IMG/VR virus record: IMGVR_UViG_3300027791_001659
Span: 1 to 39,523 of that record
Strand: one strand, 5' to 3'
Length of the DNA stretch: 39,523 bases
Source of the DNA: a virus
Part shown: in pieces, positions 1 through 39,523 of the stretch
Numbering within the stretch: position 1 is the first letter of the stretch
Layout of the letters: each line of letters starts with the position of its first letter
Made by a program: the position numbers and the translations under genes
Notes under the pieces: generated by a model
What the model was told of the DNA's origin: nothing
Databases searched by the model: none
The model's input: the letters and a program-made list of their open reading frames with translations, nothing else

Positions 1-592
1 AGTCGCCATCTTGTGTTATTGATAGTATATTATTATCACCAGTAATCGGTGCACCGGTAATCCCTCCAACAGCATTGTTGTCTCCGTCTTGATCTACAAC
101 AAAAGTATTGTCATCACCATTTGCTTCCATACCAGCCGCATTGTAGTTGCCGTCTTGTGTAATTGTACCAGTGTTATCGTAATCACCGCCGTTACCAAAC
201 TCTAAATTTGCTGAGTTGTTGTTACCATTTTGTGTAATGGTTGTCGAACAGTTGTTGCCGTGACAGTCTGACACAGCATAGTTAGTATTACCTGTTTGTG
301 TAATTGTCTGCTGTCCATTGCCAGCACTCATATACACTCCTATATCATTGTTATCGCCTGTTTGTGTAAACGTTGTGCTTGTGTTATTACCGGAGATTGT
401 GGCTTTAGTGGTGTTACCAGTAAGTGAACTAATAACATTATTCTCACCATCTTGAACAATAGTCATGTCAATGTTATTACCAGCCTGGTTGATGTAAATC
501 TCGTTAGCCATACAAGTCTGCGCCGCAAAGTACATTACTAATATTAATATTCCTAAGTGTGTTCCTGTTATTTTATTTTTGAATGATATCAA
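1..592 (-). CDS. Curlin-repeat (CsgA-like) secreted protein, 3' end outside window
   Basis: The frame stays open from the left edge to a TTG start at 592-590. GGGAG lies 8 nt upstream of that TTG, and the start overlaps the 3' end of the FecR gene by 20 nt. The N-terminus is a clear Sec signal peptide (MISFKNKITG then GILILVMYFAA). The mature part opens NEIYINQAGNN and then repeats the curlin pattern Q-x-G-x-x-N: ITQTGNTN, ITQNGNNN, ITQDGNYN, VDQDGDNN, ITQDGD. In CsgA such repeats stack into an amyloid beta-solenoid. One Cys pair sits in SDCHGNNCST. It is the last visible gene of the csgF-csgG-curlin-fecR operon and is the probable substrate of the CsgG pore. The family call is firm; exported fibre or adhesin function is inferred. 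Confidence 0.85.
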   Translation of the reverse strand, partial: MISFKNKITGTHLGILILVMYFAAQTCMANEIYINQAGNNIDMTIVQDGENNVISSLTGNTTKATISGNNTSTTFTQTGDNNDIGVYMSAGNGQQTITQTGNTNYAVSDCHGNNCSTTITQNGNNNSANLEFGNGGDYDNTGTITQDGNYNAAGMEANGDDNTFVVDQDGDNNAVGGITGAPITGDNNILSITQDGD

Positions 593-1685
593 TTTCGTTG
601 CTCCCGTCACCTAGTTGAAATTCTCTAAATTCAAAATCTGATTGTTGTAGATTAATGTTATAACCATTTTGTTGATCTAATAATAGTTCAACTGTCATGC
701 CTGTGCCACTGTCTCTTTTAAATAACCAACTTGGTGTTTGGTTGTAAATTTCAATTCCTGTTACTGGATCTTTTCCGTAAGTAAGTTTTCCAGACTTTTG
801 ATTCAATGCTCCACTTAACACCATTGCTAACATTTCGTTAAGTTGATCAAGTACGTTTGCTAAAAAGTTTTGATCTAAATAGTTCATGTCTAAGCCTGTT
901 TGCCAAATGTCTGTAGTTTGTTCATCTAGATAGTTAATATCCAATCCGTCAAATTCTAAATAATCAAATCCTAAAAAGTCTGCTAAGTCTTTGGCTCTTT
1001 CTATTTCTAGTTCTAGTTTAAGTGCTTTGGGCTTACGTATGATTAACAAGTTATCTATCAATCGTTCATTAATGTCAATAATAATCGGCTTCAAAGGGTT
1101 ACTCTTAGGTGTGTCTACAACAGTTGCTTGGAACGCTTGATTAAGTATTACCGTGCCAATGTCTGATGTTACTTCAATTTCGCCTACCACGCATATACGC
1201 TTTACTCCAATTGCAGAACAACTTGGAAGTAAGACAATAGTTGAAGAACCAGTTTCGTCTACTGTCATAGTAAAGTCTGTTCCACGAACACCAATACTAG
1301 CTGTCGGTGTTGAAATCTTTATGTCTTGCCTGCTGTTTTTAGCAATTTGTCCTGAGGCGTAACGTATAGTTCCGAATGATGCTTTTAATGCTAGTTTACC
1401 TGTTGAAGTAACTGGATCATACACAAACTCATCAATTATTAGTTTACTGTTTTGTGTTACATCAACTCGAGTTTCATCTAGAAACTGAATAGCAGTCTTA
1501 CCTTGGCCTGTCTTGATAGTGTCATAACTTACTACATCACTACCTTTTTGTGCTTTCAGTGATTCGCCAGCCTTTCTCTCAATAATAGTGTTACCAACTT
1601 GTTGAGTTACTGAACCAATACTATCAGCAGCAGCCCTCGCTGGAGAGATCACAATTATACATAAGAAAACCCAACGTAACAACAT
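573..1685 (-). CDS. FecR-domain periplasmic/secreted protein
   Basis: 370 aa. A Sec signal peptide (LLRWVFLCIIVISPARA) is followed by DSIGSVTQQVGN and a FecR domain at about residues 50-150: KAQKGSDVVSYDTIKTG, TAIQFLDETRVDV, TPTASIGVRGTDF. The C-terminal half is unassigned and holds two similar segments (LDINYLDEQ and LDMNYLDQN). The ATG overlaps the stop of the upstream curlin gene as TAATG, so translation is probably coupled. FecR domains occur both in anti-sigma sensors and in secreted surface proteins. There is no transmembrane segment beyond the signal peptide and no sigma factor nearby, so a surface or periplasmic partner of the curlin proteins is more likely than FecR-type signalling. 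Confidence 0.8.
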   Translation of the reverse strand: MLLRWVFLCIIVISPARAAADSIGSVTQQVGNTIIERKAGESLKAQKGSDVVSYDTIKTGQGKTAIQFLDETRVDVTQNSKLIIDEFVYDPVTSTGKLALKASFGTIRYASGQIAKNSRQDIKISTPTASIGVRGTDFTMTVDETGSSTIVLLPSCSAIGVKRICVVGEIEVTSDIGTVILNQAFQATVVDTPKSNPLKPIIIDINERLIDNLLIIRKPKALKLELEIERAKDLADFLGFDYLEFDGLDINYLDEQTTDIWQTGLDMNYLDQNFLANVLDQLNEMLAMVLSGALNQKSGKLTYGKDPVTGIEIYNQTPSWLFKRDSGTGMTVELLLDQQNGYNINLQQSDFEFREFQLGDGSNEIDIIQK

Positions 1686-2455
1686 TAGTCAGTCTGCGTA
1701 ATGTCTATAGTTGCATCGTTGCCAACAGTCGTTAAACTAATAGTTTTATCTTCAACCCCTGTTTGCGTAATGTTTACTATACTACCACCACCCTTCTGAT
1801 TAAAAAGTAAACTATGTCCGTTAATATCACCAGCTCCTGACTGTGTAACGTTTACAGTATTAGCAACTCCACTTTCTACTGAGGATGCAGTGTTTGTAGT
1901 ACCACCTATTCCTACTCCAGTAAGTGCAGTTGAACCATCGTTGCTTAAATCGTAATCCATGTCGCCATTTGCAGCTTCAAGGATAAAGATAAAAGTATCT
2001 TGGTTACTTGCGTTCGCAATATCAATAGTACCTACATAGTTAGCAGCATCGTTATTATCACCAATGGTTGCTGTTAGGTCAACTGAACTACCAGTTACAT
2101 CAATACTTAAACTTACAGTTTCACAGTTGGTTCCACCAGTGCTATCACAGTCCAAATCAACTGTGTTGCTGTTACCAACTAGATTAATGTTACCCGTATA
2201 TGTATTACCATTGATCTGAGTTTTGATTATATTAGTATCTCCTTGTTGTACCACGGAGAAGGTCATGTTGTTTCCTGCAAGGATCACTCCTTGTGTAGTT
2301 GTACCAAGTATGTTATTAGTACCATCTTGTGTTACGTCTAGATCTAGATCGTTACCTGACTGTTGAATGTATATGTCATTCGCGAACACCGGCAGAGTTC
2401 CTAATCCAAAACCAAACATTAAAAGACTACTTGCTAGTAGGGTCTTTATTTTCAT
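1685..2455 (-). CDS. Curlin-repeat (CsgA-like) secreted protein
   Basis: 256 aa from the ATG at 2455. That start has AAGGGAG 5 nt upstream and opens MKIKTLLASSLLMFGFGLG, a signal peptide ending ...PVFA; the in-frame ATG 18 nt earlier has no comparable SD. The mature protein starts NDIYIQQSGNDLDLDVTQDG, nearly the same opening as the neighbouring curlin gene. It carries Gln/Asn/Gly repeats such as VTQDGTNN, VVQQGDTN, VTQSGAGD, ITQTGVED, ITQTD. A Cys pair occurs in DCDSTGGTNCET. The start lies inside the end of csgG, indicating coupled translation. Probable amyloid-type subunit or nucleator exported through CsgG; which of the two curlin genes is major or nucleating cannot be told. Confidence 0.85.
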   Translation of the reverse strand: MKIKTLLASSLLMFGFGLGTLPVFANDIYIQQSGNDLDLDVTQDGTNNILGTTTQGVILAGNNMTFSVVQQGDTNIIKTQINGNTYTGNINLVGNSNTVDLDCDSTGGTNCETVSLSIDVTGSSVDLTATIGDNNDAANYVGTIDIANASNQDTFIFILEAANGDMDYDLSNDGSTALTGVGIGGTTNTASSVESGVANTVNVTQSGAGDINGHSLLFNQKGGGSIVNITQTGVEDKTISLTTVGNDATIDITQTD

Positions 2456-3455
2456 TTTCGCTCCCTTGTCCAATCATAGTGGACAATTGTTTAATTTTCG
2501 GGTCATCATGCCAACACATGTCATCTTTATTACAATAGTAATCTGTTACGCCTGGAAATGCTAGTTTAAATTCCGGTTCTGGTAATTTAATTATTGCATC
2601 ACTGCGTTGATCTACTGTAGGTTTTGATGTCGGTATTGTCATCTCTACTTCTACGTTCTCTTTCACGAAGTCCCAAAGTTTTTGTTTTCTTCCTTTGTTA
2701 ATCAATTCGACTATTGCAGCTTCTATCGCTGTTCTAACTGCATAATTAGTCGGTTCATTTACTGCTGCGCCTATTTCTACTTCTAGTGCCTTTGTGCCCA
2801 TATCTAAGAAACGAAATACATCGCCTCCACTACTATAACTTGCGATCTTTTTCTCAGTTGCAACAGTTAAAAGTATCTCTCCTGTTTGCGTACTAATGAT
2901 TCGCATTGCTACAGTGACTTGGTCCGTTCTATAACTAGTTTGCCCGCCAATGCCAAAGTATCTAGCACCTGCTCCTCCGCTTTCAATATTAGAATCATAC
3001 CCAACTACTGCACCTTCTAATAACAAACCTGCAAACGTCATTGGCTTAAGATCTGTAGGATTTGTTTCATAAACTTCTCTAGTACTTCTTATCAACTGTC
3101 TTTCTTTTACTAGATTATCTAAACCTACACGCTCTACTACTGTAAACCAAGTTCCTCCACCTACTTCTTTCAAAGCATTAATAACCCAAACTTCTGATCC
3201 TTGTGTAACCGCACTGCTAAGTTGGCTAAAAGAATCGTTTGGCTTACGTTGCCCTGTTTTATCTATGAAACTATAAACAGCTATAGTGATCTTCGGCCCA
3301 TCAATTGGTGGAACCGTGTCAAGAACACTTTGGTACGGGCTAACTGCTGCAACGGGTGCAGACCAGTCTTGTTTAGTATAGGTTGCAGCACAACCTTGTA
3401 ATGCTATGCCAAACAATAGTACCAATATATTTTTAAACATAACATTCTTGATCAA
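2427..3455 (-). CDS. csgG: CsgG-family curli secretion channel lipoprotein
   Basis: 342 aa. CsgG forms the outer-membrane nonameric pore that exports curli subunits. The N-terminus is a lipoprotein signal with lipobox LQGC (Cys about residue 22). Family blocks follow: ITIAVYSFIDKTGQRK, GSEVWVINAL, WFTVVERVGLDNLVKERQ, AGLLLEGAVVGYDSNIESGG, ARYFGIGG, TGEILLTVATEKKI and VFRFLD. The longer start is a TTG at 3455 that overlaps the csgF stop as TTGA with AAGGA upstream; an ATG at 3440 is the alternative. Compared with E. coli CsgG (277 aa) there is a C-terminal extension of about 50 residues. CsgG homologues are known from other marine T4-like phages, where a role in pore formation or lysis has been proposed. 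Confidence 0.93.
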   Translation of the reverse strand: MIKNVMFKNILVLLFGIALQGCAATYTKQDWSAPVAAVSPYQSVLDTVPPIDGPKITIAVYSFIDKTGQRKPNDSFSQLSSAVTQGSEVWVINALKEVGGGTWFTVVERVGLDNLVKERQLIRSTREVYETNPTDLKPMTFAGLLLEGAVVGYDSNIESGGAGARYFGIGGQTSYRTDQVTVAMRIISTQTGEILLTVATEKKIASYSSGGDVFRFLDMGTKALEVEIGAAVNEPTNYAVRTAIEAAIVELINKGRKQKLWDFVKENVEVEMTIPTSKPTVDQRSDAIIKLPEPEFKLAFPGVTDYYCNKDDMCWHDDPKIKQLSTMIGQGSENENKDPTSK

Positions 3456-3910
3456 AATCCAAATCCTTGTAGTGGTACCGTTATGGTTGTAACACTGCCG
3501 TCTTCTTCAGTAATTGTAATAGAGATAGTATCAGCTGATACATCCTTGAGCCAGTATATAGTGGCCCCTTCTATTTCGGCAGTGCCAGATAATGCACCAT
3601 TGTCAGCGAACATATTATCAACCATCTGCTTGGATAATTGTGCATATATTCTTGACTCAACGTTGTTAAGAAACTTAGCCAAGTTAGTTGACTCTGCTTC
3701 TCTTTTCGCTTTGGCTGCATCGGCGTCCGCTTGTTCCTTAATATCTTGTTTACGTGTGAACTGTAACTGTTCAATACTAAGTACATGGGTTGAATAACCT
3801 AGGCCACTAAAAGAGGGATTTTTAAATGTGAAGACTTCGTCACCGCCATGTGCGGCAGATGCTGTCGCCAACACACCTAAAAGAAATATTTTAAATATAC
3901 CTTGTTTCAT
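3452..3910 (-). CDS. csgF: CsgF-family curli assembly factor
   Basis: 152 aa, first gene of the curli operon. A signal peptide (MKQGIFKIFLLGVLATASAA) is followed by the mature N-terminus GGDEVFTFKNPSFSG. This matches the CsgF segment F-x-F-x-N-P-x-F-x-G that plugs into the CsgG pore and makes a second constriction. The middle is a charged helix (EQADADAAKAKREAE) and the C-terminus is beta-rich. GGAG lies 6 nt before the ATG. A candidate late promoter GATAAATA lies 75 nt upstream. csgF directly precedes csgG with overlapping stop and start. No CsgE gene is visible in the window. Confidence 0.88.
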   Translation of the reverse strand: MKQGIFKIFLLGVLATASAAHGGDEVFTFKNPSFSGLGYSTHVLSIEQLQFTRKQDIKEQADADAAKAKREAESTNLAKFLNNVESRIYAQLSKQMVDNMFADNGALSGTAEIEGATIYWLKDVSADTISITITEEDGSVTTITVPLQGFGF

Positions 3911-3984
3911 AAATCGCTCCTGCAGTTATTAGGAAATACATCAGTATTTAACCGAAGTATTTGATTTCTTTCTAACTACATACA

Positions 3985-3992
3985 TATTTATC
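3985..3992 (-). promoter_or_regulatory. Candidate T4-type late promoter for the curli operon
   Basis: Minus strand reads GATAAATA, matching the NATAAATA late-promoter element, about 75 nt upstream of csgF. No other promoter candidate is obvious before the operon. Confidence 0.5.
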
Positions 3993-3998
3993 TTTTCT

Positions 3999-4018
3999 GG
4001 TGTAAAAATATTTACACC
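3999..4018. promoter_or_regulatory. Palindrome between csgF and the Fis-type regulator
   Basis: Perfect 8+8 inverted repeat GGTGTAAA-AATA-TTTACACC in the divergent intergenic region, between the candidate late promoters of csgF and of the HTH gene. No U-run follows on either strand, so an operator is more likely than a terminator. The dyad symmetry would suit a dimeric regulator such as the adjacent Fis-type protein (inference). Confidence 0.45.
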
Positions 4019-4062
4019 CAGCCCTTATAACTCAACATTTTTTTAAGTTACGTGTCGTAACA

Positions 4063-4070
4063 AATAAATA
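4063..4070 (+). promoter_or_regulatory. Candidate late promoter for the Fis-type HTH gene
   Basis: Plus strand reads AATAAATA (NATAAATA class), 20 nt before the ATG at 4091, with AAAGGA between. Confidence 0.45.
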
Positions 4071-4090
4071 CTAGTAGCAAAGGAATAAAC

Positions 4091-4333
4091 ATGTCTTATC
4101 AGAACGAACAAGACGCCATTTGGAACATGCTAGAAGAGCATTTCCCCGCAGCAAACGACAATGGCGCACCAAGCACACTAACAGCTGAAATGGAATTATT
4201 TGAAACTAGTCGCTTAATACAAGCTCTTGATTACCATGACTGGAATCAATCTAGAGCAGCTAAAGAATTAGGTATCGGTAGAACTAATTTAATTGCTAAA
4301 ATAAAAAAATATAATTTAGTACGTGTATGTTAG
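4091..4333 (+). CDS. Fis-type helix-turn-helix DNA-binding protein
   Basis: 80 aa. The C-terminal half (residues about 38-78) is a Fis/NtrC-type HTH: ETSRLIQALDYHDWNQSRAA, then KELGIGRTNLIAKIKKYNL, with the usual N-x-S-x-A-A-x-x-L-G-I-x-R-x-x-L pattern. The N-terminal 35 residues are acidic and unassigned. AAAGGA precedes the ATG. It is the only plus-strand gene in the left third, divergent from the curli operon and with its stop directly adjacent to that of the convergent gene at 4334. Likely a small phage transcription regulator; control of the curli operon is inferred from position. Confidence 0.75.
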   Translation: MSYQNEQDAIWNMLEEHFPAANDNGAPSTLTAEMELFETSRLIQALDYHDWNQSRAAKELGIGRTNLIAKIKKYNLVRVC

Positions 4334-5428
4334 CTATTCTTGAGGACGGCTTGTAGTCTCAATATGTGTTTGAGGATAAATGTTCCTATACTCGCCACTA
4401 ATTGGATACGCTGTACTTGAGTGCAATCTTAGCCCGCCTTTATTAAGCGAAGCATTATCAGTAAAGAAGATTAATGTATAAGGATTTTTCGTTAAATCAA
4501 TCATTAAGATACCTACATCTTCTACTTTAACATTAATATAATTTTCTAAGTTTGCTACAGCATAACGCTGTTTTGCTTGACCGGTATTGCCCATCATAAT
4601 TGCATCAACTATTGGGCCTGCTGCATTTGGTAACGCTGGAAAGATTTCTTTCATTACAGGAGTAAGTAGCTGTTTCATCTTTTGCTTAGACTCTGGTGGT
4701 ATAGCTGAGGCTAATTTAATTAATCCTGCAATACTAATTCCTGTACCTGATTCAACTTTTTGTTCTTTAATTTCAACATCGAATGTTTTCTTAAAAAAGT
4801 TTGCAGCTGGAACATAGTTTGATGTAGGTTTAACTTGTTGATCATGGAAACGTCCTGCTCCACCTTCTCTAGTTTTTACTTCAACACTGCCAACGCCTTC
4901 AATATTTAAATCACCTTTGCCTGCTTTGCCAATCTTCTTACTAAACACTGAAAGTAGGAACTCACCTTTACCTTGCCCTAAGAACGAGATCTGAGCAAGA
5001 TCGTCTGTCATTTCTTTAATAGCAGGGTTAGCGTTATATCCAACAATAATATCTTCAACAGTGTGGGCGCCTGGTGTTACAAGTTTTTTAACATCAACTA
5101 ACTGATCATTCTTCCAAGCAGTTAACATTGCTTGTTTATCTTTAGGATCAGCTTCTAAACTCATAAAGTATTTTGCTAAGAGCTTTTGTGCTTTGTTTAC
5201 TTCAGCATCAGCAATTGTTGCCAGCGACTGTTTAACCATTTCTACACGACTACCAGCACCAATGCTTTGCAGCAGTTCTTCAATTTCTTGTAAGACTTTT
5301 TGTGTTTGTGGATCAGTAGGAAGTTCTTTAATCTTACTTGCCAAGCTGGATTTAAGATTTTCAAGATCTGGACTATCTCGCAGATCTTCGCTATCAGTAA
5401 CTTCAATTAAAAATTCAAATGCTCTCAT
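4334..5428 (-). CDS. Candidate internal head protein with PD-(D/E)XK-like motif
   Basis: 364 aa from ATG 5428; the longer frame has an unrelated N-terminus lying inside the bilin reductase gene. The start MRAFEFLIEVTDSED resembles other N-termini in this window (MRAFEITTEA, MRIFEFEGTD) and the T4 capsid-targeting sequence type (MKTYQEFIAEA). Residues about 170-215 contain GKGEFLLSVFSKK, KGDLNIEGVGSVEVKTREGG and GRFHDQQ; the spacing D-x(8)-E-V-K fits a PD-(D/E)XK nuclease core. An N-terminal coiled coil is likely (residues 20-60). I cannot assign a family with confidence. It may be a nuclease-like protein packaged in the head. Confidence 0.6.
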   Translation of the reverse strand: MRAFEFLIEVTDSEDLRDSPDLENLKSSLASKIKELPTDPQTQKVLQEIEELLQSIGAGSRVEMVKQSLATIADAEVNKAQKLLAKYFMSLEADPKDKQAMLTAWKNDQLVDVKKLVTPGAHTVEDIIVGYNANPAIKEMTDDLAQISFLGQGKGEFLLSVFSKKIGKAGKGDLNIEGVGSVEVKTREGGAGRFHDQQVKPTSNYVPAANFFKKTFDVEIKEQKVESGTGISIAGLIKLASAIPPESKQKMKQLLTPVMKEIFPALPNAAGPIVDAIMMGNTGQAKQRYAVANLENYINVKVEDVGILMIDLTKNPYTLIFFTDNASLNKGGLRLHSSTAYPISGEYRNIYPQTHIETTSRPQE

Positions 5429-5436
5429 ACTATTAT

Positions 5437-6132
5437 TTATCCTAGTTTTGGAAATAACATATCTGTGCAAAACTTGTCTACATCAGCTTCGTTAAGACCT
5501 AGGCTTTTCATAGTACGTGGTGTGTGGGGATTTTGTTGCTGGTTGTGACAATAATAGTTTTGGCATCCTGCTGTAATGGCTGGATCTGCATAGCCTGTAA
5601 ACTCTTTAATTTCAGAAAAATATGCACGTAGGTTATCTAATGCTAGATCAACAATTGCAGTTGCTTCTTCTTCACTAGCAACGTTACCAGCAGCGATCAT
5701 ACTGTCAGTAAAAATATTTGTAGCCCATTCAGGCAATGCACGTTTTTTGCTAGGAATAAATTCTGCTACTGCTTCTTTGTAGCCTTCTATCATAGGATGG
5801 TCTTCACCGCCACTACTAGCACTAAAGTCATGGAATGCACCAGTCATCTTACGCTTACCTGAAATAACATCAAAGCCGTATATAGGACCGTCATTAGTTA
5901 GTACAGGAAACACACATACATGCATCATCCACAAGCCTTTAGACTCACGAGCATCTACTACATCAATATGCGCTCTACGCACATGATCGTTTTTCCAAAC
6001 TCTGTTAACCCAAGTGTCGTTGTTAAAGTGTGCTAATCCTGGCTCGTCAAACTCTACAGCGTTCTCATTAAATATATTAATAATTTCATTCTTACAATCG
6101 ATTAAACGATCCCAAATTACACTTTCACTCAC
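5437..6132 (-). CDS. Ferredoxin-dependent bilin reductase (PcyA/PcyX/PebS family)
   Basis: 231 aa. FDBRs reduce biliverdin IXalpha to phycobilins with electrons from ferredoxin. Family blocks: HIDVVDARESKGLWMMHVCV, FPVLTNDGPIYGFDVISGKR, MTGAFHDFS, and the C-terminal QNYYCHNQQQNPHTPRTMKS followed by ADVDKF and LF. His71 and Asp88 are 17 residues apart, exactly as PcyA His88 and Asp105. Cyanophage PebS lacks that His, so this is closer to PcyA/PcyX; PcyX from uncultured oceanic phages makes phycoerythrobilin from biliverdin. The GTG start overlaps the heme oxygenase stop in GTGAGTGA, so the two enzymes are translationally coupled. The exact product (PEB, PCB or other) cannot be read from the sequence. 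Confidence 0.88.
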   Translation of the reverse strand: MSESVIWDRLIDCKNEIINIFNENAVEFDEPGLAHFNNDTWVNRVWKNDHVRRAHIDVVDARESKGLWMMHVCVFPVLTNDGPIYGFDVISGKRKMTGAFHDFSASSGGEDHPMIEGYKEAVAEFIPSKKRALPEWATNIFTDSMIAAGNVASEEEATAIVDLALDNLRAYFSEIKEFTGYADPAITAGCQNYYCHNQQQNPHTPRTMKSLGLNEADVDKFCTDMLFPKLG

Positions 6133-6670
6133 CCTTTTTATGCTCCATCAATTCTTTGAATAGTTCAGTGGCAAAATCAAAACATACCTTAGCTTCGTCT
6201 GCCATGTTGTCGTTACATTTAGCTCTAATCTTTTCTTTATAATCGTTAATGTCACAATCAAATTTATACATGTTGCCTTCACCTGGTACACGTTTAGCAA
6301 TCATTTGACCGCCACTCAGGTCGCCCATGTGTCTAACATAGATGTGTGCCATAAGTCTATTTGGATCATTCATGATCTCTTTTAGATACATCACATACTT
6401 GTGAGTTGTTTTAAGTGTTGGAGGACGATCTTCGTGTTTCCAAAGCTCTAAGAAGTCTGCCATAATAGCTTTAGACCTTATTAGTTGTGGTACATCGTCA
6501 AACAAACTATGTTGTTGGCCCATAAGTTCTAATAGCTCGTATGCTGGAAATTGATTCCACAAATACAATGCATAAAACTCAGGTTCAATGTTTCCACCGA
6601 ACATAACTTTTACAAATTCTTGTCGTTCAGCGTTAGTGTGATTTTCTTTTGTTAGTTCTTTTAAGCTCAT
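6125..6670 (-). CDS. Heme oxygenase (biliverdin-forming)
   Basis: 181 aa, normal length for a bacterial heme oxygenase. It opens heme with O2 and electrons to biliverdin, CO and Fe2+. Proximal His11 lies in KENHTNAERQEFV. The distal helix has MAHIYVRHMGDLSGGQMI, with the conserved G116-D-x-x-G-G-Q that contacts the heme. GAGGTG lies 4 nt before the ATG. It starts 35 nt after clpS and overlaps the bilin reductase downstream, so its product biliverdin has a dedicated next enzyme. Heme oxygenases paired with bilin reductases are known in cyanophages and in some uncultured marine phages. Confidence 0.95.
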   Translation of the reverse strand: MSLKELTKENHTNAERQEFVKVMFGGNIEPEFYALYLWNQFPAYELLELMGQQHSLFDDVPQLIRSKAIMADFLELWKHEDRPPTLKTTHKYVMYLKEIMNDPNRLMAHIYVRHMGDLSGGQMIAKRVPGEGNMYKFDCDINDYKEKIRAKCNDNMADEAKVCFDFATELFKELMEHKKGE

Positions 6671-6705
6671 TTGGCACCTCAGTATTAATTATAACAGTAG
6701 TTATC

Positions 6706-7011
6706 TTATTGTTCTTCTATAGTAACTCTAAGTGGAGATCCAAATTTTCTAGCAATTTTAGTTGATTGCAATGCTCTTTCTTCTGCAATTTCAAACGGAT
6801 ATGGTCCCATAACAGCAGCACCAAAATTGTGTATTTCTAGTGTTTTCTTTTTTGCTTGTTCTTTTTCCATTTTAAATACACTAAGAAGAATATCAATTAC
6901 TAATTCCATAGGTGTTACATCATCGTTAAGGAATACTACGGTCCACAATCGAGGCATCTCTACATCAATTTCAACTCGTTCATCAATAATTGCGTCTGTC
7001 TTATTACTCAT
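6706..7011 (-). CDS. clpS: ClpS-like adaptor for the Clp protease
   Basis: 101 aa, normal ClpS length. The core reads WTVVFLNDDVTPMELVIDIL, then KMEKEQAKKKTLEIHNFGAA, GPYPFEIAEERAL and PLRVTIEE, which is the ClpS fold with the N-degron pocket residues (N-D-D near the start, M in TPMELV). ClpS brings N-end-rule substrates to ClpAP. GAGGG lies before the ATG. No ClpA/ClpP is in the window, so it would act on the host protease. It sits between Hsp20 and heme oxygenase on the same strand, a small proteostasis group. Confidence 0.93.
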   Translation of the reverse strand: MSNKTDAIIDERVEIDVEMPRLWTVVFLNDDVTPMELVIDILLSVFKMEKEQAKKKTLEIHNFGAAVMGPYPFEIAEERALQSTKIARKFGSPLRVTIEEQ

Positions 7012-7034
7012 TATTTCCCTCTCTTAACACTCTT

Positions 7035-7062
7035 AAAAGCGGGGGAGGTATTTCACTCCCCC
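7035..7062 (-). terminator. Intrinsic terminator after hsp20
   Basis: Minus-strand RNA can form GGGGGAG-UGAAAUAC-CUCCCCC (7 GC-rich pairs) followed by GCUUUU. It lies between hsp20 (ends 7074) and clpS (starts 7011). The U-run is short. Confidence 0.55.
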
Positions 7063-7073
7063 TAGACACGATG

Positions 7074-7526
7074 TTACTTGCCTTCGATAGTAAGACCATC
7101 TTTGATCTTAATTGTTTTAGGTTTTAATGCTTCTGGAACTTCACGCTTTAGGTGTACATTAAGCATACCTAGTTCTAGTGTTGCGCCTTCAACATTAACA
7201 TGGTCAGCAAGTGTAAACTCTCTGCGGAAGTTACGTCCGCCGATACCCTTGTGTAGGTAGTTTACATCTTCGTCTCCTTTCGGAGCAGTTCCTTCAATCT
7301 TTAGTTGATCACCATCTTTAGTAATCTCAAGATTGTCCATACTAAAGCCAGCCACAGCGACTGAGATCATATACTCGTCTTCGTTGACTTGTGCGATGTT
7401 GTATGGAGGGTAACCATTTCCATTTGGACTATTTGCAAAGCCTCTTTCGAGTTCATTGAATAGTCTGTCAAAGCCGATTGTAGCTCTGTGGAATTGTGGT
7501 AGGTCTAGAGTTGTTATTCTTGTCAT
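7074..7526 (-). CDS. Small heat-shock protein, Hsp20/IbpA family
   Basis: 150 aa. Opening GFDRLFNELERGF is typical of IbpA-like proteins. The alpha-crystallin domain runs from about residue 40 (PPYNIAQVNEDEYMISVAVA) through NYLHKGIGGRNFRREFTLAD to NVHLKREVPE, with K-P-K-T-I-K-I after it in place of the usual C-terminal I-x-I region. ATP-independent holdase chaperone. GGAG lies 5 nt before the start. A candidate late promoter (7613-7620) and a terminator flank it, suggesting a single-gene unit. Hsp20 genes are common in marine T4-like phages. Confidence 0.95.
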   Translation of the reverse strand: MTRITTLDLPQFHRATIGFDRLFNELERGFANSPNGNGYPPYNIAQVNEDEYMISVAVAGFSMDNLEITKDGDQLKIEGTAPKGDEDVNYLHKGIGGRNFRREFTLADHVNVEGATLELGMLNVHLKREVPEALKPKTIKIKDGLTIEGK

Positions 7527-7611
7527 AGTTTTCTCCTTTATTAAGCAAGATTAAATTTAGGATCCTTTCGGCATCCCGTTAAATGTACTCCGGTTCGTCC
7601 TTTGTACACAT

Positions 7612-8772
7612 TTATTTATCATTTGACGCATACACACTATTAAATTGTTGAGTACAACGTACAAATGTTGTGCAACGCATAAGGTGTTTTAACCTTAATG
7701 CACCTGCGTATGTGCAAGTACTACGCAATCCGCCTAGTAAATCTTGCACTGTACGTGCTACTTCTCCCCTGAAAGGAACAAGTATTTCACGTCCTTCTGA
7801 TGAACGATAGTCTTTAAGTCCACCAAAATGCTTTGTGTTTGCTGCATCACTACTCATACCGTAGAACTGCACAAACTGCTTTTCTTCAATTTTTAGTTTA
7901 ATTTCGCCGACATCTGTATCACCAACCATATATCCTGAGGGCAAAACTTCATTGGTTTGATAGCGTTTGGTAATTACTTCACCACCGCCTTCGTCGTGTC
8001 CTGCCAGCATACCGCCAAGCATCACAAAGTCTGCTCCGCCTGCAAATGCTTTGGCTACATCACCAGGACAAGTACAACCTCCATCAGCAATAATATGGCC
8101 TCCGAGACCGTGAGCAGCATCAGCACATTCAATAACTGCTGAGAGTTGAGGATACCCAACACCTGTTTGTATACGTGTTGTGCATACACTACCAGGGCCA
8201 ATGCCCACTTTAACAATATCTGCTCCAGCAAGAATAAGTTCCTCCGTCATTTCGCCTGTAACTACATTACCTGCTATAATTACAATGTCTGGATATTGTG
8301 TTCTAAACTCTGCAACAACATCTCTAAAGCGACTACTATAACCGTTTGCTACATCAATACAAACATACTTCAATCGATCGTTAACTTGTTCGTATACCAT
8401 TCTAAATTTTTTATGATCGTCATCTGTAATACCAATGCTCATAGCAACATATTCTGTCCTTGCAGGATCATGTGATCTGTCATCTTGATCAAAGTAATCT
8501 ACAAGTTCCTTGATACTATATGTTTTAACCAAGCAAGTAAAAATCCCGCCTTCTGCAAGTTTGTCTGCCATTTCAAATGTACCAACACCATCCATGTTAC
8601 TTGCCATAATAGGTATGCCACGATAATGTCTATGCATTGGACGTGGTCCTTTGTAGTTACGGAAAGTGAACCCACGTTCTAGATCTACATCCTTGCGTGA
8701 ACCTAGTGTGCTACGTTTAGGACGTATCAATACATCCTTATAATCTAACTTCATATCTTCTTCGATCCGCAT
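7612..8772 (-). CDS. guaC: GMP reductase (IMPDH/GMPR family)
   Basis: 386 aa. GuaC converts GMP to IMP with NADPH and releases ammonia. The N-terminus [20 protein letters not shown] is nearly canonical. The catalytic loop [20 protein letters not shown] carries the nucleophilic Cys (Cys197). Then [33 protein letters not shown] and [22 protein letters not shown] form the phosphate-binding and flap regions. GGAG lies 7 nt before the ATG. Likely purine salvage feeding phage DNA synthesis together with the ribonucleotide reductase. The C-terminal tail of about 30 residues is somewhat longer than in E. coli GuaC (347 aa). Confidence 0.95.
7613..7620 (-). promoter_or_regulatory. Candidate late promoter for hsp20
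   Basis: Minus strand GATAAATA at the very end of guaC, 87 nt upstream of the hsp20 ATG. Confidence 0.45.
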
Positions 8773-8783
8773 TAATTTACTCC

Positions 8784-9365
8784 TTAATGTTGATTTGCAT
8801 AAGGCTGTATAAACTTGCCTTCAATAGTCGAACTTGATCTCAACGTTCGAAGTACATTTTGTACACCAACTGCTTGATTCCATGCATCTTCTAATGCGTG
8901 GTGAGCTAACACAGGCGGACGGTGTGGATTGATTCCTATGTCAAATAATGTACGTGTATCACGCACTTGCCAAAAATTCCAAGGACACATCTTTTCTAGT
9001 TTTTGAAAAATATGTTCACAAATAACAACATCAAAACTAGCACCGTGACTCCATACACGTTTAGCACCCCAACAAAATTTATAAAGTTGATTCATTGCAT
9101 CTGCAATAGGAATACGGTTGTCTGTACTAAATGCTTCGTCTTGTGCTGCTTTGCTTTGTTGAGCCCACCAATCAATTGTGGACTGCGTTGTAGTTAATCC
9201 TAGTGCATCACAGCTATCAATATCTACTTTTACATAAAATTTATCTGCTGTCTTTTGCCTTACATCGTCACCAAACGGATCGAACTTAACGGCCCCAATT
9301 GTTAGTACCGTTGCCGTTGGAAGTACATCCAGCGTTTCTAAATCGATCATAATGTCTGTTTTCAT
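8784..9365 (-). CDS. DEDD-family 3'-5' exonuclease (DexA-like)
   Basis: 193 aa. The DEDD residues are visible: D8/E10 in MIDLETLD, Asp in [10 protein letters not shown], and HHALEDA near residue 155, giving the DEDDh type. Similar in organisation to T4 DexA (227 aa), which degrades host DNA, and to bacterial exonucleases of this type. An excellent sigma70 promoter lies just upstream (9394-9422), which fits early expression. The start is the ATG at 9365. Substrate preference cannot be told from sequence. Confidence 0.82.
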
Positions 9366-9393
9366 GTGTGTGCCTTTCTAATTTATATAGTTT

Positions 9394-9422
9394 ATTATAA
9401 CAGGGAGTTATAGACATGTCAA
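9394..9422 (-). promoter_or_regulatory. Sigma70 early promoter for the exonuclease gene
   Basis: Minus strand: TTGACA (9422-9417), 17 nt spacer, TATAAT (9399-9394). Both hexamers match consensus exactly. About 28 nt to the ATG at 9365. Confidence 0.85.
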
Positions 9423-9436
9423 CCTTTAAGTTGAAA

Positions 9437-9754
9437 CTATTTGCGTCTTGGTTGCTTTTGTGGTCCTAGATCAAGTTCACGTTCTTTTCTTTTCCAACGT
9501 GCCTTTGCCGCCGCTTTGGCGATCTTACGTTTTTCACTAGGCTTAGTGTAGTACTGACGTTCACGGATTTCATTAAACAATCCGTCACGTTCAATTTTTT
9601 TCTTTAACCTACGGAGAGCCTTATTGACATCTTCACCGTCTCTTACAGCTACCGCCAAGCCCTCTGGATCAGGTGTAAACTGTCTCTTAGGTTTTTGAAA
9701 TCTATCTCTGTTAGTATTAGTATGATGGTGTTTTGTGGTTCTATTATATGCCAT
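9437..9754 (-). CDS. rpsU: Ribosomal protein bS21-like
   Basis: 105 aa. The core AVAVRDGEDVNKALRRLKKK, ERDGLFNEIRERQYYTKPSE and KRKIAKAAAKARWKR is bS21: V-R-x-x-E-x-x-x-x-A-L-R-R-x-K, then E-x-R-x-R-x-x-Y-x-K-P. It has about 30 extra basic residues at the N-terminus and a basic tail. bS21 sits near the anti-SD region of 16S rRNA and affects initiation; phage-coded bS21 is known from other aquatic phages and is thought to bias host ribosomes to phage mRNA. The ATG overlaps the end of the upstream 127-aa gene. Confidence 0.92.
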   Translation of the reverse strand: MAYNRTTKHHHTNTNRDRFQKPKRQFTPDPEGLAVAVRDGEDVNKALRRLKKKIERDGLFNEIRERQYYTKPSEKRKIAKAAAKARWKRKERELDLGPQKQPRRK

Positions 9755-10127
9755 AAGTGTTTATTGCTATCTCCAGTATGTTGTTAATTTGTTCAATATT
9801 CATAATCTCATTTTTGTTTGCTAATTGCAAACCAGTTTGTCCAAAATAGTAGCTGTTCTGCTGTGCCAGTAAATATCCAAACATTGTTTGATCTTGTGAA
9901 TGTGCATTACTTATAATTATACTACTTTTATGTTTTTTGTCAACCACCCATTCACACTCTTGGCCGCTTTTGGCAACATAAATTATAATGTTTGGAAGAG
10001 AGTCGATGTTAGATAATACATCAGATATTAGTTGGGATTGTTCTGGAGCTAGATCGTATGTAAGTATTCTTAATGCGTCTAACTGTATATCATCCGGTGG
10101 CGTAATGATATTAATTGTGTTATTCAT
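9744..10127 (-). CDS. Hypothetical phage protein
   Basis: 127 aa, not recognised. Acidic overall, with a predicted alpha/beta character: ITPPDDIQLDALRILTYDLA, PNIIIYVAKSGQECEWVVDK, SSIIISNAHSQDQTMFGYLL. No signal peptide or membrane segment. Its end overlaps the bS21 start by 11 nt and its start overlaps a small upstream frame, so it belongs to the same transcript as bS21. Function unknown; co-translation with bS21 might mean a ribosome-related role (weak inference). Confidence 0.65.
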   Translation of the reverse strand: MNNTINIITPPDDIQLDALRILTYDLAPEQSQLISDVLSNIDSLPNIIIYVAKSGQECEWVVDKKHKSSIIISNAHSQDQTMFGYLLAQQNSYYFGQTGLQLANKNEIMNIEQINNILEIAINTYGI

Positions 10128-10248
10128 TTGCTACTGCTTTTACTCGTTGCCAAATTGAAGTTTCGGATTGCTCTGCATTCTGTATATATCCTAAACTTCT
10201 TTCTCTATTGTTTTCTTGACTTGAGTTGAACCTTCCTTTTCGATCCAA
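10120..10248 (-). CDS. Small hypothetical protein bridging two genes
   Basis: 42 aa if translated from the TTG at 10248; its C-terminal 20 codons fill an otherwise empty 63-nt gap. The end reads IQNAEQSETSIWQRVKAVAN and E, and the stop overlaps the ATG of the next gene (ATGAATAA). The 5' part lies within the end of the membrane-protein gene in another frame. The coupling and protein-like composition support it; a weak SD and non-ATG start argue for caution. Confidence 0.45.
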   Translation of the reverse strand: MDRKGRFNSSQENNRERSLGYIQNAEQSETSIWQRVKAVANE

Positions 10249-11945
10249 CTTAAAGACTTCTTTTTTTTTAATTCTTCTTGTAACTCAGGAATAATTTGGT
10301 AATCTGGTTCAGCTTCTAAATACTTTTTCCACGGTAGTTCTTTTATTCTACCAAGGGTATGATTAATTCTGCTTGTCTTTAATTTGTTCTTTTGTGGATC
10401 TTCGGCTTTCCACTTTTTCATAGCTTCAGCTTCTTGGCTGTCTACACCTTCAAATACACTATCGTCATCTTCATCATCATCTACTTCTTCTGCAACTGCT
10501 GCCTCTGCGGCATCAACCATTTTATTCCATTTCTCAAGATCATCTTCTTCAATCATCTCTTTAGATAAAGTTGCAAAGTCAGGTGGAACATTATCAGCAA
10601 TTAATTGAGCTCTTGCTTGTTCTTGACGTTTAGTTGTCCACGCTTCATTTTCTTCTAGTGCTTCAGTATGCTTACGTTCTATGTTTTCTTGATGTGCTTC
10701 TTCCCATTCTTCGTCCGTAAAAGGTGGAGTGGGCAAGATTGGATCTGGGTCTGGATCTGACTTTGGGGGCAACGTGCCACCTTTTTGGTCACGTCTCCAT
10801 TCAAACGTATATTGACTTGCAATTAGTAATAGTACAGCAAGTGGATCAAACACAAAGATAATAATAATTATTACCCACTTCACTGCTTCTTCTAACATGG
10901 AGTTGTCAGCATTTTCACCGTAAACAAATTCAGCAATATATTTAATAGGTCCTACTTCTGCTTCTAGTTTACGATACTCGCCTTCTAGTGCAAACTTCTC
11001 GTCTATAAGATCATCAATTTCTGCGTTAGCTGTTTTAATACGAACGTTTTGTTCATCTACTTGTGAATCAATATCGTCTGCTTTATCAGTGTTACCAAGC
11101 TGACTGCGTAATCTCTCAATAAGTTTGTTTGACTGTGCAATCTGTTTGTCAGCGTTATCACGCAACCGTGCTATTTCTGTACGTGCGGCTTGTACTGTTG
11201 CTGAGTTAGCAGATTCTTGTATCTTAACTAACCATTCTGCACGTTCTGCTTGTTTAGCTTTTTTCCAATCACCAATCTTCTCAGCAGTCTTTTTACCAAA
11301 CACACCATCAGCACTTGCACCAATCATTTGTTGTGCTTTTTTAATTTCGTTGTTGTCTACATAGCCTTGCAGGATTTGTAATTCCTTGTCAATCTTGTCT
11401 AGCTCTGTTTGAAATAATGCTGTTACGTTAGCAATAATTGTGTTTTGTTCTGCAATAGCAGGTTTAATTCTATCGTATGCTGATTCAATACGTTCTTGTT
11501 CTTTATCAATTTGTGACTGTACATTAGCATCATTACCTGTACCGCTAGTTTGTAACGATGCAATCTTTTGTTCTGCACGTTCAACTACGTCTTGCTGACG
11601 TGTAATTTCGCTTTCTAGACGTTCTACTTGTGCAACACTTTCTTGCCCTGCACTAGTTTGTTCGATGTGTGCTTTAGATAAAAATCCAAAGATTCCCATA
11701 GAAGTAATAAACATAAGGACCAATACTGCAATAGACAAGTATCCTTTTAACCACCAGCGAGCCTGCTGCCAATACTTGTGCAACCAAACTGCTGTTACTA
11801 GTTTACCTACTTCTAATGCGGTGCCCATGATTATAATAGGTACTGCCGCTGCCGCAAAGATGGCAACTAAACCTGCTACAGAGTAGTAGATTGCAATAGC
11901 ACTGATAGTCAGAGCTGTTAAAAGTGTTAAAATTCCTAATATCAT
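10191..11945 (-). CDS. Large coiled-coil membrane protein with peptidoglycan-binding-like motif
   Basis: 584 aa. N-terminal hydrophobic segments at about residues 1-35, 35-50 and 70-90 (ILGILTLLTALTISAIAIYY; YLSIAVLVLMFITSMGIFGF). A long coiled coil follows at about 95-340. Embedded near residue 200 is KKAQQMIGASADGVFGKKTA, then EKIGDWKK, which matches the peptidoglycan-binding type 1 pattern (Q-x-x-x-x-x-x-D-G-x-F-G-x-x-T). Another transmembrane helix is at about 360-380 (VKWVIIIIIFVFDPLAVLLL), followed by an acidic cytoplasmic tail with ADVEEVDDDEDDD-like composition. I do not recognise a named family. It could tie the inner membrane to the cell wall during lysis or assembly (inference). 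Confidence 0.7.
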   Translation of the reverse strand: MILGILTLLTALTISAIAIYYSVAGLVAIFAAAAVPIIIMGTALEVGKLVTAVWLHKYWQQARWWLKGYLSIAVLVLMFITSMGIFGFLSKAHIEQTSAGQESVAQVERLESEITRQQDVVERAEQKIASLQTSGTGNDANVQSQIDKEQERIESAYDRIKPAIAEQNTIIANVTALFQTELDKIDKELQILQGYVDNNEIKKAQQMIGASADGVFGKKTAEKIGDWKKAKQAERAEWLVKIQESANSATVQAARTEIARLRDNADKQIAQSNKLIERLRSQLGNTDKADDIDSQVDEQNVRIKTANAEIDDLIDEKFALEGEYRKLEAEVGPIKYIAEFVYGENADNSMLEEAVKWVIIIIIFVFDPLAVLLLIASQYTFEWRRDQKGGTLPPKSDPDPDPILPTPPFTDEEWEEAHQENIERKHTEALEENEAWTTKRQEQARAQLIADNVPPDFATLSKEMIEEDDLEKWNKMVDAAEAAVAEEVDDDEDDDSVFEGVDSQEAEAMKKWKAEDPQKNKLKTSRINHTLGRIKELPWKKYLEAEPDYQIIPELQEELKKKKSLSWIEKEGSTQVKKTIEKEV

Positions 11946-11950
11946 ATATA

Positions 11951-12388
11951 CTATTTACCAGAATACCATGACCAATCTGCGCTACTATTATTATAGCAAC
12001 CAGTAACTGTCATAGTTTGTTGTTTATTGTATGCAATAGCAGTTAAATGCAACCTTCTGCAATACCCAGACCCTGTAGGCCAAGTCATAACTGGAGTTGA
12101 GATACCACTTGCATCAAATACATTCCAACGAACACTGTCGCCAGTTTCTGCATAAAGTAATGCATGTGTTACGCTACTCATGTATGCTTCTCGTTGTGTT
12201 GGATCTAATTTTTTAAACCAACCAAAGGACCATTCCAACATCCTTGTGGTTCCTTGATTAGATGAATAATCAAAAAACTTTGGATTAGTAAAATCTGCTG
12301 AAACTGCCGGACTGCTAATTAAGAGCAGTATTGACAATTTCCCAACTGCCATCAGGCTTTTGACAGCTAACACCTTTTCTTTGAACAT
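11951..12388 (-). CDS. Secreted surface-antigen-like protein (17 kDa antigen C-terminal type)
   Basis: 145 aa with signal peptide (LSILLLISSPAVSA). The C-terminal half has the pattern HALLYAETGDSVRWNVFDAS, TWPTGSGYCRRLHLTAIAYN, QTMTVTGCYNNSSADWSW, reminiscent of the domain that follows glycine-zipper regions in Rickettsia 17 kDa antigen-like proteins (G-x-x-V-x-W...C-R...C-x-x-x-x-x-x-W). No glycine zipper is present. TAGGAGG lies just before the ATG at 12388, supporting this start although it overlaps the upstream lipoprotein gene by 74 nt. Likely envelope protein. Confidence 0.55.
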   Translation of the reverse strand: MFKEKVLAVKSLMAVGKLSILLLISSPAVSADFTNPKFFDYSSNQGTTRMLEWSFGWFKKLDPTQREAYMSSVTHALLYAETGDSVRWNVFDASGISTPVMTWPTGSGYCRRLHLTAIAYNKQQTMTVTGCYNNSSADWSWYSGK

Positions 12389-12641
12389 TATATCCTCCTA
12401 CGAGCATCCAGTAATTAAATTCACCACAGTTTGGAGCCATACCAGATTTAACCTGGAACAACCTTTTTATGTCATCGTCTGTACATTCTACGTGAGTTCG
12501 ACTGTCAACAGTCTCTCCGTTCTGTATCATGATGTCCTGTGATGTATGACAATATTGCGGCTTCTCAGCAATAACATGTGGCTTAGATGCACACCCTGTC
12601 ATTGCAGCCAGCCCAGCTAACAGCAAAGCTAGTCTAAGCAT
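12315..12641 (-). CDS. Small lipoprotein
   Basis: 108 aa from ATG 12641, which follows the stop of the upstream gene by one base and has AAAGG 9 nt upstream. The signal MLRLALLLAGLAAMTGC has a good lipobox (M-T-G-C). The rest is not recognised; it has four further Cys residues and ends with NCGEFNYWMLVGGYNVQRKG and CQKPDGSWEIV, resembling the C-R-x...G-x-W ending of the next gene product. It probably belongs to the same envelope module. Confidence 0.7.
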   Translation of the reverse strand: MLRLALLLAGLAAMTGCASKPHVIAEKPQYCHTSQDIMIQNGETVDSRTHVECTDDDIKRLFQVKSGMAPNCGEFNYWMLVGGYNVQRKGVSCQKPDGSWEIVNTALN

Positions 12642-12642
12642 T

Positions 12643-13134
12643 TTATTGTACCTTTGCTTCAGCAATAAGTCGATCAAATGTTTCTAGTGGCATCTTAATT
12701 CGAACATACGTATGCACACGACTAGTTGCTGCTAGTTCGTATGAGTATTTCTTAACTTCAAGATGTTCACGGATAGTTGTATCCTTAACCATATGTTCGA
12801 CATATGTTCTGTCTTTACGTGTGTCGTTTTGGATATCAACTGTAGTTGAACTGTTTACAGTTCCGTTAATACGTTCTGCAAAACCTTTTACAGCAAATGC
12901 ATACGCTTGTGCTTCTGATGCTTGTTCAAATTTGCTTTCGCCCATTCCACATGCATAAGCATACTTGTCTTTCCAGAACAAGAAACCTTCTGAACCAATT
13001 TGTTCACAATCCATATACCAACTTGGATTAGCTTTAGTTTCTCGAATATCAATTGTCTTCATTGAACTACATGCACCTAATCCTAGAATCAGTGTACCTA
13101 CAGTTAATGCCTTTAATGTTGCCTTCGTTTTCAT
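12643..13134 (-). CDS. LPP20-like lipoprotein
   Basis: 163 aa. Signal peptide with lipobox LGAC (MKTKATLKALTVGTLILGLG). The mature part has NPSWYMDC, YACGMGESKFEQASEAQAYA, AFAVKGFAERINGTVNSSTT and a C-terminal EVKKYSYELAATSRVHTYVR strand, which resembles LPP20/FlgT-like lipoproteins (W-Y, G-x-G-x-S, A-x-x-x-A repeats, then a T-x-V-x-I-x strand). Such proteins often sit near CsgG-like genes. A sigma70 promoter lies at 13168-13196. Outer-membrane location is likely; function unknown. Confidence 0.6.
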   Translation of the reverse strand: MKTKATLKALTVGTLILGLGACSSMKTIDIRETKANPSWYMDCEQIGSEGFLFWKDKYAYACGMGESKFEQASEAQAYAFAVKGFAERINGTVNSSTTVDIQNDTRKDRTYVEHMVKDTTIREHLEVKKYSYELAATSRVHTYVRIKMPLETFDRLIAEAKVQ

Positions 13135-13167
13135 AACATGCCTCTCTGTGTGTGTTAATGTTCTTTT

Positions 13168-13196
13168 AGTATAGTATAGTTTGCGCTAGTTGTCAA
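13168..13196 (-). promoter_or_regulatory. Sigma70 promoter for the lipoprotein operon
   Basis: Minus strand TTGACA (13196-13191), 17 nt spacer, TATACT (13173-13168); 33 nt to the ATG at 13134. It overlaps the 3' end of the upstream gene. Confidence 0.8.
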
Positions 13197-13480
13197 GTCT
13201 TTTTAGGTTGTTTTGGATACTTTTCTTTCCAAAACTGTAGTATTGCACCATCTCGGGTGTACCATATAAAACGATTAGGAACTATCCTTAGATGCCAAGG
13301 GTAAGGACGACTCTTCATGTCCGTCCAACTTTCTGTTCTTTGTTGGCACCAAGGCCATATGCTAGATCCAATCCTTGTAAGACCAACACAGGCGGGGTAC
13401 TTTGAATTTTTATGTAATTCATCTAAGATGCTGCTTTGGGTCAATAATTTATCTTTGCACGTAAAATATGTGAAGTCCAA
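13193..13480 (-). CDS. Hypothetical protein
   Basis: 95 aa, not recognised. Rich in aromatic and basic residues (SSIWPWCQQRTESWTDMKSR, YPWHLRIVPNRFIWYTRDGA, LQFWKEKYPKQPKKT). It overlaps the SleB-type hydrolase gene by 32 nt in another frame, and its true start may be later (for example the TTG at residue 13). Soluble and small. Its place directly after a cell-wall hydrolase suggests an accessory lysis or packaging role, which is a guess. Confidence 0.5.
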   Translation of the reverse strand: MDFTYFTCKDKLLTQSSILDELHKNSKYPACVGLTRIGSSIWPWCQQRTESWTDMKSRPYPWHLRIVPNRFIWYTRDGAILQFWKEKYPKQPKKT

Positions 13481-14042
13481 TTCTTCCTACTAACAACATG
13501 TTATCGTTCCATTTAGGATCAACATAGGTTGCATGATAGTGTGTAGCGCCTTCTGAAATGCCACGAAGGTAGTTGTATTCTAACATTCGATAAGCTATAG
13601 TTTGTGCCTTGTTCCAAGAATCGCCTGATGCAGGCTTGTCGGCTTTGCCATCGCAGAACCAACTGAACTGACACCTGTTCCGAATTGGAATATACTTCCT
13701 TTCAGAATCATCTAAGTCTGGAAATTGTTTTGTTTTCCAGCTCTCTTTCATTTTTGCTTGTTTGATAACATCGCAAACGGTATTTGGATAAACTGTACTT
13801 TCTACCCTGTTTAGTACTACGTCTGATACTGCTGCCATTCCGGCAATGTTATCACTTCTTGATTCATAATATATATTAAGAGCAAGACAGTACGCTTCTG
13901 GGTGTTGCTCTTTTGAAAACAGCTCTTGCTCAAATTCTATGGCATGAGTGCCATTCATCTGTGTCTCTGCAACTAATACAGTTGTCTTAAGCATAACGGA
14001 TAATGCAATCACGCCGGCGATAGTTTTAGTAAGTTTATTCAT
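13449..14042 (-). CDS. Cell-wall hydrolase, SleB/CwlJ type
   Basis: 197 aa. An N-terminal hydrophobic segment or signal (TKTIAGVIALSVMLKTTVLV) is followed by a Hydrolase_2 (SleB) domain: YCLALNIYYESRSDNIAGMA, AVSDVVLNRV, YPNTVCDVI, CQFSWFCDGKAD, AQTIAYRML and GATHYHATYVDPKW. The conserved E in Y-Y-E-S-R is the presumed catalytic residue. These lytic transglycosylase-like enzymes cut peptidoglycan; here it is the best candidate for the phage endolysin, exported or membrane-anchored. GGAGAG precedes the ATG. Confidence 0.87.
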   Translation of the reverse strand: MNKLTKTIAGVIALSVMLKTTVLVAETQMNGTHAIEFEQELFSKEQHPEAYCLALNIYYESRSDNIAGMAAVSDVVLNRVESTVYPNTVCDVIKQAKMKESWKTKQFPDLDDSERKYIPIRNRCQFSWFCDGKADKPASGDSWNKAQTIAYRMLEYNYLRGISEGATHYHATYVDPKWNDNMLLVGRIGLHIFYVQR

Positions 14043-14084
14043 TTATTTCTCTCCATGTTTTATTTAGACTATGTTTTGACAATA

Positions 14085-14510
14085 TTATCTACGCATACTG
14101 CTAATTTCTTTAGCTTGGTTGGTTCCACGCATAACAGGAACTGCATTACTCTTATGCATTGTTGCAATGCCAACAATAAGGTTACCGGTATACTTGGGCG
14201 TTTCTTTTTTAAACGCATTGTAGGTGCCAGAATCTAAACTTGGAATATCATTAGTACTTGAATTCGGACGTGAAAACACAGCTGAAGGTTTATATTCTTG
14301 TGGTTTCCTTTGTGTCTTTGGCTTGTACTGTCCGCGAGTGTAAAGAACATAATCGTCAAACGATAGTGTTTCGCTACGGATTGATTTTAGGAATTTATTG
14401 TGCTTACGGTGTGCTACTGTAAGTTTTTCAATTTGTGATTTTGTAAGAGGTTTCTTCTTACGTACTTTTGTATTTAATGTGGAAAGGCCACGTGCAAGAT
14501 GCATAGTCAT
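14085..14510 (-). CDS. Hypothetical protein, basic
   Basis: 141 aa. Very basic N-terminal half (KVRKKKPLTKSQIEKLTVAH) and a C-terminal GNLIVGIATMHKSNAVPVMR, ending EISSMRR. The M-H-K-S-N-x-V-P-V segment is one I associate with conserved hypothetical proteins of marine T4-like phages (memory, not checked). The ATG overlaps the stop of the SWIM gene as TAATG. Function unknown. Confidence 0.65.
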   Translation of the reverse strand: MTMHLARGLSTLNTKVRKKKPLTKSQIEKLTVAHRKHNKFLKSIRSETLSFDDYVLYTRGQYKPKTQRKPQEYKPSAVFSRPNSSTNDIPSLDSGTYNAFKKETPKYTGNLIVGIATMHKSNAVPVMRGTNQAKEISSMRR

Positions 14511-14764
14511 TACGCTGCTCCTTCAATAAAATTATCTGAACAAGCATACTCCCAACGCTCTGCTATTGCTTTGGTGTGCTTACACTTACCATGCATTGTC
14601 ATTCCAATGCAGTTACAAGTGAATCCTTTTGGAGTAAACTCAATAGTGTACTCGTTTGTGCCGCTGCCTTGGACTGCGTACTCTGTTCCTACTGCCCAAT
14701 GCTTAGACATATCAAAGAAGTCTACTTTGAGATATCTTGGTCCGTATTTGCCTTTTTGTGCCAT
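14510..14764 (-). CDS. SWIM-type zinc finger protein
   Basis: 84 aa. The core FTCNCIGMTMHGKCKHTKAI has the SWIM arrangement C-x-C-x(n)-C-x-H, a zinc site found in some DNA-binding proteins. The N-terminal half is beta-rich (YLKVDFFDMSKHWAVGTEYA, YTIEFTPKGF). It is expressed from its own sigma70-like promoter (14799-14827) with the overlapping downstream gene. Probably a small nucleic-acid or protein-binding factor; role unknown. Confidence 0.7.
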   Translation of the reverse strand: MAQKGKYGPRYLKVDFFDMSKHWAVGTEYAVQGSGTNEYTIEFTPKGFTCNCIGMTMHGKCKHTKAIAERWEYACSDNFIEGAA

Positions 14765-14798
14765 AATGTGTGCCTCTATAAGTTATTAACTTAGTATT

Positions 14799-14827
14799 AT
14801 AATAGCACCACTTGAACAAAAAGTCAA
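14799..14827 (-). promoter_or_regulatory. Sigma70 promoter abutting a terminator
   Basis: Minus strand TTGACT (14827-14822), 17 nt, TATTAT (14804-14799) with TG one base before the -10 (extended -10 type). The -35 starts 2 nt after the U-run of the barrel-gene terminator. Confidence 0.65.
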
Positions 14828-14828
14828 G

Positions 14829-14865
14829 AAAAAAGGTGCCAAAATGTCGGAAATTGGCACCTTTT
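14829..14865 (-). terminator. Intrinsic terminator after the barrel gene
   Basis: Minus-strand hairpin with a 12-bp stem AAAAGGUGCCAA / UUGGCACCUUUU and U-run, 19 nt after the stop at 14884. Confidence 0.9.
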
Positions 14866-14883
14866 GGAGTAGTTTAAGCTAAC

Positions 14884-15498
14884 TTAGAAGTTAACGTTAA
14901 ACGATACAACTGCTTCTCTATCAGTTCTATTAAAGTCTGTGTCCATTTGCTGTAACACTGCTACATTTACTGTAGTAGTAGGAGTTACACCATACGAAAG
15001 ACCAACTTGTGCAAATGCATCTGCTTCATCAAAATCCATAAAGTCGCCTTTAGAAGATTTCCAATCATAGCCTACTTCAGCATATGGAGTTACAATACCC
15101 ATATCAAATGCTGCGCCAACAACTGGACTAAATCTTAACTCATCTTTAGTTGTTGAATCACCAGTTGTGTAGTGAAGCTCTGGAGTAGCATAAAACGATA
15201 CTCTAGATGGTTCTAACTCGTCTTGTGTAGTAGTAAAAGTTTTACCAACTGTTAAACGATAATCTTCAACAGCATCGTTGTCGATAAATTCAAGACCTAC
15301 TGTTGCTGTACCAAAGTCGTGAGCTACGCCAAAAACGTTTGCTTCGTGACTAAAATCACTGTTTGCACCAGTACCTACTGAAAAGGTTGTGTTGTCTCTA
15401 GAAAGGTTAATGTTTACCCCTGTCTTGTCAAAATTATCAGCTTGTACTGCGGTTGCCATTAATGCAACTGCTGCTGCTGTTATTATTATTTTATTCAT
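14884..15498 (-). CDS. Outer-membrane beta-barrel protein
   Basis: 204 aa. A signal peptide (MNKIIITAAAVALMATAVQA) precedes alternating strands typical of an 8- to 10-strand barrel: GVNINLSRDNTTFSVGTG, VFGVAHDFGTATVGLEF, DYRLTVGKTFTT, VSFYATPELHYTTGD, ELRFSPVVGAAFDMGIVTPY, AFAQVGLSYGVT, TTVNVAVLQQ. It ends with Phe (VVSFNVNF), the C-terminal BamA-recognition signature. It is followed by its own terminator. A phage-coded porin-like protein could change envelope permeability, block superinfection or act with the curli pore (inference). Confidence 0.8.
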   Translation of the reverse strand: MNKIIITAAAVALMATAVQADNFDKTGVNINLSRDNTTFSVGTGANSDFSHEANVFGVAHDFGTATVGLEFIDNDAVEDYRLTVGKTFTTTQDELEPSRVSFYATPELHYTTGDSTTKDELRFSPVVGAAFDMGIVTPYAEVGYDWKSSKGDFMDFDEADAFAQVGLSYGVTPTTTVNVAVLQQMDTDFNRTDREAVVSFNVNF

Positions 15499-15526
15499 GT
15501 GTTTACTTTTCCTTGTTCCTTAAAAC

Positions 15527-15557
15527 TAAAAAAACAGTGGACATCATTGTCCACTGT
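15527..15557 (-). terminator. Intrinsic terminator after peroxiredoxin
   Basis: Minus-strand RNA: ACAGUGGACA-AUGA-UGUCCACUGU, a 10-bp perfect stem, followed by U7. Confidence 0.93.
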
Positions 15558-15616
15558 ACGGTTATTATCCAACATCGATCTATTTAATCGTATACAACTG
15601 TAGAGTTATATACTAA

Positions 15617-16195
15617 CTAAACTTTCTCGTTGTTGATGTTCTTAATAAACTCAAACGTCGATGAATGAGTTTTCAAAAAAGCTAAACAGTTTTCCGGAGC
15701 GGTTTCGCCATACGGATCATCGTCTAAGCCTTCGTTGTTAATGCCAGGTTCCTGCCACCACTGTTCTACTACGCCATCGTTAACGATAGCCATGTATCGC
15801 CAGCTACGTAAACCAAATCCCAAATGGTACTTTCCAATTAACATGCCCATAAATCGGGTAAAGTCGCCGGAGCCATCTGGAATAACTTTAACACGTTCGA
15901 TGCATTGATCTTTGGCCCATTTGTTCATAACAAATGCGTCATTGACACTCATGCAATAAATGTCGTCAATTCCCATTTCACAAATTTTGTTGTAGTTCTC
16001 TTCAAAACCTGGTAGCTGATACGTTGAGCAAGTAGGTGTAAATGCACCCGGCAAACTGAATAACACTACACGCTTACCTTTAAAGTAATCGTCTGTTGTC
16101 ATGTCTTGCCAACGGTATGGGTTTGGTCCTTCAATTGTTTCGTCACGAACTCTTGTCTTAAAAGTAACGTGTGGAATTTTAAAGCCTGCAATCAT
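15617..16195 (-). CDS. Peroxiredoxin, Prx5-like
   Basis: 192 aa. The peroxidatic Cys56 lies in LFSLPGAFTPTCSTYQLPGF, the Prx5 signature. Later blocks YCMSVNDAFVMNKWAKD, FTRFMGML and GLRSWRYMAIVNDG also fit Prx5/AhpC-TSA proteins. It reduces peroxides using thiol donors, possibly the phage glutaredoxin at 20676. It may protect against oxidative stress during infection, which is relevant because heme oxygenase and HemF in this window use O2. The ATG at 16195 has AAAGGAAG upstream. Confidence 0.92.
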   Translation of the reverse strand: MIAGFKIPHVTFKTRVRDETIEGPNPYRWQDMTTDDYFKGKRVVLFSLPGAFTPTCSTYQLPGFEENYNKICEMGIDDIYCMSVNDAFVMNKWAKDQCIERVKVIPDGSGDFTRFMGMLIGKYHLGFGLRSWRYMAIVNDGVVEQWWQEPGINNEGLDDDPYGETAPENCLAFLKTHSSTFEFIKNINNEKV

Positions 16196-16270
16196 TAAGT
16201 TCTTCCTTTATTGTCGTGCAAATTATTTACCCTGTACTCTAGACACTATAGTTAGATCTGAATACAAGTA

Positions 16271-16417
16271 CTACGTTTCGGACAATTTTTCGTTGTCTTT
16301 ATTTTCTCTGATATGCCATTTTAAACTGCACTCTGGTCCACAGAATATGTGTTGCCTTCCTGCTGTATAATACGGTGAAGTAAAGTATGCTTCGCCACAT
16401 TCACTGCACTTATTCAT
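16271..16417 (-). CDS. Small zinc-ribbon protein
   Basis: 48 aa, starting 2 nt after the stop of the gene at 16420. It reads MNKCSECGEAYFTSPYYTAG, RQHIFCGPECSLKWHIRENK, DNEKLSET. Two C-x(2-3)-C pairs (C4, C7 and C26-G-P-E-C30) form a likely four-Cys zinc site, similar to small treble-clef/TRASH-type fingers. It fills the gap before the peroxiredoxin gene. Function unknown. Confidence 0.65.
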   Translation of the reverse strand: MNKCSECGEAYFTSPYYTAGRQHIFCGPECSLKWHIRENKDNEKLSET

Positions 16418-16419
16418 CG

Positions 16420-16620
16420 CTAACTTCTCTGATCGTCATAGATGACGACCTTCTCAAATTTGCGGTGGCTCTTGGACCATTGCTTCAAAGGCTTTGAAAA
16501 GATAATCTCTTCAGTAGTACCTTGCTTAATGTAGCCTGCCAAGTTGCCGCCTTCGTTAACAATATATGTGTGATTCTGAACGGGAGTATCCCAAACTGTT
16601 ACTTCTTTAAGGTATTGCAT
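16420..16620 (-). CDS. Hypothetical small protein
   Basis: 66 aa from ATG 16620, which has AGGAGG 4 nt upstream; the longer frame lies inside the preceding gene. Sequence MQYLKEVTVWDTPVQNHTYI, VNEGGNLAGYIKQGTTEEII, then a basic end (KSHRKFEKVV). The pattern of a compact beta-rich protein recurs in marine T4-like phages as far as I recall. Function unknown. Confidence 0.65.
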   Translation of the reverse strand: MQYLKEVTVWDTPVQNHTYIVNEGGNLAGYIKQGTTEEIIFSKPLKQWSKSHRKFEKVVIYDDQRS

Positions 16621-16633
16621 AATGCCTCCTAAT

Positions 16634-16987
16634 TTAGTCTTCATCATCGTCGTCCCACAACCTAGCAATACGCATTTCGTTTGTTAGACGTGCTATTTTA
16701 ATCATGCTGCCTGGCCCGTCCCATAGCTCGTTCATCAGCTCGTTTATTTCATCAAGTGGAATTGCTTCAATATGATTCTTCTTCCAACTGTTAGCAGTCT
16801 TAAAACATTTTTTATGAAAGTGTTCTAATAAGAACTCTACAATGCCTTGCGGAATTCGACTGTGTTCACTGAATGCAAATGTACCTTTAAATCCGTTAAG
16901 TGTTCCTGGATCGTTTATAGGTTGCTTTGCCCAATATGCGTTACGGTGTTCAGCTTCTGGAATTAAAAAGTTGTGCAATATATTCAT
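16634..16987 (-). CDS. Hypothetical protein, early
   Basis: 117 aa from ATG 16987 (AAGG 8 nt upstream). The open frame extends upstream, but the extension runs through the promoter and tRNA-Cys and is not real. Sequence features: EAEHRNAYWAKQPINDPGTL, FAFSEHSRIPQGIVEFLLEH, and a very acidic end DDDDED. No recognised domain. A perfect-consensus sigma70 promoter lies 32 nt upstream. Confidence 0.65.
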   Translation of the reverse strand: MNILHNFLIPEAEHRNAYWAKQPINDPGTLNGFKGTFAFSEHSRIPQGIVEFLLEHFHKKCFKTANSWKKNHIEAIPLDEINELMNELWDGPGSMIKIARLTNEMRIARLWDDDDED

Positions 16988-17018
16988 AGTACGTGCCTTA
17001 GTTAAGTAATAATTAACT

Positions 17019-17047
17019 ATTATACTACAAACTGTTAACGTTGTCAA
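17019..17047 (-). promoter_or_regulatory. Perfect-consensus sigma70 promoter
   Basis: Minus strand TTGACA (17047-17042), 17 nt, TATAAT (17024-17019). It starts 8 nt after the encoded CCA of tRNA-Cys and drives the gene at 16634-16987. Confidence 0.88.
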
Positions 17048-17054
17048 CCGAAGA

Positions 17055-17139
17055 TGGAGTGAGCGACAGGACTCGAACCTGCATGCCTTTCGGACTGATG
17101 GATTTGCAATCCACTGCGTAACCATTCCGCCACGCTCAC
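17055..17139 (-). tRNA. tRNA-Cys (GCA), with enlarged variable arm
   Basis: Acceptor GTGAGCG / CGCTCAC, discriminator U73 and encoded CCA; anticodon loop TTGCAAA gives GCA. U73 plus GCA are the main CysRS identity elements. The variable region is CAGTCCGAAAGGCAT (15 nt, can form CC-GAAA-GG), whereas tRNA-Cys normally has a short one of 4-5 nt. Length 85 nt with CCA. Last of six tRNAs in the array. Confidence 0.93.
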
Positions 17140-17143
17140 ATAT

Positions 17144-17219
17144 TGGCTGGGGTGGTAGGATTCGAACCTACACTCGTCCGGATCAAAACCGGATGCATTA
17201 CCAATTATGCTACACCCCA
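17144..17219 (-). tRNA. tRNA-Gln (TTG)
   Basis: Acceptor TGGGGTG / CACCCCA, discriminator G, encoded CCA; anticodon loop TTTTGAT gives TTG. 76 nt. Confidence 0.97.
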
Positions 17220-17223
17220 ATAT

Positions 17224-17311
17224 TGGCGGAGAGTGTGAGATTCGAACTCACGGAACCTTTCGGTTCTCTGGTTTTCAAAACCAGTGCAATCGGCCACTCT
17301 GCCAACTCTCC
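17224..17311 (-). tRNA. tRNA-Ser (TGA)
   Basis: Acceptor GGAGAGT / ACTCTCC, discriminator G, encoded CCA; anticodon loop TTTGAAA gives TGA; long variable arm GAACCGAAAGGTTC as expected for Ser. 88 nt. Confidence 0.97.
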
Positions 17312-17316
17312 TAACT

Positions 17317-17394
17317 TGGTCTCGATGGTAGGATTCGAACCTACGACCCCTCCGCCCCAAACGGAGTGCTCTAACCAGACTGAGCTACATCGAG
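17317..17394 (-). tRNA. tRNA-Pro (TGG)
   Basis: Acceptor CTCGATG / CATCGAG, discriminator A, encoded CCA; anticodon loop TTTGGGG gives TGG. 78 nt. Confidence 0.97.
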
Positions 17395-17399
17395 TTAAC

Positions 17400-17481
17400 T
17401 GGTGCAGAGTGTAGGAGTCGAACCTACTATGCGTTAGCGTCGGATTTACAGTCCGATGTCCCACCGTGGAACCTACTCTGC
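17400..17481 (-). tRNA. tRNA-Tyr (GTA)
   Basis: Acceptor GCAGAGT / ACTCTGC, discriminator A, encoded CCA; anticodon loop CTGTAAA gives GTA; class II variable arm CGCTAACGCA. 82 nt. Confidence 0.97.
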
Positions 17482-17487
17482 TTAAAT

Positions 17488-17562
17488 TGGCATAGATGCT
17501 CAGATTCGAACTGAGAGCTGGTGGTTTGGAATCACCCGTGTTGCCATTAACACTACACCTAT
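17488..17562 (-). tRNA. tRNA-Trp (CCA)
   Basis: Acceptor ATAGGTG / CATCTAT, discriminator G, encoded CCA; anticodon loop TTCCAAA gives CCA. The last anticodon-stem pair is an A-C mismatch. First tRNA of the array; its 5' end is 9 nt after the U-run of the upstream terminator. 75 nt. Confidence 0.95.
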
Positions 17563-17571
17563 ATAAACTTC

Positions 17572-17609
17572 AAAAAAAAAGCCCCTAACACTATTTGTGC
17601 TAAGGGCTT
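17572..17609 (-). terminator. Intrinsic terminator / candidate attenuator before the tRNA array
   Basis: Minus-strand RNA: AGCCCUUAGCAC-AAAUA-GUGUUAGGGGCU, 12 continuous pairs (with G-U), then U9. It stands between a leader ORF and tRNA-Trp, so it would stop transcription before the tRNA array unless prevented. Its 5' arm AAGCCCUU can instead pair with AGGGGUUU at 17654-17647. Confidence 0.92.
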
Positions 17610-17639
17610 ATAAAAATATCACTTTGTTAAAAAGTCACA

Positions 17640-17702
17640 TCAAGACAAACCCCTCCCTGTCGGTGGGCACCAATAAAATGATTGTTGTGCTGTCTTGTGC
17701 AT
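17640..17702 (-). CDS. Candidate 20-aa leader peptide controlling the tRNA array
   Basis: ATG 17702 to TGA 17640, peptide MHKTAQQSFYWCPPTGRGLS. AGGA lies 6 nt before the ATG and a sigma70 promoter starts the transcript about 30 nt upstream. Residues 6-14 (Q-Q-S-F-Y-W-C-P-P) use codons CAA CAA TCA TTT TAT TGG TGC CCA CCG. All six tRNAs of the downstream array (Trp, Tyr, Pro, Ser, Gln, Cys) read codons in this stretch; only Phe has no tRNA in the array. Codons 16-19 contain AGGGGTTT, which can pair with the terminator 5' arm. The arrangement is that of amino-acid operon attenuators such as trp and his. Translation and function are inferred. Confidence 0.75.
   Translation of the reverse strand: MHKTAQQSFYWCPPTGRGLS
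17647..17654 (-). promoter_or_regulatory. Candidate antiterminator segment
   Basis: Minus-strand AGGGGUUU (extendable to AGGGGUUUGU) can pair with (AU)AAGCCCUU at 17611-17602, the 5' arm of the terminator: 8-10 continuous pairs including G-U. It starts 13 nt beyond the first base of the TGC codon of the leader ORF, so a ribosome stalled on the Gln-to-Cys codons would leave it free, while one at the stop codon would cover it. Confidence 0.55.
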
Positions 17703-17739
17703 TGTAATTCCTGTTGTTCTATTATTTAATGTATAACTT

Positions 17740-17768
17740 AATATACAGTGTTATTTAGTATCTGTCAA
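17740..17768 (-). promoter_or_regulatory. Sigma70 promoter of the leader/tRNA array
   Basis: Minus strand TTGACA (17768-17763), 17 nt, TATATT (17745-17740). It lies between tRNA-Gly and the leader ORF. The spacer shares TACTAAATA with the plus-strand promoter at 36252. Confidence 0.82.
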
Positions 17769-17795
17769 CCCCTAAGTTAACATTTGTTTAGTTTA

Positions 17796-17869
17796 TGGAG
17801 CGGGTAAGGAGAATCGAACTCCTATCTTTAGGTTGGAAACCTAAGGTCTTACCATTACACAATACCCGC
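17796..17869 (-). tRNA. tRNA-Gly (TCC)
   Basis: Acceptor GCGGGTA / TACCCGC, discriminator U, encoded CCA; anticodon loop TTTCCAA gives TCC. It follows the tmRNA by 2 nt and is separated from the other six tRNAs by the leader region, so it belongs to the tmRNA transcript. 74 nt. Confidence 0.97.
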
Positions 17870-17871
17870 AG

Positions 17872-18219
17872 CGTAACTTTTCTGTTGCCAGGTAAGTTAC
17901 CAACCCCTACGTGCTTAGTTAGACTAAGCCGCTAATGCCATTCCTGGCGCTGTATTTGCGTTTGCATTTACAAAGTTTGTTCGCGGTAACGGCGCTTACA
18001 TCCCGGTAACTCCACTAACTCTATTAACTACCAGTCGATCCTAGTTCGCCCCCATCATAAACACTCTAGCCTGCGTATCCGACCACGATAATCTACGATT
18101 CGGCCTAAGGGACACAATGTTTAAGATACCGTTCCTAAGTATCACTAGAGTGCTTATGGTGGAGGCGTCGGGTACTGCCCCCGAGTCCTGTATAGCGTTT
18201 AAATTGCTTCAACGTTACG
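17872..18219 (-). ncRNA. ssrA: Two-piece (circularly permuted) tmRNA
   Basis: Gene order is acceptor piece first, coding piece second, as in alphaproteobacteria. Acceptor piece 18219-18157: T-arm-like TCGGG-GGCAGTA-CCCGA (18184-18168), then CGCCTCC, A and CCA. Coding piece from about 18053: GGGGGCG pairs with CGCCTCC, followed by AACTAGGATCGACTGG. The tag ORF (17965-17924) encodes ANANTAPGMALAA and a TAG stop, ending in the ALAA degron; UAAAU precedes the resume codon GCA. A hairpin GCUUAGU-CUA-ACUAAGC spans the stop. The 5' end CGUAACGUUG can pair with GUUACG and CAAC at the 3' end, holding the pieces together. It would rescue stalled ribosomes and tag peptides. Confidence 0.92.
18057..18157 (-). 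other. tmRNA intervening segment with processing stem
   Basis: The ends, ATAAGCACTCTAG (18157-18145) and CTAGAGTGTTTAT (18069-18057), pair over 13 bp with one G-U. This stem would hold the acceptor CCA end next to the start of the coding piece, as expected for a precursor cut by RNases into two RNAs. Confidence 0.75.
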
Positions 18220-18223
18220 ATAG

Positions 18224-18231
18224 TATTTATA
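18224..18231 (-). promoter_or_regulatory. Late promoter of tmRNA
   Basis: Minus strand TATAAATA, the full T4 late consensus. Predicted start about 18218, matching the 5' end of the acceptor piece. A sigma70-like TTGACT-N18-TAGTAT (18260-18231) overlaps it, so both early and late expression are possible. Confidence 0.75.
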
Positions 18232-18261
18232 TACTAACATCAAGCGAGCAACAAGTCAAGA

Positions 18262-18283
18262 AAAAAGGGCCGAAGCCCTTTTT
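18262..18283 (-). terminator. Intrinsic terminator after the cold-shock gene
   Basis: AAAAAGGGC-UUCG-GCCCUUUUUU on the minus-strand RNA: UUCG tetraloop and U-run, 17 nt after the stop at 18301. Confidence 0.95.
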
Positions 18284-18300
18284 CCCTATTCAAATCTTTA

Positions 18301-18504
18301 TTAAAGAGATTGAATGTTCGACGCTTGAGGACCTTTCGGACCTTGTTCTAGTTCATACGAAACAGCTTGATTCTCTGTTAAAGTCTTAAACCCTTCGCTT
18401 GAAATAGCTGAGAAATGTGCGAACACATCTTTTGAGCCATCGTCTGGTGTAATGAAGCCATAACCTTTCTCTGCATTAAACCATTTTACTTTTCCTGTTG
18501 TCAT
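18301..18504 (-). CDS. Cold-shock protein, CspA family
   Basis: 67 aa, full family length. [20 protein letters not shown] carries RNP1 (K-G-Y-G-F-I) and DVFAHFSAI carries RNP2; [20 protein letters not shown] is the usual C-terminal half. Single-stranded nucleic-acid binding protein that melts RNA structure and may act as antiterminator or translation helper. It is the last gene before a strong terminator and the tmRNA. Confidence 0.96.
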
Positions 18505-18518
18505 TTTATTTCCTTTTG

Positions 18519-18839
18519 TTATGCGGCTTGTCTATCTACTACTTTGTCTTTTACGACAGACGCAGTTCTATTCTTGCCAGTTTCAGGTCGGATAGGTTCC
18601 AACCATGTGTCAGCAATGTAGGCTTTCGGTGCATCTCCAAACATGTTACTTAATCCATGTTCTGCGGATATCCACCAGTAATGATCTGTTACAGGAATTA
18701 AACAGGCTAGTCCTTTGAAATCAAAAGATTCCCCTGCCTTGTACTTTCCGATGTAGTTCTCAACCAAAACAATCTTGCCGATATTCTCTGGTCTAACAGA
18801 GTATATAATTTTAGCTAAATCACCTTGTTCGCATTTCAT
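18519..18839 (-). CDS. Hypothetical protein
   Basis: 106 aa. [46 protein letters not shown], then [16 protein letters not shown]: a small beta-rich pattern (G-D-L-A...N-I-G-K-x-V...I-x-D-x-W-L-x-P-I-R) found in short prophage and proteobacterial proteins of unknown role. Cytosolic. The stop of the upstream YbaN-like gene is separated by one base from its ATG, so the two are co-transcribed with the cold-shock gene. Confidence 0.65.
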
Positions 18840-18840
18840 A

Positions 18841-19260
18841 TTACTTTAACCAAGCTACTCGCTTTCCTTCACGAACACGACGAGCGTGTTCCTCTTCTGA
18901 ACCTGGATATCTCCAAGCCCATATTGCAACGCCTAACATAAACACACCACTCCATACTACTGCTTTAATATTGCCAGTAGCAAGATAAGTTGCAAGTAAT
19001 GTTGTTGACATCACAAATACCATTGCATACTTTCCCTTAGTAGGGAAAATACGTTTAGTGTTCCAATTTGTTAAGAACTTACCAAACCAAGGATGATTGT
19101 ATAACCATGCCTCCATTTTAGGTGAACTCTTAGCAAACGCCCATGCAGCAATTACTAAAAATATGCTGAATGGTATTCCAGGAGTTACGATACCGATGTA
19201 GGCTAAACCTACACACAAGAATCCTAATGCCTGGTATAAATACTTTTTGATTTTATTCAT
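18841..19260 (-). CDS. YbaN-like membrane protein (DUF454)
   Basis: 139 aa. Pattern LGFLCVGLAYIGIVTPGIPF, SIFLVIAAWAFAKSSPKMEA, LYNHPWFGKF matches DUF454/YbaN. Hydrophobic segments at about residues 10-45 and 75-115 and a basic C-terminus (ARRVREGKRVAW). Inner membrane. The family has no established function; its presence in a phage is unusual. Confidence 0.8.
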   Translation of the reverse strand: MNKIKKYLYQALGFLCVGLAYIGIVTPGIPFSIFLVIAAWAFAKSSPKMEAWLYNHPWFGKFLTNWNTKRIFPTKGKYAMVFVMSTTLLATYLATGNIKAVVWSGVFMLGVAIWAWRYPGSEEEHARRVREGKRVAWLK

Positions 19261-19341
19261 AAAGCCATCCTTCTAGCAAAGTTTGTCTTTGCCTTGTAGT
19301 ATTAGTTATTGTATAATCAAACATATAATACTATTCGTGGC

Positions 19342-20373
19342 TTATTTAACAACTGGTCGAAAGATTCCACTAATCCTACCTCTACTCTGGGTCCATCCGC
19401 CTTTCCAGCTATTAGTAATCGTTCCACCCGATGGATTGTTATTAGTGGCACTCGCTTTATCACTTTGGTTACCGCCAACAAAAGAATAAACTCCTGGCGA
19501 CGGAACAGTGTATATAAAGTTAACGTGACTGTAGTTCCATACTACAATATCACCCGGTTGACCATCTGATAGTGGTATAGGAACACCACCATATAAACTT
19601 GTTTTATCTCTAAAGTCATATGCTCTAGCACTTTGCATATATTTGTAACCTGTACGTTTTAGTACCCAATTACAAAATCCTGCACACCAAGGTGTACTAT
19701 CTGTTTTCCAATATGCTGTATCCGGAAAGCCTAACTCTGACCATAGATTAAGAATATTAGGATTTGTTCCGTATTCATCCCATTGATCATTATTAGCTTC
19801 TGCTAGTACTTGACTTAAGAATCCTGGAATACCATCTGCTGCTGCTGTTGAATTGGCAGCACTTGCATCAACCAAGGCTTGTTCGTTTGTTCCTAAATCA
19901 TCAACACCTGCTGCTGGAGCACCTTCATACCTTACTGGTACCTGATTCTCTGCAATAGTTCCGTTGGCTTGTCCACCACCTGTTGCACCTACATCGGGAG
20001 GATTTGATACTGCTTCTTGGATTACTGTATTAATTGCTGCTGCTTGTGCCGGCGAAAGTATAATAGGTGGTACATAGCCTTCGTTAGCCCAAACGTCTGA
20101 TGAACCACTTGCGGCCGCATTAGCTACCCAACTTCCATGTCCACCAGTTGCATCGTCCTTACGATGAACAGGAATATTGTTAATCCAAACACTTAATGAA
20201 CCTCCTGTTGCAGGGTCACCACATTTGGTAGTATCGCCTATGCGTACAGTCTTTTCAAAGTTAGTAAACACATCTGGAGAACCAACTGTGTATGCTTCTT
20301 GATGAAATGGGTTTGGTGTAGGACTTGCATGTCCTTTGTGTTTATCTACGTTTGTTCTTACTACTTCTGGCAT
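19342..20373 (-). CDS. PAAR-repeat spike-tip protein fused to a CHAP-like hydrolase
   Basis: 343 aa. The N-terminal 100 residues form a PAAR domain: VGSPDVFTNFEKTVRIGDTT, KCGDPATGGSLSVWINNIPV, HRKDDATGGHGSW. A Gly/Ala/Asn-rich linker follows (about 100-180). The C-terminal domain has DSTPWCAGFCNWVLKRTGYK, SARAYDF, QPGDIVVWNYSHVNFIY and SFVGGNQSD: Cys-x-x-F-x-x-W and a downstream His, the pattern of CHAP-like (TIGR02594-type) peptidoglycan peptidases. PAAR proteins cap phage tail spikes; a fused hydrolase would reach the cell wall first. Confidence 0.82.
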   Translation of the reverse strand: MPEVVRTNVDKHKGHASPTPNPFHQEAYTVGSPDVFTNFEKTVRIGDTTKCGDPATGGSLSVWINNIPVHRKDDATGGHGSWVANAAASGSSDVWANEGYVPPIILSPAQAAAINTVIQEAVSNPPDVGATGGGQANGTIAENQVPVRYEGAPAAGVDDLGTNEQALVDASAANSTAAADGIPGFLSQVLAEANNDQWDEYGTNPNILNLWSELGFPDTAYWKTDSTPWCAGFCNWVLKRTGYKYMQSARAYDFRDKTSLYGGVPIPLSDGQPGDIVVWNYSHVNFIYTVPSPGVYSFVGGNQSDKASATNNNPSGGTITNSWKGGWTQSRGRISGIFRPVVK

Positions 20374-20381
20374 ACTAGTAT

Positions 20382-20672
20382 TTATGCTACCGCAATTCCG
20401 GTAGTTTGTTGTGTATATTGTTTGCTGATGTTTACTTCTGTTTTAGCAACACAACTAATAGCTTGTGATTGTAGTACAAACTTTCCTGTAGGTGCTACGC
20501 TAAACATAAACGGAGCAAGTCCTAGTCCTTCTTTGCCTGCAATTAATACCATTGGTTTATGCAGTGTAAATCCTTTTTCATTTTCTTCTTCTAAGCGGGC
20601 AACAATCTCTTCGCCTGAGCTTAATTTAAAGGAGACATTATCTCCTATTTTGTACGGTAGATCAATTAACAT
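20382..20672 (-). CDS. Hypothetical protein, possible Sm-like fold
   Basis: 96 aa. YKIGDNVSFKLSSGEEIVAR, LEEENEKGFTLHKPMVLIAG and APFMFSVAPTGKFVLQSQAI form short beta strands like those of Sm/LSm proteins (G-x-x-V-x-x-x-L-x-S-G-E-E-I-x-x-x-L). I associate similar proteins with marine T4-like phages. AGGA before ATG. RNA binding would be inference only. Confidence 0.6.
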   Translation of the reverse strand: MLIDLPYKIGDNVSFKLSSGEEIVARLEEENEKGFTLHKPMVLIAGKEGLGLAPFMFSVAPTGKFVLQSQAISCVAKTEVNISKQYTQQTTGIAVA

Positions 20673-20675
20673 TTT

Positions 20676-20930
20676 TTATCCTAATGTAGACCCGGTGCCA
20701 TTGTACCCGGTGTTTTCGACATATTCAAGTAGTTCTTGGTACCCGCCAATGGATTCGCTGTGTACTTTAATTTGTGGGAAAGTACGTGCTGTGGGGAACA
20801 TTTCAAATAATCCTTCTCTTGTAAAATCGACATCAAGTTGAAAATACTTAAATTTTAATTGATTCGATTCACAAAACTTTTTAGCTCTATCACAAAATGG
20901 ACAGCTAGGTTTGCCATATATTTCTATCAT
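20676..20930 (-). CDS. Glutaredoxin
   Basis: 84 aa. IEIYGKPSCPFCDRAKKFCE has the C10-P-F-C13 active site (usual C-P-Y-C); TARTFPQIKVHSESIGGYQE has the cis-Pro and the GSH-binding G-G-Y. It reduces disulfides, most likely in the adjacent ribonucleotide reductase, as NrdC does in T4. It starts 4 nt after the small gene at 20935. Confidence 0.93.
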   Translation of the reverse strand: MIEIYGKPSCPFCDRAKKFCESNQLKFKYFQLDVDFTREGLFEMFPTARTFPQIKVHSESIGGYQELLEYVENTGYNGTGSTLG

Positions 20931-20934
20931 TTTT

Positions 20935-21102
20935 TTATCCTACGTAAACAATTGACTTTTGTTTATTAATTACCCTAACCATGATGGAGCCACCGTTCTT
21001 CTTGGAAATAGCAGCGTTGACTGCTTGAGCCTCGCTACTATATGATCCGTATGTTGTCCAGCTTTCGTACGGTGAATGTTTTTTGAACTGTGTTTTGTAC
21101 AT
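20935..21102 (-). CDS. Small hypothetical protein between nrdB and grx
   Basis: 55 aa: MYKTQFKKHSPYESWTTYGS, YSSEAQAVNAAISKKNGGSI, MVRVINKQKSIVYVG. It fills the gap between nrdB and glutaredoxin on the same strand, stops 4 nt before the glutaredoxin ATG, and has a compact beta-alpha-beta look. Not recognised. Co-transcription with nrd genes suggests nucleotide metabolism or simple housekeeping. Confidence 0.65.
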   Translation of the reverse strand: MYKTQFKKHSPYESWTTYGSYSSEAQAVNAAISKKNGGSIMVRVINKQKSIVYVG

Positions 21103-21116
21103 ACTATTACTTATCT

Positions 21117-22220
21117 TTAAAGTTCGAATCCGTCAAACGTGTTTTCTTCAACATCTTGTTTAACACCGCCAATGATATAGCTTTCAATTTCTGTTTCTTG
21201 AGGTGCTACTTGTAAGCCTGAGCTTGATAACCAATGTTGTGTCCACGGTAACGGATTAGTGTTTAGAGGGCGATCATAAATTGTGTTTAGGCCAAGACCT
21301 TTTAAACGCTTGTTTGCAATAAACTCAACATAAGCATGTAACAAATTAGCATTAAGACCTACAATAGATCCTTTTTCAAACAAGTAGTCTGCCCAACGTT
21401 TTTCTTCGTCTACGCATGTACGCCACATTTCGTATGTTTCTTCTTCACACTCTTTTGCAATTTTAATAAAGTCTGGGTCATCGTTGCCTTTAGCCCAATG
21501 CTTAAGAATGTGTGTAGAAAGGTTAAGGTGTGTTGCTTCGTCTCGTGCAATCAATGAAATAATCTTTGCAGAGCCTTCCATCTTTTTAAGTTCACCAAAC
21601 GCAAAAGTACAAGCAAACGATACATAAAAACGCAAACCTTCTAAGATGTTTACAGTCATCATTGCTTTGTACAGTTGCTTCTTAACTTCATACAGTGTAC
21701 CTTTACCTTTGTACATGTGGTTTGTTACCATATCGTGAAACTTGTCGTACTCACGTGATACGCTTTCTGCCCTTGCAATAATCTGTTCGTCATCTAAGAT
21801 AGTATCAAATACTTCTGCAGGATCGGAATATACATTTTTAACAATGTGTGTATAGCTACGTGAGTGGATAGTTTCTTGGAAGTCCCATGCTACAATACAA
21901 CTTTCTAATTCTGGATTAGAACAGTAAGGTAAAAAGTTTAGACAAGGTCCGCGGCCTTGGACACTATCAAGTAGTGTTTGGTATTTTAGATTAGACGTAA
22001 AGATATGTTTTTGAGCTTCTGTAAACTCAGCATAGTCTCCACGATCTTTTTGTAGACTTACTTCTTCAGGTCTCCAAAAATACCCAAGCATAGTCTGATT
22101 TAATTTGTCATACTCCGGATACCGGAATACATCATAACGTTGTGTATTTTGATCTGCACCAAAGAACATATGCTCTTTAGTAAAGTCTACTTTATTTCTA
22201 TTAAAAACGGTCTTGTTCAC
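21117..22220 (-). CDS. nrdB: Class Ia ribonucleotide reductase, small subunit
   Basis: 367 aa, GTG start (GAGGA 9 nt upstream), N-terminus like T4 NrdB (TVFN...MFFG). WDFQETIHSRSYTHIVKNVY holds the iron ligands Glu and His and the radical Tyr (E-T-I-H-S-R-S-Y); IARDEATHLNLSTHILKHW holds the second Glu/His pair. The C-terminus ENTFDGFEL is the peptide that docks on NrdA. It forms the tyrosyl-radical diiron protein that drives dNTP synthesis. Starts 12 nt after nrdA. Confidence 0.97.
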   Translation of the reverse strand: MNKTVFNRNKVDFTKEHMFFGADQNTQRYDVFRYPEYDKLNQTMLGYFWRPEEVSLQKDRGDYAEFTEAQKHIFTSNLKYQTLLDSVQGRGPCLNFLPYCSNPELESCIVAWDFQETIHSRSYTHIVKNVYSDPAEVFDTILDDEQIIARAESVSREYDKFHDMVTNHMYKGKGTLYEVKKQLYKAMMTVNILEGLRFYVSFACTFAFGELKKMEGSAKIISLIARDEATHLNLSTHILKHWAKGNDDPDFIKIAKECEEETYEMWRTCVDEEKRWADYLFEKGSIVGLNANLLHAYVEFIANKRLKGLGLNTIYDRPLNTNPLPWTQHWLSSSGLQVAPQETEIESYIIGGVKQDVEENTFDGFEL

Positions 22221-22232
22221 TGTGTGTCTTCC

Positions 22233-24542
22233 TCAAATATTACATGCTTCGCACTCATCATCTTCCAACACAGGAAGAGTAGAGCCATTCATTAATGGCT
22301 GTTCTTCAACAGCCGCTTCTTTATCCTCATCACCTTTAAAATCGTAGGTGTTTTGATAGTATGATGTCTTCCAACCTAACTTGTAAGTTGTTAACATATC
22401 TTTCATCATTACACTCATCGGAACTTCGTTGTTCTCGTAGTGTAATGGATTGTATGACCAATTACCACTAATGGATTGATCAAAGAATTTTTGCATTGCA
22501 GCCACTACGTTAATATAACCATCGTTGTTTGGCATATCCCAAAGTAATGTATAAAAGTTCTTTAACTGCGAATACTGTGGAACAACTTGTTTAAGAGGCC
22601 CTTTCTTTGACTTCTTAACGGACAAGAATCCCCTGGGTGGTTCAATTCCATTGGTAGCGTTCGACACAACGGAACTGCTCTCCGAAGGCATTTGTGCGGA
22701 CAATGTGCTGTGCCTGAGTCCATGTTCCTTAATCTGTACTCGTAAAGCCTCCCAATCATACTGCAACTCCGCTTTAACTACTTTATCGATATCTTTCTTG
22801 TAAGTGTCGATTGGTAGTATGCCTTCGCTGTATTTAGTTTGGGGGTAAGCTGTACATGCTCCACGTTCTTGAGCAAGTTTGTTACTTGCAACTAACAAGT
22901 AGTATTGAAATGCTTCTGTTAGTTCGTGTACAAGTTTCCATGCATCATGCTCGCTATACTTTACTTTGTTTTTTGCAAGATAGTGTGCAAGGCCAATATA
23001 GCCTATACCTAAGGAACGTCTTGCTTTGGTACTAACTTCAGCAGCCTTAACTGGATACCCTTGATAGTCAATAATCTCTTCTAGTGCTCTTACTGCTAGT
23101 TCACACAACGGCTCAAGTTCTTCTAGGTGATTAATAAGTCCTACATTAATAGCTGACAAAATACACAATGCAATTTCGCCTTCTTCGTCATCAATGTGCT
23201 GAATAGGTTTAGTTGGCAATGTAATTTCTTGACACAAGTTACTCATAAACACAGGATCTTTAAATGAGCTGTGTGAGTTACAGTGGTCAACATTCATAAT
23301 ATAGATACGTCCTGTTTCAGCACGTTCTTTTAATAGATTACCAAACAACTCTTTTGCTGGAATTGTTTTCTTTCTAATAGATGTCTTGCGCTCTGCTTTT
23401 TCGTATACTTCTTTAAACAATTCGTTATTGCCTGAAAAGAATGCATCATACACTTCTGGAACATCATGCGGCGAGAAAAGAGTAATGTTGCCGTTACTCA
23501 AAAGTCTTTCATAGAACAACTTGTTAATTTGAATAGAATAATCTAATCTGCGTACACGGTTGTCTTCAGTTCCTTTGTTATTTTTTAGTACAAGGATGTC
23601 ATCAATTTCGTAGTGCCAAATAGGAAAGTGTGTAGTTGCACTACCACCACGTACACCATTTTGTGTACAACTTCTAACTGTTGATTCGTAAACTTTTAGG
23701 AATGGGATCACACCTGTGTGTGCTACTTCTCCACCTCTGATTTTAGAGTTAATAGCTCTCGTACGACCCGAATTAATACCAATGCCTGCTCTTTGAGCAA
23801 TGTAATACCCGATAGCACTGTTACTGCTAAAGATACTAGGCAAAGTATCATCAACGTCAACCAGAACGCAACTAGCAAACTGCCGGATTGGAGTACGAAC
23901 GCCAGCCATGACTGGTGTTGGTATGTTGATTTTAAAAAGACTGGTCGCATCGTAATACCTCTTAACATATGATAATCGTGTATCTGCAGGATAGTCAGCA
24001 AATAGTGTAGCTGCAATCATCATGTACATAAATTGTGGAGTTTCGTAAATATCTCCGTTACTTCTATCTTGGCAAAGATACTTGTCAACTACTTGACGCA
24101 GGCCAGCATAGGTAAAATCTTCATTACGCTCATGTTTAATCCAGGTATTCATCTTTTTAAGTTCTGTATCAGAATACTTGTCTTTGATAGCAGGGTCGTA
24201 CACCTTACGCTTAATATTATCATCAATTATTTGGCTGAGAGACTGATGTTCATAACGCTTGTAAACTTTCTTATGCAGACCGTATAATAATAATCGTGCT
24301 GCTGCAAACTGGTAGTTGGGTGCTTCTAGACTAATAAGGTCATTTGCACTTCTAATTAAAATTTCTTGGATTTCTTCTGATGTCATACCATCGTAGAATT
24401 GTAAGTCTGCGTTCATTTCAATCTGTGAACTACTTACTCCAGCAAGTTCAGAACATGCTTCTTCTACAACAAAATGCATTTTGTCTAAGTCGAGTAGTTC
24501 TTTTTCTCCTGATCGTTTTGTGATGTAAATTTCTTTGCTCAT
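22233..24542 (-). CDS. nrdA: Class Ia ribonucleotide reductase, large subunit
   Basis: 769 aa from ATG 24542 (GAGAG just upstream; the longer frame adds 19 unlikely residues). N-terminal ATP-cone (ITKRSGEKELLDLDKMHFVV). Catalytic domain: FASCVLVDVDD, GIGINSGRTRA, FMSNLCQEITLPT (the N-x-C-x-E active-site set), HSTLSAQMPSESSSVVSNAT and GIEPPRGFLSVKKSKKG. The C-terminus ECEACNI carries the redox Cys pair reached by glutaredoxin. An early-type promoter lies 110 nt upstream. Confidence 0.97.
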   Translation of the reverse strand: MSKEIYITKRSGEKELLDLDKMHFVVEEACSELAGVSSSQIEMNADLQFYDGMTSEEIQEILIRSANDLISLEAPNYQFAAARLLLYGLHKKVYKRYEHQSLSQIIDDNIKRKVYDPAIKDKYSDTELKKMNTWIKHERNEDFTYAGLRQVVDKYLCQDRSNGDIYETPQFMYMMIAATLFADYPADTRLSYVKRYYDATSLFKINIPTPVMAGVRTPIRQFASCVLVDVDDTLPSIFSSNSAIGYYIAQRAGIGINSGRTRAINSKIRGGEVAHTGVIPFLKVYESTVRSCTQNGVRGGSATTHFPIWHYEIDDILVLKNNKGTEDNRVRRLDYSIQINKLFYERLLSNGNITLFSPHDVPEVYDAFFSGNNELFKEVYEKAERKTSIRKKTIPAKELFGNLLKERAETGRIYIMNVDHCNSHSSFKDPVFMSNLCQEITLPTKPIQHIDDEEGEIALCILSAINVGLINHLEELEPLCELAVRALEEIIDYQGYPVKAAEVSTKARRSLGIGYIGLAHYLAKNKVKYSEHDAWKLVHELTEAFQYYLLVASNKLAQERGACTAYPQTKYSEGILPIDTYKKDIDKVVKAELQYDWEALRVQIKEHGLRHSTLSAQMPSESSSVVSNATNGIEPPRGFLSVKKSKKGPLKQVVPQYSQLKNFYTLLWDMPNNDGYINVVAAMQKFFDQSISGNWSYNPLHYENNEVPMSVMMKDMLTTYKLGWKTSYYQNTYDFKGDEDKEAAVEEQPLMNGSTLPVLEDDECEACNI

Positions 24543-24652
24543 ATGTCTCTCATTCTTGTGTGTACAGAGGTATTTAGTATTGGTGACACTGCCTGCCATG
24601 CCATAGCTGGCTGAAACTTTTTACCTCTGGTCCTGTTTAAAGTTCTTAATTA

Positions 24653-24681
24653 AGTATAACGTCAGATTGTGTGAAGAGCAA
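24653..24681 (-). promoter_or_regulatory. Sigma70-like promoter of nrdA-nrdB-grx
   Basis: Minus strand TTGCTC (24681-24676), 17 nt, TATACT (24658-24653). About 110 nt of leader before the nrdA ATG. A palindrome AGAAAAATA-AAT-ATTTTTCT-like sequence (24681-24700) lies just upstream of the -35. Confidence 0.6.
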
Positions 24682-24712
24682 GAAAAATATTTATTTTTCT
24701 TACTCATTTGGA

Positions 24713-26290
24713 CTATATTCCGTACTGTATATCAAACGATAGGTCGCCGGTAGCGCCTGTCGCAATTGGATTCTTGTAGGATAATACAACCGTGTCTATA
24801 CCACTGTCAGTGTCGTTGTCACGCAACGATGCTGCAAATTCAAACCCGGTCATAAGTATGCCGCCTGTTGAAGTTACAGAAGTATCTGAATACTCGTAGT
24901 TGTCGGAAATTGATAGTTTAGACACATCATCTCCGATTGTAATGTGTGCTGTGCCTTTTCTAATGTGGTTTGCTAGCCTTAGTGTGTAGTTTAATGTAAT
25001 AAATGTATTCATTGCTGAAAATACTGCAACAGGTCTAAAACTGTCAGTTGTATAAACTGGCGAATAGTTTCTGTCATTTAAACTTGTTAAGTCACTACCA
25101 GATACTTCAGCTATTGCTGCTACTGTTTCTGTGTTTACAATACCTGCATCTTGTTGTCTGTCACTAGTACAATCTTTTACTACGTTGTTTCTACTTTCAC
25201 CAAACGTAACAATGTTTGTTGTTGGGTTAGCAGATGAGCCTGTGCCGTTTCCGCAACTAACAAAATCACATCTGTTAATTATTGTACCATACCCGTATAC
25301 TGATTTAAATGCTTGGGCAGCAACTTCAGTAAAGTTACAGTCGTTAACAATCCAGTTGTTACCTTGACCTACAACACCATTAATGTATATACCGGTGTCT
25401 AACTCATTAAAGTTACAGTCAATGATTTGAACTTTAGTGTTTGTAACAATAGTTTGTGTACTCTTAATACCAATTGAGTTTTCTTTAAAGGTACAATTTT
25501 TAAATTTAATATTATCTACTTTTAGTCCAGCAAGATCGTTGTCCCAAATAACTGCGGCTGGCTCAGTTGCATATGAAGATACCACGTTACCTAGATTGTA
25601 TTCGCCCTTAAAGATAACACTGTTGAACTCTGCATCTTTAAGTCCTGTTAATACTAACGAACCCGATGAACGCTTTAATGTAATATTATGTATTTCAATG
25701 TTAGACGGTCTATCGCTACTTGAGAATGAAGCAAGAGCTGTTCCGTTAGCACTGATAAGCTGAATGTTTGTTGTGTCAAGATTTAGTACTGCACCACTAG
25801 CTGTTTCGCCTCTAATGATTGCATTACTAGGAATTTTAAGATCTTGTGTAAACAAGTACTCGCCGTTTGGTACTACTAGTACTTTCTTAAAGTTAGGATC
25901 AGCATTTCTAAATAACTGTGTAAATGCATTTTCAAAAGCTGTAACGTTGTCAGTTGAGCCGTCACTAACTGCTCCAAAGTCTGCAACACTAACTTCAATT
26001 TCGTCAATCTTTCCTAGTAGTGTACGTGATGTACTCTGTGTAATTGATGGTGTTGTAGAAGAGAATTTGTAACTAGATGCTAGTTCTAATATATTATCGT
26101 GCTCTGTTAGTACTTTTGTGTTACCAACAGCAGGTGCGCCTTCCTGTGTAGACCCATTACCAATATAAAGTTCTTGTGTGTCTACTGCCCAAGCCAATTC
26201 TGCTGAACTTAACTGTGGTACACCACTTGAGGAGTTCTTTTTACCTCTACGGATTTGAATCTTTGATATTTGAACTACAGCCACGTGCAT
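24713..26290 (-). CDS. Tail fibre/spike with Mtd-type N-terminus and beta-helix
   Basis: 525 aa. The N-terminus ISKIQIRRGKKNSSSGVPQL, SSAELAWAVDTQELYIGNGS resembles the Mtd-N attachment domain of phage fibres. From residue 95 VSVADFGAVSDGSTDNVTAF, ENAF starts a pectate-lyase-like right-handed beta-helix with parallel rungs (NIEIHNITLKRSSGSLVLTG, NIKFKNCTFKENSIGIKSTQ, VQIIDCNFNELDTGIYINGV). The C-terminal about 120 residues form a separate beta domain. Probable receptor-binding or polysaccharide-cleaving tail protein. Late promoter 22 nt upstream and AGGAG at the start. Confidence 0.8.
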   Translation of the reverse strand: MHVAVVQISKIQIRRGKKNSSSGVPQLSSAELAWAVDTQELYIGNGSTQEGAPAVGNTKVLTEHDNILELASSYKFSSTTPSITQSTSRTLLGKIDEIEVSVADFGAVSDGSTDNVTAFENAFTQLFRNADPNFKKVLVVPNGEYLFTQDLKIPSNAIIRGETASGAVLNLDTTNIQLISANGTALASFSSSDRPSNIEIHNITLKRSSGSLVLTGLKDAEFNSVIFKGEYNLGNVVSSYATEPAAVIWDNDLAGLKVDNIKFKNCTFKENSIGIKSTQTIVTNTKVQIIDCNFNELDTGIYINGVVGQGNNWIVNDCNFTEVAAQAFKSVYGYGTIINRCDFVSCGNGTGSSANPTTNIVTFGESRNNVVKDCTSDRQQDAGIVNTETVAAIAEVSGSDLTSLNDRNYSPVYTTDSFRPVAVFSAMNTFITLNYTLRLANHIRKGTAHITIGDDVSKLSISDNYEYSDTSVTSTGGILMTGFEFAASLRDNDTDSGIDTVVLSYKNPIATGATGDLSFDIQYGI

Positions 26291-26312
26291 TGCTCCTAAT
26301 AATTTATATTAG

Positions 26313-26320
26313 TATTTATA
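26313..26320 (-). promoter_or_regulatory. Late promoter of the tail fibre gene
   Basis: Minus strand TATAAATA, full T4 late consensus, 22 nt before the ATG at 26290. Confidence 0.75.
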
Positions 26321-27454
26321 TCAATTGTCCTTCAACTCAGCGAACGCTCGGTTCATTTGTTGGATTTGTTTGCGGTTTATTTTATGTAGTACTCTGTAGT
26401 TGTGATCTACTATCTCTTGTATCTCTTCTGGGTACAATTTAACCATTTCACGGAGTTTATTAGCAGCTTCTACTGTTGCTCTAACGTTACCTTGATAGTT
26501 TTCTTTAATAAACTTTTCAAATGTATGAAATCCTTTAGTTTTAAGGTCATGCAATATACCATTAGTACCTTGTATAACAAACGGACTTCTATTAAGTATT
26601 GCTCTATAAGTCTTTTCTGTAATAAATGTATGCTGCATAGGCTGTGTATACTCCCATGTTTCGCATATGTAACTTACACAAGAGTTGTTATAGATTTTAT
26701 AAGTGTCATTAGAATACCCTTGAGATGTACTAGGATCGTAATCAGGAACACTTACGCTATCAGCAGGACCCCAATGCGGTTCAATTGCTTCTAAGAATAG
26801 TTTTTCTATAGTTTCAGGCAAAGATTTGTTAAAAGCTAGATCGCTGGAAGAGCCTAATAACCCCATAACCGAATTGTCTAGAAGCTGTTGCTTCCAAAAT
26901 TCATAAAGAACTTCTGTTCTTTTGTTCTTTCCTACTCTACCTAGCAGTAAATTAATATTAGGCTCTCGTTCAACAACAGGCATAGTACACACAGGCATAC
27001 CATTTAGTTCTCGTTGTACTGCTGATATTGCAAATAAATCTATATACTGCGTTTTGTGACGGAACTTAGTTGAGCCTTTGTCCTGCCACTGTGCTGAAGA
27101 GTTTAGTAATACAAGTTTTCGTTCTTGAGGGACAAGTCTAGTTATTTTAAGCAACCTATCAAAATCAGTTTGGCTAATGCCGTCTTCATATGTAAAGTTG
27201 AATACAACATAAGTTTTATTTGATTTGCGCCATCTAAATTTAATAACCTTTCGTATTTTATCTAGATAGGTCAAATCCGAAGCTGTTGCTAGATTTATAA
27301 AAACAAAGTATGGACACTTAGAAAGCTGTAATCGTGCATCTAAATAAGGATCTGTTGTGTTTTGATCCTTAGGAAGATAGCTTGTTAATTCATTTAGATT
27401 ATGAGTTGTTGGATCAAAGAATAATGACTTCTCACCAATAGACAACTGTTCCAT
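26321..27454 (-). CDS. Putative glycosyltransferase-like protein
   Basis: 377 aa. The C-terminal third has TFITEKTYRAILNRSPFVIQ, GTNGILHDLKTKGFHTFEKF: an E-K-T/S-x-x-x-x-x-x-x-P-F-V-x-x-G motif followed by L-x-x-L-K-x-x-G-F, like nucleotide-sugar-binding ends of GT10-like/exostosin-like transferases in marine phages. The N-terminal half is unassigned (CPYFVFINLATASDLTYLDK). It lies directly behind the fibre gene's promoter region and could modify the fibre, DNA or the host surface. Moderate family confidence only. Confidence 0.5.
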   Translation of the reverse strand: MEQLSIGEKSLFFDPTTHNLNELTSYLPKDQNTTDPYLDARLQLSKCPYFVFINLATASDLTYLDKIRKVIKFRWRKSNKTYVVFNFTYEDGISQTDFDRLLKITRLVPQERKLVLLNSSAQWQDKGSTKFRHKTQYIDLFAISAVQRELNGMPVCTMPVVEREPNINLLLGRVGKNKRTEVLYEFWKQQLLDNSVMGLLGSSSDLAFNKSLPETIEKLFLEAIEPHWGPADSVSVPDYDPSTSQGYSNDTYKIYNNSCVSYICETWEYTQPMQHTFITEKTYRAILNRSPFVIQGTNGILHDLKTKGFHTFEKFIKENYQGNVRATVEAANKLREMVKLYPEEIQEIVDHNYRVLHKINRKQIQQMNRAFAELKDN

Positions 27455-27457
27455 TGC

Positions 27458-28168
27458 CTAACTCTTTAGTGCGTAATATTCTTCTACTTTAGATAGCCAC
27501 TTGTCTTGATACTCGTTCCAGTTATCTGGAGTAAGATCAAACTGTTGGTATTGCAAATCTCTACTGCACATAAAAATGTGACCTTCACGTATCTCTGTGC
27601 CGTACACTTCGTTGTGTGCCATTGCATATGCTACCATCTGTAAGAAGTAATCTTCTACCCACTCTAATTTCTTAGGCTTGTTAGTTTGCTTATGGTCCAT
27701 AATCGCTGGATTGCCTTTGAACACACCGCATAAATCAGTTGTGCCTGAGTACAGTCCAGGATAGTATAATGATTGTTCCATACCCCATACTTCGTCTACA
27801 TGCTTTAAGCCATTCTCAATAATGACATCTGCCATTTTGTTTGCTTGTACATGTACAGGGTTGTTACCAGGTTGTCTTTGTATTCCTACAATAAAACGTT
27901 CTAAGTTGGCATGCATAGCTGTGCCAACCCCTGCAGCTTCTGTTACAATTTGTTGTGCTTTTGCTTCGCCTACTCGCTTCTTCCACAGATTTAAATGGGT
28001 CATGTCTTTAGTTGCACCAAGGATTGTAGTTACACTAGGTAGCTTTTCTCCATCGGGTGTCAAGTAAACTCGCTTACGAGTTACAGGATCATTCATCTGT
28101 TTGAGAGGTTTATAATCGAATTTTTCAACGAACGGTGGTGGGTCGAGTACTGTTATTTGATCTGTCAT
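27458..28168 (-). CDS. PD-(D/E)XK superfamily nuclease
   Basis: 236 aa. KLPSVTTILGATKD opens a RecB/Cas4-like exonuclease domain; GVGTAMHANLERFI has the conserved G-x-x-x-H; YSGTTDLCGVF and AIMDHKQTNK give the D and D-x-K core; YFLQMVAYAMAHNEVYG is the Q-x-x-x-Y motif. This set defines the RecB-type PD-(D/E)XK nucleases used in phage recombination and DNA processing. A promoter ends only 7 nt before the ATG, so the mRNA may be leaderless. Confidence 0.85.
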   Translation of the reverse strand: MTDQITVLDPPPFVEKFDYKPLKQMNDPVTRKRVYLTPDGEKLPSVTTILGATKDMTHLNLWKKRVGEAKAQQIVTEAAGVGTAMHANLERFIVGIQRQPGNNPVHVQANKMADVIIENGLKHVDEVWGMEQSLYYPGLYSGTTDLCGVFKGNPAIMDHKQTNKPKKLEWVEDYFLQMVAYAMAHNEVYGTEIREGHIFMCSRDLQYQQFDLTPDNWNEYQDKWLSKVEEYYALKS

Positions 28169-28175
28169 ACTGTAT

Positions 28176-28204
28176 ATATTACAGCCTTTCTATCTAGTTG
28201 TCAA
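28176..28204 (-). promoter_or_regulatory. Sigma70 promoter directly before an ATG
   Basis: Minus strand TTGACA (28204-28199), 17 nt, TAATAT (28181-28176). The gene starts at 28168, about the predicted transcription start. Confidence 0.65.
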
Positions 28205-28212
28205 GTGTGAAT

Positions 28213-28581
28213 TTAAACTTCTTGTGCCAATTGTTGTGGAGCTGCTGTTGCTGCTGTTTGATCAACTGCATCTTGACTGCTCTGATCACTTTGTGGTGAT
28301 TGAGGATCTGCGTCTGGTGCTCCCGGAACATTTAGCTCAATGCCGTCGGCATTAAAGTTCTTAACTAGCGTTTGGATTGCAGGACTTGAGTCGTAAATTG
28401 CTTTAAACGTTTCGTAGTCTGCTGCTAGTTGGATTTTAGTTTTAAGTGCTAATTGAGATAATGCTTCCCAATTTAGTTTAGCTGGTGCTTTTTTCATTTC
28501 AGCACGACCAATAATGTTTTTTAACAAAATAACATATTTGTCTACAGTTTCGTCTGTGCCTTCAAATTCAAAAATTCTCAT
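28213..28581 (-). CDS. Hypothetical protein with CTS-like N-terminus
   Basis: 122 aa. MRIFEFEGTDETVDKYVILL opens with the M-R-x-F-E-F tag seen in other genes here. A helical core (KLNWEALSQLALKTKIQLAA) is followed by a low-complexity Gln/Ser/Asp/Ala tail (QSPQSDQSSQDAVDQTAATA). Its stop-start junction with the upstream gene overlaps by 1 nt. Possible head core or internal protein; not recognised. Confidence 0.6.
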   Translation of the reverse strand: MRIFEFEGTDETVDKYVILLKNIIGRAEMKKAPAKLNWEALSQLALKTKIQLAADYETFKAIYDSSPAIQTLVKNFNADGIELNVPGAPDADPQSPQSDQSSQDAVDQTAATAAPQQLAQEV

Positions 28582-28937
28582 TATCTAACTTGCGCCTGTG
28601 CTGTACGAAGCTCTCTAATTTGAGCTTCTAATTCGGATATTTTATCTTGATATTCTTTCTTTGCGACAGCAACTTCTTTGGTCTTTTCAGCTGGTGTTTG
28701 TGCTGTTGCACCTGTTGCACTTCGTGCATTATCGCCACGTCCTGCAAGTGCTGGTGCTAATTGGCCGCCCATGTCTCCTAGTTTAGCAATACCTAATCCA
28801 GCTCTGCCGGCTAGTTTAGCACCGCCAACTGCTGTCTTGACAACACCTTTAGCTAAGGAGCCTACGCCACGAGCTAAGGTACCAATACCTAATAGCTCTT
28901 CAAGCTCTTGATCTTTTGAGAACTCACTGAGTTTCAT
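28581..28937 (-). CDS. Hypothetical protein, Gly/Ala-rich
   Basis: 118 aa. MKLSEFSKDQELEELLGIGT is followed by a Gly/Ala-rich amphipathic region (GSLAKGVVKTAVGGAKLAGR) and a C-terminal coiled coil (EYQDKISELEAQIRELRTAQ). The M-K-x-S-E-F opening again resembles a head-targeting tag. It lies between two other structural-type genes. Function unknown. Confidence 0.6.
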   Translation of the reverse strand: MKLSEFSKDQELEELLGIGTLARGVGSLAKGVVKTAVGGAKLAGRAGLGIAKLGDMGGQLAPALAGRGDNARSATGATAQTPAEKTKEVAVAKKEYQDKISELEAQIRELRTAQAQVR

Positions 28938-28938
28938 G

Positions 28939-29739
28939 TTAACCTGCTAATGTTCTTAATAGATTGGATTCGTAGTTAATAGACTCACGCTTCTCACGGC
29001 CTGCTGTTTCCATTCCACCTGCTGACGGTTCTGCTGCTGCAAAATCATCTTCTGCTGGAGCTTCTGCATCCATTGGCTCTGCCGGAGCAGCCATATCAGC
29101 TTCGCCACCTTCTTCTGGTTCTGCACCTAACATTCCTGTTGCTGCTTCTTCACCAGTAAGCTGTCTAATTGACGTTGCTAATGTTTCACGTGTCTGTTTA
29201 AGATTTTCTAGTGCTTGTTGAATAGCTGGAGCACTTGCTTCTAAAAATGCTTTTGATTGTTCTGCGCCCATTTCGTCGCGGATTGAATCGCCTAATTGAA
29301 GTAGTGTTTCATTTTCCATACCGGAAAGTTCTTCAATCCAACGTCCAACTCGGTCAACCATAGTTTTAGCAGTTACAATAGCACTTGCTTGTTGGATCTC
29401 GCCTTCTGTTACTTTCATATCTTCTCCTGTTTCAGTCGCTTCAGCTTGGGGATTTGTTGCTGGAACTTCTAAATTATCAATTGCTGATTCTTCACGTTCT
29501 AATAGTTCTGCGTTTAATACATCTAACATAGCTTGAGCTTGATGAAATGCATCACTCTCTAAGTTTTCGTTAAATCCGTTTGCTGTTTTAGCATCGTGGA
29601 TTTGAGTACGTAACTTGTTACGTGCATCTTCTAACTTGGCAATGTCAAAGCCCTCAAGGTTTAGCTTCTTGCCAAACTGCTTGTACATGGACTCATTTAA
29701 CTTCGCAGCCCTTGTTCTAAATAATTCGTTATGTTTCAT
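28939..29739 (-). CDS. Candidate virion or scaffold protein
   Basis: 266 aa from ATG 29739 (GGGGA 9 nt upstream; the longer frame would use TTG 29754). Highly helical and acidic; middle NLEVPATNPQAEATETGEDM, C-terminal half rich in Ala/Glu/Pro (EAPAEDDFAAAEPSAGG). Scaffold or prohead core proteins have this composition, and a late promoter lies upstream (29774-29781). Not assigned to a family. Confidence 0.6.
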   Translation of the reverse strand: MKHNELFRTRAAKLNESMYKQFGKKLNLEGFDIAKLEDARNKLRTQIHDAKTANGFNENLESDAFHQAQAMLDVLNAELLEREESAIDNLEVPATNPQAEATETGEDMKVTEGEIQQASAIVTAKTMVDRVGRWIEELSGMENETLLQLGDSIRDEMGAEQSKAFLEASAPAIQQALENLKQTRETLATSIRQLTGEEAATGMLGAEPEEGGEADMAAPAEPMDAEAPAEDDFAAAEPSAGGMETAGREKRESINYESNLLRTLAG

Positions 29740-29773
29740 TTCGATAATCCCCAAATGTGTATTCTGTTACATG

Positions 29774-29781
29774 TATTTATT
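29774..29781 (-). promoter_or_regulatory. Candidate late promoter
   Basis: Minus strand AATAAATA at the end of the upstream gene, 35 nt before the ATG at 29739. Confidence 0.5.
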
Positions 29782-30221
29782 CAAAACGCCGCTAATCTCT
29801 CTGCTTCCGATTTAGCGTTGATCGCTTTGTACTTAGCATCTTCGTAGCGACACCACATAACTTCTGCTTTTACTTCGTCACAACTATTACATGCCCTATG
29901 ATATCTATCTAAAAATATGTTGCTATCTGTATAGTACCTGCTATAAAGTAGATCAGCAGCAAATAAACTATCTTGTAATGCTTTATCTTCATTCCATGCT
30001 AGTAAATTAGCTATTCTAATAGCAATAACATTTAAACTTATATCCTTATATACTAATTTATCTCTTTTTAATATATTCTTAAACGGTCCATCGGATTGTA
30101 TTAGTACATCTCCAACATGAATACCTTTTTCAGACGTTGAGGGTAGTATGGTTCCTTGTTCTAGGAACTCCCTATAAGTTTTGGTTACTAGTTGCTCAAA
30201 GCGTTTTGAAATGTTAGTCAT
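29781..30221 (-). CDS. Hypothetical protein
   Basis: 146 aa, not recognised. Mostly helical: FEQLVTKTYREFLEQGTILP, NVIAIRIANLLAWNEDKALQ, ADLLYSRYYTDSNIFLDRYH, CNSCDEVKAEVMWCRYEDAK. Four Cys residues near the C-terminus. Its ATG directly follows the U-run of a terminator hairpin, so its expression may depend on read-through or on a separate start. Confidence 0.6.
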   Translation of the reverse strand: MTNISKRFEQLVTKTYREFLEQGTILPSTSEKGIHVGDVLIQSDGPFKNILKRDKLVYKDISLNVIAIRIANLLAWNEDKALQDSLFAADLLYSRYYTDSNIFLDRYHRACNSCDEVKAEVMWCRYEDAKYKAINAKSEAERLAAF

Positions 30222-30246
30222 AAAAAAAAGGACCTTTTGTCCTTTG
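30222..30246 (-). terminator. Terminator hairpin abutting the start codon at 30221
   Basis: Minus-strand AAAGGAC-AAAAG-GUCCUUU with U8 that ends exactly at the ATG of the downstream gene. The only SD-like bases (AAGG) are inside the hairpin. Confidence 0.75.
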
Positions 30247-30273
30247 TATTTACAACTTATATATTTTGTTGGG

Positions 30274-30513
30274 TTACATCTTGAGTAAGATTGTAACTAC
30301 TACTGATAAAACTGCTGCAATGATTGTTCCTGTTGTGCCAATGATTACTTTAGTAATACCTTTTTGGCCTTGTACTACATCTTCGTGAATATGATCTACT
30401 TTAACTTCTAACTTAGTCATTCGATTATCTAAAGCTTCATAACGAATAGCGCAAAGATCAACATGCGCTTCTAAATTTTCTCTTTCTAATTTTGTAGTAG
30501 ACGTACTCGCCAT
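30274..30513 (-). CDS. Small coiled-coil/tail-anchored membrane protein, XhlA-like
   Basis: 79 aa. N-terminal coiled coil (RYEALDNRMTKLEVKVDHIH) and a single C-terminal transmembrane helix (VIIGTTGTIIAAVLSVVVTI) ending LLKM. This layout matches small phage lysis proteins of the XhlA type; it could be a holin or spanin-like partner of the SleB hydrolase. GGAG upstream of the ATG; a terminator follows. Confidence 0.6.
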   Translation of the reverse strand: MASTSTTKLERENLEAHVDLCAIRYEALDNRMTKLEVKVDHIHEDVVQGQKGITKVIIGTTGTIIAAVLSVVVTILLKM

Positions 30514-30622
30514 TATATTCTCCGTAAACTCCCATTCTCTATGGGCAATTAGTAAACTTTGCTGTTAGCCTAATGCGTTTGAATTATAATGCCTTGCTTG
30601 CCTAGTAGTGTTACCTACAATG

Positions 30623-30630
30623 TATTTATC
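30623..30630 (-). promoter_or_regulatory. Candidate late promoter of the XhlA-like gene
   Basis: Minus strand GATAAATA overlapping the stop of the upstream gene, about 110 nt before the ATG at 30513. The leader between holds nothing else that I can identify. Confidence 0.45.
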
Positions 30631-30928
30631 ATTTGTTAGTAGAAAACAGGTTACGAATTAGCTTCTTTATTGCTGATAATTCGCTTTTAACTTCACCTAG
30701 TTGATTTGTAGTTCTGCTAAGTTTATTAAACATATCTCTAATTACAAACATAACCCAACACCACCAAACTATGCTCGTAACTGACATAACACTAATACCA
30801 ACATACACACAAGGATAGGAATTAACACGTAGTCCGTACAGAGATAATAGGAAACCTGTAATCATAACGAATACAGATAGTACCATCATCCACGACCAGT
30901 TTGTTTGATTGTTGTCTTGTTTCATCAT
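30629..30928 (-). CDS. Small membrane protein
   Basis: 99 aa. Two transmembrane helices (MMVLSVFVMITGFLLSLYGL and VYVGISVMSVTSIVWWCWVM) and a C-terminal coiled coil (LGEVKSELSAIKKLIRNL). It could be a holin or a membrane anchor; its neighbour at 30274 is also a membrane protein, so the two may form a lysis pair. Not recognised. Confidence 0.6.
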   Translation of the reverse strand: MMKQDNNQTNWSWMMVLSVFVMITGFLLSLYGLRVNSYPCVYVGISVMSVTSIVWWCWVMFVIRDMFNKLSRTTNQLGEVKSELSAIKKLIRNLFSTNK

Positions 30929-30967
30929 ACTATTTAAGCCTATTGCTAGTGTAATTTATCAATACAC

Positions 30968-31360
30968 TTAACTAACAGAATCATCTAGACGTATCCAGAT
31001 GTTTTGATCTTCACCCTCTGTTACAAACACAGGGTTTTTAAATTTAATAGTTTCTTTTAGATGGGGGATGATTGGTACATTGTTTAGATCCTCTTTTAGT
31101 AGTCCAACATGATCGTTGTCCTTTAAGAAAACATCTTCTCGTTCAATATTGAATTCCCAATACCATTCATTTTCTACACTAGGATGTTCTACCATTTGAG
31201 GCGAGTGATTCCACTGCACAAGAGCTCGTAGTTCAATGCCCTGCACTAACGAATTAAAATTCGATTGTTGAGCATTTTCTAAAGGGGTAGCTGACGCATG
31301 ACGATCAGGTACTGCTCGTGTAATGTCTACGGTTGTCTTTACTTTATATACTTTCATCAC
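30968..31360 (-). CDS. Conserved hypothetical phage protein
   Basis: 130 aa. MMKVYKVKTTVDITRAVPDR, NAQQSNFNSLVQGIELRALV, QWNHSP and ENEWYWEFNIEREDVF. I recall close patterns in marine cyanomyophages but no function. Beta-rich, soluble, probably a virion-associated protein given its place among structural genes. A strong terminator lies just upstream, so it has its own promoter. Confidence 0.6.
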   Translation of the reverse strand: MMKVYKVKTTVDITRAVPDRHASATPLENAQQSNFNSLVQGIELRALVQWNHSPQMVEHPSVENEWYWEFNIEREDVFLKDNDHVGLLKEDLNNVPIIPHLKETIKFKNPVFVTEGEDQNIWIRLDDSVS

Positions 31361-31377
31361 ACATATTTACCGGTCAT

Positions 31378-31410
31378 AAAAAAAGGGCACCAGTTTCCTG
31401 ACACCCTTTT
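31378..31410 (-). terminator. Intrinsic terminator after the MADL gene
   Basis: Minus-strand GGGUGUCAG-GAAA-CUGGUGCCC, nine continuous pairs with a GNRA tetraloop, then U7; 19 nt after the stop at 31429. Confidence 0.93.
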
Positions 31411-31428
31411 AATATTAAGTTTTATCTA

Positions 31429-31845
31429 TTAACTAAATGTTGCTGCTGCAATTGTAAAGTTAGTAGAGTTGCTTGATGCTGCATTTTCAGCTGCTTTAAT
31501 AGCTGCTTCTAATACACCATAACCAACAGTAGTACCGTCAGCGTCATAAACATGTGATGTATCTAAACCAAGTGTTAGTGCCATTACTGTGTCACTAACT
31601 CTTTGGAAATGATAAACCTCTGCACCTGCTACTGCAATACCTTTAACTACTGCGTCTGCAGAACCACCAGCTGTAGTAAACTGGGCTACTGCAAATGGTG
31701 TATCACCACCAGCTGTAACTGTTAAAAAGGTAAGCTCACGTGTGCCCATGTTTGACAATGGCTGTGCTGCTTTTTGGTTATTAGCGCCAACTGTATAAGT
31801 TGAAACACCATCACCTCTTACGACTTGTCCGTATAAATCTGCCAT
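31429..31845 (-). CDS. Putative virion protein, MADL family member 1
   Basis: 138 aa. Opens MADLYGQVVRGDGVSTYTVG; Ala/Thr/Val-rich with low charge, and ends in beta strands (NSTNFTIAAATFS). It shares the MADL start and composition with the next upstream gene, which suggests paralogy or a common structural role (decoration or fibre protein). A late promoter controls both (32333-32340) and a strong terminator follows. Confidence 0.6.
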   Translation of the reverse strand: MADLYGQVVRGDGVSTYTVGANNQKAAQPLSNMGTRELTFLTVTAGGDTPFAVAQFTTAGGSADAVVKGIAVAGAEVYHFQRVSDTVMALTLGLDTSHVYDADGTTVGYGVLEAAIKAAENAASSNSTNFTIAAATFS

Positions 31846-31872
31846 GTTAATTCTCCGTTATGTCTAAGTTAA

Positions 31873-32271
31873 TTAGGCTTGTAAACCTGAGAACTCAGCA
31901 ATCAAAGTTGCTGTAATGCCAGTTGAACCAGTACCAAAGTTAGATGCCATTGTTGCTGCGCCTGTTCCTTGGATTACTACTTGTACTGCGTCAGTTGTTC
32001 CACTTGTGAATACACCTGATTCAGTTAAAGGTTGTACAGCTACGACAGTGTGTGCATCGTTAGTTCCTGATACATCACCAGCTGTTAGATACTTAATTGC
32101 TGCTTCTAACTCTACTGTTGTCATGTTTGATTTAGCAAGATTAAGAACACGAGTGCGTCCTGCAATACCTTGTCCTGATTTAGCTGCTTTGTTGTCGCCT
32201 AATTCTGCAACACCTGAACCGCTATTGTCGTATGTTTGATAGACTCCGCTACCGTTTGATAGATCTGCCAT
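31873..32271 (-). CDS. Putative virion protein, MADL family member 2
   Basis: 132 aa. MADLSNGSGVYQTYDNSGSG, LNLAKSNMTTVELEAAIKYL, TAGDVSGTNDAHTVVAVQPL, then small-residue beta strands. Few charged residues, no Cys, no signal peptide: typical of a small virion protein. First gene after a late promoter and GAGGAG-type SD. Confidence 0.6.
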   Translation of the reverse strand: MADLSNGSGVYQTYDNSGSGVAELGDNKAAKSGQGIAGRTRVLNLAKSNMTTVELEAAIKYLTAGDVSGTNDAHTVVAVQPLTESGVFTSGTTDAVQVVIQGTGAATMASNFGTGSTGITATLIAEFSGLQA

Positions 32272-32332
32272 AATATTATCTCCTCGATTATTAAATGATC
32301 CCGCTCAGGGACCGGCTTTTTTCTTACAGTAA

Positions 32333-32340
32333 TATTTATC
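32333..32340 (-). promoter_or_regulatory. Candidate late promoter of the MADL pair
   Basis: Minus strand GATAAATA, 62 nt before the ATG at 32271. A GC-rich hairpin (UCCC-UGAGC-GGGA) sits in the leader. Confidence 0.5.
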
Positions 32341-32379
32341 AATTACTTTAAAATTACGGGGATTTAGGCTATTTTGAGC

Positions 32380-33627
32380 TTAATCTGCTCTAAAAGGTGT
32401 CCATCTATCACGTGGAACTAACTTAACCTTGTCTTTTGTCTTAACAAAGCCTTCTCCACCTGGTTTACCGCCTGTAGTAGCAGTTACATCGCCTTCAGCA
32501 GCATCTAGTTCTGCAATGATCTCATCTTTGGCTTTCATTATCTCTGTGATAAGATAGAATGTGTCAGCAACTGTTTGACTATCAGCATCAACCATAGCTA
32601 ATATCTTAGCTTGTTTGTTAACTGATACTTTAGAATTCTTTAGCCAGTTTGTAAAGGAGTTTGTGTTTAACTCGCTTAACTTTTTAGCACGACTCATTTG
32701 ATTAACGAATGTGTAAAAGATATTACCCATGTCACTTAATCCAGGTTGTTTAGCAAAAAACTTAGCAATGTTTGCTTGTGATTTGTTTGCTACCTTTTCA
32801 ATGTTGCCTAGATTGTCTGCGTTAACAGCTGGTGCTTTACTAACGTACTGCTGTCCTAGTACAACAAGATCTAGGTTACCGTTGAATGCTTTTACATCTG
32901 AAATTGGATCTCCAGTCTTGTCTCCAAAGTAACCATATGTAGCATGTGCCGCTACTGCAACTTTAGACTTAGCTAGTCTACGACCAATCTCGCTTTCTGT
33001 TTTAACATTGTAAGTAGTTTGGTTAGGTGTAAAACTAATACTACCATCACTACCTGCATAAGGTTTGCCTTGATGGAATAGTAAGTCTCCATATACATAA
33101 CCTCTATAGTCTACTGGTGTGGCCTTTTCAAAGATGTCCCACAATGTTGCCATATCTTTAGCAAACTTAGGACGCCAGTCTTCGCCTTTGCCGCGACTAT
33201 TAATAAACTTTTCTAATTCTTCAGGACTAGAACTTTTACCTTCTTCTTTGCCCCAGTTATTCTTTCCTACCAACCTAAAGGTTCCGTCATCTTCACGACC
33301 CCAATATACTGTAGGGTTTCCGTCCCACTTAACTGCAACATCACTAGAGTCTGTTTCCATACTCTTTAAAATATTAACAGCACGTTTTGCACCATCATCT
33401 GGATTAGTAAACACTAGATCCTCTACATGGTTAAACTCTCTGCCTACTGCTGCTTCAGTAACATTGTCTTTGTATTTTTGTTTACGTGGAATAGCTTTTG
33501 TTTTATCGTTGTGAGAACCAGCTGCACCGCTTTTGCGCAATGCATCCATTTCACGCCAGTTAGGATCACGAGGCTTTAACAGCTTCGGTTTCTTTTTGGC
33601 TTCAGTTGTGATTTCAAATGCTCTCAT
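32380..33627 (-). CDS. Ligase-like protein with KxDG motif and CTS-like N-terminus
   Basis: 415 aa. Opens MRAFEITTEAKKKPKLLKPR, a candidate head-targeting tag. Residues about 95-125, SDVAVKWDGNPTVYWGREDD and GTFRLVGKNNWGK, contain K-W-D-G, the motif I of DNA/RNA ligases and mRNA capping enzymes (Lys nucleophile). RGYVYGDLLFHQG near 190 may be motif III. The C-terminal half is helical. It follows a nucleotidyltransferase-fold gene via a 48-aa gene with overlapping ATGA junctions. Possibly a nucleic-acid end-processing enzyme; divergent, and activity is inferred. Confidence 0.6.
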   Translation of the reverse strand: MRAFEITTEAKKKPKLLKPRDPNWREMDALRKSGAAGSHNDKTKAIPRKQKYKDNVTEAAVGREFNHVEDLVFTNPDDGAKRAVNILKSMETDSSDVAVKWDGNPTVYWGREDDGTFRLVGKNNWGKEEGKSSSPEELEKFINSRGKGEDWRPKFAKDMATLWDIFEKATPVDYRGYVYGDLLFHQGKPYAGSDGSISFTPNQTTYNVKTESEIGRRLAKSKVAVAAHATYGYFGDKTGDPISDVKAFNGNLDLVVLGQQYVSKAPAVNADNLGNIEKVANKSQANIAKFFAKQPGLSDMGNIFYTFVNQMSRAKKLSELNTNSFTNWLKNSKVSVNKQAKILAMVDADSQTVADTFYLITEIMKAKDEIIAELDAAEGDVTATTGGKPGGEGFVKTKDKVKLVPRDRWTPFRAD

Positions 33628-33770
33628 GTTTTCTTCTTCTTTGTTTTATCTACATAGGTAGCGTGTGGTATTTTTAGATCCTTCTTACCGTATACTGCTC
33701 CCACCGTGTGCATCTTTGAAAGTTTGTCAGCTAACGAATAACGAATATCAACTACTTCGCTTATTCTCAT
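33624..33770 (-). CDS. Small hypothetical protein between the NTase and ligase-like genes
   Basis: 48 aa: MRISEVVDIRYSLADKLSKM, HTVGAVYGKKDLKIPHATYV, DKTKKKKT. It is joined to both neighbours by ATGA overlaps (33767-33770 and 33624-33627), which makes a real, translationally coupled gene likely. It fills a gap of 139 nt. The M-R-I-S-E start again resembles the tag of neighbours. Not recognised. Confidence 0.7.
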   Translation of the reverse strand: MRISEVVDIRYSLADKLSKMHTVGAVYGKKDLKIPHATYVDKTKKKKT

Positions 33771-34531
33771 TTAACAGAGTCTATCATTCTACGCATCCAA
33801 TTTGCTTGATAAGTTTCTACCTGCTTGTTATCCGGTAAAGTTAACCCATCTCTTGCAAATGCGTCTACTGCATCAGCAACTAGATCGTCATAGTTTGGTA
33901 ACTTCTTAATGTAGTTAACAATTGACTCAACTGTTTCTAATGTTGATGGACTTGCTGTTTGACCTAGTAATGTTTTAGCAATCTGATTAGGATCGTTTGA
34001 TACTAGTTCGTTGGTTTCTCTATCCTTTAAACCCTCATTTGCTGACCATTTCATACCCTTCGTTTTTGCTATGCTGGAAAGTAGGATGTGACGATGCATA
34101 CCTTTATAAGGTGAATTAGGTCCTCCTCCCTGTAGGCTGAACTTCATCCAATCTGGATCACCGAACATAAAGTCCGTTTGCACGAAACCATTCGAGTCAT
34201 CACCTTTGATCGGAGTTTTAAAGTGTACGCTAATGCCTGTCTTGCGTACCCACTCTTTAGGTATACCCTGCATGTTGTTTGTAGTAACATAGTCTGTCAA
34301 TTTGGCTTCTAACTCTGCCTTGGACATCTTTGTTACATCAACTGCAAGATCTAGGTCGCCACTGGTTTCTTTCTTTCCAGTAGTGCCTAACATATTATCT
34401 GTAAGTTCTAAGTTCGTTACTCCCTCTAACCATTCAACCGTAGGTAATACATCCGCCTGCATTATTCTTGTTGTTGCAGACTCGCCTTCCGGTGTCTTAA
34501 ATATGTTTCCGCCTTCGTTAAGGATTGTCAT
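33767..34531 (-). CDS. Nucleotidyltransferase-fold protein
   Basis: 254 aa. MLGTTGKKETSGDLDLAVDV fits the NTase core G-(S/T)-x(n)-(S/T)-G-D-x-D-x-x-V, and FVQTDFMFGD gives the third Asp on its strand. KGMHRHILLSSIAKTKGMKW follows, as in nucleotidyltransferases with a helical substrate domain. Substrate unknown (tRNA, antibiotic-like or protein). Coupled to the 48-aa gene and to the KxDG ligase-like gene, suggesting an end-repair or modification cassette. Confidence 0.65.
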   Translation of the reverse strand: MTILNEGGNIFKTPEGESATTRIMQADVLPTVEWLEGVTNLELTDNMLGTTGKKETSGDLDLAVDVTKMSKAELEAKLTDYVTTNNMQGIPKEWVRKTGISVHFKTPIKGDDSNGFVQTDFMFGDPDWMKFSLQGGGPNSPYKGMHRHILLSSIAKTKGMKWSANEGLKDRETNELVSNDPNQIAKTLLGQTASPSTLETVESIVNYIKKLPNYDDLVADAVDAFARDGLTLPDNKQVETYQANWMRRMIDSVK

Positions 34532-34792
34532 CTATTTGTCTCGTTTCTTGGATTCAATTATTCGCTTGATGCCTCTATCAAATTTAGTGCCATCAGCGCC
34601 TTTAATTGAGTTAATAAACCTTCTCTCTAGCTCGATAGCTGTAGACTGATCATAATGCTTATGCATAGATTCAATTAGGTTTATTGCTGAGTTAATAATA
34701 TTTGTCGCTCGGCTCTGGATCAGTGACTCTGCATCTCTGCGGTCAGCGATCTCATTAAGTTCCTGTAAAATTGATCGTGTTTTAATTTTCAT
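34532..34792 (-). CDS. Small hypothetical helical protein
   Basis: 86 aa, first gene of the NTase/ligase-like operon. MKIKTRSILQELNEIADRRD, TNIINSAINLIESMHKHYDQ, GIKRIIESKKRDK. Basic and helical, no known domain. Its stop is adjacent to the NTase ATG. A perfect-consensus sigma70 promoter lies 50 nt upstream, so the operon is probably early. Confidence 0.6.
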   Translation of the reverse strand: MKIKTRSILQELNEIADRRDAESLIQSRATNIINSAINLIESMHKHYDQSTAIELERRFINSIKGADGTKFDRGIKRIIESKKRDK

Positions 34793-34841
34793 TTTTTCAT
34801 TTCCAAATATTACTATGTGTATTTACCCTTTTTGTTATTAA

Positions 34842-34870
34842 ATTATATAACAATGGATATTGCCTGTCAA
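34842..34870 (-). promoter_or_regulatory. Perfect-consensus sigma70 promoter
   Basis: Minus strand TTGACA (34870-34865), 17 nt, TATAAT (34847-34842). It drives 34532-34792 and downstream genes, divergent from the plus-strand unit starting at 34974. Confidence 0.87.
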
Positions 34871-34973
34871 TCTATTTAACACTCAACATATATAATTATC
34901 CACTCATGCGCATAATGCATGACAGCCTTTACCACAAAATACTTGATTTTTTATTAGGTTGGCTGTACTATTA

Positions 34974-34981
34974 TATAAATA
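34974..34981 (+). promoter_or_regulatory. Late promoter of the plus-strand small-gene cluster
   Basis: Plus strand TATAAATA, full T4 late consensus, 195 nt before the ATG at 35176. A TTGATT-N17-TACTAT early-type element (34943-34971) overlaps just upstream. Confidence 0.65.
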
Positions 34982-35175
34982 CAACTGTTATTACAACGCA
35001 GACACGTTTTCCAACGTTCTCAAATTGAATTAACACACACAGACACTGGGATAGACCGGGGCACCATCCATGCCTTACAAGTGATTGACGTGTACCAAAG
35101 GTACATGCACCGCCGGGGAAGATCCGGGGTATTGCTTTCCTTAAGCATCCAAAACATAGAAACAGGAGAACCACT
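34982..35175 (+). ncRNA. Candidate structured leader RNA
   Basis: 194-nt leader between a late promoter and the first gene. It is much more GC-rich than its surroundings, with CCGGGG three times within 70 nt (35059-35130). Possible helices: GGGGCA / UGCCUU, GUGUACC-AAA-GGUACAU (35089-35106), CCGG / CCGG, UGCUU / AAGCA. The minus-strand frame here looks like a shadow. I cannot match it to a known riboswitch. Confidence 0.35.
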
Positions 35176-35179
35176 ATGA
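35105..35179 (+). CDS. Possible 24-aa leader ORF
   Basis: ATG 35105 to a TGA that overlaps the next ATG as ATGA; peptide begins MHRRGRSGVLLSLSIQN. The overlap would couple it to 35176. No SD at its ATG. The frame is open back to the late promoter without another ATG. Low confidence. Confidence 0.25.
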   Translation: MHRRGRSGVLLSLSIQNIETGEPL

Positions 35180-35397
35180 AAAAAGTGATTAAAGTCCTAC
35201 GAGATTTGTTTGGATCTAAGCCTTCTTTGAAGAATGATTCTTACCTCGTATGGGCCAAGACAGAGTATAAACATGACTGGCAGTTTGCCTATCAACATAT
35301 GCTCGACCATAACGGAGCCGCACCGACACTTAGGGACTTACATCCCTGGAACGACGGCAAACTAAAAAGAAACATAAACTTACAAGGATGGGTATAA
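35176..35397 (+). CDS. Small hypothetical protein
   Basis: 73 aa. MKKVIKVLRDLFGSKPSLKN, WAKTEYKHDWQFAYQHMLDH, GAAPTLRDLHPWNDGKLKRN. AGGAG lies 7 nt upstream. It heads a run of small plus-strand genes with overlapping junctions (TAATG with the next gene). Not recognised. Confidence 0.65.
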   Translation: MKKVIKVLRDLFGSKPSLKNDSYLVWAKTEYKHDWQFAYQHMLDHNGAAPTLRDLHPWNDGKLKRNINLQGWV

Positions 35398-35588
35398 TGA
35401 CCTCAGCAACTATTAGTACTTACTACTGCACATTTTGCGATGCAGTTAAAACAATCGCAATCACAGCACTTGTTAGTATGATCGCATTTGGCGAATCAGC
35501 TGGCAGAGCAAGAGCGGCTGCCGAACTTAGCCGTATGGGAATGCACGACGAAGCTAAAGCACTTATGTTAGATGGAGTAAAAAAATGA
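35397..35588 (+). CDS. DUF1127-like small protein 1
   Basis: 63 aa from ATG 35397, which overlaps the previous stop as TAATG and has AAGGA 8 nt upstream. N-terminus TISTYYCTFCDAVKTIAITA is clearly related to that of the next gene (TLTRFYCSFCDAIKNFFKGF). The C-terminus RARAAAELSRMGMHDEAKAL resembles helices of alphaproteobacterial DUF1127-type proteins. Likely a paralogous pair by duplication. Role unknown. Confidence 0.6.
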   Translation: MTSATISTYYCTFCDAVKTIAITALVSMIAFGESAGRARAAAELSRMGMHDEAKALMLDGVKK

Positions 35589-35809
35589 GTACTCAAACAC
35601 TTACACGTTTTTACTGTTCCTTCTGCGATGCAATTAAAAACTTCTTTAAAGGCTTTATTACTGAAAGCAGGTTTGATCCTAAGTTTGACCACAAAGGCTA
35701 CAAACAACTGAGCAAGTTAAGCGATTACGAATTGCGTGACATTGGTATCACCCGCGGTGACATCAATCATATTTGTAGTGGCGGAACTGTACATAGAGGT
35801 AGATTCTAA
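35585..35809 (+). CDS. DUF1127-domain small protein 2
   Basis: 74 aa. The C-terminal KLSDYELRDIGITRGDINHI matches DUF1127 (L-S-D-x-x-L-x-D-I-G-I-x-R-x-D-I). The N-terminus has the Y-C-S-F-C-D-A motif shared with the preceding gene. Small DUF1127 proteins are widespread in alphaproteobacteria; in Agrobacterium some affect phosphate uptake and RNA turnover. ATGA overlap with the previous gene. The phage may have taken it from its host. Confidence 0.75.
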   Translation: MSTQTLTRFYCSFCDAIKNFFKGFITESRFDPKFDHKGYKQLSKLSDYELRDIGITRGDINHICSGGTVHRGRF

Positions 35810-36039
35810 TGTGGGAAAGAATAATCAAACGATGTGAGATTATTGGTCTTACTAGAGCTGCAAGTATGTTACAATCCCAGTACGGGATTACCCAAGAACA
35901 TGTTAATAAATTAAGAGAAGCTGCTGACGAAGCTAGAGAAGAACTTCAGAAGATGAAGATTAAAAATAGCTACGAAGCAGGTGATCATTACATGAAAGGT
36001 AAGTCTGTTGCAACATGGAAAGGTAAAGCACATGTGTAA
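35809..36039 (+). CDS. Small hypothetical helical protein
   Basis: 76 aa. MWERIIKRCEIIGLTRAASM, LQSQYGITQEHVNKLREAAD, EAREELQKMKIKNSYEAGDH. Helical and basic; the R-A-A-S-M-L segment recalls the R-A-A-A-E-L of DUF1127-like protein 1, so it may belong to the same family. Start overlaps the previous stop (TAATG). Confidence 0.6.
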   Translation: MWERIIKRCEIIGLTRAASMLQSQYGITQEHVNKLREAADEAREELQKMKIKNSYEAGDHYMKGKSVATWKGKAHV

Positions 36040-36109
36040 CTGGCAACCAATGACTGACGAAGAATGTGACTGGGTTTCTAATCCAGTCAAAACCCCTACT
36101 ACAAAATAA
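36032..36109 (+). CDS. Possible 25-aa protein
   Basis: MCNWQPMTDEECDWVSNPVK, TPTTK. ATG 36032 has AAAGG 8 nt upstream and lies inside the end of the previous gene. Short, so uncertain. Confidence 0.35.
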   Translation: MCNWQPMTDEECDWVSNPVKTPTTK

Positions 36110-36124
36110 CACACACGGAGACTT

Positions 36125-36247
36125 ATGAAAAATTTACTTGATAATTTACTAATAAAGTGTGACGGCGAACTATGTGAAAACATAGGATTCGGTATCGTTG
36201 CATTTTTTAGTTTTGCAGTAATTTGGCACTCACTTAGTATTATCTAA
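36125..36247 (+). CDS. Small single-pass membrane protein
   Basis: 40 aa: MKNLLDNLLIKCDGELCENI, then GFGIVAFFSFAVIWHSLSII, a single C-terminal transmembrane helix. GGAG lies 4 nt before the ATG. Last gene of the small-gene run. Function unknown. Confidence 0.55.
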   Translation: MKNLLDNLLIKCDGELCENIGFGIVAFFSFAVIWHSLSII

Positions 36248-36251
36248 GCGG

Positions 36252-36280
36252 TTGACAAGTACTAAATACTACGTTACACT
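36252..36280 (+). promoter_or_regulatory. Sigma70 promoter
   Basis: Plus strand TTGACA (36252-36257), 17 nt, TACACT (36275-36280); 40 nt to the ATG at 36321. Confidence 0.75.
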
Positions 36281-36320
36281 AGTAACACTACACACACATA
36301 CATAATAAAGGAGAAGAATT

Positions 36321-36632
36321 ATGAGTACAGTAGAATCAAAGCATGGTGCTGAGATATTAAAGCAGACACAAGCTATGGCAGAAATGGTCAAAGACATGAT
36401 GCCAAAAGTAACTACAAATAAAAACGGTTACGAAATTAGAACTAAAGTTTTAGAACTTGCCCAAGGCAATGTTTGGAACGACTATCATGCTAATTTTGCA
36501 GGATGGTCAACCCTAGTTACCAAAGAAGGTGATGAAGTTGTAACAACTGTAGAAATGCCAGAAGTACCTGGTACTGACGCAGTATTAGAAGCTGCTGAAA
36601 AGTTTTATGCTTTTGTAAGTGGCAACAAGTAA
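36321..36632 (+). CDS. Conserved hypothetical phage protein
   Basis: 103 aa. KNGYEIRTKVLELAQGNVWN, DYHANFAGWSTLVTKEGDEV, EVPGTDAVLEAAEKFYAFVS. I recall similar N-G-Y-E-x-R-x-x-x-L-x-L-A-Q proteins in marine T4-like phages, without function. AGGAGAAG upstream; own early promoter and own terminator, so it is a monocistronic, probably abundant, transcript. Confidence 0.7.
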   Translation: MSTVESKHGAEILKQTQAMAEMVKDMMPKVTTNKNGYEIRTKVLELAQGNVWNDYHANFAGWSTLVTKEGDEVVTTVEMPEVPGTDAVLEAAEKFYAFVSGNK

Positions 36633-36727
36633 ACTAAAGTAACATTATATATTTCCTATTTTAGGATGAAGCTAACATTAGAACGCATAGCGATAGTATA
36701 GAATAATAAGATTACTGAGTAACTGAG

Positions 36728-36757
36728 AAGGGCAACCATAGTGTTGCCTTTCTTTTT
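36728..36757 (+). terminator. Intrinsic terminator
   Basis: Plus strand AAGGGCAAC-CATAGT-GTTGCCTTT, nine pairs, then CTTTTT. Confidence 0.9.
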
Positions 36758-36769
36758 GAGTGCAGGATA

Positions 36770-36775
36770 TATAAT
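36770..36775 (+). promoter_or_regulatory. Possible -10 of the hem operon
   Basis: TATAAT, 26 nt before the hemF ATG. No convincing -35 at 16-18 nt spacing, so an activator or another sigma factor may be needed. Confidence 0.4.
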
Positions 36776-36801
36776 AATAACAAAGTAAAAAAGGACAGTT
36801 C

Positions 36802-37587
36802 ATGTTTGATGAATATAGTCAATGGTTCCAGTCATTACAAGATACGATTTGTAATACAATAGAAGATTTAGATTGCAATATGACTAGCCACAAAGGCTCG
36901 TCTAAAAAAGAGTGGGATCAATTTCACAGAACAATCTACGGTGATGTGTTTGAAAAAGGCACTGTTAACTTCAGTAAGGTTACTTCGGAGTTTGATCCTA
37001 AGTTTGCAAAAGAGATTCCAGGTACAGAAGAACACAACAGATATAGTGCCACAGGTATTAGTGTTGTATTACACCCATGGAACCCTCATGCTCCTGCTAT
37101 GCATTTTAACACTCGTTACTTAAAGACATCAACTAAAGAATGGTTTGGTGGTGGGATGGATGTTACTCCTTGTATGCCATTTGACAAAGAATCATATCAT
37201 GCAAGTCTAAAACAAATGTGCGATATGCATAACAGTGATTACTATCCTAAGTTTAGTAAAGCATGTGATGAGTATTTCTACTTGCCACACCGCAACGAAA
37301 CTAGAGGTGTAGGTGGTATCTTCTTTGAGTATCATGATCCAAAGGATATGGACTTTAATTTTGTTAAAGATGTAGGACGAACATTCAACTCGTTGATCAG
37401 AAGTATCATTACTCCTACAATAAATATGGACTATACAAGTAGAGACAGACAAATACTAGAACGGAAACGTGGCCGCTACGTAGAGTTTAACTTACTTTAT
37501 GATCGTGGAACTAGATTTGGATTTAAAACAGGTGGAAACATGGAAGCAATACTAATGAGTTTACCGCCTAGTGTAAGGTGGGATTGA
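36802..37587 (+). CDS. hemF: Oxygen-dependent coproporphyrinogen III oxidase
   Basis: 261 aa (bacterial HemF about 300). Converts coproporphyrinogen III to protoporphyrinogen IX with O2. Blocks: YGDVFEKGTVNFSKV, YSATGISVVLHPWNPHAPAM, HFNTRYLKT, WFGGGMDVTPC, ETRGVGGIFFEYHDP, RGRYVEFNLLYDRGTRFGFK, TGGNMEAILMSLPPSVRW. These include the conserved His residues (L-H-P-x-N-P-x-A-P-x-x-H) and R-G-R-Y-V-E-F-N-L-L-Y-D-R-G. AAGGA 6 nt upstream. First gene of an overlapping hemF-hemC-hemE operon. Confidence 0.96.
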   Translation: MFDEYSQWFQSLQDTICNTIEDLDCNMTSHKGSSKKEWDQFHRTIYGDVFEKGTVNFSKVTSEFDPKFAKEIPGTEEHNRYSATGISVVLHPWNPHAPAMHFNTRYLKTSTKEWFGGGMDVTPCMPFDKESYHASLKQMCDMHNSDYYPKFSKACDEYFYLPHRNETRGVGGIFFEYHDPKDMDFNFVKDVGRTFNSLIRSIITPTINMDYTSRDRQILERKRGRYVEFNLLYDRGTRFGFKTGGNMEAILMSLPPSVRWD

Positions 37588-38423
37588 TGAGAATTGGTGT
37601 AAGAGGAAGTGACCTGGCATTGGCTTATGCTAGTGCAGCAACGATGATCTTAGAGCACAAGTCATTTATTGATGTAGAGATAGTTGTAATTAAAACAGAT
37701 GGTGACATACATCAAGATGTGCCTATTCATGAGATAGGCGGCAAAGCTGTATTTTGTAGTGCAATTGAAACTGCATTACTTAACGGAGATATAGATGTTG
37801 CTGTGCATAGTCTAAAAGATATGCCAGCAGATGTTGAAGTGGCTGAACTAGAAATAAGCGCAGTACTAGAACGCAGAGATCCAAGAGATTGTGTTATAGG
37901 TAACATGGGCATTAATGCAAAAGTAGGCACTGGTAGCCCACGAAGAGCCGCTCAATTAAAAATATTAAATCCGTACATACAAGTTTCTCCTATTAGAGGA
38001 AACATTGATACTCGCATTGCTAAATTAGATGCTGGGGAGTATGATGCGATTATTCTTGCTGTTTCAGGATTAGAAACACTTGGACTTGAACATCGCATCA
38101 ACAAGATATTTAATATTGATGAAATGCTGCCTGCAATCGGGCAAGGAGTGATTGCTTTACAAACTGTAAAAGACTCAGAAGCAAGTCAAATAATAAAAAC
38201 AAAGAATCACTTAGATACTTACTATGCTGCAATGGCAGAACGTAGAATGTTAAAAGTTATTGATGGTGATTGCCATACTGCAATTGGTTGTATTTCTAGT
38301 GTTGTAGGCGACTGTATTATGTTACAAGCACACAACTACGAAACAGGAAAGCACGGTTCAGTTATTGGAAAGAAACTTGACTATCTTAAATTAGGAGAGT
38401 CATTAGGAGTAAAACTTATATGA
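37587..38423 (+). CDS. hemC: Hydroxymethylbilane synthase (porphobilinogen deaminase)
   Basis: 278 aa from ATG 37587 (overlaps the hemF stop as TGATG). Polymerises four porphobilinogens to hydroxymethylbilane. MRIGVRGSDLALAYASAATM is the family start. Asp78 in HSLKDMP corresponds to the catalytic Asp84 of E. coli; GSPRRAAQL and RGNIDTRIAKL are substrate-binding; Cys229 in DGDCHTAIG corresponds to Cys242 that carries the dipyrromethane cofactor. About 30 residues shorter than E. coli HemC. All key residues are present, so it should be active. Confidence 0.96.
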   Translation: MRIGVRGSDLALAYASAATMILEHKSFIDVEIVVIKTDGDIHQDVPIHEIGGKAVFCSAIETALLNGDIDVAVHSLKDMPADVEVAELEISAVLERRDPRDCVIGNMGINAKVGTGSPRRAAQLKILNPYIQVSPIRGNIDTRIAKLDAGEYDAIILAVSGLETLGLEHRINKIFNIDEMLPAIGQGVIALQTVKDSEASQIIKTKNHLDTYYAAMAERRMLKVIDGDCHTAIGCISSVVGDCIMLQAHNYETGKHGSVIGKKLDYLKLGESLGVKLI

Positions 38424-39394
38424 ATAAACTATTTGAAAATGCCTGCAATAGAGTAGAGCAACCTGTACCTCCAATTTGGATGATGCGGCAGGCCGGACGA
38501 TATCAAAAAGGTTACATGGAAATGAAAGAACAGTTTACATTTGAACAAATGTGTAAACTTCCACAAGTTGCAGCTAAGGTTGCAATGCTACCAATTAATC
38601 AATTTGATTTTGACATTGCAATACTGTTTAGTGACATACTTTTCCCTATTGAAGGGTTAGGTGTTCCTCTAAAGTTTAATCCAGGTCCAAAGTTTGAATG
38701 GCTAATTACAGAAGAAAATTATAAAGACCACATGGATGTTGACGCTGCTATTAAACACATGGTGTTTCAAAGTCGTGCTATTACTGCAACACTAGAAGCA
38801 CTACCTAAAAATAAAAGTCTTATTGGGTTTGTAGGAGGTCCTTGGACACTGTTAAACTATGCAACTGGCAAACAAAAAACAAGCACTAAGTTTAAAGTAG
38901 AATACTTACACAAAGTTCTTGTTCCTTTGCTCAATCGTAATATACATTTACAGTTAGCAGCTGGTGCCGAAAAAGTTATGATACTTGATAGCGGAGTAGG
39001 TAACATGAGTGAAAAGTTCTTTAAGGATCACTATAAAGAATTACTACAGCCTATGGTAGGCGAGCATGTAGGATATTACACACAGCATTTAAATACTAAA
39101 TGTATGCCTAGTTTACTTAAAATGGGTTGGAAAGGAATTGGTGTTGATAGCACTGTTGATATTTCAAAAACTATGAACAAGTATAAAGACGGATTTGTGC
39201 AAGGCAACTTTGACGAGCAACTATTACTTCTACCTTATTTAGAATGCAAAGAACAGATTCGTTTGTTTTTAAGTAAAATGGATACAGTTGATCGTACAGG
39301 ATGGGTATGTGGCCTCGGGCATGGTATTAATAAACTCACGCCCGAAGCTCATGTTGAACTGTTTGTTGATATGGTTAGATCACACTACAGTTAA
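38420..39394 (+). CDS. hemE: Uroporphyrinogen decarboxylase
   Basis: 324 aa. Decarboxylates uroporphyrinogen III to coproporphyrinogen III. PPIWMMRQAGRYQKGYMEMK holds the conserved Arg residues (R23, R27); Asp72 in ILFSDILFPIEGLG is the catalytic Asp; GFVGGPWTLLNYATG holds the conserved Tyr; the end CGLGHGINKLTPEAHVELFV holds the His. ATGA overlap with hemC. It acts before HemF in the pathway and after HemC plus HemD; no hemD is seen. Confidence 0.96.
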   Translation: MNKLFENACNRVEQPVPPIWMMRQAGRYQKGYMEMKEQFTFEQMCKLPQVAAKVAMLPINQFDFDIAILFSDILFPIEGLGVPLKFNPGPKFEWLITEENYKDHMDVDAAIKHMVFQSRAITATLEALPKNKSLIGFVGGPWTLLNYATGKQKTSTKFKVEYLHKVLVPLLNRNIHLQLAAGAEKVMILDSGVGNMSEKFFKDHYKELLQPMVGEHVGYYTQHLNTKCMPSLLKMGWKGIGVDSTVDISKTMNKYKDGFVQGNFDEQLLLLPYLECKEQIRLFLSKMDTVDRTGWVCGLGHGINKLTPEAHVELFVDMVRSHYS

Positions 39395-39523
39395 TAACCG
39401 TTTGGAAATATCATATAGTCGTTGCAAGTAATTTTGTGTAAATCGTAGTCTAGTTTCTTTGAATGGTTCTGAGTGAGGTATTAAACCTTTCATGCCGTAC
39501 ACTGGCCACTTTGAAAGTTCACC
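39380..39523 (-). CDS. C-terminus of an unidentified gene entering from the right edge
   Basis: A frame open for 48 codons from the edge to TGA 39380, convergent with hemE and overlapping it by 15 nt. Sequence ends SKWPVYGMKGLIPHSEPFKE, TRLRFTQNYLQRLYDISKRL, LTVV. The W-P...F-K-x-x-x-x-x-x-Y-x-x-x-L-x-x-x-S-x-x-L pattern recalls isopenicillin-N-synthase-like 2-oxoglutarate oxygenases, but this is weak. Confidence 0.45.
   Translation of the reverse strand, partial: GELSKWPVYGMKGLIPHSEPFKETRLRFTQNYLQRLYDISKRLLTVV

Follow-up and report, generated by a model that had tools for sequence, protein, structure and literature searches.

A leader peptide and attenuator predicted to control a phage tRNA operon

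We describe a tRNA operon in a 39.5-kb viral contig (the window, that is, the whole stretch of DNA analysed) that is very probably controlled by a ribosome-mediated transcription attenuator acting through a multivalent leader peptide; translation of the leader, ribosome stalling, read-through and feedback are inferred. Established at the level of sequence are the parts, their conservation, the co-variation of leader codons with downstream tRNAs, the covariation of the terminator and the co-changing complementarity of the antiterminator. The mechanism is of a known kind; what is new is its cargo (tRNA genes), its carrier (phages), its breadth of up to nine tRNAs and the co-evolution of codons with cargo. 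Ribosome-mediated attenuators combine a short ORF whose codons are regulatory, RNA structures 1:2, 2:3 and 3:4 that exclude one another, an intrinsic terminator, and read-through that depends on stalling (PMC1183508). The phage locus meets the corresponding attenuator criteria, namely a leader ORF with a Shine-Dalgarno site and a conserved frame, codons cognate to the products, an intervening terminator and an alternative antiterminator, with the reservation that translation has not been shown.

The locus and its genomic surroundings

On the minus strand of the window, a sigma70-type promoter, a Shine-Dalgarno site, a 20-codon leader ORF, an intrinsic terminator ending in U9 and six tRNA genes follow one another (Table 1), all at the positions given in a preliminary description made from the letters alone, as confirmed by inspection of the sequence and by ARAGORN. 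That description had assigned the terminator a 12-bp stem; the strong stem and the U9 tract hold, but folding gives 13 bp (−19.8 kcal/mol). A spacer of 9 nt separates the U9 tract from tRNA-Trp. Each of the six array tRNAs has one or more codons among leader codons 6–14: the anticodons UUG, UGA, GUA, CCA, GCA and UGG read codons of the QQSFYWCPP run, in which Phe alone lacks a tRNA in the window array. In the relatives inspected for it, TTGACA and then a TATA-like box occupy the place that the promoter has in the window, and an AGGA/AAGGAA-like site precedes nearly all leaders of the relatives.

Table 1. Positions of the leader, RNA elements and tRNA genes in the window
Feature	Position	Strand	Basis
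Sigma70-type promoter: TTGACA 17768-17763, 17-nt spacer, TATATT 17745-17740	17740..17768	-	sequence
Shine-Dalgarno CAGGA (AGGA), 6 nt 5' of ATG 17702	17709..17713	-	sequence
Leader peptide ORF MHKTAQQSFYWCPPTGRGLS, 20 codons, UGA stop	17640..17702	-	intact in-frame ORF in family members
Protector helix 5' strand, leader codons 2-4, CACAAGACA	17691..17699	-	pairs with UGUCUUG 17647-17641
Control codons CAA CAA TCA TTT TAT TGG TGC CCA CCG (QQSFYWCPP), leader codons 6-14	17661..17687	-	sequence, tRNA calls, stall-position model
Pivotal Trp codon of leader	17672-17670	-	stall-position model
Region 2 (AGGGGUUUGUCUUGA), predicted to pair with leader start (protector) or region 3 (antiterminator)	17640..17654	-	folding
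A+U-rich hairpin immediately 3' of the stop codon, separating region 2 from region 3	17616..17640	-	predicted in family
Region 3, terminator 5' arm and antiterminator 3' strand (AAGCCCUU)	17597..17609	-	folding, alignment, distant members
Region 4, terminator 3' arm	17579..17591	-	alignment pairing
U9 tract of intrinsic terminator	17572-17580	-	sequence
tRNA-Trp(CCA), first array gene	17488..17562	-	ARAGORN, Rfam
tRNA-Tyr(GUA)	17400..17481	-	ARAGORN, Rfam
tRNA-Pro(UGG)	17317..17394	-	ARAGORN, Rfam
tRNA-Ser(UGA)	17224..17311	-	ARAGORN, Rfam
tRNA-Gln(UUG)	17144..17219	-	ARAGORN, Rfam
tRNA-Cys(GCA), last array gene	17055..17139	-	ARAGORN, Rfam

The window carries genes of T4-like marine phages, and its host is unknown. 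Its peroxiredoxin has its closest annotated match in Phage C48C1 (62.9%); cyanophages and Pelagibacter phage HTVC008M follow at 50–59%. A permuted tmRNA of alphaproteobacterial type (17870-18270, minus strand; Rfam RF01849, 127 bits) lies directly upstream of a tRNA-Gly gene, and its tag, read by eye, is ANANTAPGMALAA; two-piece tmRNAs are already known from marine phages (PMC9004378). The contig also combines a heme oxygenase gene with genes for coproporphyrinogen oxidase, porphobilinogen deaminase and uroporphyrinogen decarboxylase (6125-6670, minus strand; 36802-39394, plus strand), and at 573-3910 (minus strand) a CsgG-like curli pore gene has as neighbours genes for a repeat-rich protein that looks secreted and for a FecR-domain protein.

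Leader codons and downstream tRNAs across the family

Related loci obtained through neighbouring proteins together with a leader pattern comprised close copies and one diverged member, L082, with the leader MFKSNTTNINRWPPTGGMS and an array of Trp and Pro, joined by Ser in one contig. A DNA pattern built from the leader end and the post-stop sequence, which can match without a start or Trp codon, gave 75 stretches. Nearly all matches with a tRNA 60–200 nt downstream had a short intact ORF and tRNA-Trp first (the tRNA-Trp of L213 was missed by ARAGORN and is visible in the sequence), and matches in viral contigs without a tRNA nearby had no leader ORF. Further patterns brought in variants with other leader endings, and arrays truncated at a locus end were completed from the record if it reached far enough. 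After collapsing, the sample comprised 53 distinct leader/array pairs from IMG/VR phage contigs. The Trp codon is present in frame 0 in 53/53 leaders and in the other frames in 0/53 and 3/53, and tRNA-Trp heads the array across the 53 pairs, several arrays consisting of tRNA-Trp alone; on the strength of the relatives and this frame control we rejected a chance ORF.

Among the loci examined, 61 of 162 distinct arrays have an upstream terminator and 57 of these 61 belong to the leader family; the other four terminators are not of the attenuator kind, and no similar leaders were found ahead of other tRNA arrays in these loci. Homologous loci with the same tRNA set but without the ORF had been named beforehand as evidence that would refute the attenuator. 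The ORF is intact throughout the family. Some relatives do lack the attenuator: in L086, whose neighbouring gene is 90% identical, a promoter leads straight into a single tRNA-Trp gene (5800-5914), with neither leader nor terminator. Searches by DNA or peptide found no convincing relatives among sequenced phage isolates. L250 was rejected as a chance pattern match, and the 43 leader-pattern matches in genome contigs, none with a tRNA downstream, were likewise due to chance.

Two further observations concern the stretch between leader and array in some relatives. A conserved, apparently structured element of approximately 90 nt (..GCCUUACUGCAAUAAGGU..UGCAGAGACAGAGG..) lies between the terminator and tRNA-Trp in L223 (3368-3460); similar elements occur in L246, L193, L197, L207, L210, L214, L220, L230 and L244, the window lacks it, and it matched no Rfam family at threshold. 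In L220, a partial copy of the tRNA-Trp 5' half directly precedes the intact tRNA-Trp. This copy, located on the minus strand about 200 nt past the leader (near 5173), may be a relic of recombination by which tRNA genes are exchanged.

The preliminary description had proposed, as its own test, that relatives should keep codons matching whichever tRNAs follow, and this is what we found. Across the 53 pairs, 84 of the 94 non-Trp array tRNAs have a readable codon in leader codons 2 to W+3, compared with 58.8 ± 3.1 matches (maximum 70 in 5000) when arrays were shuffled among leaders. No signal appeared in the tail codons (12/94 versus 10.9 expected) or out of frame, where frames +1 and +2 gave 26 and 24 matches against 30.0 and 21.8 expected. 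Ten tRNAs are unmatched, mostly distal Glu and Arg, and these distal Glu and Arg genes may belong to other transcripts. When leaders were joined in a minimum spanning tree and neighbours differed in both a tRNA and its codon, the codon sat on the tRNA-bearing side in 26 cases and on the other side in none (p=1.5e-8, edges treated as independent). Thus VYITYW in L335 (Trp) corresponds to VHITYW in L381 (Trp, His), a Y to H change with the gain of tRNA-His; SIICW in L239 (Trp Pro Cys Ser Ile) corresponds to SIIGW in L180 (Trp Pro Gly Ser CAU Ile), where G replaces C in the leader and Gly replaces Cys in the array; and ILGW in L207 (Trp CAU Gly) corresponds to ILNW in L195 (Trp CAU). The CWRR of L251 uses CGC CGC ahead of an array of Trp Arg Cys, an added AGC codon accompanies tRNA-Ser(GCU) in L388, and ACA in the window corresponds to AUA in L088 alongside a CAU tRNA.

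AUA codons accompany CAU or UAU tRNAs in 10/10 cases, compared with 5/43 otherwise (p=1.5e-7), which suggests, on codon content alone, that the CAU tRNAs of the arrays are tRNA-Ile2. The CAU tRNAs, called Met by ARAGORN, occur with leader AUA codons in 8/8 cases (L088, L180, L195, L207, L210, L253, L318 and L383), and that of L253 has a long variable arm. Their isotype by similarity to E. coli tRNAs was ambiguous.

A covariance model built from 47 aligned leaders, with terminator and hairpin pairs, and run on whole records recovered additional leaders, which had escaped the exact patterns and did not enter the 53-pair counts. In the seven of these with arrays beyond Trp, 20 of 21 tRNAs were matched, compared with 11.8 ± 1.7 (p=5e-5) when training leaders were substituted for the later-found ones. 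The leader of L401 (MMNTIQIISYIWCPTYGRGLS) has four AUA codons ahead of Trp, Tyr, Pro, Cys and Ile(UAU), and that of L413 (MNTKYTNNYEWCGCEPPGGVL) precedes Trp, Cys and Glu. The leader of L412 (MTTMMKHIQQYCIRWFSEGRSVS) holds a codon for each member of its nine-tRNA array (Trp, Ile, Lys, Gln, Cys, CAU (Met), Arg, Phe and His); for the CAU tRNA these are AUG codons, scored as a miss under the AUA rule. Array ends in this set were picked by hand (a distal tRNA-Arg behind a 135-nt gap in L405 was excluded, the distal tRNA-Glu of L413 counted), and the model holds consensus leader letters, which leaves the Cys and Pro codons only partly independent of it and the His, Lys, Phe, Arg and Glu codons fully so. 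Weak model matches in L402 and L403 were rejected.

The constancy of the Trp codon, the leading position of tRNA-Trp and the arrays of tRNA-Trp alone, together with the place of Trp at the edge of the modelled antitermination window (below), would also fit an attenuator that senses only tryptophan or the supply of tRNA-Trp, the other matching codons being coincidental. We consider this unlikely: the association of non-Trp codons with tRNAs is strong, in frame, confined to the control region and reproduced in the later-found members, and the L412 leader has codons for all nine of its tRNAs. Since Trp is the one invariant element, the multivalent leader is a Trp-headed attenuator to which other codons have been added. 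Judged from the sequences, the coupling is one-way, from tRNA to codon and not back, because L088/L177, whose array holds Trp, CAU and Pro tRNAs alone, still has codons for Gln, Ser, Tyr and Cys; many leaders likewise retain codons for tRNAs absent from the array.

Leaders and arrays are linked and move together, and phage tRNAs may match general phage codon use, so shared codon bias or joint inheritance could in principle produce the matches without regulation. Such an origin is very improbable, as the signal is retained under permutation restricted to within clusters (p=2e-4) and in the nearest-relative comparisons and is absent from tail codons and other frames. It also persists with one representative for each of 13 clusters; at the level of three clusters the test has no power.

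RNA structures and the proposed mechanism

In the aligned family, terminator pairs form in 96.3% of cells, with two-sided changes in 5 of 11 pairs, and all measures for the terminator-plus-hairpin structure exceeded 500 shuffles. The A+U-rich hairpin itself is paired in 94.7% of cells and almost invariant, with no covariation. Folding agrees with the earlier claim that AGGGGUUUGUCUU pairs with the terminator 5' arm AAGCCCUU. This 2:3 antiterminator is paired in 90.7% of cells and nearly invariant in the main family, within which no antiterminator covariation above shuffles was detected. Of the two elements whose co-variation had been asked about beforehand, only the terminator shows it in the main family; for the antiterminator, support comes from the distant L412 and L413, in which both strands have changed and complementarity is kept (permutation over nine leaders, p=0.002). 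The L412 strand pairs at −20.1 kcal/mol with its own partner versus −5.1 to −12.2 with others, and that of L413 at −19.2 versus −9.4 to −17.6.

An additional protector helix, not part of the preliminary description, pairs the leader start (codons 1–4) with the stop-codon region in most close relatives. Its predicted energy is −11.8 kcal/mol versus −4.3 for shuffles, and 47/47 aligned sequences beat their shuffles; L323 alters both strands in a compensatory manner, and the helix was not seen in the distant L401, L412 and L413. In L408, and also in L409, AUG has become GUG and UGA has become UAA together with the protector pairs kept, and the leader lies about 60–135 nt upstream of tRNA-Trp.

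A stalled ribosome had been proposed to free the antiterminator, and folding with a ribosome footprint moved codon by codon agreed: 2:3 pairing remains possible as long as the A site has not passed the Trp codon, falls at W+1/W+2 and is gone from W+3 onward, in a model and not by measurement. The codons that track the tRNAs lie in or next to this modelled stall window, and the tail codons are uncoupled. The unloaded state depends on the kinetics of co-transcriptional folding, because the modelled ribosome-free fold also allows 2:3 before region 4 is made.

On these grounds we propose that RNA polymerase would start at the promoter and a ribosome would translate the leader. If a charged tRNA for one of the control codons were short, the ribosome would stall at or before the Trp codon, region 2 would be free to pair with region 3, the 3:4 terminator would be blocked and the tRNAs would be transcribed. 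With good supply, the ribosome would reach the UGA and cover region 2, the 3:4 terminator would form and the tRNA genes would stay off; with no ribosome loaded, the helix between the start and stop regions would probably favour termination in most close relatives. The operon would thus close a negative feedback loop on tRNA supply, because its tRNAs read its own control codons. Gains of tRNA genes would be accompanied by gains of codons in the leader, and we hold with good confidence that the leader is a self-updating, multivalent sensor of tRNA supply, in which every tRNA of the operon has its codon and each gained tRNA gene brings a matching one.

The Trp and then Pro residues, and an ending Gly-(Met/Leu)-Ser-UGA conserved in much of the family, recall a TnaC-like leader, in which the peptide and its stop codon stall the ribosome on a ligand such as free tryptophan. 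A conserved arrest peptide at the stop codon, the criterion for that type, is not met: the ending varies (GTS, GMF, RMS, RALS), L323 and L327 use another frame there and L408/L409 stop at UAA, and what conservation the ending has is accounted for by its pairing with the leader start and region 3. We regard arrest of this kind as barely tenable. It is equally hard to sustain that the terminator merely ends transcription of the genes, tmRNA and tRNA-Gly that lie upstream in the same direction as the array, with a spurious short ORF, given that a promoter separates them from the leader, that frame, Trp codon and codon/tRNA matching are conserved, and that the other terminators before arrays (4/61) differ in kind.

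Relation to known regulators and implications

The proposed attenuator shares its geometry with those of amino-acid operons (trpL, hisL, pheA, thr, ilvGMEDA), but it is carried by phages and controls tRNA genes instead of biosynthetic enzymes, senses up to nine tRNA species with codons that follow the downstream cargo, and usually has single rather than tandem codons per tRNA. The E. coli pheST attenuator likewise regulates a component of translation through a leader peptide, but its cargo is a synthetase and it senses one amino acid. In B. subtilis rtp/anti-TRAP, the level of charged tRNA-Trp is likewise read out by Trp codons in a leader peptide, but what is controlled there is translation of a protein-coding gene instead of a tRNA operon. 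T-box riboswitches also choose between terminator and antiterminator by tRNA charging, but they do so by direct binding of the uncharged tRNA, with no requirement for a translated leader; no T-box matched the window at the Rfam gathering threshold. On the relative L223, the Rfam Trp_leader and His_leader models stayed below threshold (12.6 versus 41 bits and 19.8 versus 49 bits). In line with the preliminary description, which knew of no case for a phage tRNA array, we found no description of or precedent for attenuation of phage tRNA genes in the open-access literature searched, subscription papers being outside the search.

The purpose of phage tRNA genes has been debated for more than 50 years, between codon compensation and the replacement of tRNAs destroyed by the host (PMC10264068). 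An attenuator bearing codons for its operon's own tRNAs would mean that at least some phages measure and answer tRNA shortage during infection, and would make the role of these genes directly testable. If confirmed, this would be the first time that attenuation is seen to govern tRNA genes, and the first case in a phage tRNA array; ribosome-mediated attenuation would then extend to viruses and to genes for non-coding RNA. Through it the phage could respond when anticodon nucleases of the host destroy tRNAs. The leader may also reveal how a phage tRNA decodes, as where CAU tRNAs accompany AUA codons, and the family would present a sensor that evolves together with its cargo.
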